64,000 bases of DNA from Amycolatopsis tolypomycina. Its GTDB lineage: Bacteria; Actinomycetota; Actinomycetes; Mycobacteriales; Pseudonocardiaceae. This document shows, one piece after another, positions 1-64,000 of the stretch. How positions within the stretch are numbered: the first letter of the stretch is position 1; each line of letters opens with the position of its first letter. A model generated the notes under the pieces. It saw nothing but the letters and a program-made list of their open reading frames with translations. It was not told the origin of the DNA and ran no database searches. The stretch lies in assembly GCF_900105945.1 (NCBI RefSeq), contig NZ_FNSO01000004.1, forward strand, positions 7,072,001 to 7,136,000, in the 5' to 3' direction. The position numbers and the translations under genes were made by a program.

Positions 1-322
1 GGCTCTGCCGGCCGGGGTGGTTCAGCTGCACCCACAGCTGCGCGTCCGTGCCCTCGACCGCGCCGGCCCAGGGCCGGTAGAGCGCCGGATCCGGCGTCGC
101 GGCCACGTTGCGCGGCTCGCCGAGCGCGGCCGGGTCGACCATGACGTTCCCGGTGATCAGCGTGCCCGCGCCGCCGCGCGCCCAGGTCCGGTACAGCTCG
201 GCGAGCTCGCGGGTGGGCGCGTTGCGGCGGTCGCCGAGCTGCTCGCTCAGCGCCGGCTTCACCAGGCGGTTCGGCAGCACGGCGCCGCACCGCAGCTTCA
301 ACGGCTCGGCCAGGAGGGTCAT
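1..322 (-). CDS. NADH:flavin oxidoreductase, old yellow enzyme family (partial)
   Basis: Only the N-terminal 107 codons are inside the window; the gene runs off the left edge. The visible protein begins MTLLAEPLKL. It carries LITGNVMVD at residues 55-63 and QLNHPGRQ at 99-106, both typical of the early strands of the FMN-binding TIM barrel in old-yellow-enzyme reductases, which reduce activated C=C bonds with NAD(P)H. The ATG at 320-322 fits the family's usual N-terminus. A 15-bp palindrome at 339-353 lies 16 bases upstream of this start, so control by a TetR-type repressor is likely. The substrate cannot be told from this fragment. Confidence 0.85.
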   Translation of the reverse strand, partial: MTLLAEPLKLRCGAVLPNRLVKPALSEQLGDRRNAPTRELAELYRTWARGGAGTLITGNVMVDPAALGEPRNVAATPDPALYRPWAGAVEGTDAQLWVQLNHPGRQS

Positions 323-338
323 CGCGCCACCTCTCGAA

Positions 339-353
339 CTTACTCGCGGTAAG
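339..353. promoter_or_regulatory. TetR-type operator candidate upstream of the OYE gene
   Basis: CTTAC-TCGCG-GTAAG is a perfect 5-bp inverted repeat around a 5-bp centre, just upstream of the leftward reductase start. Similar TAC-TCG-n-GTA palindromes occur at 14276-14289 and 57248-57263, also upstream of redox or lipid genes. The operator role is inferred from position and symmetry. Confidence 0.5.
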
Positions 354-368
354 GTGACTTGACGGTAG

Positions 369-383
369 CATACCGCCGGTATG
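369..383. promoter_or_regulatory. Second palindrome in the OYE/MBL divergent region
   Basis: CATACC-GCC-GGTATG is a perfect 6-bp inverted repeat. It contains the ATG at 381 that would otherwise be the longest start of the rightward hydrolase gene, so that ATG is more likely part of an operator. Together with 339-353 it makes a two-operator divergent control region. Confidence 0.45.
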
Positions 384-419
384 TCATCTACCCGTCGAAT
401 GACCACTAGGGTCGGGCGC

Positions 420-1043
420 ATGACGGCGATCGTGCAGAACCTGGTGACCTCCGGCGTCTTCGAGCTCGACGGCGGCAGCTGGGACGTCGACAACAACGTG
501 TGGCTCGTGGGCGACGACGCGGAAGTGATCGTGATCGACGCGGCGCACGACGCGAAGGCGATCGAAAACGTCGTGGGCGAGCGGAAGCTGGCCGCGATCG
601 TCTGCACCCACGCGCACAACGACCACGTCAACGCCGCCCCGGAACTCGCCGCCGCGACCGGCGCGCCGATCCTGCTGCACCCGGACGACCGGGTCGTCTG
701 GGACCTCACCCACCCGGACCGCGCCCCGGACGGCGAGCTGGCCGACGGCCAGGTGATCACCATCGCGGGCACCGAGCTCCGGGTGCTCCACACACCCGGC
801 CACGCCCCGGGCGCGGTGTGCCTGTACGCGGCGGAACTGGGCGTCCTGTTCACCGGCGACACCCTGTTCCACGGCGGCCCCGGCGCCACCGGCCGGTCCT
901 ATTCGGACTACCCGACGATCGTGCAGTCCATCCGCGAGAAGCTGTTCACCCTCCCGGAGTCGACCAAGGTCCACACCGGACACGGCGAAGGCACGACGAT
1001 CGGCGCCGAGAAATCGGCATCGGATGGCTGGGAACAGCCTTAG
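420..1043 (+). CDS. MBL-fold metallo-hydrolase, glyoxalase II-like
   Basis: The 207-residue protein has the metallo-beta-lactamase metal motif THAHNDH at residues 63-69, then HTPGHAPG near 124-131, the bridging aspartate in TGD near 147, and a final His in HTGHGE near 188. This is the two-metal hydrolase core of glyoxalase II-like thioesterases; the substrate is unknown but could be a thiol ester (mycothiol is the thiol of this group). I prefer the ATG at 420 to the one at 381 because 381 lies inside a palindrome and the fold starts right after residue 1 of the shorter form. The gene is divergent from the OYE reductase. Its TAG stop overlaps the TAA stop of the next leftward gene. Confidence 0.9.
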   Translation: MTAIVQNLVTSGVFELDGGSWDVDNNVWLVGDDAEVIVIDAAHDAKAIENVVGERKLAAIVCTHAHNDHVNAAPELAAATGAPILLHPDDRVVWDLTHPDRAPDGELADGQVITIAGTELRVLHTPGHAPGAVCLYAAELGVLFTGDTLFHGGPGATGRSYSDYPTIVQSIREKLFTLPESTKVHTGHGEGTTIGAEKSASDGWEQP

Positions 1044-1558
1044 GACGTGTGCTTCCGGGCGACGAGGGCGAACTCCTCGATCGCCCGGTCGAAGTCCCCG
1101 GTGGCCCTGATGACCGCGGCGGGCAGGTAGCGCTGGTCGAACTTGCGGTCCGCGTCCAGCTCGCGCCGCATCTCGTGGAGCTCCATCTCCTTCCTGCGGA
1201 GCACCTTGGCCTGCTCGACGAGTTCGTCGGGGCCGCTCATCACGAGCAGCCCGTAGAACGAGCGCATCTGCGCGCGGGCCGTGTAATACGCCTCCTCGTA
1301 GGCGACTTCGCGTTCGGCGTCGCCTTCGATGGCGTCTTCGGCGAGTTCCCGCCGCCGGTGTGTCACGTTCAGGTCGACGATGTGCTGCCGGGCCCGAACG
1401 GCCGCCTCGATGAACCCGGCGCAGCGGTCGGCGCGTTCCTGACGCAGCTTCGCGCGCCGAGCCGCATTCAGCTTCAGCGGCTCGACCAGCGCGCCCAGCG
1501 TCACCCCGGCCAGCGACGCGACCGCCGCGATGACCGCGGCACTGATCGCCGTCAGCAC
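1040..1558 (-). CDS. Membrane-anchored hypothetical protein with cytoplasmic helical domain
   Basis: This 172-residue protein starts with a GTG at 1556-1558 that overlaps the stop of the upstream DUF309 gene (GTGCTGA), so the two are probably translated in a coupled way. One hydrophobic helix occupies residues 1-26. It is followed by a charged, helix-rich region with many Arg/Glu pairs up to the C-terminus. I do not recognise a named family. A long reading frame continuing upstream of the GTG is an antisense shadow of guaB1 and not part of this protein. Confidence 0.7.
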   Translation of the reverse strand: MLTAISAAVIAAVASLAGVTLGALVEPLKLNAARRAKLRQERADRCAGFIEAAVRARQHIVDLNVTHRRRELAEDAIEGDAEREVAYEEAYYTARAQMRSFYGLLVMSGPDELVEQAKVLRRKEMELHEMRRELDADRKFDQRYLPAAVIRATGDFDRAIEEFALVARKHTS

Positions 1559-2019
1559 GTCAGGCGCGGCACGCTCGGCGACACCCGGACCCGCTCCTTC
1601 GCCTCTTCCGCCAGCGCCAACGCCCACTGCTGCAGGCCGGCGACGTCGATCCCGTGCGGCGGCTCGCCGCGGAACGGCTCGATGTTCGCCGCGCCGCGCT
1701 CCAGCAGCGAGACCGCTCCCACGTTGTTGCCGCGGGCCGCGTGCGTCAGGCCGACCGCCAGCTGGGCCAGGCCGCGCCACAGCTCGCGGTCCGGGGTGCC
1801 GGTCGTCTTCCACGCGTCCTCGAACACCTCGTGCGCGTGGAACGGCTTGCCCTCGTCGAGCAGCTGCTGGGCCTCCGCAAGCGTTTGCGCCGGGGTGCGC
1901 TCGATGCCCTCCGGCTGGCGCTCGACGCCGTCCGCGCCGTACGGCAGCGGGCGGCCGAGGCCGTCGCGCGGTCGTGCGTTGCGTGCCCGTCCCTCGGCGT
2001 CCCGGTCGCGGCGGCTCAT
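1552..2019 (-). CDS. DUF309 domain-containing protein
   Basis: The 155-residue protein contains a typical DUF309 segment: an LLDEGKPFHAHEVFEDAWK motif near residues 53-71, then LWRGLAQLAVGLTHAARGN and a C-terminal helix. DUF309 proteins are small all-helical proteins of unknown biochemical role that often carry the HAHEVFE signature. The gene shares a 43-bp divergent promoter region with guaB1 and overlaps the next gene by its stop codon. The first 35 residues are charged and probably disordered. Confidence 0.85.
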   Translation of the reverse strand: MSRRDRDAEGRARNARPRDGLGRPLPYGADGVERQPEGIERTPAQTLAEAQQLLDEGKPFHAHEVFEDAWKTTGTPDRELWRGLAQLAVGLTHAARGNNVGAVSLLERGAANIEPFRGEPPHGIDVAGLQQWALALAEEAKERVRVSPSVPRLTC

Positions 2020-2059
2020 GCCCTCGATCCTGCCACGGACCCGGCAGGTAGTCTGGTGA

Positions 2060-3502
<1,443 letters not shown>

Positions 3503-3506
3503 ACGC

Positions 3507-6500
3507 TCAGCCCGCGCAGCACACGTGTTCCGACCACTCCGGAACGTGCCACCAGTGCTGCTTCTCCGCTGACCGGGCCGCGGGCACCACCTCGGTGGCC
3601 GCCCGCGTGCCCGGCCGGCTCCGGTAGGGCGCCAGCAGCTCGCCGACCGTGCGCAGCACCCCGCCGACCATCACGGTGCGGACGTTCGCGGCCGCCTTGA
3701 TGTCCTGCAACGGGTTGCCGCTGACGAGCGACAGATCGGCGTACGCCCCGCGCTTGAGCACCCCGATCCGGTCCGCCAGGCCCAGCCACCGCGCCGGGTT
3801 GCGGGTGGCGGTGGTGAGCGCTTCGTACGGCGTGAAGCCGAACGCGACCATGGCCCGCAGGTTCTGGTGGGTGGAGACGGCCACGTTGTCCAGCGGCGAG
3901 TCCGTGCCGGTGACCACGAACCCGCCCGCCCGGTGGATCCGCAGCACCATGTCGACGTTCCCGGCGAGGACCCGGCGGAGGTACGCGTTCTCCGGGTTGC
4001 CCGCGGTGTCCGCCGTGGTCTTGAGCTGTGCGTATTCCCACGGCGGGAACAGGACTTCGGTGCGTTCGTCGGTCACGAGCGACTTGTCGTCCGCGTAGAG
4101 CGCCCGGGACGTGAACAACGTCGGCGTGATCGACATCCCGGAGCGGGTGAACAACGCGATCGCGTCCTGGTACGCCCGGCCGGTCCGGCTGACGGTGTGC
4201 GAGTAGCCGAGCCGGTTGGTGGCCCCGGTGTGCTCCATCGCGTCCATGCCGATGTTCGCCGCCGGGTACAGGTAGTGCGACGACAGCGGGATCCCCGCCC
4301 GGTGCGCGGCCCGGACCACCGCCTGCTGGGAGGCCACGGGTAGCCGCACGTACGTCTTGATCATGTCGTATTCGAGCTCGACCGCGCGGGACAGCTCCAG
4401 GTCGAGCTGCCCGGGCGACAGCGTCGGCCGCATGAAGTTGTAGTAGATCCGGGAGCCGTCGATGGCTTCTCCGGTGCCGAAGAACCGCGGCCCGACGCGG
4501 TCGCCGGATTCGAGGGCCTCGCGCGTCTCCAGCATCTGGTACACCGGGTCGCCGGGCGAGCGGGTCGTGGTGATGCCGTAGGACAGCCACAGCCTGCCCT
4601 GCCGGTCGCCCCACTGCCTGCCGCGCAGGTGCCAGTGGTTGTGGAGGTCGACGAGCCCGGGCATGGCGGTCAGGTCGTGCGCGTCGACGGTTCCGGGCGC
4701 GTCCCGGTGCGGCCGGACGTCGGCGATCCGGCCGCCGTCGACGACGATGTCGACGTTCCGCCGCAGCGTCCGGGCCACGCCGTCCCACGCCGCGCCGACG
4801 TGGACGACGGTCCGCTGCGGTGGGCGCGGCCGGGCCCACGTGAAGGCGAGCCGGATCGTGCGCGGCTCGCCGCCGGTGATCTTCTGCGCCTTGAGCTGCC
4901 CCTTCGACAGGTACACGAGCGTGTCGTTCCCTTGCCACGCCAGGGAATCGGTGACGTCGTGGGTGACCTGCCGCGGCGCGCCGATCAGCCGTCCGGTGGC
5001 GTCGACCGGGGCGATCCAGGCGACGCTTTCGACCGTGAACGCGAGGTACCTGCCAGCGGGTGACCACAGTGGACCGTCGTCGCCGCGGGTGGCGAGCGAG
5101 CGGAACGGCATCGGCTCGGCGTAGCGGAGTTCGCCGGTCTTCAGGTCGACCGTGAGGATCTGGCTGGTGCCTTCGCGGTACCGCCGCGAGTACGGCTTCA
5201 CCGCGGCCAGCGCGAGGACCGACCCGTCGGGCGACCAGGTGGGCCGGCCCGGCATGAACAGCGGCGGCGTCACCTGCTGGGCTTTGTTCGTGGCCACGTC
5301 ATAAATCCACGTGGCGCCGTCCTGGTCGGCGTAAGCGATCCGGCCGCCGTCCGGCGACCACCGCGGCGCGACCTGCGCGCCCGGCAGCTGCGTGAGGACG
5401 CGGTCCTCGCCGGTGCCGAGGTCACGCAGCCACAGGTCGGCGGTGCCGAGGCGGTCGCTCGTGTAGAGCAGCTTGGTCCCGTCGGGGTGGAAGTCCGGGT
5501 CGGAGTTGAAGTAGCCGTCGTCGATCAGCCGTTGCGGCCTGCCCCCGCCGGCCGCGACGACGTAGATGGCGTTGAGGGCCCGGAAGGCGATCTGCCTGCC
5601 GTCCCGGGACACCACCGGACCGGCGATGCCGCGGACGGGCTGCGGCGCGGCCGAGTCCAGGTCGCGGACCCGCCTCCGGTAGTCGCGCGGTGCCGTGGAC
5701 ACGCTGCCTTCGAACGGGATGTCCGTGACGGCGCCGGACAGTTCGCGCCGCCGGATGTGCCCGTCGGCGGTGTAGAGCACGGCGGTCCCGGACCAGTTCG
5801 CGGCGAAGCCGAAGACGTCCTCGCCCTGGGTCAGCTGCTCCTCGCCGAGCATGAGGTCCGCGTCGGCGCCCCGCAGCCGCAGGTAGCTGGGCTGCCCGCC
5901 GGGCCCGAACGCCGGGCCGTAGAACCTGTCCACGCCGGTTGCGGTGACCAGGCGCGTGCGGGCGCCGGTGCCCAGGGTGACGACGTCGATGGCGGTGTCG
6001 TTCACCGTGAAGACGAGCTTCGTGCCGTCGGCCGACCACCGCGGCGACGCCTCTTCGTCGGCGGTGGACACGACCGTGCTGATCGCTCCGGAAGCGACGT
6101 CCAGCAGGTGGATGCCGTAGCTGCCGTCCCGGTCGCTGCTGAAGGCGAGCTTGGTGCCGTCCGGGGAGAACGCGGGCTCGCGGTGGTCGAACCGCCCGCT
6201 GGTGAGCTGGCGGGGCGCGCCGCCGGCAACATCGATGACGTACAGGTGGAAGTTGCCGTCGCGGTAGGACTGGAACGCGATCCGGCGGCCGTCCGGCGAC
6301 CAGCTGGGGAGCGTCGCGTCCTGCAGGTCGTCGGTGAGCCGCCGGGCGCGGCCGCCGCCGGCGGGCAGCACCCAGATCCCGGTGACCAGGTCGACCGCGA
6401 GCCACCGGCCGTCCGGGGACAGCGCGGCGGACATGTTGGTGCCTTCCCGGAGCACCACGCCACCCGGGGCGACCTCCGGTTCGGCCTCGGCCACCCCTGC

Positions 6501-6578
6501 CCCGGCCACGGTCAGCGCGGCAGCGGCGGCACCACTTCGGACGAGAAGCTCACGACGCAAAAGATTTTCCGGCCCCAT
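3507..6578 (-). CDS. Tat-exported beta-propeller/amidohydrolase fusion protein
   Basis: This protein is 1023 residues long from the preferred ATG at 6576-6578. The N-terminus carries RRELLVRSG followed by an Ala-rich hydrophobic stretch, a twin-arginine-like export signal. Residues about 45-560 contain repeated SPDGxxIAF/SPDGTKLxF blades (PD40, TolB-type propeller). Residues about 590-1015 form an amidohydrolase domain with the metal motif LHNHWH near 645-650 and a late conserved Asp in VTGTDSPLD. Such fusions resemble secreted imidazolonepropionase- or peptidase-like hydrolases; the substrate is unknown. A GTG at 6635 would add 19 residues but abuts a perfect hairpin at 6639-6672, so I reject it. 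Confidence 0.88.
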   Translation of the reverse strand: MGPENLLRRELLVRSGAAAAALTVAGAGVAEAEPEVAPGGVVLREGTNMSAALSPDGRWLAVDLVTGIWVLPAGGGRARRLTDDLQDATLPSWSPDGRRIAFQSYRDGNFHLYVIDVAGGAPRQLTSGRFDHREPAFSPDGTKLAFSSDRDGSYGIHLLDVASGAISTVVSTADEEASPRWSADGTKLVFTVNDTAIDVVTLGTGARTRLVTATGVDRFYGPAFGPGGQPSYLRLRGADADLMLGEEQLTQGEDVFGFAANWSGTAVLYTADGHIRRRELSGAVTDIPFEGSVSTAPRDYRRRVRDLDSAAPQPVRGIAGPVVSRDGRQIAFRALNAIYVVAAGGGRPQRLIDDGYFNSDPDFHPDGTKLLYTSDRLGTADLWLRDLGTGEDRVLTQLPGAQVAPRWSPDGGRIAYADQDGATWIYDVATNKAQQVTPPLFMPGRPTWSPDGSVLALAAVKPYSRRYREGTSQILTVDLKTGELRYAEPMPFRSLATRGDDGPLWSPAGRYLAFTVESVAWIAPVDATGRLIGAPRQVTHDVTDSLAWQGNDTLVYLSKGQLKAQKITGGEPRTIRLAFTWARPRPPQRTVVHVGAAWDGVARTLRRNVDIVVDGGRIADVRPHRDAPGTVDAHDLTAMPGLVDLHNHWHLRGRQWGDRQGRLWLSYGITTTRSPGDPVYQMLETREALESGDRVGPRFFGTGEAIDGSRIYYNFMRPTLSPGQLDLELSRAVELEYDMIKTYVRLPVASQQAVVRAAHRAGIPLSSHYLYPAANIGMDAMEHTGATNRLGYSHTVSRTGRAYQDAIALFTRSGMSITPTLFTSRALYADDKSLVTDERTEVLFPPWEYAQLKTTADTAGNPENAYLRRVLAGNVDMVLRIHRAGGFVVTGTDSPLDNVAVSTHQNLRAMVAFGFTPYEALTTATRNPARWLGLADRIGVLKRGAYADLSLVSGNPLQDIKAAANVRTVMVGGVLRTVGELLAPYRSRPGTRAATEVVPAARSAEKQHWWHVPEWSEHVCCAG

Positions 6579-6638
6579 CCGGCCCACTATGCCCAGCCCG
6601 GGATCGGCGGTATAGCGGCCGAGCGGGTTTTTCACCGG

Positions 6639-6672
6639 ATGCCCGGCAAACGCGGAAACGTTTGCCGGGCAT
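6639..6672 (-). terminator. Hairpin terminator after the PhoH gene
   Basis: ATGCCCGGCAAACG (6639-6652) and its exact complement (6659-6672) form a 14-bp stem with a 6-base loop. It lies 14 bases beyond the PhoH stop codon in the direction of that gene. There is no T-run, so it would act as a high-GC actinobacterial-type terminator. Confidence 0.6.
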
Positions 6673-6685
6673 CGGGACCGCTGGG

Positions 6686-8071
6686 TCAGCCGTGGTCCTC
6701 CAGCATCTCGGTGACCAGGGCGGCGATCGGCGACCGCTCCGAGCGCGTCAGCGTGACGTGCGCGAACAGCGGGTGGCCCTTGAGCTTCTCGATCACCGCC
6801 GAGACGCCGTCGTGCCGTCCGACGCGCAGGTTGTCACGCTGGGCGACGTCGTGCGTAAGCACCACGCGAGACGCCGTGCCGAGCCGCGAAAGCACCGTGA
6901 GCAGGACGTTCCGTTCCAGCGACTGCGCCTCGTCGACGATGACGAACGTGTCGTGCAGCGACCGGCCGCGGATGTGGGTCAGCGGGAGCACCTCGAGCAT
7001 GCCGCGGTCGAAGACCTCGTCGAGGACGTCCTGGCTGACCAGCGCGCCGAGCGTGTCGAACACCGCCTGCGCCCACGGCTGCATCTTCTCGCTCTCGGAC
7101 CCTGGCAGGTAGCCGAGGTCCTGGCCGCCGACCGCGTAGACCGGCCGGAACACCACGACCTTGCGGTGCTGGCGGCGTTCCATCACGGCCTCGAGGCCGG
7201 CGCAGAGGGCGAGCGCCGACTTGCCGGTGCCGGCGCGACCGCCCAGCGACACGATGCCGACGTCGGAGTCGAGCAGCAGGTCGAGCGCGACGCGCTGCTC
7301 GGCGCTGCGGCCGTGCAGGCCGAACGCCTCGCGGTCGCCCCGGACCAGCCGGATGCGCTTGTCCGCCGTGATCCGCCCGAGCGCGCTGGAGCTGCCCGCG
7401 AGCAGCCGCAGCCCGGTGTGGCAGGGCAGCTCGGCGAGCTCGTCCATGCCCCATTCGACGGGATCGACGGTGCTGCCGCCGAACAGGGCGTCGATGACGT
7501 CCTGCTGGACATCGACGTCCGCCATGCCCGTCCAGCCGGACGGCGTCACTTCCTGCGCGCGGTACTCGTCCGCCTCGAGGCCGACGGCCCCGGCCTTGAC
7601 CCGCAGCGGGATGTCCTTCGTCACCAGCGTGACCGCCTGGTTCTCCGCCGCCAGGTTGAGCGCGCAGGCGAGGATCCGGTGGTCGTTGGAGTCGGTCCGG
7701 AACCCGGACGGGAGCACCGACGGGTCCGAGTGGTTCAGCTCCACCTGCAGCGTGCCGCCGTGGTCCCCGATGGGGAGCGGCGCGTCGAGCCTGCCGTACT
7801 GCCGGCGCAGGTCGTCGAGCATGCGCAGGGATTCCCGGGCGAACCAGCCGAGCTCCGGGTGGTGGCGCTTCGCCTCCAGTTCACTGATGACGACCAGCGG
7901 CAGCACGACAGCGTGCTCGGCGAACCGAGTGACCGCCCACGGGTCCGACAAGAGGACCGACGTGTCGAGCACGTACATGTGCTGCTGGGATTCGGGCGCT
8001 TTCTCCGGGCCGGAAACGGCACCGGTCGAAGAGTGGCCAGAGGCCTTGCGGGGCAAACGCTGCGCAGTCAC
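6686..8071 (-). CDS. phoH: PhoH-family PIN-domain ATPase (PhoH2 type)
   Basis: The 461-residue protein joins an N-terminal PIN nuclease domain, with [12 protein letters not shown] near residue 33 and later acidic residues in DSNDHRILA, to a PhoH RNA-helicase-type ATPase. The Walker A motif [11 protein letters not shown] lies near residue 277 and the Walker [12 protein letters not shown] near 375. This is the PhoH2 architecture. Mycobacterial PhoH2 is an ATP-dependent, sequence-specific ribonuclease/helicase, often paired with a small upstream antitoxin PhoAT. I cannot identify a PhoAT-like gene upstream here; instead there is a 350-bp leader with several hairpins. A hairpin terminator follows the stop. 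Confidence 0.9.
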
Positions 8072-8426
8072 GACGGCATCTCCCTCGAGGGCGTGTGCAC
8101 CTCACGCCCGCACTCGCTGGGCCGGGCACCTCCCTGGCTGGACCACTCCGCCTGACCTGGGTCAGGTGGTGCGGCCACGAGGGCCGGGCGCCGGCCCCCT
8201 CGAGCGTCTCGTGGGCGGCTGAGCCGCCCCCTCGATCACCGCCACGACCAGGGCCTCCCGCGAGGACCCGCACGGAACGCGTGCCCTCACCTCGGAAGGT
8301 ACCCACGAATGCGGGATCGCGCAGGGAGCCAACACGGTGATTCGCCAGATCGTCATCTCACCGTCGGTCGTCCGAAATCAACTCTGGGTGCGCTCCGGGG
8401 GTCGTGACCAGCGGTTTCCGGGTGCC
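8072..8426 (-). promoter_or_regulatory. Long structured leader/intergenic region upstream of phoH
   Basis: This 355-bp stretch between phoH and uppS has no convincing gene. It holds three strong inverted repeats: CCTGACC/GGTCAGG at 8151-8166; a GGGCCGGGC-rich hairpin around 8181-8200; and GGGCGGCT/AGCCGCCC at 8213-8229. Read on the phoH strand, the last two are tandem hairpins each introduced by TCGAGGGGGC. They could form an untranslated regulatory leader for phoH. I compared them by eye with the ydaO (c-di-AMP) riboswitch pattern and did not find its conserved sequence blocks. Confidence 0.4.
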
Positions 8427-9203
8427 CTAGGAGCCGAAGCGGCGGTGCCGCCAGGCGTAGTCACGCATGGCACGCAGGAAGTCCACCCGGCGGAAAGCGG
8501 GCCAGTAGGCCTCGGTGAACCAGAACTCCGAGTGCGCGGACTGCCACAGCAGGAAACCGGAAAGCCGCTGCTCACCGGAGGTGCGGATGATGAGGTCCGG
8601 GTCGGGCTGGCCCGAGGTGTAGAGGTGTTCGGAGATGTGGTCGACGTCGAGGATCTTCGCCAGCTCGTGAATGGACGTTCCCTCGTCGGCGTGCTGCAGC
8701 AGCAGCTTCCGCACGGCGTCGGCGATCTCCTGGCGCCCGCCGTAGCCGACCGCGATGTTGACCTCCATCCCGGTCCGCCCCTCGGTGCGGGTGGCGGCTT
8801 CGCTGAGCCGTTTCGCGACGTCGGCGGGCAGCAGGTCGAGCGCGCCGACGATCCGCAGCCGCCACGGCGTGCCCGGTGCGGCGAGCTCGTCGGTGACGTC
8901 GGTGATGATCTTCAGCAGCGGCGTGAGCTCGTCCGGGTCGCGGTTGAGGTTGTCGGTGGACAGCAGCCACATGGTGACGACCTCGACGTCGGCCTCCTGG
9001 CACCAGCTCAGGAAGTCGGCGATCTTCTTCGCCCCGGCGCGGTGCCCGTCCGAAACGTCCGTGAAGCCCGCTTCCCGGGCCCACCGGCGGTTGCCGTCGA
9101 GCATGATGGCGATGTGCCGCGGATGCCGGCCGGCGGCCTGCTGGATGAGGCGCCTGCCGTAGGCGCTGTACACGACGTCGGACAAGAACGAGCGAACACT
9201 CAC
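8427..9203 (-). CDS. uppS: Short-chain Z-isoprenyl diphosphate synthase (UppS family)
   Basis: The 258-residue protein carries the cis-prenyltransferase signature HIAIMLDGNRRWA with the catalytic Asp36 and the P-loop-like GNRR at 37-40. It also has LLSTDNLNR and the C-terminal block DPDLIIRTSGEQRLSGFLLWQ that binds the isopentenyl diphosphate. It condenses IPP onto an allylic diphosphate to make Z-configured prenyl chains for cell-wall carrier lipid. Position next to a divergent hemolysin-III gene matches M. tuberculosis Rv1086/Rv1085c; Rv1086 makes short Z,E-farnesyl diphosphate, so this copy may too. The start is GTG at 9201-9203. Confidence 0.92.
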   Translation of the reverse strand: MSVRSFLSDVVYSAYGRRLIQQAAGRHPRHIAIMLDGNRRWAREAGFTDVSDGHRAGAKKIADFLSWCQEADVEVVTMWLLSTDNLNRDPDELTPLLKIITDVTDELAAPGTPWRLRIVGALDLLPADVAKRLSEAATRTEGRTGMEVNIAVGYGGRQEIADAVRKLLLQHADEGTSIHELAKILDVDHISEHLYTSGQPDPDLIIRTSGEQRLSGFLLWQSAHSEFWFTEAYWPAFRRVDFLRAMRDYAWRHRRFGS

Positions 9204-9285
9204 GTCGAGTCAGCCTACGCACCCCGGTGTGAGGCGCGTGACTTGAGCACTGCCGGAGAACCTACGCTCCCGTAACCTGGAGTAC

Positions 9286-9960
9286 GTGAGCCTGACGACG
9301 GAACCACCCGAGCCCGTAGTGGACCTCCGCCCCCGGCTGCGCGGGCACATCCACTTCTGGACGTTCTTCGGTGCCCTGGCCGCGGCCGCGGCGCTGATCA
9401 GCCTGGCCGCGTCCACGGTGTCGCCGGTCGCCGCGCTGGCGACGTCGGTGTACGGGCTGACGGTGCTGGGGCTGTTCGGCGTGAGCGCCCTGTACCACCG
9501 CAAGTTCTGGAGTCCTCGCGCGTACAAGTGGATGAAGCGCGCGGACCATTCGATGATCTTCCTGTTCATCGCCGGGACGTACACACCGTTCACGTTGCTG
9601 GCGATGTCGAAACCGACCGGCTACGTGATCCTGTCGATCGTCTGGGGCGGCGCGATCGCCGGAGTGGCGCTGAAGATGCTCTGGCCGCACGCACCGCGGT
9701 GGCTCGGGGTGCCGATCTACATCGCGCTGGGCTGGGTCGCGGTCTTCGTTTTCCCCGAGCTGGCCTCGCACGCCGGGATCGCCGCGCTGGTGCTGCTGTG
9801 CGTGGGCGGGTTGTTCTACACGCTGGGCGCGGTGTTCTACGCGGTGAAGTGGCCCAACCACTGGCCGGACACGTTCGGGTACCACGAGTTCTTCCACGCG
9901 TGCACCGTGCTGGCCGCGGTGTCGCACTACATCGCGATCTGGCTGGCCATGTACGCCTGA
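9286..9960 (+). CDS. trhA: Hemolysin III / TrhA family seven-helix membrane protein
   Basis: The 224-residue protein has seven hydrophobic segments and the PAQR/TrhA markers. These are SALYHRKFW at residues 66-74 after the second helix, ADHSMIFLFIAGTYTPF in the middle, and HEFFHACTVLAAVSHY near the C-terminus; their Ser, His and Asp residues form the conserved metal/active-site cluster of this family. TrhA has been linked to membrane-energy homeostasis in E. coli; a lytic role is not established. The gene is divergent from uppS, the same pair as in mycobacteria. The GTG at 9286 precedes the conserved cytoplasmic N-terminus. Confidence 0.9.
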   Translation: MSLTTEPPEPVVDLRPRLRGHIHFWTFFGALAAAAALISLAASTVSPVAALATSVYGLTVLGLFGVSALYHRKFWSPRAYKWMKRADHSMIFLFIAGTYTPFTLLAMSKPTGYVILSIVWGGAIAGVALKMLWPHAPRWLGVPIYIALGWVAVFVFPELASHAGIAALVLLCVGGLFYTLGAVFYAVKWPNHWPDTFGYHEFFHACTVLAAVSHYIAIWLAMYA

Positions 9961-10218
9961 TCAGCGCTGCCGGTACCGCTTTCGCGCCTTCGCGCACACG
10001 CGCCAGCAGCCGACCGTGAAGACCAGGACGAACATGCGGTTTCGGCCCGCCCAGTGATCCAGCCTGATGGCTCGCCGGCGCGCGCCCTCCGACGGGAAGA
10101 CTTCCGGGTCCTGGTCCTCGGCCGGCCTCAAACGCGAAAGCGCGGCCACCCACTCGACATCGAGTGAGCGGCCGCGCTTTCGGCCTGTCCGGGCCGCAGT
10201 TGGTTGATGCACACTCAA
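9961..10218 (-). CDS. Small hypothetical protein, uncertain
   Basis: An open frame of 85 codons ends one base after the trhA stop. Its C-terminal two thirds look coding (strong third-position GC, a short hydrophobic segment MFVLVFTVGCW and a basic tail). The longest start is a TTG. Codons 13-28 coincide with a 46-bp inverted repeat at 10136-10181, so the real start may lie further in, at one of the GTG codons after 10150. No family is recognised. It may equally be non-coding sequence between converging transcripts. Confidence 0.35.
   Translation of the reverse strand: MSVHQPTAARTGRKRGRSLDVEWVAALSRLRPAEDQDPEVFPSEGARRRAIRLDHWAGRNRMFVLVFTVGCWRVCAKARKRYRQR
10136..10181. terminator. Long imperfect inverted repeat, probable bidirectional terminator
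   Basis: Outer arms GAAAGCGCGGCC (10136-10147) and GGCCGCGCTTTC (10170-10181) are exact complements. Inner arms CACTCGA (10151-10157) and TCGAGTG (10160-10166) pair around a 2-base loop, with a 3-base mismatch between. It sits between trhA and the leftward secreted-protein gene, 64 bp past that gene's stop, which fits a terminator. Confidence 0.5.
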
Positions 10219-10244
10219 TCAACCACCGGCGGCTGGAACCTTTG

Positions 10245-10592
10245 TCAGCCCGCGGAGTTGCCGTTGCAGGCGACGTACGACGGGTTGTGGTCGACCGTCA
10301 GCAGCTCGACCGGACCGTTCCACTGCCAGGGCAGCAGGCACGCGTTGTTGAGGATGCTGATGCCACCGTGACCGCCGCCGGTGGAGTTGTTGTTGCAGGC
10401 CGCGTACGCCGGCGCGTGGCCCGCGTGCAGCACCTCGAAGGGACCGTTCCACTGCCACGGAGCCGCGCAGAGGTTGTCGCCGATGCTGATGCCGCCGCCC
10501 GGGTGGTGACCCTCACCGGCGGAAGCCGGCGCGGCAACAGCGAGCATGGCGCCACCGATGACTGCGGCTGCGAAGAGCGTCTTTTTCATCAT
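10245..10592 (-). CDS. Small secreted protein with two tandem Cys-pair repeats
   Basis: From the ATG at 10590-10592 this is a 115-residue protein with a clear Sec signal peptide (KKTLFAAAVIGG...ASA-GEG). The mature part is two copies of a roughly 38-residue unit: GGISI-x2-N-x-C-x2-PWQWNGP-(4-5)-L...Y-x-AC-x-N-x-N. Each copy has two cysteines about 28 residues apart, likely one disulphide per repeat. Size, secretion and Cys pairs recall chaplins of aerial-growing actinomycetes, but the chaplin consensus itself is not present, so I leave the family open. The spaced MM start is preceded only by a weak GAAG. Confidence 0.75.
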   Translation of the reverse strand: MMKKTLFAAAVIGGAMLAVAAPASAGEGHHPGGGISIGDNLCAAPWQWNGPFEVLHAGHAPAYAACNNNSTGGGHGGISILNNACLLPWQWNGPVELLTVDHNPSYVACNGNSAG

Positions 10593-10787
10593 GATAAAAT
10601 CTTCGGACAAACCGCTGCTGTCCTTTATCGACATCACCCGATGGTTTGGACAACATCACCCGTCCCGGCACTCAAACACCTTACGCCGAGCGGTGTCCAC
10701 AGTGGTGTGCCACGGTCGGGGGTTCCCCCTCCGCGCGGTCGTCACCATCCAAGCTGGACAGACGCCGCACGAAGGGGAAAGTCCCGG

Positions 10788-11261
10788 TCAGCCGAACATC
10801 CCGGGCTGGTACTCGCCCGCCGGGTTCCGGACGATCACGTTCAGCCGGTTCCACGCGTTGATCGTGGCCACCAGGGCGACCAGCGCGCCGACCTGCTCCT
10901 CGTCGAAGTGCTTCCGCACCGCCGCCCACGTCTCGTCGCTGACGCCGGTGTGCGTGTCCGCCAGGCGGGTGCCCTCCTCCGCCAGCGCCAGGGCCGCGCG
11001 CTCCGCCTCGGTGAACACCACCGCTTCGCGCCAGGCCGCCACCAGCGCCAGGCGGACCGCCGTCTCGCCGGCCGCCGCCGCGTCCTTCGTGTGCATGTCC
11101 AGGCACATGCCGCAGCCGTTGATCTGGCTCGCGCGGATCTTCACCAGTTCCTGGGTCGCCTTCGGCAGCGACGACTCCTCGGCCGGGCGCGACGCCGCGA
11201 TCAGGCGCTTGGCGAACTTGCTGGTGACCTCGTTCTCGAACATGTTGAGCCGCGTTTCCAT
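10788..11261 (-). CDS. Carboxymuconolactone decarboxylase / AhpD-like protein
   Basis: The 157-residue protein has the AhpD-type active site CGMCLDMHTKDA (residues 54-65: CxxC followed by His), preceded by LVKIRASQ as in CMD-family peroxidase-like proteins. Such proteins use the Cys pair as an alkylhydroperoxidase-type thiol site. The ATG at 11259-11261 has a good AAGGGGAA ribosome site; an upstream in-frame GTG does not. A GTGA-N6-TCAC palindrome lies 72 bp upstream. The gene is divergent from the PRC-barrel stress protein. Confidence 0.88.
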   Translation of the reverse strand: METRLNMFENEVTSKFAKRLIAASRPAEESSLPKATQELVKIRASQINGCGMCLDMHTKDAAAAGETAVRLALVAAWREAVVFTEAERAALALAEEGTRLADTHTGVSDETWAAVRKHFDEEQVGALVALVATINAWNRLNVIVRNPAGEYQPGMFG

Positions 11262-11557
11262 CGCCGTTCCCCTTTTCTCGTCTGGTTCACCCCCTTGACG
11301 ACCGCCGCGACGGCGTTGTGACAGCACCGGACGTGACGCCGGTCACAGCCACACCTTCGCGTTCCCGCGCCGGCGCCCGGTCACGCCGGGAGCACCCCGC
11401 TCCACCTGCGTTCCCCATCCCGCCTGGCCCGCGGGAGGCGCTTCAAACGATCACGTTCAGGGGTCACCCACCGGGACACCACGACGGTTGCCGCGCCCGC
11501 CGGAGCGGCCGACGGTGGGGCTCAGCAACGAATCGACGTGGAAGGAGCACGACCGCG
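11262..11557. promoter_or_regulatory. Divergent promoter region with a Crp-type palindrome
   Basis: The 296-bp gap between the AhpD-like and DUF2382 genes holds no gene I can support. At 11333-11346 it contains GTGA-CGCCGG-TCAC, which matches the GTGA-N6-TCAC core bound by Crp/GlxR-type regulators. The role is inferred from sequence only. Confidence 0.4.
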
Positions 11558-12292
11558 ATGGCCAGGACCATGCAGCCCGAGGAACTCATCGACAGCGCCG
11601 TGGTCGACCCGGACGGCAACAAGCTCGGGAAGGTCGGCAACGTCTACCTCGCCGACGCGACGCACGAGCCCGAGTGGATCACCGTCAGGACCGGCCTGTT
11701 CGGCACCAAGGAAAGCTTCGTCCCGCTCTCCGGCGCGCACGCGGACTCCGACGGCGTCCACGTCCAGGTCGACAAGGACAGCGTCTCCGACGCGCCCCGC
11801 ATTGACGCCGACGGGCACCTGTCGCCCGAGGAGAGCACGCAGCTCTACCAGCACTACGGCCTGCCGGTGCCGCGCACGTCCCCCGACGGGCGGATGGACC
11901 GGACCGCGAAGGGGAAGCGCGACGACCGCGTCATGACGCGGTCCGAGGAACGGCTGAACGTCGGGACCGAGCAGGTCGAGACCGGGCACGTGCGGCTGCG
12001 CAAGTACGTCGTCACCGAAGAGCAGCAGGTCACCGTGCCGGTGCGGCACGAAGAGGTGCGCGTCGAGCGCGAGCCGATCACCGGCGGCCGCGGCGGTCCG
12101 GCGGAGATCGGCGAGGCCGAGCAGGACGTGGTGCTGCACGCGGAGAAACCCGTGGTGCGCAAGGAGACCGTGCCGGTCGAACGCGCACGCCTGCGGAAGG
12201 AGACGGTCAGCGACGAGCAGACCGTGTCCGGCAAGGTCCGCAAGGAGCAGTTCGAGGTCACCGACGACGACCGACGGCACCGCCGGTCGTGA
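11558..12292 (+). CDS. PRC-barrel and DUF2382 domain protein
   Basis: The 244-residue protein has an N-terminal PRC-barrel (residues about 5-85: LIDSAVVDPDGNKLGKVGNVY, then WITVRTGLFGTKESFVPL). A DUF2382 region at about 125-240 contains two blocks of the type RSEERLNVG...GHVRLRKYVVTEEQQVTVPVRHEEVRVEREP and KPVVRKETVPVERARLRKETVSDEQTVSGKVRKE. Such proteins are common, highly charged stress-associated proteins of unknown biochemistry in actinobacteria. GGAAGGAG at 11540-11547 sets the ATG at 11558. It converges on the acyl-CoA dehydrogenase gene across a strong hairpin. Confidence 0.9.
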   Translation: MARTMQPEELIDSAVVDPDGNKLGKVGNVYLADATHEPEWITVRTGLFGTKESFVPLSGAHADSDGVHVQVDKDSVSDAPRIDADGHLSPEESTQLYQHYGLPVPRTSPDGRMDRTAKGKRDDRVMTRSEERLNVGTEQVETGHVRLRKYVVTEEQQVTVPVRHEEVRVEREPITGGRGGPAEIGEAEQDVVLHAEKPVVRKETVPVERARLRKETVSDEQTVSGKVRKEQFEVTDDDRRHRRS

Positions 12293-12301
12293 CGGCTCCC
12301 G

Positions 12302-12336
12302 GGCGGGTGGCCGGGCCCCGATACCGGCCACCCGCC
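12302..12336. terminator. Bidirectional hairpin terminator
   Basis: GGCGGGTGGCCGG (12302-12314) and CCGGCCACCCGCC (12324-12336) form a perfect 13-bp stem with a 9-base loop. It sits between the DUF2382 stop (12292) and the converging dehydrogenase stop (12353). Confidence 0.65.
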
Positions 12337-12352
12337 TGGGTCACCGCCGCGA

Positions 12353-14242
12353 TCAGGACGTCAGCATCGGCGCCGCCAGGAACTGCTCCGGGATCGCGAA
12401 CGCGTCCACCAGCGTGCGCGCGTGCGGGCGCAGCTCCGCGCACAGCCGGTTCACCGCCGACGTGACGGCCTTCCCGCGCGACGCCGTCAGCCGGCCGTGG
12501 CCGAGGAACCACGCCAGGTCCTCTTCGATCGCCGACAACGCGTACAGGTCGCAGACGCGCTCGAGCAGCGCGCGGGCGTCGGGGTCCTCACAGCGCTCGA
12601 TGCCGGCCACGAACGCTTCGAGCACCAGGCGCTCGACGTGGACGCGGCCCGCGCGCAGCACGTGGTCCTGCGCCGCGTTGAACACGCCGAACGGGTCGGC
12701 CGCCGCCTTGCGCAGGCGCTTCGCCACGCCTTCGACGACGTGCTCCTCGCGGTCCTCGAACAGCCGCAGCTGCCACTCGCGGCGGAAGAAGACGTCCGAG
12801 TCGGACCCTTCGGTGAGCGACTCCAGCGCCTTGCGCACCGACGTCCGCTCCAGGATCGCGCTGACCACCTGGTCGGTGACGAACCGGGCCGTCGCCAGCG
12901 GCGAGAGGTCCTCGAAGTCCTGCTTGTAGCTGGTCAGCAGGCCCTTCGCGACCAGCTGCAGCAGCACCGTGTTGTCGCCCTCGAACGTGGTGAAGACGTC
13001 CGTGTCGGCCTTCAGGCCCGGAAGGATGTTCTCCGCCAGGTAGCCCGCCCCGCCGCAGGCCTCGCGCGCGGCCTGGATCGTCGCCGTCGCGTGCCACGTG
13101 TTGAGGGCCTTCAGCCCGGCCGCGCGGGATTCCAGCTCACGCTGCTCCTCCTCCGGCGCCGACGCGTCGATGTCGTGCAGCTTCGAGACCAGCTCTTCCT
13201 GGGCGAAGTGCAGCGCGTACGTCTTCGCCAGCGCCGGCAGCAGTTTCCGCTGGTGCCCGAGGTAGTCGAGGATGACGACCTCGTCGCCGTCCGGCTTCGC
13301 GAACTGGCGCCGGTGCTCGCCGTAGCGGACGGCCAGTGCCAGCGCGCGCTTGGTCGCGCTCCCCGCGCTGCCGCCGACGCTCACCCGGCCGCGGATCAGC
13401 GTGCCCAGCATCGTGAAGAACCGGCGGCTGTCGCTCTCGATCGGGCTCGAATACGTCCCGTCCTCGGCGACGTCGCCGAAGCGGTTCAGCAGGGCTTCGC
13501 GCGGGACACGGACGTTGTCGAAGGCCAACCGTCCATTGTCGACACCGTTGAGGCCGGCCTTCGGTCCGCAGTCCTCGATGGACACACCGGGCGCCGGGGC
13601 TCCGGACTCGTCGCGGATCGGGACGAGGAACGCGTGCACGCCACGCTCCTCGGAGCCGGTGATCAGCTGGGCGAAGACCACCGCCATGCGGCCGTCGCGG
13701 GCCGCGTTGCCGATGTACTCCTTGCGCGCCATGTCGTCCGGCGTGTGGATGACGAACCCACCGTCCACACAGGTCGCCGTGGTGCGCAGGTGCTGGACGT
13801 CGGACCCGTGGCCGTGCTCGGTCATCGCGAAGCAGCCGAGGACGTCGAGGTTCATGATCCCGCGCAGGTAGCGCTCGTGGTGGCGCTCGGTGCCGAGCAG
13901 CTGGACGGCACCGCCGAACAGGCCCCACTGCACGCCGGCCTTGACCATCAGCGACAGGTCGCCGTAGCCGAGCAGCTCGAACGACGTCACCGAGCCGCCG
14001 ACGTCGCCACCGCCGCCGTACGCCGGGTCGAAGCCCAGGCCGGGCCGGTCGGTGGCCGCGAGGGCGCGCAGCTGGTCGAGCACCTGGGCGCGGTGTTCCT
14101 CGATGCCGAGGTCGACCGGGTCCCGGAACCGCGCCTCGGCCATCTGCGCCCGCACCCCGCGGCGCAGCTCGGCCCAGCGACCGTCGAGGACGGCGGTGAG
14201 CGCGTCCGGAGCCACCTTCGATGGCACTTCGGGGACGTCCAC
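12353..14242 (-). CDS. Acyl-CoA dehydrogenase/oxidase-like protein, large form
   Basis: The 629-residue protein has the acyl-CoA dehydrogenase fold in order: a helical N-terminus, the FAD/acyl-binding strand CFAMTEHGHGSDV near residue 140, the GRVSVGG helix near 290, and REACGGAGYLAENILPGLKADTDVFTTFEGDNTVLLQ near 395-430 followed by a long C-terminal helical extension. Length and the TFEGDN motif match acyl-CoA oxidase-like members, which carry out the first step of beta-oxidation. The GTG at 14240-14242 has GGAGG six bases upstream. A TetR-type palindrome sits within the hairpin just upstream, suggesting control by acyl-CoA-responsive repression. Confidence 0.88.
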   Translation of the reverse strand: MDVPEVPSKVAPDALTAVLDGRWAELRRGVRAQMAEARFRDPVDLGIEEHRAQVLDQLRALAATDRPGLGFDPAYGGGGDVGGSVTSFELLGYGDLSLMVKAGVQWGLFGGAVQLLGTERHHERYLRGIMNLDVLGCFAMTEHGHGSDVQHLRTTATCVDGGFVIHTPDDMARKEYIGNAARDGRMAVVFAQLITGSEERGVHAFLVPIRDESGAPAPGVSIEDCGPKAGLNGVDNGRLAFDNVRVPREALLNRFGDVAEDGTYSSPIESDSRRFFTMLGTLIRGRVSVGGSAGSATKRALALAVRYGEHRRQFAKPDGDEVVILDYLGHQRKLLPALAKTYALHFAQEELVSKLHDIDASAPEEEQRELESRAAGLKALNTWHATATIQAAREACGGAGYLAENILPGLKADTDVFTTFEGDNTVLLQLVAKGLLTSYKQDFEDLSPLATARFVTDQVVSAILERTSVRKALESLTEGSDSDVFFRREWQLRLFEDREEHVVEGVAKRLRKAAADPFGVFNAAQDHVLRAGRVHVERLVLEAFVAGIERCEDPDARALLERVCDLYALSAIEEDLAWFLGHGRLTASRGKAVTSAVNRLCAELRPHARTLVDAFAIPEQFLAAPMLTS

Positions 14243-14264
14243 GGCAACCTCCGGAAAGGACGAA

Positions 14265-14300
14265 CGGCAGGCTTCCTACTCGTTGGTAGTAAGCCTGCCG
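14265..14300 (-). terminator. Hairpin containing a TetR-type operator
   Basis: CGGCAGGCTT (14265-14274) and AAGCCTGCCG (14291-14300) are exact complements. The 16 bases between them contain a second palindrome, CTAC-TCGTTG-GTAG (14276-14289). The outer hairpin lies 22 bp past the pectinase stop and can end that transcript. The inner palindrome resembles the sites at 339-353 and 57248-57263 and lies in the promoter position of the dehydrogenase gene. Confidence 0.5.
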
Positions 14301-14322
14301 CAGCGTGCGCGATCCCGCAGGG

Positions 14323-15708
14323 TCAGATCGGCTTGCCGTTGACCGTCACGTTCGTGAAGCGCGCGTTGTCCACGTATTTCAGCGTGTTCGACGTGTCGGA
14401 CACGCCGTTAAACGTGGAGTTTGCCACGCTCAGGCCGTGGACGTGGGCGTTCGAAAGCCCGCTGACGTCGAAGGTCTTCCCGCCGATCTTCGTGCTCGCA
14501 CAGTTGCCGATCGTGAACGGCCCGAACGACGGGAGGTGGCTGCCGGTCTGGCTGTTGTACGTCGACGTCACGTACACGAAGTTGCGCGCGAACGTGCCGG
14601 AAACGCCGTCCAGGTTGATGTTCTCGGTGAACCCGCCACGCAGCGTGTTGGACTTCACGTACAGGGCGAACTTCGTGTCACCCTTCACGGTGAGCCGGTA
14701 GGCGTAGACGTTGCGGATCCCGCCGGTCTGCTCGCTGCCGCAGGTGATCGCGCCCCAGTTGCCGTTCATCACGCAGTCCACCACGACGAGGTTCTGGCAC
14801 GGGACGTTCACCCGGCGCCCGTCGGCGTCGCGGCCGGCCTTGATGGCGATGTTGTCGTCGTGCGCGCCCAGGGTGCAGTTCGCGATGACGACGTGGTCGC
14901 ACGACTCCGGGTCGCAGCCGTCGGTGTTGTTGTGCGCGGTGCTGGGGTCGGTGCTGACGCCGTCGACCGTGACGTTGCGGCACAGCGTCGGGTGCAGCTG
15001 CCAGAACATGGAGTTCTTCAGCGTGATGCCCTGGATCAGCACGTTTTCGCAGGCGTACGGCTCGACGAACGTCGACCGCATGGTGTGCCCCGAGCCCGGC
15101 ACGACCCGCTTCTCCGGCGCGATTCCCTTGGCCACCAGCGATTCCAGGTAGGCGCGGTCGCTGCCCTTGTTCCACGACGACGTCGCCGCCGCGTCGAGCG
15201 TGCCGCGGCCGGTGAGGCCGATGTTCTTTTCCCCGTAGGCGTAGACCATCGGCGAACGGTTGACGCACTCGATGCCTTCGTAGCGCGTCAGGACGTTCGG
15301 GAACTTCGAGGCGTCCCCGCTGAATTTGAGCACCGCGCCGTTTTCGAGGTGGAGGTCGACGTTGCTCCTGAGCCGGATGGCGCCGGTGAGGAAACTGCCG
15401 CCGCCGGGCACGATCACGTGGCCGCCGCCGGCCGCGGCGCAGGCGTCGATCGCTTTCGCGATGGCTGCGGTGTTGTCGGTTTTGCCGTCGTTCTTCGCGC
15501 CGTAGCCGGTGATCGGGAAACTGCGGTCGGGGAACACGGGAATCGTCGTGTTCGCGACGATGTCGTTCGCCGCCGGCCACGGGAGCGCCGGTACGTCGAT
15601 GCGGGGCACCGCCGAAGCCCGCGACGGGGGCAAGGCCGGGAGCAGCGGCACCGCCGCCACCGCGAGCCCGCCCTTGATCAGCTGCCGCCGGGTGAACCTG
15701 CCGTCCAT
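14323..15708 (-). CDS. GH28-type polygalacturonase/pectinase, Tat-exported
   Basis: The 461-residue protein begins MDGRFTRRQLIKGGLAVAAV, a twin-arginine signal. A right-handed beta-helix follows. GH28 landmarks are visible: GAKNDGKTDNTAAIAKAI near the start, NTDGCDPESC and DDNIAIKAG carrying the catalytic Asp residues, and GNWGAITCGSEQTGGIRNV in the place of the usual GHG-xSIGS block. The DDN (usual DDC) and GNWG variants mean the exact pectin-type substrate is uncertain. The ATG at 15706-15708 has AAGGACG upstream and begins exactly at the signal peptide; an upstream extension lacks any signal-like feature. Confidence 0.85.
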   Translation of the reverse strand: MDGRFTRRQLIKGGLAVAAVPLLPALPPSRASAVPRIDVPALPWPAANDIVANTTIPVFPDRSFPITGYGAKNDGKTDNTAAIAKAIDACAAAGGGHVIVPGGGSFLTGAIRLRSNVDLHLENGAVLKFSGDASKFPNVLTRYEGIECVNRSPMVYAYGEKNIGLTGRGTLDAAATSSWNKGSDRAYLESLVAKGIAPEKRVVPGSGHTMRSTFVEPYACENVLIQGITLKNSMFWQLHPTLCRNVTVDGVSTDPSTAHNNTDGCDPESCDHVVIANCTLGAHDDNIAIKAGRDADGRRVNVPCQNLVVVDCVMNGNWGAITCGSEQTGGIRNVYAYRLTVKGDTKFALYVKSNTLRGGFTENINLDGVSGTFARNFVYVTSTYNSQTGSHLPSFGPFTIGNCASTKIGGKTFDVSGLSNAHVHGLSVANSTFNGVSDTSNTLKYVDNARFTNVTVNGKPI

Positions 15709-15844
15709 GGACACGTCCTTCACGGAAAGACCTGGTGCGACGACGGAACCGCGGCACGGACCGCGGGCACGACGCACTCTAGGCGCGCGAGTGGCTCCAG
15801 GTCCAGGGTTGCGCGGTCGGCGAAAAGGCTGTCATGATCGGGGC

Positions 15845-15883
15845 ATGTCGATTCGAAAGGGCGTGCCCGCCCTCGCGCTTTGA
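15845..15883 (+). other. Possible 12-codon leader peptide
   Basis: A short frame MSIRKGVPALAL ends in TGA at 15881-15883, overlapping the TTG start (15880-15882) of the next gene as TTGA. This is the geometry of translational coupling. There is no strong ribosome site, so it may be chance. Confidence 0.3.
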
Positions 15884-16845
15884 GCGCCCCGCGGCGGCCG
15901 GACCGCCGATCCTTTGACATTTCCGAGTGGCTGAGCCACGCCTTCTGCACGGACCCCGCGGATCGTCCCGCGGCCGAGGACGCCATCACCCGGCTCTACG
16001 CCCTGCTCGGCGAGCCACCCCCGCGGTTCGTCTGGGTCGGTTCCCCGGATGCTGCCGCGTGGCGGCTGCGAGCGTCACCAGCCCTTTCCGCGGAGCCGGT
16101 GGAAGCCCGGATGGCGACCCGGGCGGCCACACTGCGGAAACGTCGGCGCGATGTTTCGCCCGAGGCGCGGCAGACCGTCGAAGAAGCCTTCGCCGACCTG
16201 GTCCGGTCCGGCATCCGGCCGTCGCTCGGCCTGTACTGGTACGGCCAGCAGGACGCCTACTGGGTGACGCCGGACTCGGGTGACCCGGAGCTGGAGCTGT
16301 GGGCGACTCTCGTCCGCTCCTGCGGCTGGTGGTGGCCGCGTGACGGCGTCTGCGTCGTCGCGGACCGGCCGTCGGCCCTCCGTCTCGACGACGAGCGCCG
16401 CCTGCACAGCGCGTCCGGGCCCGCGGTGGTCTACCCCGACGGCCGGGATGTGTACGCCTGGCACGGCACGCGGGTGCCGTCCTGGGTGATCGAAGACCCC
16501 ACCGCGGACCGGATCCACCGCGAGTCCGACGTCGAGGTGCGCCGGTGCGCGATCGAGCACCTCGGCTGGACGGCGTACATCGAGCAGTCCGGGATGCGGA
16601 TCCTGAGCCGGGCACCCGACCCCGGCAATCCGGGCTGCGAACTGCAGCTCTACGACCTGCCGCCGCAGAAGTGGCACGCGCCTTCGCGGCTGCTGCTGGC
16701 GGTGAACGGCTCGGTGGAGCGCGACGGCACCCGCCGCCGCCACGGGCTGCGCGTGCCCGCCGGATTCGACCATCCCCTGGACGCGGCCGGCTGGTCGTAC
16801 GGGCTCACCGGAGCTCAGTACGCGCGCCTGCAGCGCCGGACTTGA
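15880..16845 (+). CDS. DUF6745-type protein of unknown function
   Basis: The 321-residue soluble protein has the pattern LHSASGPAVVYPDGRDVYAWHGTRVPSWVIEDP at about 181-213 and a short tail SVERDGTRRRHGLRVP. These are typical of the DUF6745 group found in multicellular actinobacteria. An Arg-rich middle and a Trp-rich SCGWWWPRDG segment precede it. No enzymatic motif is visible. The only start before the conserved part is a TTG overlapping a 12-codon leader frame. The next gene starts 11 bp after its stop and is probably co-transcribed. Confidence 0.75.
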   Translation: MSAPRRPDRRSFDISEWLSHAFCTDPADRPAAEDAITRLYALLGEPPPRFVWVGSPDAAAWRLRASPALSAEPVEARMATRAATLRKRRRDVSPEARQTVEEAFADLVRSGIRPSLGLYWYGQQDAYWVTPDSGDPELELWATLVRSCGWWWPRDGVCVVADRPSALRLDDERRLHSASGPAVVYPDGRDVYAWHGTRVPSWVIEDPTADRIHRESDVEVRRCAIEHLGWTAYIEQSGMRILSRAPDPGNPGCELQLYDLPPQKWHAPSRLLLAVNGSVERDGTRRRHGLRVPAGFDHPLDAAGWSYGLTGAQYARLQRRT

Positions 16846-16856
16846 GAGGTGATCAC

Positions 16857-17279
16857 ATGTTTCTTGCCGAACTGCTCGACCGGACCGGACTCGACGTCCT
16901 CGACCACCTGGACCGCCAGGTCACGGTGCCGGTCATCGACGGGCTCCAGGCTCAGGGTGACCTGATCGTGCTGCCGCTGGCTCTGCTCGGCCGGCAGCCG
17001 CGCGACTGGTGGGAGCTGCCCGCCGAGGGGCGGGAGCTGGTCCGCGGCGAGGCGGGCAACAACCCGCACACACTGGTGGCGGACCGCGGAACGTGCCGCA
17101 TGACGACCTGGCTGAAGGACCCGGAACAGCTGGCGATCGCGGCGTTCGAGAACACGGCGCCGGTGTGGCTGATCCATCCGGAACACGGGGCAACCGGAAT
17201 CGCCCCCGGAGCGTGGTTCGTGCGGCGGCAGCGGGAGCCGGCTGCCGGGTTCCGCAAGCCGGCGTTGGTCGCGGACTAG
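16857..17279 (+). CDS. Small conserved hypothetical, DUF6745 neighbour
   Basis: The 140-residue acidic protein begins MFLAELLDRTGLDVLDHLDRQ with a GAGAGGTGA ribosome site. It has no membrane segment and no recognised domain. A central WWELPAEGRELVRGEAGNNPHTL segment and a GAWFVRRQRE tail are the most distinctive parts. It follows the DUF6745 gene by 11 bp, so the two probably form an operon and may act together. The stop is followed by two hairpins before the converging gene. Confidence 0.65.
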   Translation: MFLAELLDRTGLDVLDHLDRQVTVPVIDGLQAQGDLIVLPLALLGRQPRDWWELPAEGRELVRGEAGNNPHTLVADRGTCRMTTWLKDPEQLAIAAFENTAPVWLIHPEHGATGIAPGAWFVRRQREPAAGFRKPALVAD

Positions 17280-17300
17280 GGCGGCTGGATCGCGGGGTTG

Positions 17301-17366
17301 TGGGGTGTTGCCGAGGGGGCAGCACCCCACGGCCGGGTCGCGGGGTGCCACCGAGGGGGCGGCACC
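17301..17366. terminator. Twin hairpins between convergent genes
   Basis: TGGGGTGTTGCC (17301-17312) pairs with GGCAGCACCCCA (17318-17329), twelve pairs with one G-U. GGTGCC (17344-17349) pairs with GGCACC (17361-17366). Both loops contain GAGGGG, so the second hairpin looks like a diverged copy of the first. They separate convergent genes ending at 17279 and 17401. Confidence 0.55.
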
Positions 17367-17400
17367 GCGCGGCCCGGCCGTTCCATAGGCCGAACGACCT

Positions 17401-17958
17401 TCAGGCCAGGTCCGGGCCCTTCGAGCGCAGGTCGTCGACCTTGGTCATCGCGTCCCGCAGCTCGCCCAGCCAGCTGTCCGCGTGCCGGCCCACCAGCCGC
17501 ACCGCCCAGGCCAGTGCGTCCGAACGCGACCGGGCCACGCCCGCGTCCACCAGCGTGTCCAGTACCAGGCGCTCTGGCTGGCGCAGGCGCGTCATCACCG
17601 GGGCCGAATGCGTCGTGAACAGCGCCTTCGTGCCGCCCAGCCGGGCTCCCCACGACACCTTGCGCTGGTAGCGGTGCTCGGCCTGCCGCGCGATCTCGAT
17701 GCGCTCGTCGCGCGTCTCCTCGCGGTACCTGCTGATCCGGCCCTCTTCGGCCGCCGCTCGGGCTGCGTCGTCCGCGTACTCCTCCGTCAGGGCCGGGAGT
17801 TCGCCGACCACGATGATCTCTTCGCGGTCGATCTTGATCTCCGGGGCGCCCGTGAACCAGCCGTCGGGGAGGCGGCCGCCGAACCAGGCCGCCGCGTCGT
17901 CCGCCGACGGGACCTCTGCCTGCTGCCATCCGCTGCTTCCGCGCCATCCGCGTCCCAT
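17401..17958 (-). CDS. Conserved hypothetical with ribbon-helix-helix-like C-terminus
   Basis: The 185-residue protein starts at an ATG with a perfect CGGAGG site seven bases upstream. An acidic N-terminal half (VPSADDAAAWFGGRLPDGWF; IKIDREEIIVVGEL) is followed by a basic linker. The C-terminal segment RLVLDTLVDAGVARSRSDALAWAVRLV resembles the strand-helix-helix of ribbon-helix-helix DNA-binding proteins. Two tandem copies of GATTACAT lie 14-29 bp upstream of its start, a pattern that would suit autoregulation by such a protein. The function is otherwise unknown; the RHH reading is by eye. Confidence 0.7.
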   Translation of the reverse strand: MGRGWRGSSGWQQAEVPSADDAAAWFGGRLPDGWFTGAPEIKIDREEIIVVGELPALTEEYADDAARAAAEEGRISRYREETRDERIEIARQAEHRYQRKVSWGARLGGTKALFTTHSAPVMTRLRQPERLVLDTLVDAGVARSRSDALAWAVRLVGRHADSWLGELRDAMTKVDDLRSKGPDLA

Positions 17959-17971
17959 GTCGCACCTCCGC

Positions 17972-17987
17972 GATTACATGATTACAT
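17972..17987. promoter_or_regulatory. Tandem GATTACAT direct repeat
   Basis: Two adjacent exact 8-bp copies (17972-17979 and 17980-17987) form an AT-rich patch in otherwise GC-rich DNA. They lie just upstream of the ribosome site of the leftward gene at 17958. On that strand they read ATGTAATC twice, so they may be operator half-sites, overlapping -10 elements, or both. Confidence 0.45.
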
Positions 17988-18047
17988 CGCTATTGAAGTT
18001 ACCCCGACGACGCCACGAACGGCACCGCGTTCACCCAGGGCGCAACG

Positions 18048-18743
18048 TCAGGACGCCAGCATGTCGAAGTGAAAGCCGATCACGACGAAGGCGAACGCCA
18101 CCACGTACACGATCCAGCCCGGCTTCTTGTGGTCGAGCAGGAAGGCGATCCCCCGGCTCAACGGCCAGCAGATCCCGTAGATCACCACCGCCCACGGCAA
18201 CAGGATCAACCCGGCCAGGATCGCGGCGACCAGGACCACCGGCGCGAACAGGCAGCCCAGCCGCCCCACGCTCCGGGCCTCCGCCCTGCTCTTCGGCTTG
18301 GCGGCCAGCGCGGAACCGAGTGCGATGAAGAAGATGAGCAGGACCAGCGGGTACTGGAACCAGAAGGAATCCAGCACCGGCTTCGCCCAGGCGACCAGAT
18401 CCTTGACGGGCCGGATGAGGTGCTCTGCCCAGCCGAACACCGTGCCGGCGAGCGTGAGCGCGAAGAACGCGAGGTAAGCCAGCAAGGTGACGACGGCGAC
18501 CACGACCGAGACCCCTTCAGCCGGCGACGCCACCTTCTTCGTCCAGTTCACGACGTACAGCCGCTTCCCGAAGGCGCGCAACCTTTCCGGGCCGACGAGG
18601 TCGAGCACCACCGTCAGGCCGCCGGCGAACTGCAGCCCCTTGCCGATCCGGCCCCAGACGAGCATCGGCAGGCCCCACAGCTGCGCCCCGTCGACTTTTT
18701 CCCCGGCCCACCACCGCATCCACAGGTCCCACCACTGGCCCAT
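18048..18743 (-). CDS. Integral membrane protein, hypothetical
   Basis: From the ATG at 18741-18743 the protein has 231 residues. It opens with an aromatic amphipathic stretch MGQWWDLWMRWW. Four hydrophobic segments follow: one around residues 75-100, one near 130, and two near the C-terminus separated by ILLPWAVVIYGICWPLSR. No known family is recognised. It lies 38 bp downstream of the DUF255 gene on the same strand and may be in its operon. Confidence 0.7.
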   Translation of the reverse strand: MGQWWDLWMRWWAGEKVDGAQLWGLPMLVWGRIGKGLQFAGGLTVVLDLVGPERLRAFGKRLYVVNWTKKVASPAEGVSVVVAVVTLLAYLAFFALTLAGTVFGWAEHLIRPVKDLVAWAKPVLDSFWFQYPLVLLIFFIALGSALAAKPKSRAEARSVGRLGCLFAPVVLVAAILAGLILLPWAVVIYGICWPLSRGIAFLLDHKKPGWIVYVVAFAFVVIGFHFDMLAS

Positions 18744-18781
18744 CGGAAAAGCATAATTCGGGCGCGCGCTCCCCAGGGCGA

Positions 18782-20749
<1,968 letters not shown>

Positions 20750-20891
20750 GTGTCCAGGGTGGCACCCGGCAAAACCGGGCGCGCGGCAGCCGCGGCAAAT
20801 CTCGCGGCAACCTTTCGGCGGCCGGCGGCAACCCAGGGTCGTCCGGCCACGCGGCCGGCGTCAGAGGCAGCGACCGAAAGAGAGCACCGAC

Positions 20892-22664
20892 ATGTCCCCT
20901 CGCCCACCCACGCCGCGCCATCGCGGCCGCCGGCTGTTCCAGCGCCGGGGTTTCTGGGCGGCCGTCGTCCTGTCCGTCGTGACCGGTTCCGTGGTCGTGG
21001 TCAGCACGGCCTCGGCGGACACCGTGGACCCGAAGTCCTGGTACGTCCTGGTCAACCGCACCAGCGGTGAGGCGCTGGACGGCTCCGCCTTCGCGAAGAA
21101 CGACGGTGCGGCCGTGGTCCAGTGGGGCCGGCACGACGGGGCCAACCAGCAGTGGCGGTTCATCGACGCGGGTGACGGCTACTACCGGCTGCAGAACCGC
21201 AACTCCGGCAACGTGCTGGACGACTACCGCTGGTCGAAGACCGCCGGCGCCGCCATGGTGCAGTGGCACGACCTGAACGGCGCCAACCAGCAGTTCCGCC
21301 TCGAGAAGTCGCCGGACGGCCACGTGCGCCTGATCAACCGCTTCAGCGGCATGGCCGTCGAGGTCCCCGCCGGCTCGAAGACCCCCGGCACACGCATCGC
21401 CCAGTACTGGGACTGGGGCGGCGCCAACCAGCAGTGGCAGCTCGTCCCGGCCGGGAGCGTCGATGGCACCGCCCCGCCCACGACGGCCACCACACCGCGC
21501 ACCAGCGTGACGCCGCCGAGCCAGACCCCGAGCAGCACCCGCCCGGCGCCGGCGTCGTCGACACCCACCACCGGCCCCCGGGCTTCGACGACCCGGTTCA
21601 TGGGCAGCGACACGCTGCTCATCGGCGGCTCGATGAACGACGCCTCGGCCGCGGCCGCGCCGTTCGACATCCGCTACAACTACGTGCACAGCCAGCCCGC
21701 GCCGTCCTCGGACTACTACACGGCGACGCGCTGCAAGCCCGAGTGGTCGAGCTGGTGGGGCTGCTGGACCGGCGAAACCACCGCGCCCGGCTTCTACGTG
21801 ACCTGGGGCGACCAGCACGTGGCCCAGGCCACCTACCAGGGCAAGCCGCGCCCGCAGAAGTACCTCTGGACCTGGTACTCGCTGCGCGACCTCGGGGACG
21901 CGGCCGGTCAGGGCGACGGTCCCGGCGAGGTCGTCGCCATCAACCGGACCGACCTGCTGACCCGCTACCTGAACGACTACCGCTTCTTCCTCCAGAAGAT
22001 CGGCAAGTCGCAGGACATGATCGACATCGAGCCCGACTTCTGGGGCTACGTCCGCTCCCTCGGCAGCCCGCACCAGGTCCCCGCGCAGGTCAAGGCCGCG
22101 AACCCGACGGACTGCGGTACGCAGGAGAACAGCGCCGCCGGCCTGGCCCGTTGCCTGGTCGACATGGTGCACAAGTACGCGCCGAACGCGGGTGCGGGCC
22201 TCCACCTCACCTGCTGGGACTGGGAAAACAACATCCAGGGGTGTGTGAAGGACTACGCGGAACTCGGCGCGAAGAACGCCGACTTCCTGGTCACCGACGT
22301 GTCGGACCGCGACGCCGGCTGGTACGCGAAGCCGGCGAACGGCGGCCGCAACACCTTCTGGACCGAACAGCAGGGCGCGGCCACGCTGAAGTTCTACAAG
22401 ACCATGGCCGAATCGGTCGGCAAGCCCGTGGTTCTCTGGCAGGTCCCGGTGGGCAACATGGCGCAGGACAACACCTTGAACCACTACCAGGACGACAAGG
22501 TGGACTACTTCTTCTCGCACCTGGACCAGGTGGCGGACGCGCACGTCGCCGCCATCCTGTTCGGCGCCGGACAGCAGGAACAGACCTCGGTCGAGACCGA
22601 CGGCGGCAACCTGATCAAGAAGACGATCGCGTACCACAACTCGGGTGGGACACCGCTCAGGTAG
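20892..22664 (+). CDS. Secreted ricin-type beta-trefoil protein with C-terminal catalytic-like domain
   Basis: The 590-residue protein has a basic N-terminus and hydrophobic segment (residues about 19-43), an export signal. Residues 45-190 form a ricin-B/CBM13 lectin with three QxW-type repeats (NQQWRF, NQQFRL, NQQWQL). A Thr/Pro/Ser linker spans about 195-240. The C-terminal 340 residues contain DIRYNYVHSQP, MIDIEPDFWGYV, LHLTCWDWENN and VLWQVPVGN. These suggest a TIM-barrel glycosidase with an acidic DIEPD strand end, but I cannot name the family. It probably binds and cuts an extracellular polysaccharide. A strong hairpin terminator follows. Confidence 0.82.
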   Translation: MSPRPPTPRHRGRRLFQRRGFWAAVVLSVVTGSVVVVSTASADTVDPKSWYVLVNRTSGEALDGSAFAKNDGAAVVQWGRHDGANQQWRFIDAGDGYYRLQNRNSGNVLDDYRWSKTAGAAMVQWHDLNGANQQFRLEKSPDGHVRLINRFSGMAVEVPAGSKTPGTRIAQYWDWGGANQQWQLVPAGSVDGTAPPTTATTPRTSVTPPSQTPSSTRPAPASSTPTTGPRASTTRFMGSDTLLIGGSMNDASAAAAPFDIRYNYVHSQPAPSSDYYTATRCKPEWSSWWGCWTGETTAPGFYVTWGDQHVAQATYQGKPRPQKYLWTWYSLRDLGDAAGQGDGPGEVVAINRTDLLTRYLNDYRFFLQKIGKSQDMIDIEPDFWGYVRSLGSPHQVPAQVKAANPTDCGTQENSAAGLARCLVDMVHKYAPNAGAGLHLTCWDWENNIQGCVKDYAELGAKNADFLVTDVSDRDAGWYAKPANGGRNTFWTEQQGAATLKFYKTMAESVGKPVVLWQVPVGNMAQDNTLNHYQDDKVDYFFSHLDQVADAHVAAILFGAGQQEQTSVETDGGNLIKKTIAYHNSGGTPLR

Positions 22665-22667
22665 CCG

Positions 22668-22712
22668 GCCGGTGACCGCGCCCCCGGGAAAACCGGGCGC
22701 GCGGTCACCGGC
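22668..22712 (+). terminator. Terminator of the lectin-enzyme gene
   Basis: GCCGGTGACCGCGC (22668-22681) and GCGCGGTCACCGGC (22699-22712) form a 14-bp stem. After a one-base mismatch on each side it continues with CCCGG/CCGGG around a GAAAA loop. It starts three bases after the stop codon. Confidence 0.7.
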
Positions 22713-22726
22713 TCCTCGGCCACACT

Positions 22727-24100
22727 GTGCCGGTGTTGCTGACCATCACGACCACCCGGAAACCGGCCACCGACCTGGGCTTTCTCCTGCACAAGCATCC
22801 GGAGAAGGCGCAGTCGGTCGCGCTGTCCGCCGGCACCGCGCACGTCTTCTACCCGGAGGCGTCGCCGGACCGCTGCACCGCCGCCCTGTTCGTCGAGATC
22901 GATCCTGTCGAACTCGTCCGAGGAGGCGGGACGTCGCTGACGCAGTACGTCAACGACCGGCCGTACGCCGGGGGCTCGTACCTCGCGGTCGCGCTGCGGG
23001 CCGCGTTCACCACCGCGCTCGCCGGGCGGTGCACCGCCCGGCCCGAGCTCGTCGACGTGCCCTTCGACCTGGAGATCCACGTGCCGTCGCTGTCGGCCCG
23101 TGGCGGGCCCGAGGTCGTGCACAAGCTGTTCGAGCCGCTCGGCTGGCGCGTTTCGGCGACACCGATCCCGCTCGACCCGCAGTTCCCGCAGTGGGGCGAC
23201 AGCCGCTACGTCGACCTGCGGCTCACCGGCGTCCAGCGGGTCGCCGACGCGCTGCGCCACCTGTACGTGCTGCTGCCCGCCCTCGACGGCGACAAGCACT
23301 ACTGGGTCGGCCAGGACGAGGCCGACAAGCTGCTGCGCGCCGGCGACGGCTGGCTCGCCGCGCACCCCGAGCGGACGCTCATCACGAACCGCTACCTGGA
23401 GCGGCGCCGCCCGGTCGTCGCGTACGCCCTTTCGCGGCTGGCCGAGGCGGACGACGTCCCGGCGGAGGCCGAAGCGCTGGTCACCGAGGTTCCGGACAAG
23501 CCGGAGAGCCTCGCGTCCCAGCGTCACGGCAGCGTGCTCGCCGCGTTGCGGGCCGCGGGCGCCCGGCGCGTGCTGGACCTCGGCTGCGGCCCCGGCGCGC
23601 TGCTGCGCGTGCTCGAGAAAGAACGGTCGTTCACCGAGATCGTCGGCGTCGACGTGTCGAGCAGTGCGTTGAACATCGCGGAGAAGCGGCTGAAGGACAC
23701 CTCGCGCGTCACGCTGCGGCAGTCCGCGCTCACCTACGCCGACCCGGCGCTGGCCGGCTTCGACGCCGCCGTGCTCATGGAGGTCGTCGAGCACGTCGAC
23801 GCCGACCGCCTGCCGGCGCTGGAACACGCGGTGTTCGGCGTCGCGGCGCCGCGCACGGTGCTCGTCACGACCCCCAACGCGGAGTACAACCGGCTGTTCG
23901 AGTTCCTGCCGATGGGGCATTTCCGGCACGCCGACCACCGGTTCGAATGGACCCGAGCCGAGTTCCGCGCCTGGGCGGACAGCGTCGCGACCCGACGCGG
24001 CTACGACGTCCGATACGTGCCGATCGGACCGGAGGACCAGGAATCGGGACCGCCGACCCAGATGGCGGTCTTCACCACCCACAAGGAGGTGGCCGCGTGA
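22727..24100 (+). CDS. hen1: Hen1: 3'-terminal RNA ribose 2'-O-methyltransferase
   Basis: The 457-residue protein has a bacterial Hen1 N-terminal domain (LLTITTTRKPATDLGFLLHKHPEKAQ at the start). The C-terminal methyltransferase (about 250-457) carries the SAM motif VLDLGCGPGALL, the metal-binding MEVVEHVDADR and a late FRHADHRFEW. Hen1 methylates the 2'-OH at the break before Pnkp seals it, protecting repaired RNA from being cut again. Two GTG codons (22727, 22733) could start it; the conserved N-terminus favours 22733, which drops two residues. Its stop overlaps the Pnkp start as GTGA, so the two are translated as a unit. Confidence 0.93.
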   Translation: MPVLLTITTTRKPATDLGFLLHKHPEKAQSVALSAGTAHVFYPEASPDRCTAALFVEIDPVELVRGGGTSLTQYVNDRPYAGGSYLAVALRAAFTTALAGRCTARPELVDVPFDLEIHVPSLSARGGPEVVHKLFEPLGWRVSATPIPLDPQFPQWGDSRYVDLRLTGVQRVADALRHLYVLLPALDGDKHYWVGQDEADKLLRAGDGWLAAHPERTLITNRYLERRRPVVAYALSRLAEADDVPAEAEALVTEVPDKPESLASQRHGSVLAALRAAGARRVLDLGCGPGALLRVLEKERSFTEIVGVDVSSSALNIAEKRLKDTSRVTLRQSALTYADPALAGFDAAVLMEVVEHVDADRLPALEHAVFGVAAPRTVLVTTPNAEYNRLFEFLPMGHFRHADHRFEWTRAEFRAWADSVATRRGYDVRYVPIGPEDQESGPPTQMAVFTTHKEVAA

Positions 24101-26589
24101 AGCTGACCGTCCCCGACATGGCGCTCGTCGTGCTCGTCGGCGCTTCCGGCTCCGGCAAGTCCACGTTCGCGCGCACGCACTTCGCGCCGACGCAGGTGCT
24201 CTCCAGCGACTTCTTCCGCGGGCTCGTCGCCGACGACGAAAACGACCAGTCGGCGAGCGCCGACGCCTTCGACGCGCTCCACTACGTCGCGGCCAAGCGG
24301 CTCGCGGCCGGGCGGACGACCGTCATCGACGCGACGAACGTCCAGCGCGCTTCGCGGGCGAGCCTGGTGAAGCTGGCGAAGGAGCACGACGTGCTGCCGA
24401 CGGCGATCGTGCTCGACCTGCCGCTGCCGGTCTGCGTCGCCCGCAACGCCGGGCGGCCCGACCGCGACTTCGGCGACCACGTGGTCCGGCGGCAACGCGG
24501 CGAGCTGCAGCGTTCGCTGAAGTCGTTGGAGCGCGAGGGTTTCCGGCGCGTGCACGTGCTGCGGTCGGAAGCCGAGGTGGCCGAGGCGGAGATCGTCGTC
24601 GAGCCGCTGCGCAACGACAAGCGCGAGCTGACCGGGCCGTTCGACGTCATCGGCGACGTCCACGGCTGCGCGGCCGAGCTCGAGGAACTGCTGGCCGAGC
24701 TGGGGTACGTCGACGGCGTGCACCCGGCCGGGCGGACCGCGGTGTTCGTCGGCGACCTCGTCGACCGCGGGCCGGACACCCCGGGCGTGCTGCGCCGGGT
24801 GATGGCGATGGCGTCGTCCGGCAACGCGCTCGTCGTGTGCGGGAACCACGAGCAGAAGCTGGTGCGCGCGCTGCACGGGCGGAAGGTCAACGTCGCGCAC
24901 GGGCTCGCGGAGTCGCTGGAGCAGCTCGGCGCGGAGAGCGAGGAGTTCCGCCGCCAGGTCCACGAGTTCTGCGACGGCCTGATCGCGCACTACGTCCTCG
25001 ACGGCGGCAAGCTCGTCGTCGCGCACGCCGGGCTGCCCGAGCGCTACCACGGGCGCGCGTCCGGACGGGTGCGCAGCATGGCGCTCTACGGCGACACGAC
25101 CGGCGAGACCGACGAGTACGGCCTGCCGGTGCGGCTGCCGTGGGCGCGGGACTACCGCGGGTCGGCGATGGTGCTCTACGGGCACACGCCGACGCTGGAG
25201 GCGGAGTGGGTCAACAACACCATGTGCCTCGACACCGGCGCCGTGTTCGGCGGCAAGCTGACCGCGCTGCGCTACCCGGAGCGCGAAGTCGTCTCGGTGA
25301 AGGCGCACCGGGTCTGGTACGAGCCGACTCGCCCGCTGGATTCCGCGCGGCCGCTGGGTGGGCGCGAGCCCGCGGTGCTGGAGCTCACCGACGTCACCGG
25401 GAAGCGGATCGTGCAGACCGCGCACCACGGCCGGGTCGGTGTCTCGGCGGAGCAGTCGGCGGCGGCGCTGGAGGTGATGAGCCGGTTCGCGGTCGACCCG
25501 CGGTGGCTCGCGTACCTGCCGCCGACGATGGCGCCGTGTTCGACGTCGACGCGCGAGGACTACTTGGAGCACCCCGAGGAGGCCTTCGCCGAGTACCGGA
25601 CGGCCGGCGTGCAGTCGGTGCTGTGCGAGGAGAAGCACATGGGCTCGCGGGCCGTCGTGCTGGTCTGCCGGGACGACGAAGTGGCGTACCGCCGCTTCGG
25701 GATCCGCGGCGGCGGGGCGGTGTACACGCGGACCGGGCGCCCGTTCTTCTCGGCGGCGCAGAACGACGCGCTGCTGGCCGACGTGCGCACGGCGGCGGCC
25801 GGGCTGTTCGAGGAGCTGGACTCGGGGTGGTTGCTGCTCGACGCCGAGCTGCTGCCGTGGAGCGCGAAGGCGGGTTCGCTGATCGCCGACCAGTACGCGT
25901 CGGTGGGGGCGGCCGCCCAGGCGGTGCTGCCGTCGGCGGTCTCGGCGCTGGCGACGGCGGCCGCGCGGGGCATCGACGTCTCGGAGCTGCTGGCGCGGAC
26001 GGCGACCCGGGCGTCCACAGTGGACTCCTACCGGACGGCGTACCGGCGCTACTGCTGGCCGACGGCGGGCCTGGACGGCGTGCGGCTGGCGCCGTTCCAG
26101 CTGCTGGCGTCGGAGGGGAAGGCCTACCACGACCGGCCGCACGCCTGGCACCTGTCCGTGCTGGACCAGCTGACCGGACCGCGCTTCCAGCGCACCCGGA
26201 CGCTCGAGGTCGACCTGCTCGACGACGCGTCGGTCGCCAAGGGCGTCGCGTGGTGGGAGGAGCTGACGGCGGCCGGCGGCGAGGGCATGGTCGTCAAGCC
26301 GGCGGCGAACCTGACCCGGGGCACGCGCGGGCTGGTCCAGCCCGGGGTGAAGGTGCGCGGGCGCGAGTACCTGCGGATCATCTACGGCCCGGACTACACG
26401 CTGCCGGAGAACCTGGAGCGGCTGCGCAAGCGCGGGCTGAACCGGAAGCGGATGCTCGCGCTGCGCGAGTACGCGCTGGGGCTGGAGGCCCTGGAGCGGG
26501 TGGCGCGGGGCGAGCCGCTCTGGCGCGTGCACGAGTGCGTGTTCGCGGTGCTCGCGCTGGAGTCGGACCCGGTGGACCCGCGGCTGTGA
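24097..26589 (+). CDS. pnkp: Pnkp: RNA-repair polynucleotide kinase-phosphatase-ligase
   Basis: The 830-residue protein has three enzymatic modules in order. A 5'-kinase has Walker A GASGSGKST at residues 15-23. A metallophosphatase has GDVHG near 187, GDLVDRGP near 218 and GNHE near 248. An adenylyltransferase/ligase domain has EEKHMGSRAV containing the nucleotidyl Lys513 and a later GEGMVVKP. Pnkp heals and, with Hen1, seals RNA cut by ribotoxins. The GTG at 24097 lies 8 bp after an AAGGAGG ribosome site placed inside hen1, and overlaps the hen1 stop. The upstream in-frame extension is a shadow of hen1. Confidence 0.94.
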   Translation: MKLTVPDMALVVLVGASGSGKSTFARTHFAPTQVLSSDFFRGLVADDENDQSASADAFDALHYVAAKRLAAGRTTVIDATNVQRASRASLVKLAKEHDVLPTAIVLDLPLPVCVARNAGRPDRDFGDHVVRRQRGELQRSLKSLEREGFRRVHVLRSEAEVAEAEIVVEPLRNDKRELTGPFDVIGDVHGCAAELEELLAELGYVDGVHPAGRTAVFVGDLVDRGPDTPGVLRRVMAMASSGNALVVCGNHEQKLVRALHGRKVNVAHGLAESLEQLGAESEEFRRQVHEFCDGLIAHYVLDGGKLVVAHAGLPERYHGRASGRVRSMALYGDTTGETDEYGLPVRLPWARDYRGSAMVLYGHTPTLEAEWVNNTMCLDTGAVFGGKLTALRYPEREVVSVKAHRVWYEPTRPLDSARPLGGREPAVLELTDVTGKRIVQTAHHGRVGVSAEQSAAALEVMSRFAVDPRWLAYLPPTMAPCSTSTREDYLEHPEEAFAEYRTAGVQSVLCEEKHMGSRAVVLVCRDDEVAYRRFGIRGGGAVYTRTGRPFFSAAQNDALLADVRTAAAGLFEELDSGWLLLDAELLPWSAKAGSLIADQYASVGAAAQAVLPSAVSALATAAARGIDVSELLARTATRASTVDSYRTAYRRYCWPTAGLDGVRLAPFQLLASEGKAYHDRPHAWHLSVLDQLTGPRFQRTRTLEVDLLDDASVAKGVAWWEELTAAGGEGMVVKPAANLTRGTRGLVQPGVKVRGREYLRIIYGPDYTLPENLERLRKRGLNRKRMLALREYALGLEALERVARGEPLWRVHECVFAVLALESDPVDPRL

Positions 26590-26604
26590 GCCGCTTGCAG
26601 GAGG

Positions 26605-26952
26605 TCAGGCCGTCGAGGACAGCGCACCCTGGTTCTCGGCGGCCCACTCGGCGAGGTGCGCCAAGGGACCCCTGGCGAAGGACGCCCCCAACGGCGTGAG
26701 TTCGTAGACGGCGGCGTCGCGCCTGGCTTCCTGGGGCGTCCGCGCGATCAGGCCACGCGAGGCCAAGCGCCGGAGTGACTCGGTCAGCGCCTTGTCGCTC
26801 GCCCCGGCGATGCGGTCCAGGAGAACGCTGCGCCGGGTCGGTCCCATCCGGAGAGCGGAGACGACAACCGGGTCCCACGTGTGCCTGACGAGTTCGACCG
26901 CGGCTCGGACGTGGCAGTCCGAGACGAAGGTCTCGCAGCCCTGTTCGTTCAC
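26605..26952 (-). CDS. HxlR-family transcriptional regulator
   Basis: The 115-residue protein is a single winged-helix domain. It begins with a Cys-containing arm (GCETFVSDC), followed by LVRHTWDPVVVSALRMGPTRRSVLLDRIAGASDKALTESLRRLASRGLI and the wing residues VYELTPLG, the usual HxlR layout. HxlR proteins often sense electrophiles or redox state through an N-terminal Cys. The gene is divergent from a reductase-like gene (27040), which is its likely target. Its start is GTG at 26950-26952. Confidence 0.88.
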   Translation of the reverse strand: MNEQGCETFVSDCHVRAAVELVRHTWDPVVVSALRMGPTRRSVLLDRIAGASDKALTESLRRLASRGLIARTPQEARRDAAVYELTPLGASFARGPLAHLAEWAAENQGALSSTA

Positions 26953-27039
26953 TTGTCCAGCCTCCCACCCGCGCTCCTACCGATTGGCAGGAACGGGTTT
27001 CTTAGCGTCGTCGTGACACCTCACGAGATGAAGGAGACC

Positions 27040-27702
27040 ATGGTGAAGATCGGACTGCTGGGGACCGGAAACCTTGCGGTGGCGCTGGGAAGCGCATGGG
27101 CGGGCGCCGGGCACTCGATCGCGGTCACCGGCCGTAGCCCCGACCGGGCGAAGGCCGCCGCGGAGCAGATCGGTGCCGCCGCGACGCCGGTCGACCCGGG
27201 CCGGCTCGCGGGCCAAGCCGATGCCATCGTGGTGGCGATCGCCTGGGACGGGCTGGCGGAAGCACTGGAGCTCGTCGGCGGGGCGGAGGGGAAGCTGTCG
27301 GGAAAGACCGTGATCGATTGCACCAACGCCGTGGACTACGCGACCGGGCGCTTGCTCCCGGAGACCGGGTCGGCCGCCGAACTGGTCGCCGACGTCGCGG
27401 TCGGCGCCCACGTGGTCAAGGCACTGCACCTGTTCGCCGGCGCATCCTGGCCGTTCACCGGCGAGCAGGAGGCGGCACCGGTGGTCGCGATCTGCGGCGA
27501 CGACACCGACGCCCTGGATCGGACCGCCGCGCTGATCGGTGACCTCGGCGCACGGACCGCGGTATCGGGCGGGCTCACCGCCGCCCGGCAGGCCGAGGAA
27601 GCCGCCGGGTTCGTGATGCGGGTGGTCGCGGCCGGCGCGAACCCGCGCTTCGCGGTTCCGGACGTGGACCCCGTCCTCCTCCGCGCGGGGACCTCGGACT
27701 AG
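27040..27702 (+). CDS. NADP(F420)-dependent oxidoreductase-like Rossmann protein
   Basis: The 220-residue protein starts MVKIGLLGTGNLAVALGSAWAGAGHSIAVTGRSPDRA, a dinucleotide-binding GxGNxA fold as in NADPH-F420 reductases. A DCTNAVDYATG segment and the helix AARQAEEAAGFVMRVVAAG follow. It probably reduces or oxidises a small substrate with NADP(H); the substrate is not evident. AAGGAG at 27031-27036 fits the ATG at 27040 or the GTG at 27043. The divergent HxlR gene is its likely regulator. Its stop overlaps that of the converging small membrane-protein gene by two bases. Confidence 0.85.
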   Translation: MVKIGLLGTGNLAVALGSAWAGAGHSIAVTGRSPDRAKAAAEQIGAAATPVDPGRLAGQADAIVVAIAWDGLAEALELVGGAEGKLSGKTVIDCTNAVDYATGRLLPETGSAAELVADVAVGAHVVKALHLFAGASWPFTGEQEAAPVVAICGDDTDALDRTAALIGDLGARTAVSGGLTAARQAEEAAGFVMRVVAAGANPRFAVPDVDPVLLRAGTSD

Positions 27703-28028
27703 TCGGCTTTGGTGGCCGAGGAGTCCTTCGCGGGCTTCTCGGCCGCCTTCGGCGCCTCGGTCTTGGCCTCGGGTTCTGCAGCCTGCTCCTCGGCCGAGGC
27801 CGGCGGGTCGTCGAAGCTGGCCGGGACGCGCTTGAGGTGCTTGGTCATCGAGCGGACCAGGAAGGCCACCGCGATGAGGAACAGGATCAGCACCAGGAAG
27901 CCGACCGGGGAGGACTTGCCGAAGTCCTCCCCCTGCCCGCCGTTGTCGCCGTTGCCCGGCTGCTGCGTCAGCACCAGGGCCGACGCGGTCACCGGAAGCG
28001 CCACGCCGGCCGGCAGCGTCAGACTCAT
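27699..28028 (-). CDS. Small single-pass membrane protein of the mca operon
   Basis: The 109-residue protein has a short N-terminal region rich in Gly/Asn/Gln, one membrane helix ([18 protein letters not shown]), a basic [11 protein letters not shown] motif and an acidic/Ala/Lys-rich disordered tail. Its ATG overlaps the mca stop (ATGA), so it is translationally coupled to mca. It matches the position and layout of M. tuberculosis Rv1083. Function unknown. Confidence 0.85.
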
Positions 28029-28936
28029 GTGTTCACCTTCTCCTCGATGCCCGCGAACAGGTCGTCCTCCGGCAACGTGCTGTCGACCAGCGACTTGACC
28101 AGCTCGTACTCCTCGGTCGGCCAGACCTCGCGCTGCATCTCCCGCGGCACGGCGAACCAGCGGCTGGTCGGGTCGATCTGCGTGGCGTGCGCCTTGAGCG
28201 CCTCGTCCCGCACCTCGAAGTATTCACCGCACTCGACGCGGGTCGTCACCCGCTCCATCACATCGCCCCGCTCGGGGTCCCAGTTGGCCAGCCACTCGGT
28301 GTACGGAGACTCGAGACCGGCCGCCTTCAGCGCCTCGTCGAACAGGAGCATCCGGGCGCGCGAGAAGCCGTGCACGTAGTAGAGCTTCAGCGGCTGCCAC
28401 GGCTCGCCGGCGTCGGGGAAGCGCTCCGGGTCGGGCGCCGCGTCCCACGCCGCCATCGACACCTCGTGGGTGCGGATGTGGTCGGGGTGCGGGTAGCCGC
28501 CGTTTTCGTCGTAGGTGGTGATCACGTGCGGGCGGAACTCCCGGATCACGCGCACCAGCGCCTCGGTGGACTCCTCCAGCGGCACGACGGCGAACGACCC
28601 CTCGGGCACCGGCGGCAGCGGGTCGCCCTCCGGCAGGCCGGAGTCGACGAAGCCCAGCCAGCGCTGGCTCACGCCGAGGATCTTGGCCGCGCGGGCCATC
28701 TCCTCGCGGCGGATCTCGGCCATGTTGGCCAGCACCTCGGGCCGGTCCATGGCCGGGTTGAGGATGCTGCCGGCTTCGCCCCCGGTGCACGTGACGACCA
28801 GCACCTCGTGCCCCTCGGCGGCGTAGCGCGCCATCGTGGCGGCACCCTTGCTCGACTCGTCGTCCGGGTGCGCGTGCACCGCCATCAGGCGCAGGCGCGG
28901 GTTGGCGGTGTTCCTCAGCTCGTCGGCGTCCACCAT
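28025..28936 (-). CDS. mca: Mycothiol S-conjugate amidase Mca
   Basis: The 303-residue protein has the zinc-binding motif HAHPDDE at residues 21-27, [10 protein letters not shown], and [11 protein letters not shown] carrying the third metal ligand His. These are the features of Mca/MshB-type deacetylases. Mca cleaves mycothiol S-conjugates to release the mercapturic acid and GlcN-Ins, the detoxification step of mycothiol metabolism. Length and flanking genes (small membrane protein downstream, DUF4307 divergent, greA beyond) match the mycobacterial Rv1082 locus. Confidence 0.95.
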
Positions 28937-29070
28937 GCTCCGAACGACTCCCCTTCTGCCCTTATTCCGCGACCCACCTGCAGGCCGCCCACCCAGCGGG
29001 CGGATACTCGGGACGTACCCGCGTCACCATTGTCCAGACGGGTACGACAAGAACGAGCAGGAGGCCCGGG

Positions 29071-29514
29071 TTGGCAGGCGGACCGGCGGAAACGGCAGCG
29101 CCCGCGCTGCTCGCGGACCGGTACGGGACCAAGCGCGCCACGCCGTCCCGGCGGTGGCGGCGCTGGCTCTTCCTGGCCATCGCCCTGCTGGTCAGCGGCC
29201 TGATCGCCTGGATCGCGTACGTCAACCTCGGCTCGGCGCCGATCGACGCCGAGCGGATCGCGTTCAGCGAAAAACCGGGCAACGCGATGGAGATCACCAT
29301 CAACGTGACCCGGGACGACGACAACCGGCCGGGCGTGTGCGTCGTCCGCGTCCGCGACAGGACCGGCGCCGAGAGCGGCCGCAAAGAGCTCCTGATCCCC
29401 GCCGGCGTGAAGTACAGCAGGATGAGCACGACGATCAAGAGCATCGGGGAACCGGTGACCGCCGACGTCTTCGGCTGCTCGTACGACATACCACGCTACC
29501 TGTCAACCCCATAG
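29071..29514 (+). CDS. DUF4307 membrane protein
   Basis: The 147-residue protein has a basic N-terminus (ADRYGTKRATPSRRWRRW), one membrane helix (LFLAIALLVSGLIAWIAYV) and an extracytoplasmic beta-rich domain. That domain has ITINVTRDDDNRPGVCVVRVRD and a second Cys in VFGCSYDIP, typical of DUF4307. It is divergent from mca, as Rv1081c is from Rv1082 in M. tuberculosis. The start is TTG at 29071 with AGGAGG seven bases upstream. Function unknown. Confidence 0.88.
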   Translation: MAGGPAETAAPALLADRYGTKRATPSRRWRRWLFLAIALLVSGLIAWIAYVNLGSAPIDAERIAFSEKPGNAMEITINVTRDDDNRPGVCVVRVRDRTGAESGRKELLIPAGVKYSRMSTTIKSIGEPVTADVFGCSYDIPRYLSTP

Positions 29515-29605
29515 CGGCCAACGGGGTGAACCGCGCGCCCAACGCCCGGGGCGCGGGGAAATAACGGGCGTCGACCTCTCGCGCCGTGATACTCTGACCC
29601 CTCAG

Positions 29606-29631
29606 CACGGCCCGCGACGGGCCGTGTTTTT
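29606..29631 (+). terminator. Intrinsic terminator in the greA leader
   Basis: CACGGCCC (29606-29613), loop GCGAC, GGGCCGTG (29619-29626) and then TTTTT form a textbook intrinsic terminator, rare in such GC-rich DNA. It lies 90 bp after the DUF4307 stop but also about 90 bp before greA. A possible -10 (TACTCT near 29590) just upstream would make a very short terminated transcript. It may therefore attenuate greA and not simply end the upstream gene. Confidence 0.75.
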
Positions 29632-29643
29632 CCTTTATCTCAG

Positions 29644-29689
29644 CCACGCGGGACCGACGCCCGCGTGGGCCGGCTTGAACACGCAAGCC
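29644..29689 (+). promoter_or_regulatory. Two further hairpins in the greA leader
   Basis: CCACGCGGG (29644-29652) pairs exactly with CCCGCGTGG (29660-29668). GGCTT (29672-29676) pairs with AAGCC (29685-29689). Together with the terminator at 29606-29631 they make three successive hairpins ahead of the greA ribosome site at 29703-29708. Confidence 0.5.
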
Positions 29690-29717
29690 TGGCAGGCCCG
29701 ACGAGGAGATGGTGACC

Positions 29718-30212
29718 GTGAGCGACACCAAGGTGACCTGGCTCACCCAGGATGCCTACGACCGGCTCAAGCACGAGCTCGACGAAATGATCGAGAATCG
29801 GCCGGTCATCGCCGCGCGCATCAACGACAGCCGCGAAGAAGGTGACCTCAAGGAAAACGGGGGTTACCACGCGGCTCGCGAGGAGCAGGGCCAGGCCGAA
29901 GCGCGCATCCGGCACCTGCAGGAGCTGCTGCGCTCGGCCAAGGTCGGCGAAGCGCCCGCGAACGACGGCACGGCCGGCCCCGGCAAGGTGCTCACCGTGC
30001 GCTACGAGGGTGACGACGAGGACGAGAAGTTCCTGCTCGCCACCCGCGAAGAGGGCGCGGAGGGCGAACTCGACGTGTACTCCCCGGAGTCGCCGCTGGG
30101 CAAGGCCCTGCTCGGCGCCAAGGAGGGCGAGTCCCGCGAGTACGAGCTGCCCAACGGCAAGGTCCAGAAGGTGACGCTCGTCAAGGCGGTTCCGTACACC
30201 GACGAGAAGTAG
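29718..30212 (+). CDS. greA: Transcription elongation factor GreA
   Basis: The 164-residue protein starts [17 protein letters not shown]. It has the coiled-coil tip [19 protein letters not shown], whose acidic Asp/Glu residues enter the polymerase secondary channel to stimulate transcript cleavage. The C-terminal FKBP-like domain has [21 protein letters not shown] chose the GTG at 29718 because GAGGAG (29703-29708) is directly against the ATG at 29709 but 9 bases from 29718, and mycobacterial GreA starts at the same residue. Structured leader upstream; an SD-burying hairpin follows the stop. Confidence 0.95.
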
Positions 30213-30222
30213 CCCGGTTAGC

Positions 30223-30256
30223 GTGTCCTCCCAGGATCCACATTCTGGGAGGACAC
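30223..30256 (+). promoter_or_regulatory. Hairpin that buries the next gene's ribosome site
   Basis: GTGTCCTCCCAG (30223-30234) and CTGGGAGGACAC (30245-30256) form a perfect 12-bp stem with a 10-base loop. The right arm contains GGGAGG, the only ribosome site for the GTG at 30261. It can serve both as greA terminator and as a translational block for read-through RNA. Confidence 0.55.
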
Positions 30257-30260
30257 CGCC

Positions 30261-31073
30261 GTGAGCACCGAACCGATGTGCCAGGCCTGCGGCATGCAGT
30301 ACGCCGAGGCCCGTGAGAACTGCCCGGTCTGCGAGGACGAACGCCAGTACGTCCCGTTGTCGGGGCAGCAGTGGACGAACCTTTCCGTGCTCCGCTCGAG
30401 CGGGACCTACACGCCGCGGATCGAAGAGCAGGGCCCTGGTCTGGTCGGCGTCGGCTCGAACCCGGGGTTCGCGATCGGCCAGCGCGCGCTGCTGGTGCGG
30501 GCCCGCTCGGGCAATTTCCTGTGGGACTGCGCGGCGTACCTGGACGACGCGCTGGTGGCGCAGGTCAGCGACCTGGGCGGCATCACCGGCATCGCGATCA
30601 GCCACCCGCACTACTACACGACGATGGTGGAGTGGGCGCGCGCGTTCGACGTGCCGGTGTACGTGCACGAAGCGGACCAGCAGTGGATCGGCCGCCCCGA
30701 CCCGGCGGTGAAGCTGTGGTCCGGCACGACACTGGACGTCGCCGACGACCTGCGCCTGATCAACCTGGGCGTGCACTTCGCGGGCGGCACGGTCCTGCAC
30801 TGGCCGGACGGCGAGGAGGGCCGCGGAGCGCTGCTGTCCGGCGACATCGTGCAGGTGATCCCGGACCGCACGCACGTCGGCTTCATGTACAGCTACCCGA
30901 ACTTGATCCCGGAACGCCCGAGCGTGGTCCGCCGCGCGGCGGAGCTGCTGGCCGGCTACCGGTTCGAGGCGATCTACGGCGCTTGGTGGGACGCGATCGT
31001 GCGAACCGACGGCTTCGAGGTCGTGCAGCGGTCGGCCAAGCGGTACCTGGCCCACGTGGCCGAGGAGGGCTGA
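30261..31073 (+). CDS. MBL-fold metallo-hydrolase with N-terminal zinc-ribbon-like segment
   Basis: The 270-residue protein starts with CQACGMQYAEARENCPVC, two CxxC-type pairs that look like a small zinc ribbon at residues 7-24. The MBL-type domain has SHPHYYTTMVEW in place of the common HxHxDH motif, a VHFAGGTVLHW strand and LLSGDIVQV with the metal-bridging Asp. The altered motif (HPHYYT) suggests a weakened or different metal centre, so hydrolase activity is uncertain. It is the second MBL-fold gene in the window and is not close in sequence to the first. Its stop lies nine bases before a 53-bp inverted-repeat element. Confidence 0.85.
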   Translation: MSTEPMCQACGMQYAEARENCPVCEDERQYVPLSGQQWTNLSVLRSSGTYTPRIEEQGPGLVGVGSNPGFAIGQRALLVRARSGNFLWDCAAYLDDALVAQVSDLGGITGIAISHPHYYTTMVEWARAFDVPVYVHEADQQWIGRPDPAVKLWSGTTLDVADDLRLINLGVHFAGGTVLHWPDGEEGRGALLSGDIVQVIPDRTHVGFMYSYPNLIPERPSVVRRAAELLAGYRFEAIYGAWWDAIVRTDGFEVVQRSAKRYLAHVAEEG

Positions 31074-31082
31074 GCGCGCGAT

Positions 31083-31135
31083 GTCATGAACGACTCTTTC
31101 ATGGCGTCTGACGTCATGAAAGAGTCGTTCATGAC
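31083..31135. repeat. Family-A inverted-repeat element between convergent genes
   Basis: Two exact 21-bp complementary arms (31083-31103 and 31115-31135, beginning GTCATGAACGACTC) flank an 11-base centre. The right arm contains the stop codon (31129-31131) of the leftward Lrp gene, and the left arm begins nine bases after the stop of the rightward MBL gene. The arms are far less GC-rich than the surroundings. It probably acts as a bidirectional terminator; the insertion origin is inferred. Confidence 0.85.
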
Positions 31136-31605
31136 GTCCGGGCGGTGCGTTCGAGCAGGGGGCGGACCCGCGGCGGCACCGGCGTCGACAGCGCGATCGA
31201 CGTCGAGGTCCGCAGCACGTCCGGGACGCCCACGACCTCGTCGATCACGCGCTGCAGGTCGTCGTTGCCGCGGGCCACCATGCGGACGAACAGGTCGCCC
31301 TGGCCCGTTGTCGCGTGGACTTCGCACACCTCGTCGATCGCCGCCAGCGCCTCCGCGACCTCGGCCCGGCGGCCCTGGGCGATCTCCAGGACCGCGAACG
31401 CCGTCAGGCCGTAGCCCATCGCCGCCAGGTCCAGCTCCGGGGGGAAGCCGCCGAGGATGCCGCGCTCGGTCAGGCGGTCCAAGCGGGCCTGGACCGTTCC
31501 GCGCGCCACCCCGAGGCGGCGGGCGCACTCCAGCACCCCGAGGCGGGGCGAGTCGGTGAGCAACAGCAGCAGTCGCGCGTCCAGCGCATCCAGGTTCTCC
31601 GACAT
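31129..31605 (-). CDS. Lrp/AsnC-family transcriptional regulator
   Basis: The 158-residue protein has an N-terminal winged helix (LDALDARLLLLLTDSPRLGVLECARRLGVARGTVQARLDRLTERGIL) and a C-terminal RAM ligand-sensing domain with EVCEVHATTGQGDLFVRMVA. It is divergent from hppD, so it probably controls tyrosine catabolism in response to an amino acid or aromatic acid. ATG codons at 31605 and 31620 are both possible; the first conserved residues favour 31605. The last codon and stop are supplied by the right arm of the inverted-repeat element 31083-31135. Confidence 0.9.
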   Translation of the reverse strand: MSENLDALDARLLLLLTDSPRLGVLECARRLGVARGTVQARLDRLTERGILGGFPPELDLAAMGYGLTAFAVLEIAQGRRAEVAEALAAIDEVCEVHATTGQGDLFVRMVARGNDDLQRVIDEVVGVPDVLRTSTSIALSTPVPPRVRPLLERTARTS

Positions 31606-31690
31606 ACACAGATTGTCCATGATGACGGCCGATATCCGGAGATCACGAGGCAGATTGCCCAGTGAAAATCGAGACCATTGCACATCTTGA

Positions 31691-32914
<1,224 letters not shown>

Positions 32915-32929
32915 CATCTCGTCTCGGCG

Positions 32930-32973
32930 AAGGCCACTGTAGGAGACCTCCGGGTCCCCCTATGGTGGCCTTT
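32930..32973 (+). terminator. Terminator of hppD
   Basis: AAGGCCAC (32930-32937) and GTGGCCTT (32965-32972) pair exactly, and the stem continues inward with TGTAGG against CCTATG (G-U pairs allowed). A TTT follows. It lies 16 bases after the hppD stop. Confidence 0.6.
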
Positions 32974-33037
32974 GACGTGATTCGGGAACCGTCGGCGTCC
33001 CGGCTCCGTCTGTGTGGGTGGAGGGAAGGGGGCCGGG

Positions 33038-33583
33038 ATGCCGGACAGCATCGACGCCAGCGACGCGATGATCGACAACTGGACCAAGCGGCTCGAGGAG
33101 AACGCCGCCCGGTACCAGGCGCTGGCCGATCGTATGCAGGGCCAGACGGTCACCGAGCGCTCGAAGGACGGCACCGTCCAGGTGACGATCGATTCGCGCG
33201 GGCTGCTGAAGAACCTCGTCATCGCGGAATCCGCGGCCGGGAAGCGGATGGCCGAGGTGTCGGCGCAGGTGATGCAGCTGGTGCAGCGGGCGCAGGCGCG
33301 GATCCCGGAGCTGCTGCAGCAGGCCATGTCCGAGACCACCGGCACGGGCGACCAGGCCGCGGCGGAGATCGTCCGCGAGGCGCAGAGCACGTTCCCGGCG
33401 CCGCCGCCCGAGGCCGAGCCGGCGTTCCCGGAACCCGACCGCGTCCGCCGGTTCCTGCCGGAGGAGGCGGACGAGCCGCCGCGCACTCCGCCGCCGTCTC
33501 CGCCACAGCCACAGCCACAGCCGCGTCGCCGCCGTCCGGCCGACGACGATGACGACGACTTCGGCGGATCGATCCTGTCCTGA
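33038..33583 (+). CDS. YbaB/EbfC-type protein opening the type VII toxin cluster
   Basis: The 181-residue protein has a YbaB-like half: a helix MIDNWTKRLEENAARYQALADRMQ, strands KDGTVQVTIDSRGLLKNLVI, then another helix. It is followed by a Pro/Glu-rich, then Pro/Gln- and Asp-rich tail ending DDFGGSILS. YbaB-like proteins with this disordered tail commonly stand first in actinobacterial WXG/EspC toxin operons, where they are thought to be secretion-associated and not nucleoid factors. The ATG at 33038 follows GGAGGG. The next gene starts 11 bp downstream, so this is the head of a five-gene operon. Confidence 0.85.
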   Translation: MPDSIDASDAMIDNWTKRLEENAARYQALADRMQGQTVTERSKDGTVQVTIDSRGLLKNLVIAESAAGKRMAEVSAQVMQLVQRAQARIPELLQQAMSETTGTGDQAAAEIVREAQSTFPAPPPEAEPAFPEPDRVRRFLPEEADEPPRTPPPSPPQPQPQPRRRRPADDDDDDFGGSILS

Positions 33584-33594
33584 GGGGGAAAACC

Positions 33595-33903
33595 GTGGCA
33601 GACGTGGAACTCAGCACCGACCTCACGGCGCACGCGAAGCAGCTCGACGCCATCGGTGACGGGCTGCAGCAGGCCGTCGACGCGGCGAACCAGGTGAGCA
33701 TGCCGACCGATGCGTACGGCATTCTCTGCCAGCCGTTCCGGATGATGCTCGACCCGGTGGAGCAGTACGGGATCGACGCGCTCAAGGACGCCGTGCAGGC
33801 GATGACGGCGGTATCAGGCAAGGTGCGCGAGGCCGCGGCGGCCTACCGCCGGTACGAGACGGGCGTCGCCGACGATCTGAACAAGTCCGCGGGCGGCGCG
33901 TGA
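33595..33903 (+). CDS. EspC-like type VII secretion target protein
   Basis: The 102-residue all-helical protein fits the EspC/DUF2580 pattern: an N-terminal helix LTAHAKQLDAIGDGLQQAVDAANQV, then the loop SMPTDAYGILCQPFRMML, then a second long helix ending YRRYETGVADDLNKSAGG. Such proteins form helical hairpins that partner with, and help export, a longer substrate through ESX-type machines. It lies directly before the 1507-residue toxin and overlaps it (TGATG). The start is GTG at 33595 with GAGGGG upstream. No secretion ATPase or core T7SS gene is in the window. Confidence 0.85.
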   Translation: MADVELSTDLTAHAKQLDAIGDGLQQAVDAANQVSMPTDAYGILCQPFRMMLDPVEQYGIDALKDAVQAMTAVSGKVREAAAAYRRYETGVADDLNKSAGGA

Positions 33904-36900
33904 TGCCGGAGGGCAACCCGCTCGTCGCGCAGGCGAAGCAGGATCCGGACGGGCCGGGCGCGTTCACCGCGGGCAACGGCGACTACGGGTGGGCAGGCGG
34001 CATCGGCATCGCCGAGTCGTCGATGGACGCGTTCAACGGCATCAAGGACGGCGACTGGGTTTCCGGCGGCCTCGGGATGCTGTCACTGGCGGGCGAGGTC
34101 GCCGGCGCGGCGATCGACCCGTTCGGGTACCTGATGTCGTCGGTGGCGTCGTTCCTGATGGAGCACGTGCAGCCGTTGAAGGACATGCTGGATTCGGTGG
34201 CGGGCAACCCGCCGGTGATCCAGTCCTATGCGGACACCTGGGGCAACGTCGCGAAGGCGCTGGGCGAGCGCAAGACGGACTTCGACAACGCGGTCAAGAA
34301 CGGCACGACAGGCTGGACCGGCGCGGGCGCGGACGCGTACCGAGCCTTTGCGGCGGAGCACTCGGACGCCCTGTCGGGTGCGGCGACGGTGGCGGGTGCG
34401 ATCAGCACGGTCACGATGATCATGGGCCAGGTCGTGTCGTTCGTGCGCGAGACGGTCCGGCAGCTGATCGCGGACCTGGTCGGCAAGCTCATCGCGTGGG
34501 TGATGGAGGAGGTCTTTTCCCTCGGCTTCGGCACCCCGGTGGTGGTGGCCCAGGCAACGGCGGCGATCGCCAAGTGGGGCAAGAAGATCGGCGAGCTGCT
34601 CAAGAAGCTGACGGACACGATCCGGAAAGTGTCGCCGCTGCTGTCGAAGCTGGTGGACCTGTTCGAGAAGATCGCGAAGGTCTTCGGGAAGGTGCTGGGC
34701 AAGGTCAGCGGCCTGGACGGGCTGAAGGTCAAGGAGGGCGGCTTCGTTCGCAAGATCCCGAACGAGGGCGGCGGGGTGCGTGCGCGTGCGCATGGGGACG
34801 GTCCCGACGGTTCGGACGGGGACGGTCCTGACGGCTCGCGCGACGGTTCGTCCGGTTCGGATGGGGACGGGCCGGACGGTTCGCGCGACGGTTCTCCCGG
34901 TGCGGACGGGGATTCACCGAGCTCCGACCCGATGAACACCGACCCCGGATCACGCCGGAGTTCGAGCCGGGACGGCTCGCCTTCCGCGCACGGCGAGGAT
35001 GGTGCGCCGTCGCCCGCGGGCGACGGGTCGCCGGAGGGGAGCCGTTCGGGAGACGGCCCACCGTCGGCCACCGACCCCTCGCCGACCCGGTCGCCCTCAC
35101 ACGGCGGCGACAGCAGCCCCTCAGCGGCCCGGGGAGGGGACAGCACACCGCACGGCGGCGACGGCAGCCCCTCGCCAGCCGGCCCCTCGCCCACTCGAGG
35201 TGGCGGCGACACCGCTCCCTCACCCACCCGGGGCGCGGACAGCACGCCGCACGCCGGCGACACCAGCCCCTCGCCCACTCGAGGTGGCGGCGACACCGCC
35301 CCCTCACCCACACGAGGTGCCGACAGCACACCGCACACCGGCGACACCACACCCTCGCCCGCCCGGGGTGCCGACAGCGCACCGCACACCGGCGACACCA
35401 GCCCCTCGCCCACACGAGGTGGCGGCGACAGCACTCCCTCACCCACACGAGGCGCCGACAGCACACCGCACGCCGGCGACACCACACCCTCGCCCGCCCG
35501 GGGTGGGGACAGCTCGCCGTCGCGTGGGGGTGATGGTGCTCCGGATTCCGGGCACTCGCCTGCCGCCCGGGCGAATGGGTCCGGGAGCGATGCGCCCAGC
35601 AGTGCCGCACCTCCGCGGGCCGACGGGTCGACCTCGGCCAGTGGCACCGCGCCCGCCGCTCCGCGGACCGGTGCCAGTGCCGGTGAGGCCGTGCCGTCGC
35701 CGCGGGGTGGCGGTGACGGTATTCCGCCCCAGGGTGGGCAGCCTGCGGTGGGTGGCATGCCGCCCGGTGGTGGGGTGCCCGGCGGTGGGGGTGGTCTTGG
35801 CGGGAGTGCTTCGCCGCGCACCGGTGGGGCCGGCTGGACCGGTACCCCGGGGACTCCCGGTGCCCACGTCGACGCCCCCGGGCGGCCGCGCGCCGGCAGT
35901 GACCTCCCCGCTGGACGCACGCCCGAGCCCGCCCCCGCGGCTCGCGGCTTCGGACCCGGCACGCACGGCCCCGACACCCGTCCGGGCGGACCCGCACCCA
36001 GCCGCCCCGGTCCCGACACCCGGCCGGGTGCGGGCAACCCTGGCCCAGACACCCGTCCGGGCGGACCCGCGCCCAGCCGCCCCGGTCTTGACACCCGGCC
36101 GGGCGGAGCCCACGGCCCCGACAACGCCAACCCCGCACGCACCGACACCCGGCCAGGCAGCCACGGCCCGGACAGCGACACCCCCGGCCACAGCCCTCAC
36201 GACAACAGCCCCCACGACAGCACCCACGACGGCAACCCGCACCACGACGCCCCCACCCCGCCCGACCCCGACCTCCCGCACCACACCGACCCCCTCTCCC
36301 CGGACGAAGTCAACGCCCGGCACGCCGAAAGCACCCCCGCGGGCAGCTCCTACCACGCCGGCGACCCCGACATGGGCGACCTGCCGCACCGCGTCCAGCC
36401 CGACCCGGACGGCCGCTACACCGTCGATGTGCACGTCACTCCCGATGGTCATGCCCGCATCGGGGGCCGGCTCTACACCCCCGAGGAATTCGCCGATGTC
36501 CTGCGGCGGAACGGGGACTACGACGGGCGGCCCGTCCGGCTCATCGGGTGTGATGCCGGGTCCAACGACTTCGCGCACCGGCTCTCGCGGGAACTCGACA
36601 CCGAGGTGCTCGCGCCCAGCAAGCCCGCCTGGACCGACTCGCACGGGCGTGTCTTCTCCTCCGACTACGAGATCGGCCCGGACGGAAAACTCCGCCCGCG
36701 GATCCCGCCGGACGGCGAATGGAGCGTCCACCGCCCCGACGGCACCACGCACGCCGCCGGTGATGGCGGCTTTGCCCCGGACACCCGGCACCACGATCCG
36801 CACGATGTCGATGCCGGCAGCTCGCGGCACCGTGGTGACGACGATACGCGGCAGCGGCAGCAGCCCGGCGCCGGCCAGGACCCCGATGCCGTTCCCGAAG

Positions 36901-38426
36901 ACCGGAACCCCCTTTCGCGGCAACAGGAACGCGAACTCACCGATCCGCAGCACCAGGCCGAGGTCCGGCGGAACCCGCAGCACGGCACGGACTTCACCCC
37001 CACCGGCGGGGACTCCGTTCCGGTCGGGCCGGGCAGCACGCACCCGGACGCGCCGCGGCCGCCGCACGCCGGTGAGCGCTTTCCGGGCGACCAGCCACTG
37101 CAGCCGAACCGGTCGTACCAGGTCGCCGACGCCGACGGGAACCCGCGCGGTACCTACCACACCGACGGCACCGGCCGCGTCACGCACATCGACACGGCGC
37201 ACCCGAACGTGCCGCCGCGGCTGGCCAACGGCGATCCGAACCCGGCCTACCACCCGAACCCCGACGTCACCCACCCGCACCCGGACACCACCTACCGCGT
37301 CGAGGTCGACGGGCACCACCAGACCTTCCACACCGACGCGGACGGCGTGCCGCATCCCTCCGTGCAGTACCACCGGCCGGACTTCGCGGGCGAGACGGTC
37401 GACATCACCCCGGACCACCCGAACGCTCCGGGGCCGAGGCAGTCCTTCGCCGAAGGCGGGCCCTACGAGCCGCACCGCCGGTACGACGTCACCGACTCCA
37501 ACGGCGTCCACCGCGGTGTCTTCCACACCGACGCGCAGGGCCACGTCCGGTGGGCGGAGGTCGAGTCGGGCCGGATCGCCCGGACCAACCCGGACTGGCG
37601 CGCCATCAACAACCTCCCGGGCAACCCCGAGGTCCACCTGCGGCAGCGGTTCGACCCGGACGCCGAGGTGCCGGCGGGCGTCCGGGATCCCGAGCGGTTC
37701 CGCGGGGCGCAGCAGCACGACGTCCGGCTGCCCAGCAACAGGTCCTTTTTGGACAGCAACCCGGACCTGCAGCCGAACTCCCGGTACGTCGTGCACAGCA
37801 GCTACCGGGAAGGCGACGCCAGGATCGACCAGATCCGGTCGGTGTACTGGACCGACGGCAATGGCAACGTCGCGGCGGTCGAGACCTTCCGGCCGCACCA
37901 CCCGGACCTCAACAACCCGGCGCCGAACATGGTCTACGACGTCGACGGCGGCCGGTTCACCTACCAGACCGGGCCCCACGTCGACGGCGCCCCGGCCCAG
38001 ACGGTGCACGGTCACTCGCAGCGGCCCCAGGTCGCGGACGAATGGGAACTCTCCCGGCGGGACGGCACGGCGCAGGGCGATTCCGGTCGCCTGGGCGCGG
38101 GCATGGGCCTCTACGACGGCGGGCACATCGCCGGCAACCAGTTCCGCGGCCCCGGCGAGCTGATCAACATGATGTCCCAGTGGCGGCCGCAGAACCAGGG
38201 CTGGCCGAAGCAGGCAGGCCCCGACCACTGGTACGCCTTCGAGACCGACCTGGCCAACCACCTCAAGCGGGGCGGCAAGATCGACGGCATCGACGTGTTC
38301 CCGCTGCGGCACGACGGTGATCTGGTCCCACACACCATCCAAGTACGGTGGGTCGAGGTGGACGCGGCCGGCGTCAAGGTCGTCCACATGCGCAGCTTCC
38401 CCAACACCCCGGCCGGAGCGCCCTGA
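33903..38426 (+). CDS. Type VII-exported polymorphic toxin with EssD/EsaD-type nuclease end
   Basis: The 1507-residue protein has a helical WXG-like N-terminal region (about 1-290) with the turn GTTGWTGAGADAYRAF near 136-151. A Ser/Pro/Gly/Asp-rich region of tandem repeats follows (about 300-800). Near 840-920, VHVTPDGHARIGGRLY and VRLIGCDAGSNDFAHRL resemble a Cys/His-type processing domain. Several YxVxDxxGxxRGxxHTD repeats come next. The C-terminal nuclease has DGGHIAGNQFRGPGELINMM, with D1405-GGH1408 in place of the common DRGH of DNA/RNA non-specific endonucleases (EssD-like). It most likely kills competitors by DNA cleavage. The ATG overlaps the EspC-like stop. Confidence 0.85.
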   Translation: MPEGNPLVAQAKQDPDGPGAFTAGNGDYGWAGGIGIAESSMDAFNGIKDGDWVSGGLGMLSLAGEVAGAAIDPFGYLMSSVASFLMEHVQPLKDMLDSVAGNPPVIQSYADTWGNVAKALGERKTDFDNAVKNGTTGWTGAGADAYRAFAAEHSDALSGAATVAGAISTVTMIMGQVVSFVRETVRQLIADLVGKLIAWVMEEVFSLGFGTPVVVAQATAAIAKWGKKIGELLKKLTDTIRKVSPLLSKLVDLFEKIAKVFGKVLGKVSGLDGLKVKEGGFVRKIPNEGGGVRARAHGDGPDGSDGDGPDGSRDGSSGSDGDGPDGSRDGSPGADGDSPSSDPMNTDPGSRRSSSRDGSPSAHGEDGAPSPAGDGSPEGSRSGDGPPSATDPSPTRSPSHGGDSSPSAARGGDSTPHGGDGSPSPAGPSPTRGGGDTAPSPTRGADSTPHAGDTSPSPTRGGGDTAPSPTRGADSTPHTGDTTPSPARGADSAPHTGDTSPSPTRGGGDSTPSPTRGADSTPHAGDTTPSPARGGDSSPSRGGDGAPDSGHSPAARANGSGSDAPSSAAPPRADGSTSASGTAPAAPRTGASAGEAVPSPRGGGDGIPPQGGQPAVGGMPPGGGVPGGGGGLGGSASPRTGGAGWTGTPGTPGAHVDAPGRPRAGSDLPAGRTPEPAPAARGFGPGTHGPDTRPGGPAPSRPGPDTRPGAGNPGPDTRPGGPAPSRPGLDTRPGGAHGPDNANPARTDTRPGSHGPDSDTPGHSPHDNSPHDSTHDGNPHHDAPTPPDPDLPHHTDPLSPDEVNARHAESTPAGSSYHAGDPDMGDLPHRVQPDPDGRYTVDVHVTPDGHARIGGRLYTPEEFADVLRRNGDYDGRPVRLIGCDAGSNDFAHRLSRELDTEVLAPSKPAWTDSHGRVFSSDYEIGPDGKLRPRIPPDGEWSVHRPDGTTHAAGDGGFAPDTRHHDPHDVDAGSSRHRGDDDTRQRQQPGAGQDPDAVPEDRNPLSRQQERELTDPQHQAEVRRNPQHGTDFTPTGGDSVPVGPGSTHPDAPRPPHAGERFPGDQPLQPNRSYQVADADGNPRGTYHTDGTGRVTHIDTAHPNVPPRLANGDPNPAYHPNPDVTHPHPDTTYRVEVDGHHQTFHTDADGVPHPSVQYHRPDFAGETVDITPDHPNAPGPRQSFAEGGPYEPHRRYDVTDSNGVHRGVFHTDAQGHVRWAEVESGRIARTNPDWRAINNLPGNPEVHLRQRFDPDAEVPAGVRDPERFRGAQQHDVRLPSNRSFLDSNPDLQPNSRYVVHSSYREGDARIDQIRSVYWTDGNGNVAAVETFRPHHPDLNNPAPNMVYDVDGGRFTYQTGPHVDGAPAQTVHGHSQRPQVADEWELSRRDGTAQGDSGRLGAGMGLYDGGHIAGNQFRGPGELINMMSQWRPQNQGWPKQAGPDHWYAFETDLANHLKRGGKIDGIDVFPLRHDGDLVPHTIQVRWVEVDAAGVKVVHMRSFPNTPAGAP
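35200..35520. repeat. In-frame tandem repeats inside the toxin gene
   Basis: Diverged copies of a short unit encoding GADSTPHxGDTxPSPxRGG recur here at irregular spacing (about residues 433-540). A second set around 35960-36110 encodes PDTRPGGPAPSRPG. They make the disordered linker between the export and toxic parts. They should expand or shrink easily by recombination. Confidence 0.7.
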
Positions 38427-38462
38427 TGCGCCCGGCCGCGGCACCAGAAAGGACCGGCACAC

Positions 38463-40031
38463 ATGCCTCGTGACGCCTCGCAGTGGCGGGAGCCGTCTCA
38501 CGAAGTGGGCACCGCCCTCGTCGACGTCGCGCCCCCCGGGTGGCGGCGGATCGACCTGGTGAGCCGGGTCAACGTCGACGTCCAGGACTTCGTGCTGACC
38601 GTGCTGATGGCGGACGGCAGGCAGGCGACCGTCCCGGTGCCGGACCGGGTGGTGCCCGCCGTGCGCCGCATGCGCGACGCGTACTACGTGCCCGGCGAGG
38701 GCACGTGGTTCTCGATGCGGTACATGATCAACCCGCCCGGGCGCATCCAGACGGTGTTCAACCTGGACTGGGACCCGCACTGGTCGCCGTCGATCGACCC
38801 GGCGGGGTGGGTGCGCGACCTCGACGCCTACCCACGCGACCCGGAGAACATCCAGCCGTGGCTGCGCGCCCGGCTCGCCGAGGCGGGCCGTCCGGTGCCC
38901 GAAGACGTCCCCGCCGAGCGACCGCAGCCGCCGCTGGACCCGGTGGGCCAGAACTGGTACTGGGACGCGATCTCGAACCTCGTCGTGCTGTCCGCGCCGC
39001 CGGACTGGACGCAGGTGATGCTCACCTACCGGGCGATCGGCGGGTACACCGAGCTGCCGTCGATGGTGCGCCGGGCCACCGACGGCGGGCTGGTCCTGTG
39101 GGAGCCACCGCAGGAAGTCACCGAGCTGCTCGCCGAGCTGCGGGCGGCCATGTACTACCCGGACCGGGGAACCTGGTTCCAAGCCGTCGCGCACGTCTCG
39201 CCCAACTCCGCCATCGAGTACACGTACACGTGGGACGACGAGCCGGCGTGGGACGGACCCCGCCCGGTGGCCGAGTTCGCCCGCGAGCTCGCGCAGTTCC
39301 CGCGCAGCGGCGAAGCACTGCCCGGCTGGCTGGCCGAGGTGACAGGCGCCGTGGCGACGTCGTCGAGCCCGGACGACCCCGAAGCGGCAGCCACGGAAGC
39401 CCTGCGCGCCGCCGAAGACGCGGCGGCCGAGCTCGAGATCCCCGCCGCCCGCTACCGGATCGGCGAGGTCGCCGACGGCGCCTGGTGCCTGGTCCGCGAG
39501 GACGACGGCTGGGCGGTCTTCCGGGCCGAGGGCGACCAGCGGCGGGAACTGGCCACCTTCTCCACCGCGGCGGAGGCGGTCCGCTACTTCGTCGGTCACC
39601 TCTACCTCGACCGGACGGCGTTGCGCGGCGAACTGCCGCCGGACGCCAAGCGCCCCACCGGCCAGTGGCCGATCCAGCCCGTCGGCGGTGACGCCGGCTT
39701 GCAGATGTACGGCGGAAAACGCCTGGTCACGCTGCCGCCGGGCACCGAGATGGACCGCTACGGCGACCCGGACGGCAACACGCTGTACGCGGCGCGGACC
39801 GAGTGGCCGCACCGGTCGGAACCGGACGAGGTCCAGGGCTGGGCCTACCACGTGTACCGCCTGCGCCGGCCCGTGCGAGCCGTCACCGGCACGGTCGTCG
39901 CCTGGTACGACCAGCCCGGCGGCGGGACGGCGTACGTGCTGGAGCGGCCGGTCGCCGACCTCCTGGCCGACGGCGCCGTCGAGGAGGTCCCGCAGGCCAC
40001 GACCCGGCCACCGGCGGCGGAGGACCGATGA
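38463..40031 (+). CDS. Two EsaG/YezG-like immunity domains fused to a TNT NADase domain
   Basis: The 522-residue protein has two copies of a YezG/EsaG-like (DUF600-type) module at about 1-145 and 160-300. Each has MY/YYxPGxGTWFSxxxxxx-PxxxIxxxxxxDxxPxW...FAxxLxxFPRxxxxxPxWL. A short region AARYRIGEVADGAWCLV follows. A TNT domain occupies about 415-510: LPPGTEMDRYGDPDGN, WAYHVYRLRRPV and WYDQPGGGTAYVLERPVADLLADGAVEEV. TNT domains hydrolyse NAD+, and the Gln in the QPGGGT motif is a known active-site residue. Joining immunity-type modules to a toxin domain is unusual. No export signal is visible. It follows the nuclease toxin by 36 bp. Confidence 0.82.
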   Translation: MPRDASQWREPSHEVGTALVDVAPPGWRRIDLVSRVNVDVQDFVLTVLMADGRQATVPVPDRVVPAVRRMRDAYYVPGEGTWFSMRYMINPPGRIQTVFNLDWDPHWSPSIDPAGWVRDLDAYPRDPENIQPWLRARLAEAGRPVPEDVPAERPQPPLDPVGQNWYWDAISNLVVLSAPPDWTQVMLTYRAIGGYTELPSMVRRATDGGLVLWEPPQEVTELLAELRAAMYYPDRGTWFQAVAHVSPNSAIEYTYTWDDEPAWDGPRPVAEFARELAQFPRSGEALPGWLAEVTGAVATSSSPDDPEAAATEALRAAEDAAAELEIPAARYRIGEVADGAWCLVREDDGWAVFRAEGDQRRELATFSTAAEAVRYFVGHLYLDRTALRGELPPDAKRPTGQWPIQPVGGDAGLQMYGGKRLVTLPPGTEMDRYGDPDGNTLYAARTEWPHRSEPDEVQGWAYHVYRLRRPVRAVTGTVVAWYDQPGGGTAYVLERPVADLLADGAVEEVPQATTRPPAAEDR

Positions 40032-40858
40032 CCACCCCGCCGGTGCCGCTGAGCCCCGAGCAGCAACAGCAACTCGTCAACCGGATCGGGCACGGGCTGG
40101 CGTCGCTGGCCCCGCCGGGCACCTGGCGGCAGGTCAGGGCCGAATACCGCGCGGCCGGACGGCACATCGAAGCCGACGTCGTCGTCACCGGCCAGGACGG
40201 CGTGCCGCGGGCGATCCAGCCGCCGCCGGAGCTGCTCCAGCTCCTGGGCACGCTGCGCGCGGGCATGTACCGGCCGGGCGCGGGCACCTGGCTGGGCGCG
40301 GTGCTGACCGTCGACCCCGTGCGGGGCGTCGGCGCCGACTTCGAGCTCGACCGGGAGCCGCAGTGGCGGCGCACCCCGCCGCCGATCGGCTTCCAGGACG
40401 AGCTGCGGGCGTTCCCGCGCGACGGCCGGAACGTCCCGGAGTGGCTGCGGCGGCGCGCGGCCGGACCGGCCGAGGAGGAGGGCGTCCGGACCCCGCGGAT
40501 CCACGACGGCCTGGACGCGGGCGGCCGCCCGCTCGTCCGGCGACCGCCGGTGGCACCGGCCGAAGCCGAGCAGCTGCTCGCCTACCTGGACGCCGCCCCG
40601 GTGATCCTGGCGTCCCGCAGCAACGGGCCCGACGCGTTCGCGCCCGAGCGCACGGACGCCGTCCCGCTGAACTTCCGCACGGACGGCGTCTGGGCGTGGC
40701 CCGGCGCGGTCGCGTACTACCTGCGCGAACACGGCGTGCCGCCGGACCCGGAGCTGGTCGCCCACATCCGGGCCCGGCGCTACACCGCACCCGGCGAGGT
40801 CACCGAAGCCGCCACCGACCTGGCCCTGGCTGCCATCACCGCTCAGACGACGACGTAA
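40028..40858 (+). CDS. EsaG/YezG-like immunity protein with a TNT-cluster C-terminal domain
   Basis: The 276-residue protein has one YezG/EsaG-like module (about 15-140: LRAGMYRPGAGTWLGAVLTVDP, then FQDELRAFPRDGRNVPEWL). Its C-terminal domain (about 175-270) has YLDAAPVILASRSNGPDAF, DAVPLNFRTDGVWAWPGAVAYYLREHGV and PELVAHIRARRY. I take this second domain to be a neutraliser of the TNT domain, since it sits directly after it; that is inference. The ATG overlaps the preceding stop (ATGA), so toxin and antidote are made together. Its end overlaps the ilvA end by 16 bp. Confidence 0.78.
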   Translation: MTTPPVPLSPEQQQQLVNRIGHGLASLAPPGTWRQVRAEYRAAGRHIEADVVVTGQDGVPRAIQPPPELLQLLGTLRAGMYRPGAGTWLGAVLTVDPVRGVGADFELDREPQWRRTPPPIGFQDELRAFPRDGRNVPEWLRRRAAGPAEEEGVRTPRIHDGLDAGGRPLVRRPPVAPAEAEQLLAYLDAAPVILASRSNGPDAFAPERTDAVPLNFRTDGVWAWPGAVAYYLREHGVPPDPELVAHIRARRYTAPGEVTEAATDLALAAITAQTTT

Positions 40859-42045
40859 CCCGCGTTCGCCAGCGCGAACTCGACTTCTTTGCAGTGCTCG
40901 GGCCCCCGGGTCTCCAGGGCGAGGACGACATCGGCCTCACCGAGGTCGAGGCTGCCGGAGATGCGCGAATGCTCGACGTCGAGCACGTTCGCGCCCAGTT
41001 CGCTGACGCACGACAGCACGCCGACCAGCGAGCCCGGGCGGTCCGGGACCCGCAGCCGCAGCCGCAGGTAGCGGCCGCCCGCGGTCATGCCGTGCTGGAT
41101 GATCTGGAGCAGGAGCACCGGGTCGACGTTGCCGCCCGACAGGATGGCCACCACCGGGGGCTCGAACACGCCGGGGTGCTGCAGCAGCGCCGCGACCGTC
41201 GCCGCGCCGGCCGGCTCGACCACCAGCTTGCGCCGCTCCAGGCAGAGCAGCACGGCGCGGGACAGGAACTGCTCGGACACCGTCACGACGTCGTCGACCA
41301 GCGATTCGACGTGGGCGAAGCTGACCAGGCCGGGTTCGCCGACCGCGATCCCGTCGGCCATCGTCGACGTCGTGCTCAGCCGCACCGGCGCGCCCGCGGC
41401 CAGCGACGGCGGGTACGCCGCGGCCTCCTCGGCTTGGACGCCGACGACGCGGACGTCCGGGCGCAGCGCCTTCACCGCCGAGGCGACGCCGCCGACCAGC
41501 CCGCCGCCGCCGGTCGCGACCAGGACCGTCTTCACGCCCGGCACCTGCTCGAGGATCTCGAGGCCGACCGTGCCCTGGCCGGCGATGACGTCCGGGTGGT
41601 CGAAGGGGTGGATGAACACGGCCCCGGTCCGCTCGCCGAACTCGATCGCGGCCCGGAGCGTCTCCTCCAGGAGCGCGCCGTGGAGGTGGACGTCGGCGCC
41701 GTAGCCGCGGGTGGCGGCGAGCTTCGGCAGCGGGGCCCGCAGCGGCATGAAGACGGTGGACTTGGCGCCCAGCAGCGACGACGCCAGCGCGACGCCCTGC
41801 GCGTGGTTGCCGGCGCTGGCCGCGACGACGCCCCGCTCGCGCTCGGCCGGGGTGAGGCCGTGGATGCGGGTGTAGGCGCCGCGGATCTTGAACGACCCGG
41901 TCCGCTGCAGGTTTTCGCACTTCAGGTGCACTGGGCCGCCGTGGAGCCGGCGCAGGTCGCGCGCGTGCTCCATCGGCGTCACCCGGGTCACTCCTTTGAG
42001 GAGTTCCCGGGCGGCCTGGATCCGCTCGAGGGTGACGAGTTCCAT
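40843..42045 (-). CDS. ilvA: Threonine ammonia-lyase with ACT domain
   Basis: The 400-residue protein has the PLP lysine in RTGSFKIRGAY (Lys53), the phosphate-binding GGGGLVGG loop, the AASAGNHAQGVA active-site strand and a C-terminal ACT domain (about 325-400: VPDRPGSLVGVLSCVSELGANVLDVEHSR). It deaminates threonine to 2-oxobutanoate for isoleucine synthesis or for catabolism. The single ACT domain and length fit the short form. The ATG at 42043-42045 is the one that places the conserved helix MELVTLERIQAARELL at the start; the longer frame upstream is antisense shadow. Confidence 0.93.
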   Translation of the reverse strand: MELVTLERIQAARELLKGVTRVTPMEHARDLRRLHGGPVHLKCENLQRTGSFKIRGAYTRIHGLTPAERERGVVAASAGNHAQGVALASSLLGAKSTVFMPLRAPLPKLAATRGYGADVHLHGALLEETLRAAIEFGERTGAVFIHPFDHPDVIAGQGTVGLEILEQVPGVKTVLVATGGGGLVGGVASAVKALRPDVRVVGVQAEEAAAYPPSLAAGAPVRLSTTSTMADGIAVGEPGLVSFAHVESLVDDVVTVSEQFLSRAVLLCLERRKLVVEPAGAATVAALLQHPGVFEPPVVAILSGGNVDPVLLLQIIQHGMTAGGRYLRLRLRVPDRPGSLVGVLSCVSELGANVLDVEHSRISGSLDLGEADVVLALETRGPEHCKEVEFALANAGYVVV

Positions 42046-42141
42046 GCGCCGGACTATGCCACTCAGGAACTCCACAGGTTGACCGGACCGTCGGCCGGGT
42101 ACCCTGGGACGCGTCAACAGGCGGTAAACAAGGAGCAACCT

Positions 42142-42411
42142 ATGGCATCCGGGAACGACGCGAACGCCGCCCGACGGGCTCGCGCCACCCGCTCCGCCGG
42201 CCTGCTCCCGCTCGTGGTCGGGCTGGCCTCGGCCGCCGCGCTCACCGGCGCCGCGTACTTCACGGTGGACAGCGCCTCGTGCGGGTCGCCCGCCCAGTAC
42301 ATCCGCCACGACAGCCACGTCGAGCTCGTCGGCGGCTGCGTCGACGGCGCGAACCTGCCGGCCACCGGCACGTCGAGCGGCAGTGGCGGGCACGGCAACT
42401 ACAACCCCTGA
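42142..42411 (+). CDS. Small exported or membrane-anchored protein with Cys pair
   Basis: The 89-residue protein has a basic N-terminus (ARRARATRS), one hydrophobic helix (GLLPLVVGLASAAALTGAAYF) and an outer segment with two Cys (SCGSPAQYIRHDSHVELVGGC) that could form a disulphide, then a Gly/Ser-rich tail. AAGGAG sits six bases before the ATG. It is divergent from ilvA. I do not recognise the family. Confidence 0.75.
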   Translation: MASGNDANAARRARATRSAGLLPLVVGLASAAALTGAAYFTVDSASCGSPAQYIRHDSHVELVGGCVDGANLPATGTSSGSGGHGNYNP

Positions 42412-42492
42412 CCTCGTGGGTTACCCCGATGTGACCGGGGAACACGAAAGTGCCTTCTTCCGCTGGTCGTGCGGGTCGTTGATGATCACCAG

Positions 42493-42966
42493 GTGACCAC
42501 CGTTTACGAGCCGGGCCGCGGTCCCGGCCCCGCCAAGCCCACCGAAGATGCGACGAGCCGGCTGCTGGGCGCCCACAGCCTGGGCGCGCTGGCCACCGTC
42601 AACCGCGGTGGCTTCCCGCACCTGTCCACGGTCGCCTACGCCTGGGATCCGGCGGAGCGGGTGGTGCGGATCGGGTCGACCGCGGGACGCGCGAAGGTGC
42701 GCCAGCTCGCCCGAGACCCGCACGCGTCGCTGTACGTCAGCAGCGACGACCACATGGCCTTCGCCGTCGCGGAGGGCGTCGCCGAGGTGTCGCCGGTCAG
42801 CTCGGTGCCCGGGGACGAGACCGGCCGGGCGCTGCTCGCGATGCAGGCGCCGTTCGAAGACCCCGAGGCCGAGGCCGCGTTCCTGCGGAACATGGTCGAA
42901 GACCGCCGCGTGGTGATCACGCTCCGGGTGGAACGGCTCTACGGCGGCGGTCTCGACCTCGGGTGA
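42493..42966 (+). CDS. Pyridoxamine-5'-phosphate-oxidase-fold protein, FDOR type
   Basis: The 157-residue split-barrel protein has LGAHSLGALATVNRGGFPHLSTVAYAWD, then VRIGSTAGRAKVRQLARDPHASLYVSSDD, the core pattern of PNPOx-like flavin/deazaflavin (F420) oxidoreductases. It probably reduces a small substrate using F420H2 or FMN. A GTG at 42469 would extend it by eight residues; 42493 fits the family length better. The stop lies four bases before a family-B repeat element. Confidence 0.82.
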   Translation: MTTVYEPGRGPGPAKPTEDATSRLLGAHSLGALATVNRGGFPHLSTVAYAWDPAERVVRIGSTAGRAKVRQLARDPHASLYVSSDDHMAFAVAEGVAEVSPVSSVPGDETGRALLAMQAPFEDPEAEAAFLRNMVEDRRVVITLRVERLYGGGLDLG

Positions 42967-42970
42967 CCAG

Positions 42971-43057
42971 AGCGCCCCAATGTGGCGTTGGTTGCGTCCA
43001 ACGCACCGAACGCCACATTGGGTGCGCTCAACGCACCGAACGCCACATTGGGGCGCT
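42971..43057. repeat. Family-B repeat element, two-unit form, between convergent genes
   Basis: AGCGCCCCAATGTGGCGTT (42971-42989) and its exact complement (43039-43057) are terminal inverted repeats. Between and overlapping them are two 30-bp units. Read on the minus strand they have the same order as the element at 60667-60845: left end, units, diverged last unit, right end. It fills the gap between the stops at 42966 and 43064. See 60667-60845 for the five-unit form. Confidence 0.9.
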
Positions 43058-43063
43058 TGAGGC

Positions 43064-44221
43064 TCAGCCCAGGGCGGTCAGCAGGTCGGCCACCAGGTCG
43101 CGGCCGTCTTCGATGCCGACCGAAAGGCGCAGCAGGTCGGCCGGGACCTGGAGGGTCGAGCCCGCGGTGCTCGCGTGGGTCATCTTGCCCGGGTGCTCGA
43201 TCAGCGACTCGATGCCGCCGAGCGACTCGGCGAGGATGAACAGCTTCGTGCGGCTCGCCACTTCCAGGGCCGCCGCCTCGCCGTCGACGTGGCTGAAGGA
43301 GACCATGCCGCCGAAGCGGCGCATCTGCTTCGCCGCCGTCTCGTGGCCAGGGTGCTCCGGCAGGCCCGGGTAGTAGACCTTCGCCACCTTGGGGTGCTTG
43401 ACCAGCGCCTGGACGATCTTCTCGGCGTTGTCGCTGTGGCGCTCCATGCGCAGGGCGAGGGTCTTGATGCCGCGAAGCGTCAGCCACGCGTCGAACGGCC
43501 CCGGCACCGCGCCCGCGGCGTTGCGCAGGTAGAAGAACTGCTCGCGCAGCTCGTCTTCGTTCGTGATGATCGCGCCGCCGACGACGTCGGAGTGGCCGCC
43601 GAGGTACTTCGTCGTCGAGTGCAGGACGATGTCCGCGCCCAGCGACAGCGGGTTCTGCAGGTACGGCGTCGCGAAGGTGTTGTCGACGACCAGGCGGGCG
43701 CCGGCGTCGTGCGCGACCCCGGCCAGCGCGGCGATGTCGGCGATGCCGAGCATCGGGTTGGTCGGCGACTCGCACCAGATGAGCTTGGTCTCGGGCCGGA
43801 TCGCGGCCCGCACCTCGTCGAGGTTCGCGAGGTCGGCGACGGTGTGCTCGACGCCCCACAGGCTGAGCACCTTGTCGATCAGGCGGAACGTGCCGCCGTA
43901 CGCGTCGTTGCCGAGCACGAGGTGGTCGCCGGGGCGGAGGGTACTGCGCAGCACCACGTCGGAGGCGGCCATGCCGGAGGCGAAGGCCAGCGCGTGGCGG
44001 CCGCCTTCCAGCGAGGCCAGCGCCTCTTCCAGCGCCGACCGGGTCGGGTTCGCGGTGCGCGAGTACTCGTAGTCGCCCTCGCGGGTCCCGCCCACGCCGT
44101 CCTGCGCGTAGGTCGAGGTCTGGTAGATCGGCACGATCACCGCGCCGGTGCGGGGGTCGGGCTGCTGACCGGCGTGGATCGCGCGGGTCTCGAAGCCCAG
44201 TTCGGAGTAGTCGTCCACCAT
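43064..44221 (-). CDS. metB: Cystathionine gamma-synthase
   Basis: The 385-residue protein is a Cys/Met-metabolism PLP enzyme. It has ETRAIHAGQQPDPRTGAVIVPIYQTSTYAQ at the start, SRTANPTRSALEEALASLEGG, the PLP lysine in LHSTTKYLGGHSD and a C-terminal SVGIEDGRDLVADL block. It makes cystathionine from an O-acyl-homoserine and cysteine. It corresponds to Rv1079 and lies near cbs, giving both directions of transsulphuration in one locus. The start is ATG at 44219-44221. Its stop is six bases from a repeat element. Confidence 0.94.
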   Translation of the reverse strand: MVDDYSELGFETRAIHAGQQPDPRTGAVIVPIYQTSTYAQDGVGGTREGDYEYSRTANPTRSALEEALASLEGGRHALAFASGMAASDVVLRSTLRPGDHLVLGNDAYGGTFRLIDKVLSLWGVEHTVADLANLDEVRAAIRPETKLIWCESPTNPMLGIADIAALAGVAHDAGARLVVDNTFATPYLQNPLSLGADIVLHSTTKYLGGHSDVVGGAIITNEDELREQFFYLRNAAGAVPGPFDAWLTLRGIKTLALRMERHSDNAEKIVQALVKHPKVAKVYYPGLPEHPGHETAAKQMRRFGGMVSFSHVDGEAAALEVASRTKLFILAESLGGIESLIEHPGKMTHASTAGSTLQVPADLLRLSVGIEDGRDLVADLLTALG

Positions 44222-44271
44222 TGCTTCAGCGTACGGGCCGCCCCTGGCATTCCCGTCAGGTGGGATGGGTC

Positions 44272-44703
44272 TCAGAGCCGGGTCCAGCGGCGGGTGGCCG
44301 GCAAGGCCGCGAGCACCAGCAGCGCCACGAACGGCACCGCGATGACGACCATCCGCAGCCCGGGCTCGCCGAGGCCCGTCGGACCGCCCACGATGAAGAA
44401 GACGAGCTGGTAGCGGAGCACCATGTCGACGATCGTCGCGGCCAGCGCCAGGACCGCGGCCGCCAGGCACAGGATGCGGCCCGCCTCCACGCGCGCGAGC
44501 AGCGAGGTTCCGCCGAGCAGGAGGAGCAGGCCGATGACCGCGTCGGTGAGCTGGCCGGGGACCAGCAGGTCGTGCTGCCCGAAGCCCAGGACGAGGCTCA
44601 CCCAGACGATGCCCGTCAGGAACCACAGGCCACCCAGCACCGCGAGCACCCCGGCGGCGATCGCGGTCCGGGCACGGGTCTCCGGCGGCGCGGCGACGTC
44701 CAT
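44272..44703 (-). CDS. Small integral membrane protein, four helices
   Basis: The 143-residue protein has four hydrophobic helices separated by short loops (AAGVLAVLGGLWFLTGIVWVSLVLG; LTDAVIGLLLLLGG; ILCLAAAVLALAATIVDMVL; MVVIAVPFVALLVLAAL). No motif identifies a function. Its ATG follows the upstream gene's TGA with no gap (TGAATG), so the pair is a tight operon of membrane proteins. Confidence 0.75.
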   Translation of the reverse strand: MDVAAPPETRARTAIAAGVLAVLGGLWFLTGIVWVSLVLGFGQHDLLVPGQLTDAVIGLLLLLGGTSLLARVEAGRILCLAAAVLALAATIVDMVLRYQLVFFIVGGPTGLGEPGLRMVVIAVPFVALLVLAALPATRRWTRL

Positions 44704-45243
44704 TCACCAGCTCCGGGACGAGTAGGCACCCTGGCCGGACAGCACCGGCACCACCGACGTGCGGTAGCGCAGGTACCGGAACGTCGGCGGCAGGAACGCC
44801 AGCACCAGCACCAGCACGGCCAGCGCGGCGAGGCCGACGCGGTCGGCCATGGCGAACCCGCCGTGGGTGAACATCGCGTCCGCGAAGCGCGCCAGGGGAA
44901 CGCCCACCGACATCGGCTCGGTCAGCAGGGCGCCGATGGCCAGGAGCGCGCCGAGGCCGAGCAGGACCGCGCCCGCCGTCGCGCGGAACAGTGTCGCCAG
45001 CGAACCGACGAGCAGCACGAGGCCCGCGACGACGTACCCGGCCAGGTCCACCAGCACCCACGCCGGCAGCGCGCCGAGGCTGAATTCCGCGGGCATGTCG
45101 AGGAAGATCTTGACCGGCACGTATCCGGCGGCGACCGCGGCCGGAAATCCGAGCACCGCGGCGAGGACCGCCGTTACTCCGGATGGCCGAGTCGATGAAT
45201 ACGAATGCGAACGCGGCACCGGAAATCCGTGCGGACCGGACAC
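44704..45243 (-). CDS. Integral membrane protein, hypothetical
   Basis: From a GTG at 45241-45243 the protein has 179 residues with four predicted helices: VTAVLAAVLGFPAAVAAGYV, LVDLAGYVVAGLVLLVGSLA, AVLLGLGALLAIGALL and VGLAALAVLVLVLAFLPP. It ends in a basic/aromatic FRYLRYRTSVV segment and a cytoplasmic or outer tail. GGGGGAG lies close upstream. The longer frame upstream is low-complexity and contains no membrane segment, so I shortened it. Function unknown. Confidence 0.65.
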   Translation of the reverse strand: MSGPHGFPVPRSHSYSSTRPSGVTAVLAAVLGFPAAVAAGYVPVKIFLDMPAEFSLGALPAWVLVDLAGYVVAGLVLLVGSLATLFRATAGAVLLGLGALLAIGALLTEPMSVGVPLARFADAMFTHGGFAMADRVGLAALAVLVLVLAFLPPTFRYLRYRTSVVPVLSGQGAYSSRSW

Positions 45244-45454
45244 AACTCCCCCATCAGCCGAGCGCGGGACGACGGCGCTCACCCTAGTAGGAATTCCCGG
45301 AAGCGGTCCCGAAAAAGAACGGAATTCGGCCGGACGGCGGAACCCAAGATCATTTCTGTGCGGTAGTGGCAGAAATGCTGTCACGCGATCACGGGCGGTA
45401 CTGATATCCGCCCCCATTGTCCTTTTCGGACAATTGCGGACCCGCGAAATGCAG

Positions 45455-45487
45455 CGTGCCCCGGAGCCGAATCGGCTCCGGGGCACG
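45455..45487 (-). terminator. Terminator of the Pro/Gly-rich membrane protein gene
   Basis: Two exactly complementary 16-base arms (45455-45470 and 45472-45487) with a 1-base centre lie 14 bases beyond the stop of the leftward gene. They are the strongest hairpin in the 258-bp gap 45244-45501, where I see no gene. Confidence 0.7.
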
Positions 45488-45501
45488 AAGAGGGTGCTAG
45501 T

Positions 45502-47130
45502 TCACCATTGCTGCTGCTGCGGGGGCTGCCCCGGCTGGCCGAAGCCACCGCTCGGCGGGCCCTGCTGGCCCGGCGCCTGGCCCCAGCCCTGCGGCGGCTG
45601 GCCCGGCTGCCCGGGCTGGCCCGGCTGGCCGTACCCACCGGGCTGGCCCGGCTGGCCGAAGCCGCCCGGCTGCCCCGGCTGGCCGTGCTCGCCCGGCTGG
45701 CCGAAACCACCCGGCTGGCCGTACCCACCAGGCTGGCCGTGCTCGCCCGGCTGGCCGTAACCCTGCCCCGGCTGGCCGTAGCCACCCGGCTGCCCCGGCT
45801 GCGGGAAGCCCCCGCTCGACGGCTGCGGGAACCCGCCGCTGGACGGGTTGGGCCCGCCCGGCTGGCCGAAGCCGCCCGGCTGACCCGGCTGGCCGTAACC
45901 CGGACCCGGCTGCCCCGGCTGGCCGTAGCCACCCGGCTGCTGGCCGAACCCGCCGGGCTGCCCCGGCTGGCCGTACCCGCCCTGCGGGCCACCGAAGCCC
46001 TGCGGGCCGCCGAAGCCCTGCGGCCCGCCCGGCGCGGCACCGCCGTCACCGAGGCCGACGAACTGCCGCGTCCCCGGGACGAGCCCGAGGATGCCGGCGA
46101 TGAGGATGAGGACGCCGAGGATCAGCGGCGGCAGCCCGAGGCCGAAGGTGTCCTTGGCGGACGCGGACGCCTGCGCGAGCGTCTCGGCGTTCGGCGTCAT
46201 GCCGATCTTCACCAGCAGGGCGAAGAGCGTGAGCAGCGCGCCACCCGCGACGACCGCGATCGGGACGAACTTCTTGAGCCCGCCCAGCTTGCCCGCGAGC
46301 GCCAGCCCGACGCCGCCGGCCAGCGAGATCAGCGAGCCCAGCAGGATCATGATCACGTAGAACCACAGGGTGCCCGGGCCGATGAGCCCGGCCTCGTCGA
46401 GCACCCGCTCGATCGCCGCCTGGTCGGGCGCGCGGTCGAAGATCGACGAGTAGTCGCTCGCGTCGCCCATGTAGGAGAACGCGTAGATCAGCGCGACCAG
46501 GCCCAGCAGCGCGACCACGCCACCGGCGATGTAGCCGAACAGGGCGTTGCCGCCCGCGGCCGGGCCACCGAACTGCGGCGGCTGGCCGCCGAAGCCGGGC
46601 TGCTGCCCGAACCCGGGCGCACCGAAGCCCTGCGGCGGCTGGCCGGGCTGGCCCGGCTGGCCGAAGCCCTGCTGCTGCCCGTAGCCACCCTGCTGCTGCC
46701 CGAACCCGCCCGGCTGCTGGCCGAAGCCCTGCTGCTGGCCGAAGGCCGCGGCCGGGTTGTCGGCCGCGCTCGGCGGCGGGGTGTACGGGATCGCGGGCGG
46801 CTGGGAGCCCGGCGGCACCAGCTGCGTGGAGTCCGCGACCGGGGCGTCGCCGCCGCCGACCGGGTTCACCATCTGGGTCGCGTTCGCGTCGACCGGCGGC
46901 ATGGCCTGGGTCGCGCCCGCCCCGCCGTCACCCGGCTGGACCGGCTGGACGACCTGGGTCGGCTCCGGCGTCTCCCCGAACGGGGAACCGCCCTGGGGCT
47001 GGGCGGGCTGGACGACCTGGGTCGGTTCCGGGCTGCCGAACGGGTCCTGCTGCGGCTGGGGGCCACTCGGCGGACCCTGAGGTGGCTGGCCGCCACCCCA
47101 CGGCTGGTTCGGTGGCTGCGGTGCACTCAT
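45502..47130 (-). CDS. Proline/glycine/glutamine-rich four-helix membrane protein (Pra-like)
   Basis: The 542-residue protein has a Pro/Gln/Gly-rich N-terminal arm (1-190) and four membrane helices at about 193-370 ([81 protein letters not shown]). A C-terminal arm (375-542) is built of [17 protein letters not shown] repeats. Position next to cbs and metB matches the mycobacterial proline-rich antigen Pra (Rv1078). The flanking arms are prion-like in composition, so clustering at the membrane is possible; that is inference. The first arm repeats PTQVVQP. Confidence 0.82.
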
Positions 47131-47195
47131 GTGGGTCTTGAACCCCCTTGACGATGACGCGAAAGTGTTCTATTCGCGCCCACGCTATCGGATCG

Positions 47196-47227
47196 CCCGG
47201 CAGGGCGCTCGTAACGCCCCTGCCGGG
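47196..47227 (-). terminator. Terminator of cbs
   Basis: CCCGGCAGGGCG (47196-47207) pairs with CGCCCCTGCCGGG (47215-47227) with one bulged C, about 31 bases after the cbs stop in its direction of reading. The remaining gap to 47130 should hold the promoter of the Pra-like gene. Confidence 0.6.
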
Positions 47228-47257
47228 TCCACCGATCAATACTCTCTTGGGGCCTGG

Positions 47258-48628
47258 TCAGCGACCGGCCAGGAAGCCCAGGAGGTCGTGCCGGGTGACG
47301 ACGCCGGCCGGCTTGCCGTCGACCAGCACCAGCGCGCCGTCGGCGCCCTCGAGCGCGGTCATCGCGGCGCTCACCTGCTCACCGCCGCCGATCGTCGGCA
47401 GCGGCGGTGACATGTGCTGCTCGAGCCGGTCGGCCAGCTGCGCCTTGCCGGTGAACAGGGCGTCGAGCAGGTCACGCTCGTTGACGGCGCCGACGACCTC
47501 GGCCGCCATCACCGGCGGCTCCGCGCTGACGACGGGCATCTGGCTCACGCCGAATTCGGAGAGGATCGCGATCGCCTCGGCGACGGTCTCGTTCGGGTGA
47601 GAGTGCACCAGATCGGGCAGCGAGCCGCTCTTCTTCGTGAGGACGTCGGCGACCGTCGCGCCCGAGGAGTCGGGCGGCAGGAAGCCGTAGGACGACATCC
47701 ACGTGTCGTTGAACACCTTCGTCAGGTAGCCGCGGCCGCCGTCGGGCAGCAGCACGACCACGACGTCGTCCTCGGTGAGCCGTTCGGCCAGCTTCAGCGC
47801 GGCCGCGACGGCCATCCCGCAGGAGCCGCCGACCAGCAGGCCCTCCTCCAGCGCGAGCCGGCGGGTGACCTGGAAGGAGTCGGCGTCGGAGACCGGGATG
47901 ATCTCGTCGGCGATGCCGCGGTCGTAGGTGTCCGGCCAGAAGTCCTCGCCGACGCCCTCGACCAGGTACGGGCGGCCGCTGCCGCCGGAGTAGACCGAGC
48001 CCTCCGGGTCCGCGCCGACGACCTGCACGGCGCCGTCGCTGACCTCCTTGAGGTACCGGCCGGTGCCGGAGATCGTGCCGCCGGTGCCGACGCCCGCGAC
48101 GAAGTGCGTGATCTTCCCGCCGGTCTGCGTCCACAGCTCCGGGCCGGTCGAGTGGTAGTGGCTCTCCGGGTTCTGCGGGTTGGCGTACTGGTTGGGCTTC
48201 CAGGCGCCCTCGATCTCGCGGACCAGGCGGTCGGAGACGTTGTAGTAGGAGTCCGGGTGCTCGGGCGGCACCGCGGTCGGGCACACCACGACCCGGGCGC
48301 CGTACGCCTTGAGCACGTTGCGCTTGTCCTCGCTGACCTTGTCCGGGCAGACGAACACGCACTGGTAGCCCTTGCGCTGGGCGACCATGGCCAGCCCGAC
48401 GCCGGTGTTGCCGGACGTCGGCTCGACGATCGTCCCGCCAGGGCGCAGCTCGCCGGCTGCTTCGGCGGCCTCGATCATGCGCAGCGCGATCCGGTCCTTG
48501 ACCGAGCCACCCGGGTTCAGGTACTCGACCTTGGCCAGCACGAGCGGCTTGAGCCCCTTGGTCAACGAGTTCAGCCTGACCAGCGGGGTGTTGCCCACGA
48601 GGTCGGCGATGTGCTCTGCGTACTCCAC
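47258..48628 (-). CDS. cbs: Cystathionine beta-synthase with CBS-pair domain
   Basis: The 456-residue protein has the PLP lysine in NPGGSVKDRIALRM (Lys44), the asparagine loop PTSGNTGVGLAM, GVGTGGTISGTGRYLKE and a GGSCGMA loop. A C-terminal CBS pair spans about 335-456. It condenses serine (or O-acylserine) and homocysteine to cystathionine, the reverse transsulphuration route, probably tuned by a nucleotide or SAM at the CBS pair. Its M. tuberculosis counterpart is Rv1077. The GTG at 48626-48628 opens the conserved EYAEHIADLVGNTPLVRL. Confidence 0.94.
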   Translation of the reverse strand: MEYAEHIADLVGNTPLVRLNSLTKGLKPLVLAKVEYLNPGGSVKDRIALRMIEAAEAAGELRPGGTIVEPTSGNTGVGLAMVAQRKGYQCVFVCPDKVSEDKRNVLKAYGARVVVCPTAVPPEHPDSYYNVSDRLVREIEGAWKPNQYANPQNPESHYHSTGPELWTQTGGKITHFVAGVGTGGTISGTGRYLKEVSDGAVQVVGADPEGSVYSGGSGRPYLVEGVGEDFWPDTYDRGIADEIIPVSDADSFQVTRRLALEEGLLVGGSCGMAVAAALKLAERLTEDDVVVVLLPDGGRGYLTKVFNDTWMSSYGFLPPDSSGATVADVLTKKSGSLPDLVHSHPNETVAEAIAILSEFGVSQMPVVSAEPPVMAAEVVGAVNERDLLDALFTGKAQLADRLEQHMSPPLPTIGGGEQVSAAMTALEGADGALVLVDGKPAGVVTRHDLLGFLAGR

Positions 48629-48751
48629 GACCGCCAGCCTAAACGGCCCACCGGTGGCGTTGTCCACTCGTGCGGCCTCGAGGCCGGGGGACTCCGGGTG
48701 CGCGTCGGCGATTCCGGGCAGCGCGCGAGGCCGGGCCGCCCGGCGGGGACC

Positions 48752-48910
48752 TCAGGCGGCCACCAAGCCGCTCGTCCGCTCCGGTACCGGCCCGGGGGCC
48801 GCTCCGCGCCGAACCGTCATCCCGTCCCGGAGGTCCGGCCCGGCGTCGATGGCCGTGGTGAAGCCGGTCCGAAGGGACAGGGAGGTCCAGTAGTCGCTTT
48901 GGACGTTCAT
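48752..48910 (-). CDS. Small protein (52 residues) coupled to the pentapeptide-repeat gene
   Basis: The ATG at 48908-48910 overlaps the stop codon of the restored pentapeptide-repeat frame (ATGA), and a full GGAGGTGA ribosome site lies eight bases upstream. The product starts MNVQSDYWTSLSLRTGFT and ends in a Pro/Arg-rich tail. It has no signal peptide, membrane helix or known motif. Codon usage is plausible for coding. It could be a small cytosolic partner or a precursor peptide; nothing nearby looks like a modifying enzyme. Confidence 0.6.
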   Translation of the reverse strand: MNVQSDYWTSLSLRTGFTTAIDAGPDLRDGMTVRRGAAPGPVPERTSGLVAA

Positions 48911-49928
48911 CGCCGGTTCACCTCCCGTGCGGAATGGCGATGTGCCGACAAGTGCGACGATTCTGTCGGGCCGCCGTCGGCCCACCGCGGAAACCCGCGC
49001 CTCGCCCGCGCTCCCGCGAGCCGCGCGGCGGACTTGCTGCCGAAATCGGCCGGACCAGCGAAAACGGCACCGTTGAAACTCTCGCGTTCGCCGCCGAAAA
49101 CGGTTCCGCGGAAATCGGCCCTGCCTTGAACAGCCTTGGTGCGGAATTCGGTGCCGCGAAACGAGGCCAGTTCGAGAACTCCCCGTCGTAGCAGGTGATC
49201 GAGCGGATCGAGCAGTGCGTCAGCGTCAGCCCGACCAGCCGCGCCCCCGAGAAGTCGAGGTCGACGTCCGGCCAGAACGCCTCGTTCGGCTGCTCCGCGG
49301 AGCCGGGACGCAGGTGCAGCAGCAGGATGCGCTGCGCGGTCTTGCGCACCTGCAGCTCTTCGGCGCTCTTCCGGTTGTGCCGGTACGGCATCCGCAGGTA
49401 CGCGCGGAGGACGTTGACGATGGTCTGCCGGTGTTCGGCGTACCCGGCGGCCGGCCGTTCCAGCGCGTAGAGGCCCGCGAGGCGGACCGGCGCCTTGTCG
49501 CTGCCGAGCTGGTCGGCGGCCTTGCCGTTGATCTCGGTGACCCGGCGTTCGGTGGCGTCGTGGTCCTTCCGCACCAGGTCCAGCTCGGCCGACCGCTGCC
49601 GCCGCGCGGCGAGCAGCAGGGCGGCGGCACCCCCGGCGCCGATCACGATGTTGGCGGACGTCTTCAGCGCGTCGAGCCGGGCGGAGTCTTCCGGGCGTCC
49701 CCGGCCGAGGAGGGTCAGCAGCGCGGTGGCCGCCACCGCGGCGACCACCAGCAACCCGGCGCCCCACAGCACGATCGTCCTGGTCCGCAGCACCCGCTCG
49801 AGCCGGGTTCCCCACACGGCGATCCTGCCAGCCGGGGAAACCCGGAATCCACGCAACAAACCCTGGCGTCGTGCGGGTGCCCGCGCAGGCACCTCGCTGG
49901 GACCGTTGTCCCTGCGATTCCGACGCAC
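48907..49928 (-). pseudogene. Pentapeptide-repeat membrane protein with a frameshift
   Basis: The N-terminal frame (start GTG at 49926-49928) encodes a basic arm, a membrane helix IVLWGAGLLVVAAVAATALLTLL, a second hydrophobic stretch and RHNRKSAEELQ. It then enters pentapeptides (DVDLDFSGARLVGLTLTHC). Around 49171-49178 the pentapeptide pattern jumps to a different frame (ELASFRGTEFR, ADFRGTVFGG, SFNGAVF), which ends at 48907. Continuing in the first frame gives unrelated sequence to 48918. A one-base deletion explains this. It may be a true pseudogene, programmed shifting, or a sequencing error. It is divergent from a secreted-protein gene. Confidence 0.7.
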
Positions 49929-49944
49929 TCACCGGAGGTTGACC

Positions 49945-50229
49945 ATGCGCACCGCTACCCGCTGGATCACCGGGATGACCGGGGCCGTGCTGGCCCTGCT
50001 CGCCCTCGGGACGACGCCGGCCAGTGCCGAGAGCACCAATTTCGACATCCCGTCCAGCATCACCAGCAGGACTCAGCCGTCGCACGCCGCGCTGGAGGCG
50101 GACACCCGGTCGGCCGCCGACGCGAAGTGCGTGAACAAGTACGGGTTCCGGGCCCGGGGAGTCACGGCCGTGGGCTGGGGAGGCGGCCCCGGCCACTGGC
50201 AGGTCACCTGGCGGTGCGACAGCAACTAG
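49945..50229 (+). CDS. Small secreted protein
   Basis: The 94-residue protein has a typical signal peptide (MRTATRWITGMTGAVLALLALGTTPASA) and a 66-residue mature part with two Cys (ADAKCVNKYGFRARGVTAVGW and WRCDSN) likely forming a disulphide. CGGAGG six bases upstream sets the ATG at 49945. No family recognised. It starts 17 bp from the divergent pentapeptide gene, so the two share a very short control region. Confidence 0.75.
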   Translation: MRTATRWITGMTGAVLALLALGTTPASAESTNFDIPSSITSRTQPSHAALEADTRSAADAKCVNKYGFRARGVTAVGWGGGPGHWQVTWRCDSN

Positions 50230-50342
50230 GCGGCCTCCGGGAGAGCCGGGCAACCTCACAGCCGCTCCGGCTTTCTCCCGGCAGCCGTACCCGGCAGTAT
50301 GGTGAGCAACTGCTTAGCTCGCGATACGAGGATGTGTCCGTC

Positions 50343-51563
50343 ATGCCTGAAGCCGTCATCGTCTCCACCGCGCGCTCCCCGATCGGGCGCGCCAACAAGG
50401 GCTCACTGGTCGGCATGCGGCCCGACGACCTGACCGCGCAGATGGTCGCGGCGGCGCTGGCCAAGGTGCCGCAGCTCGACCCCGCCGACATCGACGACCT
50501 GATGCTCGGCTGCGGTCTCCCGGGCGGCGAGTCCGGGTTCAACATGGGCCGCGCGGTCGCCGTCGAACTGGGCTACGACCACCTGCCCGGCTGCACGATC
50601 ACCCGGTACTGCTCCTCCAGCCTGCAGACCACCCGGATGGCGTTCCACGCGATCAAGGCCGGCGAGGGCGACGTCTTCATCTCGGCCGGCGTCGAGACCG
50701 TCTCGCGGTTCGGCAAGGGCAGCTCGGACTCCTGGCCCGACACGCACAACCCGCTGTTCGCCGACGCCGAGGCGCGCACCAAGGCGACCGCCGAGTCCGG
50801 CGCCGACTCCTGGACCGACCCGCGCACGTCCGGTGACGTGCCGGACGTCTACATCGCGATGGGCCAGACCGCGGAGAACCTGGCGCGGCTGAAGGGCGTC
50901 ACGCGCGAGGAGATGGACGAGTTCGGCGTCCGCTCGCAGAACCTGGCCGAGAAGGCCCTCGCGGACGGGTTCTGGGCCAAGGACATCACCCCGGTGACGC
51001 TGCCGGACGGCACGGTCGTCTCGAAGGACGACGGCCCCCGCGCCGGCGTCACCCTGGAAGGCGTCTCCGGGCTGAAGCCGGTGTTCCGCCCCGACGGCCG
51101 CGTCACGGCGGGCAACTGCTGCGCGCTCAACGACGGCGCGGCGGCGCTGGTGATCATGTCCGACACGAAGGCGCGTGAGCTGGGCCTGACGCCGCTGGCG
51201 CGGATCGTGTCCACCGGCGTCACCGGGCTTTCGCCGGAGATCATGGGCTACGGCCCGGTCGAGGCGTCGAAGCAGGCGCTTTCGCGCGCGGGGCTGTCGA
51301 TCGGCGACATCGACCTGGTCGAGATCAACGAGGCGTTCGCGGCGCAGGTCATCCCGTCCTACCGCGACCTGGGCATCGAGCTGGACCGGCTGAACGTCAA
51401 CGGCGGCGCGATCGCGGTCGGCCACCCGTTCGGCATGACGGGCGCCCGGATCACCTCGACGCTGATCAACTCCCTGCAGCACCACGACAAGCAGTTCGGC
51501 CTCGAGACGATGTGCGTCGGCGGCGGCCAGGGCATGGCGCTGATCATCGAGCGCCTTTCCTGA
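50343..51563 (+). CDS. Acetyl-CoA C-acyltransferase (thiolase, FadA3-like)
   Basis: The 406-residue protein has the thiolase signature: the nucleophilic Cys in [25 protein letters not shown] near residue 90, the His in [18 protein letters not shown] and the second Cys in [14 protein letters not shown]. It catalyses the last step of beta-oxidation or its reverse. Position relative to cbs matches Rv1074c (fadA3). The ATG at 50343 begins the conserved [15 protein letters not shown] strong bidirectional terminator follows. Confidence 0.93.
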
Positions 51564-51569
51564 CTGTTC

Positions 51570-51603
51570 ACGAAGGCCCCCACCCGGCGGTGGGGGCCTT
51601 CGT
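51570..51603. terminator. Bidirectional terminator between thiolase and YeeE genes
   Basis: ACGAAGGCCCCCACC (51570-51584) and GGTGGGGGCCTTCGT (51589-51603) form a perfect 15-bp stem with a CGGC loop, placed between converging stops at 51563 and 51606. Confidence 0.85.
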
Positions 51604-51605
51604 CG

Positions 51606-52865
51606 TCAGCAGACGCTGTCGGCCGGTTCCGGGTTCGCCAGCCCGAACAGCGGCCGCAGCTTGAGGCCGATCCACGTGCCGCCGAGGGCGAACACGCCCC
51701 ACAGCCAGCCGTGCAGGCTGCCGGTGGAGATGCCGCCGAGGTACGCGCCGATGTTGCAGCCGCCGGCCATCCGCGCGCCGACGCCCATCAGGACGCCGCC
51801 GAGGAGCGCGGCGACGGCCGTGCGCCACGGGATCGAGCTGTGGATCTTCCAGGCGCCCGCGGCCGCGGCGGCCACCGCGGCGCCGATCATGATGCCGATG
51901 TCGGTGAGGCTGGTCTTGTCGCGCCAGATCGGGCCGGCCAGCGACGTCGCGTTCGCCTTCAGCCGCCAGAACTCCCAGGTTTCCGGGTGCAGCCCGAACA
52001 CCTGCAGGACCTTGGCGCCCCACAGGGCGAACGCGCTGGTGATGCCCCAGATCCCGCCGGAGACGAGGAACACGGCGGCGGCCAGCACCCCCAGCACGAC
52101 GGCGCCGACGAGCATCGGCCAGGAGCCGCGGAAGACCCGGGCGAAGCCCCGAGCGGTCGGCACGACGTCGACCGGCGGCGGCGTCCGGCGGCGCTGCACC
52201 ACCCGGGTGACCAGGACGATCCCCCCGAGAACGGCGACGGTGATCGCCCACGAGCCGAACCAGCCGACGTGGTCGGCGAGCAGCACGCCCTTGAGTTCGG
52301 GCCAGCCGGACAGCACCGGGTACGCCCAGGTGTAGAGCGCGGAGCCGGCGATGAACCCGCCGAGGGTGAGCACGATCGTGGATTGGCCGGAGCCGACGGC
52401 GAAGAGCGTCCCGGACGCGCACGCGCCGCCGAGCTGCATGCCGATCGCGAAGAGCGTGGCCCCGACGAAGAGGGCGAGCCCGAGCGCCCCGGCCGTCGGC
52501 GCGGGCTTGCTGCCGAAGAGGCCACTGCCGGTGCCGGCGATGAGCGCGATGAGCGTCGCGGCGGTGCCGAGCAGCACGGTGTGGGCCCGCACCCCCTGCC
52601 CGTTCCCGACGGCGACGAGCTGCCGCCACGCCGAGGTGAAGCCGAACCGCGAGTGGAAGAGGGCGAGCCCGAGCCCGAGCCCGAGCAGCAGCAGGACGCC
52701 GAACTTGGCGCCCTGGGTGGCCCAGACGTACCAGGTGAGGCCGGCCGCGAGCACACCGGCAACGGCAAGGGGAACGATCTTGACGGGATCTTCCGGCCGC
52801 GGCACGGGCGCGGCACAGGAGGTGGGGAAGTGCTTGGCACCGATCGGGGATTGGGTCGTCGCCAC
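51606..52865 (-). CDS. YeeE/YedE (TsuA) family sulphur-compound transporter
   Basis: The 419-residue membrane protein has about 12 hydrophobic segments and the two conserved Cys motifs of the family, GGACASGTL in the first half and [11 protein letters not shown] in the second. In bacterial TsuA these line a thiosulphate path. It is likely to import thiosulphate or a related sulphur compound, which fits the nearby cysteine/methionine genes. No TusA-like partner is adjacent. The start is GTG at 52863-52865. A terminator at 53012-53046 separates it from the upstream gene. Confidence 0.88.
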
Positions 52866-53011
52866 CGGCTACTCCAGGCTCGGGCGGGCAGGACGATCAA
52901 CGTTAGGTCGAGTGACCGGGCGGTTGCAGCCCGTCGCACAGTGTGGGACGAACGGAGCAATCGGGATGCGCTGAACGCGGCGGCGGGCGTGGGTTGCTCC
53001 CCGGACGCGAA

Positions 53012-53046
53012 GAAGGCCCCCTCGCCTGAGCGGCGAGAGGGCCTTC
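53012..53046 (-). terminator. Terminator of the LppU-like gene
   Basis: The 15-base arms 53012-53026 and 53032-53046 pair with a single C-A mismatch. They lie 11 bases past the stop of the leftward gene at 53057. Confidence 0.75.
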
Positions 53047-53056
53047 GGGAACTGCG

Positions 53057-53746
53057 TTATTCAGCCGTCTTGACGCACATCGTCGTCGCCGGCTCCGGGT
53101 AGACCGCGACGCGCGTTGCGTCCGTGTCCTCGCAGACGCTCTTGTCCGCCTGGCCCGTCACCACCTTGACCAGCTCGCCGTCCTTGGTCGAGTCGCTGCA
53201 GGGGACCTTCAGGTAGCCCTTGGTCTGGGACGTGAAGTTCGCCAGGCAGTCGCCCTGCTTGGCGTTGATCATCAGGCACAGCTTGTACGAGCTGCGGCCG
53301 CTGACCGAGTAGGTGTCGTAACCCCCGCCAGCACCACCCGGGCACTCCTCGGACGCCGTCTCCAGCTTCTTGGCGATCTTGACGTTCGCCTTCGGGTCGT
53401 TGCAGTCGGCCTTCGCCGGCTCGGCGCCGCCCTGGGTGAACTCGGTGATCGTGAGGCAGTCACCGGCGTTCGAGGTGGCCGGCGACTTCATGAACGAGAC
53501 CAGCCCGATGATCACGATCGCGACCACCACGATGGCGCCGATGCCGCCCAGGATCAGCTTGGGCGCCTTCGAGCGCTTCGGCGGGGCCGGCGGCGCGGGC
53601 GGGAACCCGGGCTGGCCGGGCGGGAACTGGCCGGGCGGCGGTCCGTACTGACCGGGCTGGCCCTGCTGGCCGCCCGGAGGCGGTCCGTAAGGATCGGGCT
53701 GACCCACCGGCTGCTGGCCCCCGGGGGCCGGAGGGGGAACGCTCAC
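53057..53746 (-). CDS. LppU/SCO3897-type membrane protein
   Basis: The 229-residue protein has a Pro/Gly/Gln-rich cytoplasmic arm (1-62), one membrane helix (LILGGIGAIVVVAIVIIGLVSFM) and an outer domain with six Cys. The domain starts NAGDCLTITEFTQGG and ends VCEDTDATRVAVYPEPATTMCVKTAE. This is the layout of LppU/SCO3897-type proteins, of unknown function, which have the recurrent GDC... Cys-rich outer domain. The GTG at 53744-53746 opens SVPPPAPGG directly; the residues before it look untranslated. Confidence 0.82.
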   Translation of the reverse strand: MSVPPPAPGGQQPVGQPDPYGPPPGGQQGQPGQYGPPPGQFPPGQPGFPPAPPAPPKRSKAPKLILGGIGAIVVVAIVIIGLVSFMKSPATSNAGDCLTITEFTQGGAEPAKADCNDPKANVKIAKKLETASEECPGGAGGGYDTYSVSGRSSYKLCLMINAKQGDCLANFTSQTKGYLKVPCSDSTKDGELVKVVTGQADKSVCEDTDATRVAVYPEPATTMCVKTAE

Positions 53747-53846
53747 TGTGAACCTCACACATGTGAAATCGAAAACCGACCGGCTCATCAAACACGCAGG
53801 GTGAGCGCGGCCCGCAGCGGGGTCCCTATATGCACGAATTACCCAC

Positions 53847-53879
53847 AGAAAAGGCGCCCCGCCGATTACGGAGCGCCTT
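53847..53879 (-). terminator. Terminator of the BI-1-like gene
   Basis: AAGGCGC (53851-53857) pairs with GCGCCTT (53873-53879), with an inner CCG/CGG after one mismatch. On the leftward strand a run of T follows at 53850-53847. It lies 22 bases beyond the stop at 53902. Confidence 0.7.
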
Positions 53880-53901
53880 CACTGCGGAACTGTGAGCCAG
53901 A

Positions 53902-54735
53902 TTACTCACGGAAGTACGAGAGCAACCGCAGGATCTCGAGGTACAGCCAGACCAGCGTGGTCATCAGGCCGAACGCGGTGTACCAGGCCCACTTCGACGG
54001 CATGCCCTCGCGGATCATCCGGTCGGCCTGGTCGAAGTCGAGCAGGAAGCTGAACGCCGCGATGCCGATGCAGACGAGGCTGAAGATGATGGCGATCGTG
54101 CCGCCGCCGCGCAGCGGGTTGAAGCCGAAGGCCAGCGAGCTGATCAGGTTGAACAGCATCAGGATCGCGACGCCGACGGTGGCGCCGACGATCCACTTGG
54201 TCAGCTTCGGCGTGACCTTCACGGCGCCGGTCTTGTAGACCACCAGCATGCCGATGAAGACACCCGCGGTGCCCACGATCGCCTGCAGCGCGATGCCGGG
54301 GTAGATCGCCTGGAACACACCGCTCAGCGCACCGAGGAACAGGCCTTCGGCCGCCGAGTACGTCAGCGTCAGCGCGCCGCTGGGCTTCTGGCGGAAGATG
54401 ATCACGAGCGAGATGACCAGCCCGACGACGAGGCCGGCGAGCATCGCGCCGAGGAGCGCGCCGGAGATCCGGCCGGTCGTCGTGATCTGGACCTGCGCCC
54501 AGATCGCCGTGACCACCCCGACGAGCAGCGCGACGCCGAGGGACATCCCGGTCTTGACGACGACGTCGTCGACGGTCATCGGCCGGTCGCCCTCGCCGGA
54601 GGCGGCCTGGCCCGGCCCGTACCCGGGCACGCCGCCCTGGGGTTGGTTGAAGCCCACGGGGGGCCCGTACTGCCCGTAAGTCTGGGTTCCGCCGCTGGGC
54701 AGGTTGCGGAACGCCGGGTTGCTACTGGAACGCAC
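53902..54735 (-). CDS. Bax inhibitor-1/YccA-like membrane protein
   Basis: The 277-residue protein has a Gly/Pro/Gln-rich arm (1-50), then seven helices in the pattern of actinobacterial BI-1/YccA-like proteins: VVVKTGMSLGVALLVGVVTAIWAQ at the start, TYSAAEGLFLGALSGVF in the middle, and DFDQADRMIREGMPSKWAWYTAFGLMTTLVWLYLEILRLLSYFR at the end. The conserved acidic residues of the last helices are present. The role is not firmly known; BI-1 relatives are pH-sensitive calcium channels. AGGAGG lies before the GTG at 54735. A 30-bp palindrome sits 75 bp upstream. Confidence 0.9.
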   Translation of the reverse strand: MRSSSNPAFRNLPSGGTQTYGQYGPPVGFNQPQGGVPGYGPGQAASGEGDRPMTVDDVVVKTGMSLGVALLVGVVTAIWAQVQITTTGRISGALLGAMLAGLVVGLVISLVIIFRQKPSGALTLTYSAAEGLFLGALSGVFQAIYPGIALQAIVGTAGVFIGMLVVYKTGAVKVTPKLTKWIVGATVGVAILMLFNLISSLAFGFNPLRGGGTIAIIFSLVCIGIAAFSFLLDFDQADRMIREGMPSKWAWYTAFGLMTTLVWLYLEILRLLSYFRE

Positions 54736-55053
54736 CTGATCCTCCTGGATCTGCTGCTTCGTGGATCATCGCTGCATCGGGTTCAACGACCGCCGCGGGC
54801 GCGCGGTTCCCGTCGAGTAAAGACGACTTTACTCGACGGCAGCCCGCCTGCCTCGGACGACACGGTAAGCGACGGATGTCACGACCGTTCGGCGACAGCC
54901 ACCCGAAGAGCGGTACACAGTTTCGCCCCTTGACGCAACGCTCACTTCGCGTGCCCGGATCTTCACCGAACGCGCGTCGGGGCCTTGATCAGTCGTGTGA
55001 CCTGCAGAGACGCCAGGCGCTGCCGCGCGGGCGAACGAAGGAGCATGGACACC
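54736..55053. promoter_or_regulatory. Divergent region between BI-1-like gene and surface-protein gene
   Basis: This 318-bp stretch holds no gene I can support. Its main feature is the perfect palindrome at 54810-54839, described separately. The rest is ordinary GC-rich DNA; AAGGAG at 55038-55043 is the ribosome site of the rightward gene. Confidence 0.5.
54810..54839. promoter_or_regulatory. Perfect 13-bp inverted repeat, operator candidate
   Basis: CCGTCGAGTAAAG (54810-54822), spacer ACGA, and CTTTACTCGACGG (54827-54839) are exact complements. The AT-rich half-site core GAGTAAAG and the 30-bp span fit a dimeric repressor site better than an RNA terminator, because it lies upstream of both divergent genes. 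Confidence 0.55.
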
Positions 55054-56514
55054 ATGGGGTGGTCGACACACCCGCGCGCGGGTGCTCGCGCGCTCACCGG
55101 TCTCGTCGCCGCGGCGCTGCTCGGCGCGCTCTCCGTGACGGTCGGGGCCGCGCCGGCCGCCGCGGCCGGCCAAGAAGGCATCGGCTACGAGGTCAAGCCC
55201 GGCCAGGACATGACCCCGCGGCCGAGCCGCAACTGGCTCGGCTCGTACGTCGTCGGCGGGGAGCAGGTCTTCTGCGTGAGCTTCCAGCTCAAGGCCCCCG
55301 ACACCGACGAGCGGTACGAGCCGGGCGACGAGCTGCTCACGAAGTGGGGCGCGAAGCTGCCCGCCGACCAGGCGGCGAACATCTCCTACCTGCTGCTGCG
55401 CTACGGCGGCACGAAGGAGCCCGCCGAAGCCGCGGCGCTCGCCCACCTGCTGCACTCGTGGACCGCCGCCCCGCGCACGGCGGCCGACCTCGACCCGTCG
55501 CTCGGCGCGGACAAGATCGGCTACGACGCGAAGTACCACCTCGACCTGCTCCCCGCGGACGCCAAGGCGGCCGTGGAGCGGCTGCGCACCGAGGCCGAGA
55601 CCGACCGGGGGCCGTGGACGGCGTCGGTGACCACGCCGAAGGGCGACCAGCACCCCGGCGAGGCCGCCGAATGGACGGTCACCGTGCGGAACGCCAAGGC
55701 CAAGGGCGTCCCGGACGTCCCGGTGAAGCTGACGGCGACCGACGCCACCCTGGCCGACGGGAAGGCCACCGCCGCCACCGGGAACTCGAGCCCGCAGGGC
55801 GCCGCGAAGGACGTCACGCTCAAGACGGGCGCCGACGGCACCGTGACGGTGAAGCTGACGCCGACCGGCGACCGGCCGAAGCTGGTGGCCGCGTTGTCCG
55901 CCCCGGCCGACCGGCCGTACGTGCGGGTGCCCGTCGACACCAAGGTGCAGCGCGTCGTCTCCACCGGCGGCGAGAAGGAACTGACCGCCCAGGGCGCCGT
56001 CAACGTCGCCAAGCCCGGCCGGGTCCAGGTGACCAAGACGGACGCGAAGACCGGCCAGGGCGTCGGCGGCGCCGTCCTGCGGATCACCGGCAAGGACAGG
56101 ACGTCGCCCGCACTCGGGCAGGACGGCAAGCCGCTCCTCGGGGCCGACGGCAAGCCCGCGGTCGTCACCACCGACGGCAAGACCGGCGGTGTGACGGTCG
56201 AGAACCTCCGTGCGCCGCAGGAGATCTGCGTCGTCGAGGCGAGCCCGCCGCCGGGTTACACGAACGCCTTCGACCCGGAGAACCCGCCGTCGGCCTGCGG
56301 CACCGTCAAGCCGGGCGACACCCTCGCGCTGACCGTGACGAACAAGCCGAACGAGGTCCCGCGCGCGATCCCGGCGGGCGACCAGCCGGTCGCGCGGGCG
56401 CAGGGCGTCGTCGAGACGAGCTACTCCGTGCCGGGCCTGGCCGGGCTCGGCCTGCTCGTGCTGCTGGCGGCCGGGCTGGCCGGCGTCGCCGCACGGCGGG
56501 CGTCCCGGCGGTAA
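55054..56514 (+). CDS. Surface protein with thioester-like and Ig/Cna-type domains
   Basis: The 486-residue protein has a signal peptide (GLVAAALLGALSVTVGAAPAAA). A first domain (about 40-175) has EQVFCVSFQ and ISYLLLRYGGTKEP-x-EAAALAHLLHSWT, similar in shape to thioester domains but without the expected Gln. An Ig-like domain follows (about 185-300), then a Cna-B-type domain with KTDAKTGQGVGGAVLRI. A C-terminal helix GLAGLGLLVLLAAGLAGVAA and a basic tail close the protein. There is no LPxTG motif, so anchoring may be by the helix alone. The ATG at 55054 is 10 bases from AAGGAG, better than 55045. Sortase gene follows by 4 bp. Confidence 0.8.
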   Translation: MGWSTHPRAGARALTGLVAAALLGALSVTVGAAPAAAAGQEGIGYEVKPGQDMTPRPSRNWLGSYVVGGEQVFCVSFQLKAPDTDERYEPGDELLTKWGAKLPADQAANISYLLLRYGGTKEPAEAAALAHLLHSWTAAPRTAADLDPSLGADKIGYDAKYHLDLLPADAKAAVERLRTEAETDRGPWTASVTTPKGDQHPGEAAEWTVTVRNAKAKGVPDVPVKLTATDATLADGKATAATGNSSPQGAAKDVTLKTGADGTVTVKLTPTGDRPKLVAALSAPADRPYVRVPVDTKVQRVVSTGGEKELTAQGAVNVAKPGRVQVTKTDAKTGQGVGGAVLRITGKDRTSPALGQDGKPLLGADGKPAVVTTDGKTGGVTVENLRAPQEICVVEASPPPGYTNAFDPENPPSACGTVKPGDTLALTVTNKPNEVPRAIPAGDQPVARAQGVVETSYSVPGLAGLGLLVLLAAGLAGVAARRASRR

Positions 56515-56518
56515 CGGC

Positions 56519-57247
56519 GTGGCGCGGCACGACGGCGACTGGCGCGGCGAGGACTGGTTCGTCGACGAATGGCACCGGGGCACCGGCTGGGCGGCCGTCG
56601 ACGACGAGCCCGGCGACCGCCCGGATCCGTTCGCGCGCAAGCCCGGCCGGGGCCGGCTGCTCGCAGGCTTCGCGCTCGGTGCGGCGACGGTGCTCGCGGT
56701 GCAGTACGGCCCCGCCGTGCTCACCGCGGCCCCCGTGGCCGTCGTGACCGGCACGGCGCTGCCCGCCGCGCAGACGCCGTCGTCGCCGTCGTCGCCGGCG
56801 CCGCAACAGCAGCGGCCGGGCACCGTCCGGCTGCCCGGCGGCGGGACGGCGACACTCGTGCGCGCGGACCTCGGCCCGGACGGCGAGCTGCCGGTGCCCA
56901 CGGACCTCGGGCAGGCGACGTGGTGGGGCGCGTCACTCGACGCGGCGAGCGGGGCGAGCGTGTTCGCCGGCCACGTGAACTGGCGGGGCGCGACCGGGCC
57001 GTTCGCCGAGCTGTGGCACGCGCGGATCGGCGCCGAAGTGACCATTGTGGACAGTGCAGGCAAGACGTGGCGGTACCGCATCGCGCAGCTGGTCACGGTG
57101 CACAAGAGCGACCTGCCTGCCCGGGCGGACTACCTGTTCGGCCCGTCCGGCCCGCACCGCGTGGTGCTGGTGACGTGCGGCGGCCGCTGGGTCGGCGGGT
57201 CGGACGGCTACGAGGAGAACCGCGTCGTCGTCGCGGACCCGGCCTAA
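56519..57247 (+). CDS. Sortase-like transpeptidase
   Basis: The 242-residue protein has a charged N-terminal arm (residues 1-43), one membrane helix (LLAGFALGAATVLAVQYGPAVL) and a C-terminal sortase fold. Catalytic candidates are His in VFAGHVNWRG (near 152), Cys in VLVTCGGRW (near 220) and Arg in ENRVVVADP (near 237). The sequence fits the class E/F-type sortases of actinobacteria. It starts with a GTG four bases after the surface-protein stop, so that protein is the natural substrate candidate even though it lacks a standard sorting motif. Confidence 0.85.
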   Translation: MARHDGDWRGEDWFVDEWHRGTGWAAVDDEPGDRPDPFARKPGRGRLLAGFALGAATVLAVQYGPAVLTAAPVAVVTGTALPAAQTPSSPSSPAPQQQRPGTVRLPGGGTATLVRADLGPDGELPVPTDLGQATWWGASLDAASGASVFAGHVNWRGATGPFAELWHARIGAEVTIVDSAGKTWRYRIAQLVTVHKSDLPARADYLFGPSGPHRVVLVTCGGRWVGGSDGYEENRVVVADPA

Positions 57248-57263
57248 GTTACTCGTGGGTAAC
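57248..57263. promoter_or_regulatory. TetR-type operator candidate upstream of the SDR gene
   Basis: GTTAC-TCGTGG-GTAAC is a perfect 5-bp inverted repeat, about 90 bp before the SDR start and directly after the sortase stop. It shares TAC-TCG-n-GTA with the sites at 339-353 and 14276-14289. Confidence 0.55.
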
Positions 57264-57349
57264 ATCACGTTTCGAAACGGTGGTCGCGGGCGACGGCATG
57301 CAGCAGAATGCCCAGGGTCAGGGCTGTGGGAGCGAGAGGTGTGAAGACG

Positions 57350-59344
57350 ATGGCGACGTTCTTGGTGACCGGGGCGACCGGACTGATCGGGCGCCATTTC
57401 ACCCGGCTGCTGCTCTCCCGGCCCGACGAGGACCGCGTCGCCCTCGTGGTGCGCGCGTCCTCGCGGGCCAAGCTGGCCGCGCTGGTCGACCAGTGGCCGC
57501 ACTCCGACCGCGTCACGCTCGTCACCGGCGACCTCGGCGAGCCGCTGCTCGGCGTGTCCGAAGCGGACCGCGAGCAGCTGCGCGGGAGCGTCGACCACAT
57601 CGTCCACCTCGCCGCGCTCTACGACCTCACCGCCGACGACGAAGCCAGCATCAAGGCCAATGTGGACGGTACGCAGGCGGTCGTCGACCTCGCCGCGGAC
57701 CTGCGCGCGGGCTGCCTGCACCACGTCTCGTCGGTGGCGGTCGCGGGCGACCACGAAGGCGTGTTCACCGAGGAGATGTTCGACGCCGGGCAGCGGCTCG
57801 TCACGCCGTACCACCGGACCAAGTTCGAAGCCGAGAAGATCGTCCGCGAGCAGGACCGGGTGCCGTGGCGGGTGTACCGGCCCGCCGTCGTCGTCGGGCA
57901 CTCCGAGACCGGCGAAATGGACAAGATCGACGGCCCGTACTACCTCTTCCCCGCGATCAACCGGCTCGCCGGGCTGCCCGACGTGCTGCCGATCGTCGGC
58001 CCGGACCTCGGCGACACCAACATCGTGCCGGTCGACTACGTCGCCAAGGCGCTGCTGGAGCTGGTGGTCAAGCCGGGCCTCGACGGCCACGCCTTCCACC
58101 TGGTCAACCCGGAGCCGCAGCCGGTCGTCTCGGTGTACAACGCCTTCGCGCGGGCCGCGGGCGCGCCGACGATCACCGTGCAGCTCGGCGAAGGGATCTC
58201 GAAGCGGATCGTCGGGCTGGTCAAGCTGACCGAGCACATCCCCGGCGTCACCATCGCGCGCGACGCCGTCATGGAGCGCTTCGGCATCCCGCCGGTGCTG
58301 CTGGACACGATGGCGTTCCCGTCGGTGTTCTCCTCGGCCGAGACGCGCAAGGCGCTGGCCGGCACCGTTGAGGTCCCGCGGCTGGAGGAGTACGCGCCGA
58401 CGCTGTGGCGCTACTGGCGCGAGCACCTCGACCCGTTCCGCGCACGCAAGCACGGCCCGCGCGGCGAGCTGGACGGCCGCCGCGTGATCATCACCGGCGC
58501 GTCCTCGGGCATCGGGCGCGCGACCGCGCTGAAGGTGGCCGCCGCGGGCGGGGTCCCGCTGCTCGTCGCGCGCCGCCAGCACGAGCTGGAAGAGGTCCGC
58601 GACGAGATCGTCGCCGCCGGCGGCACGGCGTCGGTGTACCCGGCCGACCTGACCGACGAGGACTCGGTGCACAAGGCCGTCGACGCGATGCTGGCCGAGC
58701 ACGGCCGGATCGACATGCTGGTGAACAACGCCGGCCGGTCGATCCGCCGGTCGATCAAGCTGTCCTACGACCGGATGCACGACTACGAGCGCGCGATGGC
58801 GATCAACTACTTCGGCGCGGTGCGGCTGATCCTCGCGGTGCTGCCGCACATGTCGGAGCGGAAGTTCGGGCACATCGTGAACGTGTCGTCGATCGGCGTC
58901 CAGGGCATCGCGCCGCGCTTCTCGGCGTACGCGGCGTCGAAGGCGGCGCTGGACTACTTCTCGCGCATCGCGGCGACCGAGACGCACGGCGACGGGATCA
59001 CCTTCACCACCATCCACATGCCGCTCGTGCGCACGCCGATGATCCGGCCGACGAAGATCTACGACGCGTTCCCGACGAAGTCGCCGGAGCAGGCCGCGGA
59101 CATGGTGATGAAGGCGCTCGTCGAGCGGCCGAAGCACATCGGCACCCCGGCGGGGCAGGCGATCGGGCTGGCGTACACGCTCACGCCGGGCCTCACCGAC
59201 GCCGTCGCGTACCAGGGTTTCCGCATTTTCCCGGATTCGACCGCGGCGGGCGGTTCGGGCGAACTCAAGATCGGACGTGGCGAGAAACACCTCTCGCGCG
59301 CGGCGATGGCGCTGGCCCGGCTTTCGCGCGGCTTCCACTGGTGA
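57350..59344 (+). CDS. Two-domain SDR, fatty acyl-CoA reductase-like (AcrA1 type)
   Basis: The 664-residue protein fuses two Rossmann domains. The first (1-360) starts ATFLVTGATGLIGRHFTRLLL and has VHLAALYDLTADDE and a YHRTKFEAE motif, as in thioester reductase/extended SDR domains. The second (about 375-620) has RRVIITGASSGIGRATALKVAAAGG, VNNAGRSIRRS and YAASKAALDYF, a classical SDR. This order matches the two-domain fatty acyl-CoA reductases of mycobacteria (Rv3391 type), which make fatty alcohol or aldehyde for wax esters. ATG at 57350 with GAGAGG upstream is the best start. A TetR-type palindrome precedes it. Confidence 0.88.
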   Translation: MATFLVTGATGLIGRHFTRLLLSRPDEDRVALVVRASSRAKLAALVDQWPHSDRVTLVTGDLGEPLLGVSEADREQLRGSVDHIVHLAALYDLTADDEASIKANVDGTQAVVDLAADLRAGCLHHVSSVAVAGDHEGVFTEEMFDAGQRLVTPYHRTKFEAEKIVREQDRVPWRVYRPAVVVGHSETGEMDKIDGPYYLFPAINRLAGLPDVLPIVGPDLGDTNIVPVDYVAKALLELVVKPGLDGHAFHLVNPEPQPVVSVYNAFARAAGAPTITVQLGEGISKRIVGLVKLTEHIPGVTIARDAVMERFGIPPVLLDTMAFPSVFSSAETRKALAGTVEVPRLEEYAPTLWRYWREHLDPFRARKHGPRGELDGRRVIITGASSGIGRATALKVAAAGGVPLLVARRQHELEEVRDEIVAAGGTASVYPADLTDEDSVHKAVDAMLAEHGRIDMLVNNAGRSIRRSIKLSYDRMHDYERAMAINYFGAVRLILAVLPHMSERKFGHIVNVSSIGVQGIAPRFSAYAASKAALDYFSRIAATETHGDGITFTTIHMPLVRTPMIRPTKIYDAFPTKSPEQAADMVMKALVERPKHIGTPAGQAIGLAYTLTPGLTDAVAYQGFRIFPDSTAAGGSGELKIGRGEKHLSRAAMALARLSRGFHW

Positions 59345-59449
59345 CGCTGCGTTTCGTGGGTGAGGCCGTTCCGGCGACACGGCGACACTTGTCAGTGATT
59401 CGTTAAGCCGGAAGGCGGAAGCGGCGGGTGCCCGGGTACGGTCGGGCGC

Positions 59450-60601
59450 ATGGTTCCTGAGCGCGACCCCGCCGCAACCGCCCTCAACGGCCTTCTCCCC
59501 CTCCGGCGTGAGTACACGCAGGCTTGGCACGGCTTCGACCGCAACGAGGTCCGGCAGTACCTCGACCACGTCGAAGCCCAGCTGCGCCGGGTGCTCAGCG
59601 AACGCGACGCCGCCGCCGCGCAGGCCGCCGCGGCGACCCGCGAGGTCGAATCCGTCCGGCAGCAGGTCGCGGCGCTCGAGGCGCGCATCGAGGAGCTCAA
59701 GAAGCCGCCGGAGCGGCTCGAGGACCTCGACGAGCGGATGCAGCGCACGGTGACGCTCGCGCAGGCCCGCGCCGACGAGATCATCAAGCGCGCCGAGGTG
59801 GCCGCGGAGAAGACGTGGGCGTCGTCGACCGAGGCGTCGACGAAGCTGCGTGAGCGGTACTCGAAGCTGGTCTCGGAGCTGGACAAGCAGGCCGACCTGC
59901 TGCACTCCGAGCACGAGGCGGCGCTGGCGGAAACGCGCGCCGAGGTGCAGCGGCTGACCGTCGAAGCGGCCCAGCGGCGCGAGCTGCTGGACAACGAGGC
60001 GGAGCGGAAGCGCCGGAAGGTCGAGCGCGAGTTCGAGGCGGCCCAGGCCGCCCAGAAGGCGGCGCTGGAGAAGCACATCGCCGACCAGCGCACGGCGAGC
60101 AAGAACCAGGCGGAGCGCCGCATCGCGGAGGCGACGGCCGAGGCGAAGCGGCGGCTCGACGAGGCGACGGCGGAGGCCAAGCGCCGTCTCGACGAGGCGA
60201 CGACCCAGGCGGCCCAGCGCACGACGGCGGCCAACCGCAAGGTCGAGCGGCTGGCGGAGATCCGCGAGCAGGCGCGCAAGAGCCTGGCGATGGCGGAGGA
60301 CATCCTCAACCGGAGCGAGACGCAGCTGGCGACGCTGCCGGAGGAAGCGGTGATCCCCCAGGCGTCGAAGCTGGTCGGCGGCGACACGGAGTCGGCGACC
60401 ACGCCGGCCGCGCCGGTGGTCCCGGTGGTGCAGCCGTCGATCCCGAAGTCGGCGGCTCCGAAGCCGGCACCGAAGCCGGCAGCGGCACCCAAGCCGGCTG
60501 CCGCGCCGAAGCCCGCGAACTCGAACGGCCCGGCAACCAAGCCCGCGAACGGCAACGGCGCCAAGCCGCTGTCGCCGTCGGGCAGCAAGCCGGGCAACTG
60601 A
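59450..60601 (+). CDS. DivIVA-like coiled-coil protein
   Basis: The 383-residue protein starts with a DivIVA-type N-terminal motif (AWHGFDRNEVRQYLDHVEAQLRRVL at about 25-49). A long coiled coil (about 50-300) is dominated by Glu/Arg/Ala heptads, with two exact EAKRRLDEATAEAKRRLDEAT repeats near 230-255. A disordered Pro/Ala/Lys tail closes it. In actinobacteria such proteins mark poles or septa and organise peptidoglycan synthesis, but this one is not Wag31 itself. The ATG at 59450 has no strong ribosome site. The stop is 65 bases before a family-B repeat. Confidence 0.82.
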   Translation: MVPERDPAATALNGLLPLRREYTQAWHGFDRNEVRQYLDHVEAQLRRVLSERDAAAAQAAAATREVESVRQQVAALEARIEELKKPPERLEDLDERMQRTVTLAQARADEIIKRAEVAAEKTWASSTEASTKLRERYSKLVSELDKQADLLHSEHEAALAETRAEVQRLTVEAAQRRELLDNEAERKRRKVEREFEAAQAAQKAALEKHIADQRTASKNQAERRIAEATAEAKRRLDEATAEAKRRLDEATTQAAQRTTAANRKVERLAEIREQARKSLAMAEDILNRSETQLATLPEEAVIPQASKLVGGDTESATTPAAPVVPVVQPSIPKSAAPKPAPKPAAAPKPAAAPKPANSNGPATKPANGNGAKPLSPSGSKPGN

Positions 60602-60666
60602 GCAGCCCCCGTTTTCCACGCTACCGGCGACCACCGACAGTTCCGGGCCCGCCGGCCGCGGCACTC

Positions 60667-60845
60667 AAGCGCCCCAATGTGGCGTTCGGTGCGTCCAGCG
60701 CACCCAATGTGGCGTTCGGTGCGTCCAGCGCACCCAATGTGGCGTTCGGTGCGTCCAGCGCACCCAATGTGGCGTTCGGTGCGTCCAGCGCACCCAATGT
60801 GGCGTTCGGTGCGTCAGACGCAACCAACGCCACATTGGGGCGCTT
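60667..60845. repeat. Family-B repeat element, five-unit form, between convergent genes
   Basis: AAGCGCCCCAATGTGGCGTT (60667-60686) and its exact complement (60826-60845) are 20-bp terminal inverted repeats. Between them are five 30-bp units (60673-60702, 60703-60732, 60733-60762, 60763-60792, 60793-60822). The first four are identical and the fifth differs at its end. Each unit can form a small GGTGCG-TCCAG-CGCACC hairpin. The right end touches the stop codon (60846-60848) of the leftward amidase. Open frames across it are multiples of the 30-bp unit and not genes. Confidence 0.93.
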
Positions 60846-62171
60846 TCAGTTGCGGGCCGTGCGGGGCCAGGGGTTGGCGGACTCCAGCTGGGCCGCCAAG
60901 CCGAGCAGCAGCGGCTCGCCGCCCGGGCGGGCCACCAGCTGCACCGACGTCGGCAGCCCGGACACCGCCGACCGGCCCACCGGGACCGTGATCGCCGGGT
61001 AGCCGGCGAAGTTCCACTGGCCCGTGAAGCCCGCCAGGCGCGTCGACGGCAGTACGTTCGCCAGCCAGCCGCGCTCGTGCCAGCGGCCCGCCTTCACCGG
61101 CCAGTGCGACAGCGTCGGCGTCATCAGCACCTCGTGCGACGCGAAGAACTCCTCCGCCCGGGCCACCCACCGGTCGCGGGTGCTCGCGCGGAGCAGGCCC
61201 AGCCGCTGGACCAGCCGTCCCGCTCGGACGTGTGCTCGCGTCCGGCGCTGCAGCCGGGAGACGTCGAAGGTGCGGGCCTGCTCGGCCGGGCCCGCCAGCC
61301 AGCGGGCCGTCATGCCCAGGACCATCGTCGCCGGGTAGCGGGGGGCCTCCGGGGACACCGTGTGGCCGGCCGCCGCCAGGAATCCCGCCGCCGTCGAGAC
61401 CGCCGCCACCAGCTCGCGCGGGACCGGGCTGTGCAGCAGCGGCACCGTTGTCGACATGCCGATGCGGACCGGTGACGGCGAAGGCACCGAAGCCAGCTCC
61501 GGGCGGGAGGCCAGCACCGACAACAGCAACGCCGTGTCCGCGACCGTCGTCGCCAGGGGGCCGTGCACCGACATGCCGAACCAGCCGCCTTCGGCCAGCA
61601 GGTCCGCGCCCGGCTTCAGGCCCACCAGGCCGCACATCGCCGCCGGGAGGCGGACCGAGCCCATGCCGTCCGAGCCGTGGGCCAGCGGGACCAGTCCCGC
61701 CGCCACCGCCGCCGCGCTGCCGCCGGACGAGCCGCCCGCCGCGTACGTCGGGTCCCAGGGGTTGCGGGCGATGCCGTCCGGGGTGTCGCTCATCGGCCAG
61801 ATGCACAGCTCAGGCACCCGCGTCAGCCCGACGATCACCGCGCCCGCCGCCCGCAGCCGCGTCGCGATGACGCCGTCCGCGTCCACCCGCGCCGACGCGC
61901 CCGCCAGCGAACCGTGCGACGCGTACTCGCCGGCCATCTCCGTGACGTCCTTGACCGCGACCGGCACCCCGGCCAGCGGCAGCGACGCCAGGTCCGGCCG
62001 CGCGGCGACCTCCGCGGCCTCCTTCAGCGCCTCCTCGGCGCGCACCCGCCGAAAGGCGCCGATGACGCCGTCCGCCGCGGCGATCCGCTCGAGAGCCTCC
62101 TCGGTGACCTGCACCGGATCGAGCTGCCCGGCGCGGACGGAAGCCGCGATTTCCCCTGCCGTGAGCACCAT
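60846..62171 (-). CDS. Amidase signature family hydrolase
   Basis: The 441-residue protein has the Ser-Ser-Lys triad of the amidase signature: Lys74 in PVAVKDVTEMA, the GGSSGGSAAAVAAGLVPLAHGSDGMGSVRLPA block with the cis-Ser at 148-149 and the nucleophile Ser172. The usual G-x-D-x-G-GSIRxPA is varied to SDGMGSVRLPA. It hydrolyses a carboxamide; the natural substrate is unclear. The ATG at 62169-62171 fits the family N-terminus. The 3' end abuts the family-B repeat. Confidence 0.88.
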   Translation of the reverse strand: MVLTAGEIAASVRAGQLDPVQVTEEALERIAAADGVIGAFRRVRAEEALKEAAEVAARPDLASLPLAGVPVAVKDVTEMAGEYASHGSLAGASARVDADGVIATRLRAAGAVIVGLTRVPELCIWPMSDTPDGIARNPWDPTYAAGGSSGGSAAAVAAGLVPLAHGSDGMGSVRLPAAMCGLVGLKPGADLLAEGGWFGMSVHGPLATTVADTALLLSVLASRPELASVPSPSPVRIGMSTTVPLLHSPVPRELVAAVSTAAGFLAAAGHTVSPEAPRYPATMVLGMTARWLAGPAEQARTFDVSRLQRRTRAHVRAGRLVQRLGLLRASTRDRWVARAEEFFASHEVLMTPTLSHWPVKAGRWHERGWLANVLPSTRLAGFTGQWNFAGYPAITVPVGRSAVSGLPTSVQLVARPGGEPLLLGLAAQLESANPWPRTARN

Positions 62172-62193
62172 GACCGGACCCTAGCTGCCACAT

Positions 62194-62210
62194 CCGGGGC
62201 TCCGCCCCGG
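62194..62210 (-). terminator. GC-rich hairpin after the LuxR-type gene
   Basis: CCGGGGC (62194-62200), loop TCC, GCCCCGG (62204-62210), with a similar weaker GGGGGCTCCGCC hairpin next to it (62213-62230). Both lie 50-85 bases past the LuxR-type stop in its direction of reading and before the amidase start. Confidence 0.5.
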
Positions 62211-62280
62211 GCCGGGGGCTCCGCCACCCGGAACCCCCGAAAAGCATCTCGCGGAAAGGTGACAGTGGCAAAGAAACGTC

Positions 62281-62883
62281 TCAGATCGCGCCGGCCCGCA
62301 GCGCGTAGGCGACGGCGTGCGCGCGGTTGTTCAGGCCGCAGCGCGTCATCAGTCCGTAGAGGACGTTCTTCACGGTCCGCTCCGAGTAGCACAGCTTCGC
62401 CGCGATCTCCTCCGTGCCGAAGCCCTCGGCGACCAGCCGCAGCACGTCGCACTCGCGCGCCGCGAGCCCCGAGAGCGTGAGCCCGTTCGGCTCCAGGACG
62501 TCCTTGCGCATCCGCTGCACCTGGGCCAGCAGCGCGCCCTGCAGCCGCGGCGGCAGGTTGGCCGTGCCGTCACCCGCGGCGAGCACCGCCGTCACCAGCT
62601 CGGCGCCGCCGGTCTCGCGGCGGGGCAGGATCGCCACCACGCCGCACTCCAGCGCCGCCATCAGGTCGCTTTCGCGGAAGTGCTCGACGACCAGCACGAC
62701 GTGGGACGCCTTGGCCGCGCGGATCTCGCCGAGGACGGCCTCGGTGACGTGGTCCTCCATCACCAGCAGCACGTCCGGCACGAGGTCGGTCAGCCGGACG
62801 TCGGGATGGTTGTCCAGCAGGCTCACCGCGCCGGCGTGCGTGATGGGGTCCGAGGCCAGGACGCTCACTTCGACGGGCTTCAT
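62281..62883 (-). CDS. LuxR-type response-regulator-like protein
   Basis: The 200-residue protein has a receiver-like N-terminal domain (VEVSVLASDPITHAGAVSLLDNHPDVRL; LLVMEDHVTE; VVLVVEHFRESDLMAALECGVVAILPR). It lacks the usual Asp at the end of the third strand in a standard setting, so phosphorylation is doubtful. A C-terminal LuxR helix-turn-helix follows (about 137-200: LAARECDVLRLVAEGFGTEEIAAKLCYSERTVKNVLYGLMTRCGLNNRAHAVAYAL). It may respond to protein partners. Its start is ATG at 62883. A 10-bp inverted repeat lies 20 bp upstream. Confidence 0.85.
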   Translation of the reverse strand: MKPVEVSVLASDPITHAGAVSLLDNHPDVRLTDLVPDVLLVMEDHVTEAVLGEIRAAKASHVVLVVEHFRESDLMAALECGVVAILPRRETGGAELVTAVLAAGDGTANLPPRLQGALLAQVQRMRKDVLEPNGLTLSGLAARECDVLRLVAEGFGTEEIAAKLCYSERTVKNVLYGLMTRCGLNNRAHAVAYALRAGAI

Positions 62884-62902
62884 GGGGGCAGTGTGGACGG
62901 CG

Positions 62903-62946
62903 TGTCTTCACGTCGTCCCTATTCCGCCTTCACGCGCGTGAAGACA
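62903..62946. promoter_or_regulatory. Inverted repeat upstream of the LuxR-type gene
   Basis: TGTCTTCACG (62903-62912) and CGTGAAGACA (62937-62946) are exact complements 24 bases apart. The right arm overlaps the last codons of the upstream WXG gene. It may be an operator for the LuxR-type gene or a hairpin ending the WXG pair transcript. Confidence 0.4.
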
Positions 62947-63175
62947 GCTCCCCGAACGCCGCCCGCGCCCGCTCCAGGCACCCGGGCATCCGCTCGGCCG
63001 CGCGGGTCCAGTCGCGCCGGGCCTGCAGGTATTCCTCCCGCGCTTCCGGCGTCCAGCCGGCCAGGTCCGGCTCGACCCTGGCCTCCAGGTCGGCCAGCAG
63101 CGCGCCCAGCTCACCGGTGATCGCGCCCATCCGGTCGAGCACCAGATCGGCGAAGCTGAAGTCGAGCCGCGTCAC
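62930..63175 (-). CDS. WXG100-type secretion target, second of a pair
   Basis: The 81-residue helical-hairpin protein (FSFADLVLDRMGAITGELGALLADLEARVEPDLAGWTPEAREEYLQARRDW...) has the central GWTPEA turn in place of WXG. Its GTG overlaps the stop of the first pair member as GTGA, as in ESAT-6/CFP-10-type pairs that dimerise for type VII export. No secretion machinery or toxin is adjacent within the window. Confidence 0.8.
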   Translation of the reverse strand: MTRLDFSFADLVLDRMGAITGELGALLADLEARVEPDLAGWTPEAREEYLQARRDWTRAAERMPGCLERARAAFGELSSRA

Positions 63176-63426
63176 GGCAGGCGCGGCCGCGGCATCGGGC
63201 CGCCGGTCGCCTCCAGCAGCTGCGCCAGCCGCGACAGGATGACGTCGAACTCCTGCTCCCAGTCGCTCATCGCCTGGCCGAACCGCACCGACGCCTCGCC
63301 GCGCCACGACGCCTGCACCATGGCCATCTCGCTGTTGACGTCGCGAAGGCCCGACCGGGCCGCCTCGAGGGCGTGCGCGAAGCAGGCGGCGGCCCGCTGC
63401 ATGTCTTCGGTCGGCGCTGTCGCCAT
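63172..63426 (-). CDS. WXG100-type secretion target, first of a pair
   Basis: The 84-residue protein is a helical hairpin with the classic WRG turn (MAMVQASWRGEASVRFGQAMSDWEQEFDVIL). GAGAGGAG eight bases upstream sets the ATG at 63424-63426. It is probably a dimer partner of the next gene, with which it overlaps by four bases. Confidence 0.85.
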   Translation of the reverse strand: MATAPTEDMQRAAACFAHALEAARSGLRDVNSEMAMVQASWRGEASVRFGQAMSDWEQEFDVILSRLAQLLEATGGPMPRPRLP

Positions 63427-63600
63427 TCGGGCGGCTCCTCTCGGGCTCCCCGAGCCTGACGCACGCGGTGGCGGCGCGGAACCCCGCCCGTGTGCCGTTG
63501 CCCGAATGTCCGCCATGATTGCCTGCCGGTTCACGACGTCCGCGTATGCTCACGGCAGGCATCCGGCGCGTGACGGTTCGTCGCGCACGAAGGGAGACCG

Positions 63601-64000
63601 ATGTCGGCCGCGGACGGCTCCGCACCGAGACTCCAGCTGCTGGGCCCCATGAAGGCCTGGCAAGGCGAAACGGAGCTCGACCTCGGCTCCGCGCACCGGC
63701 GGACGGTCCTCGCCGCACTGGCGATGCACCCGAACCGCACGGTTTCGCGCGAGGAGCTGATCGACGCCGTCTGGGGCGACGCGCCGCCGCAGAGCGCGCA
63801 GGGCTCCATCTACACCTACGTCTCCGGGCTGCGGCGCGCGCTCGAACCCGGCCGGGCCAAGGGCGAGGGCCCGCAGCTGCTCGCGTCGATCGGGTCCGGG
63901 TACTCGCTGCGCCTGGCCACCGAGGCGATCGACGTCCACCGGTTCGAAGCCCTGCGCGAGCAGGCGCACCGCAAGCACGCGGCCGGTGATCTCCGCGGTT
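63601..64000 (+). CDS. SARP/AfsR-type transcriptional regulator (partial)
   Basis: The visible 133 codons encode an OmpR-type winged helix at the N-terminus (LQLLGPMKAWQGETELDLGSAHRRTVLAALAMHPNRTVSREELIDAVWGD, SIYTYVSGLRRAL). The start of a bacterial transcriptional activator domain follows (IDVHRFEALREQAHRKHAAGDL). SARP proteins activate secondary-metabolite or differentiation genes. The gene continues past the right edge, so it is unknown whether further NB-ARC/TPR domains follow. AAGGGAG precedes the ATG at 63601. Confidence 0.88.
   Translation, partial: MSAADGSAPRLQLLGPMKAWQGETELDLGSAHRRTVLAALAMHPNRTVSREELIDAVWGDAPPQSAQGSIYTYVSGLRRALEPGRAKGEGPQLLASIGSGYSLRLATEAIDVHRFEALREQAHRKHAAGDLRG

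Follow-up and report, generated by a model that had tools for sequence, protein, structure and literature searches.

A dispersed BOX-like palindromic repeat in Amycolatopsis with fixed inverted ends, variable tandem units and a preference for gene 3' ends

The repeat element at 60667..60845 of the window, i.e., the whole stretch of 64,000 nucleotides of Amycolatopsis tolypomycina DNA that was analysed, is one of more than 100 related copies scattered in its genome. The members of this family share two conserved ends, differ in the number of tandem 30-bp units between them and lie preferentially between convergent genes, while a few of them are carried in frame inside protein genes. Copies are present at some orthologous sites and missing from others, and insertion at new places, i.e., mobility, is very probable. 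We favour, at roughly even confidence, the interpretation of a mobile, insertional, BOX-like palindromic repeat that serves as a 3'-end hairpin in Amycolatopsis, an actinobacterial genus known for antibiotics. A prior description of this repeat family was not found among the matches listed in searches of the open literature; subscription papers were mostly outside this search, and absence from it is no proof.

Anatomy and surroundings of the element

The element is built of five 30-bp units in direct orientation plus a single inverted core, enclosed by 20-bp perfect inverted ends. Its left end (60667..60686, plus strand), consisting of the outer stem and the first core, is the reverse complement of its right end (60826..60845, minus strand), which contains the sole inverted core. 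Four identical units, each with a 14-nt core and a mini-hairpin, occupy 60673..60792 (plus strand), and the fifth unit (60793..60822, plus strand) differs from them solely in the loop of its mini-hairpin. Read off the sequence, the mini-hairpin is of the type (G)TGCG-N5-CGCA(C) in every unit. The last direct core is paired with the single inverted core in a 47-nt terminal hairpin (60793..60839), which is present in every regular copy of the family. The initial annotation had described perfect terminal inverted repeats, four identical units plus a diverged one and a mini-hairpin in each unit, and all of this is borne out here. We likewise agree that the array is no CRISPR, since its 30-bp units stand head to tail without unique spacers, and that it is not an insertion sequence (IS).

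On the left, a DivIVA-domain gene (59450..60601, plus strand, PF05103) points toward the element and on the right, an amidase gene (60846..62171, minus strand, PF01425) adjoins it, so that the element lies between convergent genes. The amidase stop codon (60846-60848, minus strand) directly follows the last base of the element (60845), exactly as annotated. Within the window, the core 13-mer with at most 2 mismatches is found 9 times compared with 0.79 expected, which is far above chance. Folding of the window copy yields -130.6 and -110.3 kcal/mol for the two strands compared with about -72 and -69 in simple shuffles; judged by fold energy and placement, the copy is therefore a stable stem-loop at a gene 3' end, as expected for an intrinsic terminator. 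Between 60500 and 61000, no match to a U-tract terminator or a sigma-70-type promoter was found, and the right-end profile of the copies reads GCGCTTG, without a U tract after the stem. Assignment to a known RNA family was rejected, since the comparison yielded no more than four matches, each to a miRNA-precursor model and far under its gathering score.

A separate observation concerns the sequence left of the element. At 60618-60639 on the minus strand, the window contains TGTCGGTG-N8-TAGCGT, pointing left and antisense into the end of the DivIVA gene. We take this to fit the mycobacterial DNA-damage (PafBC / RecA-NDp) promoter motif. The pattern is unique within the window and, by reading, the segment around it is conserved in many relatives.

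Size, range and structure of the family

The exact 14-nt core CCCAATGTGGCGTT occurs 518 times in the 10.4-Mb genome (274 forward and 244 reverse; reversed control 0), and the sequence is thus spread across the genome rather than confined to the locus that was first annotated. Exact cores are present in 43 of 80 Amycolatopsis genomes including our own, which has the highest number; the other 79 contain between 0 and 322 each, and 37 of the 80 are without the exact core, a count in which variants are not all included. A collection scan gave 74 named loci, all of them from Amycolatopsis; having been picked by the exact hairpin pattern, they are uninformative on frequency. When variation inside was allowed, the 47-nt hairpin was identified in 8 of 297 genomes and 4 of 46 genera of the Pseudonocardiaceae (own included). 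Outside Amycolatopsis, its inner stem is mostly of another sequence, which is still largely self-complementary.

The pairing was examined in 68 distinct 47-nt hairpins, 60 from fetched loci and 8 from the family-wide hairpin search. In these, 94.7% of cells are paired, and changes on both sides of a pair are found in 26 cells compared with 8.0 in shuffles, indicating compensatory changes; position 12/36, for instance, occurs as GC, CG, AU and UA. Since the 60 hairpins were gathered by core similarity on both arms, these results support the pairing rather than prove it independently. Furthermore, positions 15/33 and 17/31 are frequently mismatched, which argues against simple selection for perfect pairing.

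In 690 kb of sequence from our genome, 43 clusters (4 of them partial) were found, with direct cores 30 bp apart and the inverted core 33 bp after the last direct one. A regular copy consists of N direct cores at 30-bp steps, with N ranging from 1 to 17, followed by one inverted core. The mode of N is 2, which applies to 55 of the 96 regular copies in our genome; 5 copies have N = 1, while N = 3, 4, 5, 6 and 7 are represented by 14, 8, 4, 4 and 2 copies, and N = 10, 12, 13 and 17 by one copy each. Irregular or truncated clusters occur as well (3 in the set used for the end profile; five without the usual pattern and two single cores among 103 clusters of our genome), and in one array (L255), a step measures 59 bp. 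Two half copies, located next to an IS or a gap, entered the count as separate clusters (L156, L221).

Units resemble each other more within a copy than between copies, with identical loops in 220 of 409 unit pairs within a copy compared with 2167 of 20094 between copies, as tandem expansion predicts. The two ends are conserved in 93 copies with at least 2 direct cores. Moreover, in 36 copies with at least 3 direct cores, the mean number of mismatches to the consensus is 0.14 for the first core and 0.06 for the inverted core compared with 0.78 for the other direct cores; the end profile and these core-drift statistics exclude single-core, irregular and locus-edge clusters, so that 96 of the 103 own clusters were kept for the latter. 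In the long arrays of L233 and L255, the inner cores share a mutation that has spread among them, and the ends are intact. With the first and the inverted core conserved and the others drifting, the ends seem to matter, and the inner units much less.

The initial annotation did not list a second family member at about 42970..43058 of the window, which fills the gap between two further convergent genes, a PNPOx_N-domain gene on the left (42493..42966, plus strand) and a gene for a Cys/Met metabolism PLP-dependent enzyme on the right (43064..44221, minus strand). Its cores are ordered + - -, corresponding to N = 2 when viewed on the opposite strand.

Two side observations were made on the family as a whole. 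The density of copies is uneven, with 4 clusters in 351 kb (G000:C3:320001-671400, where G000 is our genome; these represent 3 elements, one of them split by an IS) and 4 in 104 kb (G000:C4:7072001-7176000). Furthermore, reading of the loci revealed several copies of a second short repeat (TCCATCCATGCCCCCGCC... or parts of it, GGAGGCGCT...) nested in units of the element (L161:6950-7020; L148:6470-6540; L038; L111; L286).

Placement relative to genes

Of the 103 clusters of our genome, 52 lie between convergent genes, 38 in tandem gaps, 5 in divergent gaps and 6 inside genes, with 2 single cores making up the remainder. These clusters were drawn from stretches chosen mostly for holding copies, and genes were called with a caller made for this analysis and trained on our own genome, which may miss small genes; the cases termed divergent may hide such missed genes. 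For gaps of at least 20 bp in the same stretches, 49 of the 92 with an element are convergent compared with 59 of the 541 without one (Fisher p about 1e-18). Tandem copies also mostly lie behind genes, as 35 of the 38 are closer to the stop of the upstream gene than to the next start (sign test 7e-8). Their orientation relative to the upstream gene is unbiased (20 sense, 16 antisense), and a strand-specific RNA role was rejected on this ground.

Among convergent gaps, 43 of the 100 that lack the element contain another hairpin with a stem of at least 12 bp, compared with 4 of the 45 that have it. For tandem gaps, in which the leftover sequence is longer, the difference is slight: such hairpins occur in 3 of 37 gaps containing the element and in 61 of 531 lacking it. 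Divergent gaps without the element contain them in 7 of 214 cases. The shuffled controls amounted to 1 of 100 for convergent, 0 of 531 for tandem and 2 of 214 for divergent gaps. That few other hairpins are seen next to the element reflects, in part, how little sequence remains (median 32 bp in convergent gaps). Taken together, the placement and the counts of other hairpins suggest that the element behaves like one among several 3'-end hairpins.

Presence, absence and unit number at orthologous sites

All counts at orthologous sites include our own locus. At the second window site, 17 of 30 loci could be scored, the other 13 missing a flank. The element is complete in 5 of the 17 (one split by an IS-sized insertion), 1 contains a remnant, 1 another insertion, and 10 are near-empty, with 11-19 bp between the flank anchors, e.g., 3 bp between two stop codons in L299. 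Since these 10 loci offer no room for any hairpin, a terminator is not required there. At the first window site, where 27 loci were scored and 3 of 30 were unscorable, 12 loci carry the element with differing N and orientation, including L123 with an IS-sized insertion. In addition, L125 contains parts of the element around an IS-sized insertion, and 14 of the 27 are without the element according to our detector, several of which show remnants or another hairpin by reading.

Reading of the junctions at the L157 site revealed the element or a degenerate form of it in 7 of 30 loci and hairpins of other families in the remaining 23, and at the L169 site, our genome contains a different hairpin while two relatives (L087 and L038) contain the element. 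Unit number varies as well, with N = 5, 1 and 2 in L138, L045 and L096, respectively, at a site with flanks that are 88-95% identical. The presence, absence and change of N at orthologous sites mark the element as insertional and copy-variable, and the patterns indicate that copies come and go and that other hairpins occupy the same places, the direction of each gain or loss being inferred. The non-autonomous mobile repeat of variable copy number put forward in the initial annotation therefore agrees with the family's dispersal, its absence from near-empty junctions and the differences in N, and relatives do not share a constantly occupied site of constant N.

By reading, other near-perfect palindrome families (AGGGGCCGTCCC..., GTCGTGAGTG..., GGCACTTTCACGTGAAAGTGCC) were also noticed at the same convergent junctions (L264-L285, L122, L128, L169:17754-17836); these families may be mobile too.

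Variant swap between genomes

A one-base variant of the core, GTGGCCTT (CCTT), occurs once in our genome compared with 518 cores of the CGTT form, whereas the related genome G057 contains 340 CCTT and 53 CGTT cores. Other genomes are similarly skewed (CGTT/CCTT of 0/204 in G051, 51/0 in G029 and 94/0 in G041) or mixed (206/135 in G019), and the exact CCTT core is absent from 63 of 80 genomes. The difference extends to individual sites: at all five distinct sites common to both genomes in the stretches compared, with flanks 81-97% identical and only exact CGTT or CCTT cores scored, our genome has 19 CGTT and 0 CCTT cores, while G057 has 0 CGTT and 13 CCTT. In this comparison, three of our clusters were not projectable, and one copy of G057 has no equivalent in our genome. 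The sequences directly flanking the second window site are almost unchanged, although every arm differs and the inner orientation is reversed. To produce such a swap at shared sites, copies must either undergo gene conversion with one another or be replaced repeatedly in the same position.

Copies inside proteins

The common unit corresponds to 10 codons and, by hand translation, is open in all six frames; without a stop, copies can survive in frame in protein linkers. Within called genes, 15 copies were identified, 6 in our genome and 9 in relatives, and 14 of them are in one frame (PNVAFGAS... / ...APNATLG), with the copy in L211 in another. The 15 are not independent, as six lie on one contig of A. 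eburnea (where the Pfam assignment covers L083) and the copies in L209 and L077 look like one site. By Pfam, hosts include polyketide-synthase-type proteins (L209, L211, L215, L220 and L083), a class I (M) tRNA synthetase (L253), whose copy is close to the C-terminus, and a protein of dihydrolipoyl-acyltransferase type (P0001), where the copy is found between its lipoyl domain and its E3-binding domain. Several in-gene copies lie in interdomain linkers. The six copies in genes of the A. eburnea contig come right after GTNAH(V/A)I(L/V)E, which is presumably the KS-AT boundary of polyketide synthases.

For the acyltransferase linker, 30 loci including our own were compared: 4 contain the element, 2 a diverged repeat with a 10-residue period and 24 an Ala/Pro linker. 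The 19 loci scoring next after our own are all without a copy, which makes our copy look young, and a more distant group (L195, L196, L198) contains a similar copy in the identical position. The diverged 10-residue repeat (PKAALG.., PKATSV..) is located in L201 and L203 at the point that the element occupies elsewhere, and it is perhaps an old, decayed copy.

Search for signs of a transposition mechanism

Y1_Tnp (PF01797, RAYT) was detected in none of 80 Amycolatopsis genomes, while 5 of 14 control genomes were positive, and a REP/RAYT identity of the family is therefore out. In 96 copies, flank offsets of 3-15 and lengths of 2-9 revealed no consistent excess of a target-site duplication. The counts were scattered and low, the best of about 1350 combinations being 5 observed compared with 1.06 expected, and a MITE with a fixed target duplication was rejected, while duplications that have decayed or that vary could still exist in a few young copies. 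At the second window site, TGA is found on both sides, where it is also a stop codon.

Among the stretches read, the only IS-like insertions seen were insertions into copies, and reading revealed no transposon with matching ends. IS-sized insertions lie inside copies in L156, L123, L125 and L300; open reading frames in those of L156 and L123 match DDE_Tnp_4, and ends like those of these two insertions adjoin copies in L036 and L042. Copies of the element are thus targets of IS. The insertion in L156:6950-8000 is flanked by CATTG on both sides.

Comparison with known repeat families

By description, the element resembles pneumococcal BOX elements and Rickettsia palindromic elements (RPEs). Like BOX of Streptococcus pneumoniae (boxA - boxB n - boxC), as described in the accessible part of PMC3049150, the family combines distinct fixed ends with variable tandem inner units (96 regular copies in our genome, N from 1 to 17, one inverted core), and its copies are likewise dispersed, structured and enriched between convergent genes, with BOX-type repeats also inserting into one another. 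Unlike in BOX, the ends are mutual inverted repeats containing the core of the unit, and the unit is 30 bp long and open in all frames. Further differences are the GC-rich actinobacterial host, the copies in frame in genes and the wholesale difference in core variant between related genomes.

RPEs occur in intergenic regions as well as in frame within protein-coding genes (accessible text of PMC10969869 and PMC3733652), and such in-frame palindromic repeats are unusually frequent in Rickettsia, according to the same portion of PMC10969869. In-frame copies missing from orthologues were found here as well (15 in-gene copies; neither the element nor the diverged repeat in 24 of 30 acyltransferase linkers). 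However, RPEs are about 150 bp long, with no tandem-unit series mentioned in the accessible text (PMC10969869), whereas length varies here in steps of 30 bp, and just 6 of the 103 clusters of our genome are within called genes.

REP/REPIN sequences are also short, dispersed palindromes outside genes and targets of IS, as far as described in the available part of PMC1525189. In contrast to REP/REPIN with RAYT (Y1), our family is accompanied by no PF01797 match in 80 genomes, and its copies are longer and contain tandem units. By analogy, the pneumococcal SPRITE appears to be the closest idea of a mobile terminator: its copies are terminator-like dispersed hairpins near gene 3' ends, but in them a U-rich tract follows an 18-bp duplex (accessible part of PMC3049150), while here, the U tract is missing and tandem units are present. 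MITEs share the short length, the dispersal and the inverted ends (20-bp perfect terminal inverted repeats in the window copy), and differ from our family in that its 96 copies are without a consistent target-site duplication.

Possible function and alternative explanations

According to the interpretation that we favour, new copies would arrive at the 3' ends of genes, where an arrived copy would take over the role of a 3'-end hairpin, most likely by terminating transcription in both directions or by acting as a 3'-end roadblock, and would displace other hairpin families. The units of a copy would multiply or shrink via tandem slippage or unequal recombination while its two ends stay fixed, and whichever variant currently dominates the genome would overwrite existing copies. 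Transcription termination by the element is plausible, and the expanding terminator suggested in the initial annotation is circumstantial: the placement and the alternation with other 3'-end hairpins speak for it, and the lack of a U-tract terminator match speaks against it. The missing U tract, the unbiased orientation, the hairpin-less orthologous junctions and the weak contrast in tandem gaps count against a 3'-end function in general. The first three suit a serious, though less probable, competitor, a purely selfish mobile repeat without a transcription function, which is found behind genes and in linkers since selection has purged other insertions. The same convergent bias of pneumococcal BOX, RUP, SPRITE and IS is read as tolerance of selfish repeats in the accessible part of PMC3049150, and the 10 of 17 scored loci without any hairpin at the second window site, as well as the several in-gene copies in linkers between domains, fit this explanation. 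However, it does not account well for the other hairpin families at the same junctions in relatives (23 of 30 loci at the L157 site; L169 compared with L087 and L038) or for ends that are kept while inner units drift, and we prefer the mobile element acting as a 3'-end hairpin. Three further results count against this preferred interpretation: a mobilising gene was not identified, target duplications showed no consistent signal, and the hairpin is frequently mismatched at positions 15/33 and 17/31.

We consider it unlikely that a transposase-free element spreads and renews itself by hairpin-templated or single-strand recombination, copying itself into hairpins that already exist, be they older copies of its own or terminators of unrelated origin. 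If this were true, the terminator slots of the genome would be overwritten by the newest variant and linkers would occasionally gain the element in frame, amounting to a homing "mobile terminator". An origin without any mobility, in which ancient terminator hairpins expanded by slippage and were homogenised by gene conversion between copies, is improbable. While the tandem expansion within copies and the homogenised variants, seen at the five shared sites as well as in the counts over whole genomes, would be in line with it, the near-empty junctions, the acyltransferase copy missing from the 19 next-best loci and the copies in polyketide synthases are hard to explain without insertion, even if loss could still account for some single sites. 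Just as little credence is given to copies having spread as an array of binding sites, with the 14-bp core bound by a nucleoid or segregation protein. The conserved ends and the presence of the core in 4 of the family's 46 genera, outside the genus usually together with another inner stem, would agree with such an array, but it is difficult to reconcile with the 37 of 80 genus genomes without an exact core (variants not all counted), the changed core variant between related genomes and the uneven density (4 clusters, or 3 elements, in 351 kb compared with 4 in 104 kb).

Rickettsia-like in-frame repeats are found in an actinobacterial genus, where polyketide synthase genes and a lipoyl-domain acyltransferase contain them, and these in-frame copies represent a natural series of 10-residue linker insertions. 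Moreover, our genome and G057 constitute a pair in which the variant of the repeat is different at all five shared sites examined, and with such a pair, the movement and homogeneity of repeats without an evident transposase become a testable question.
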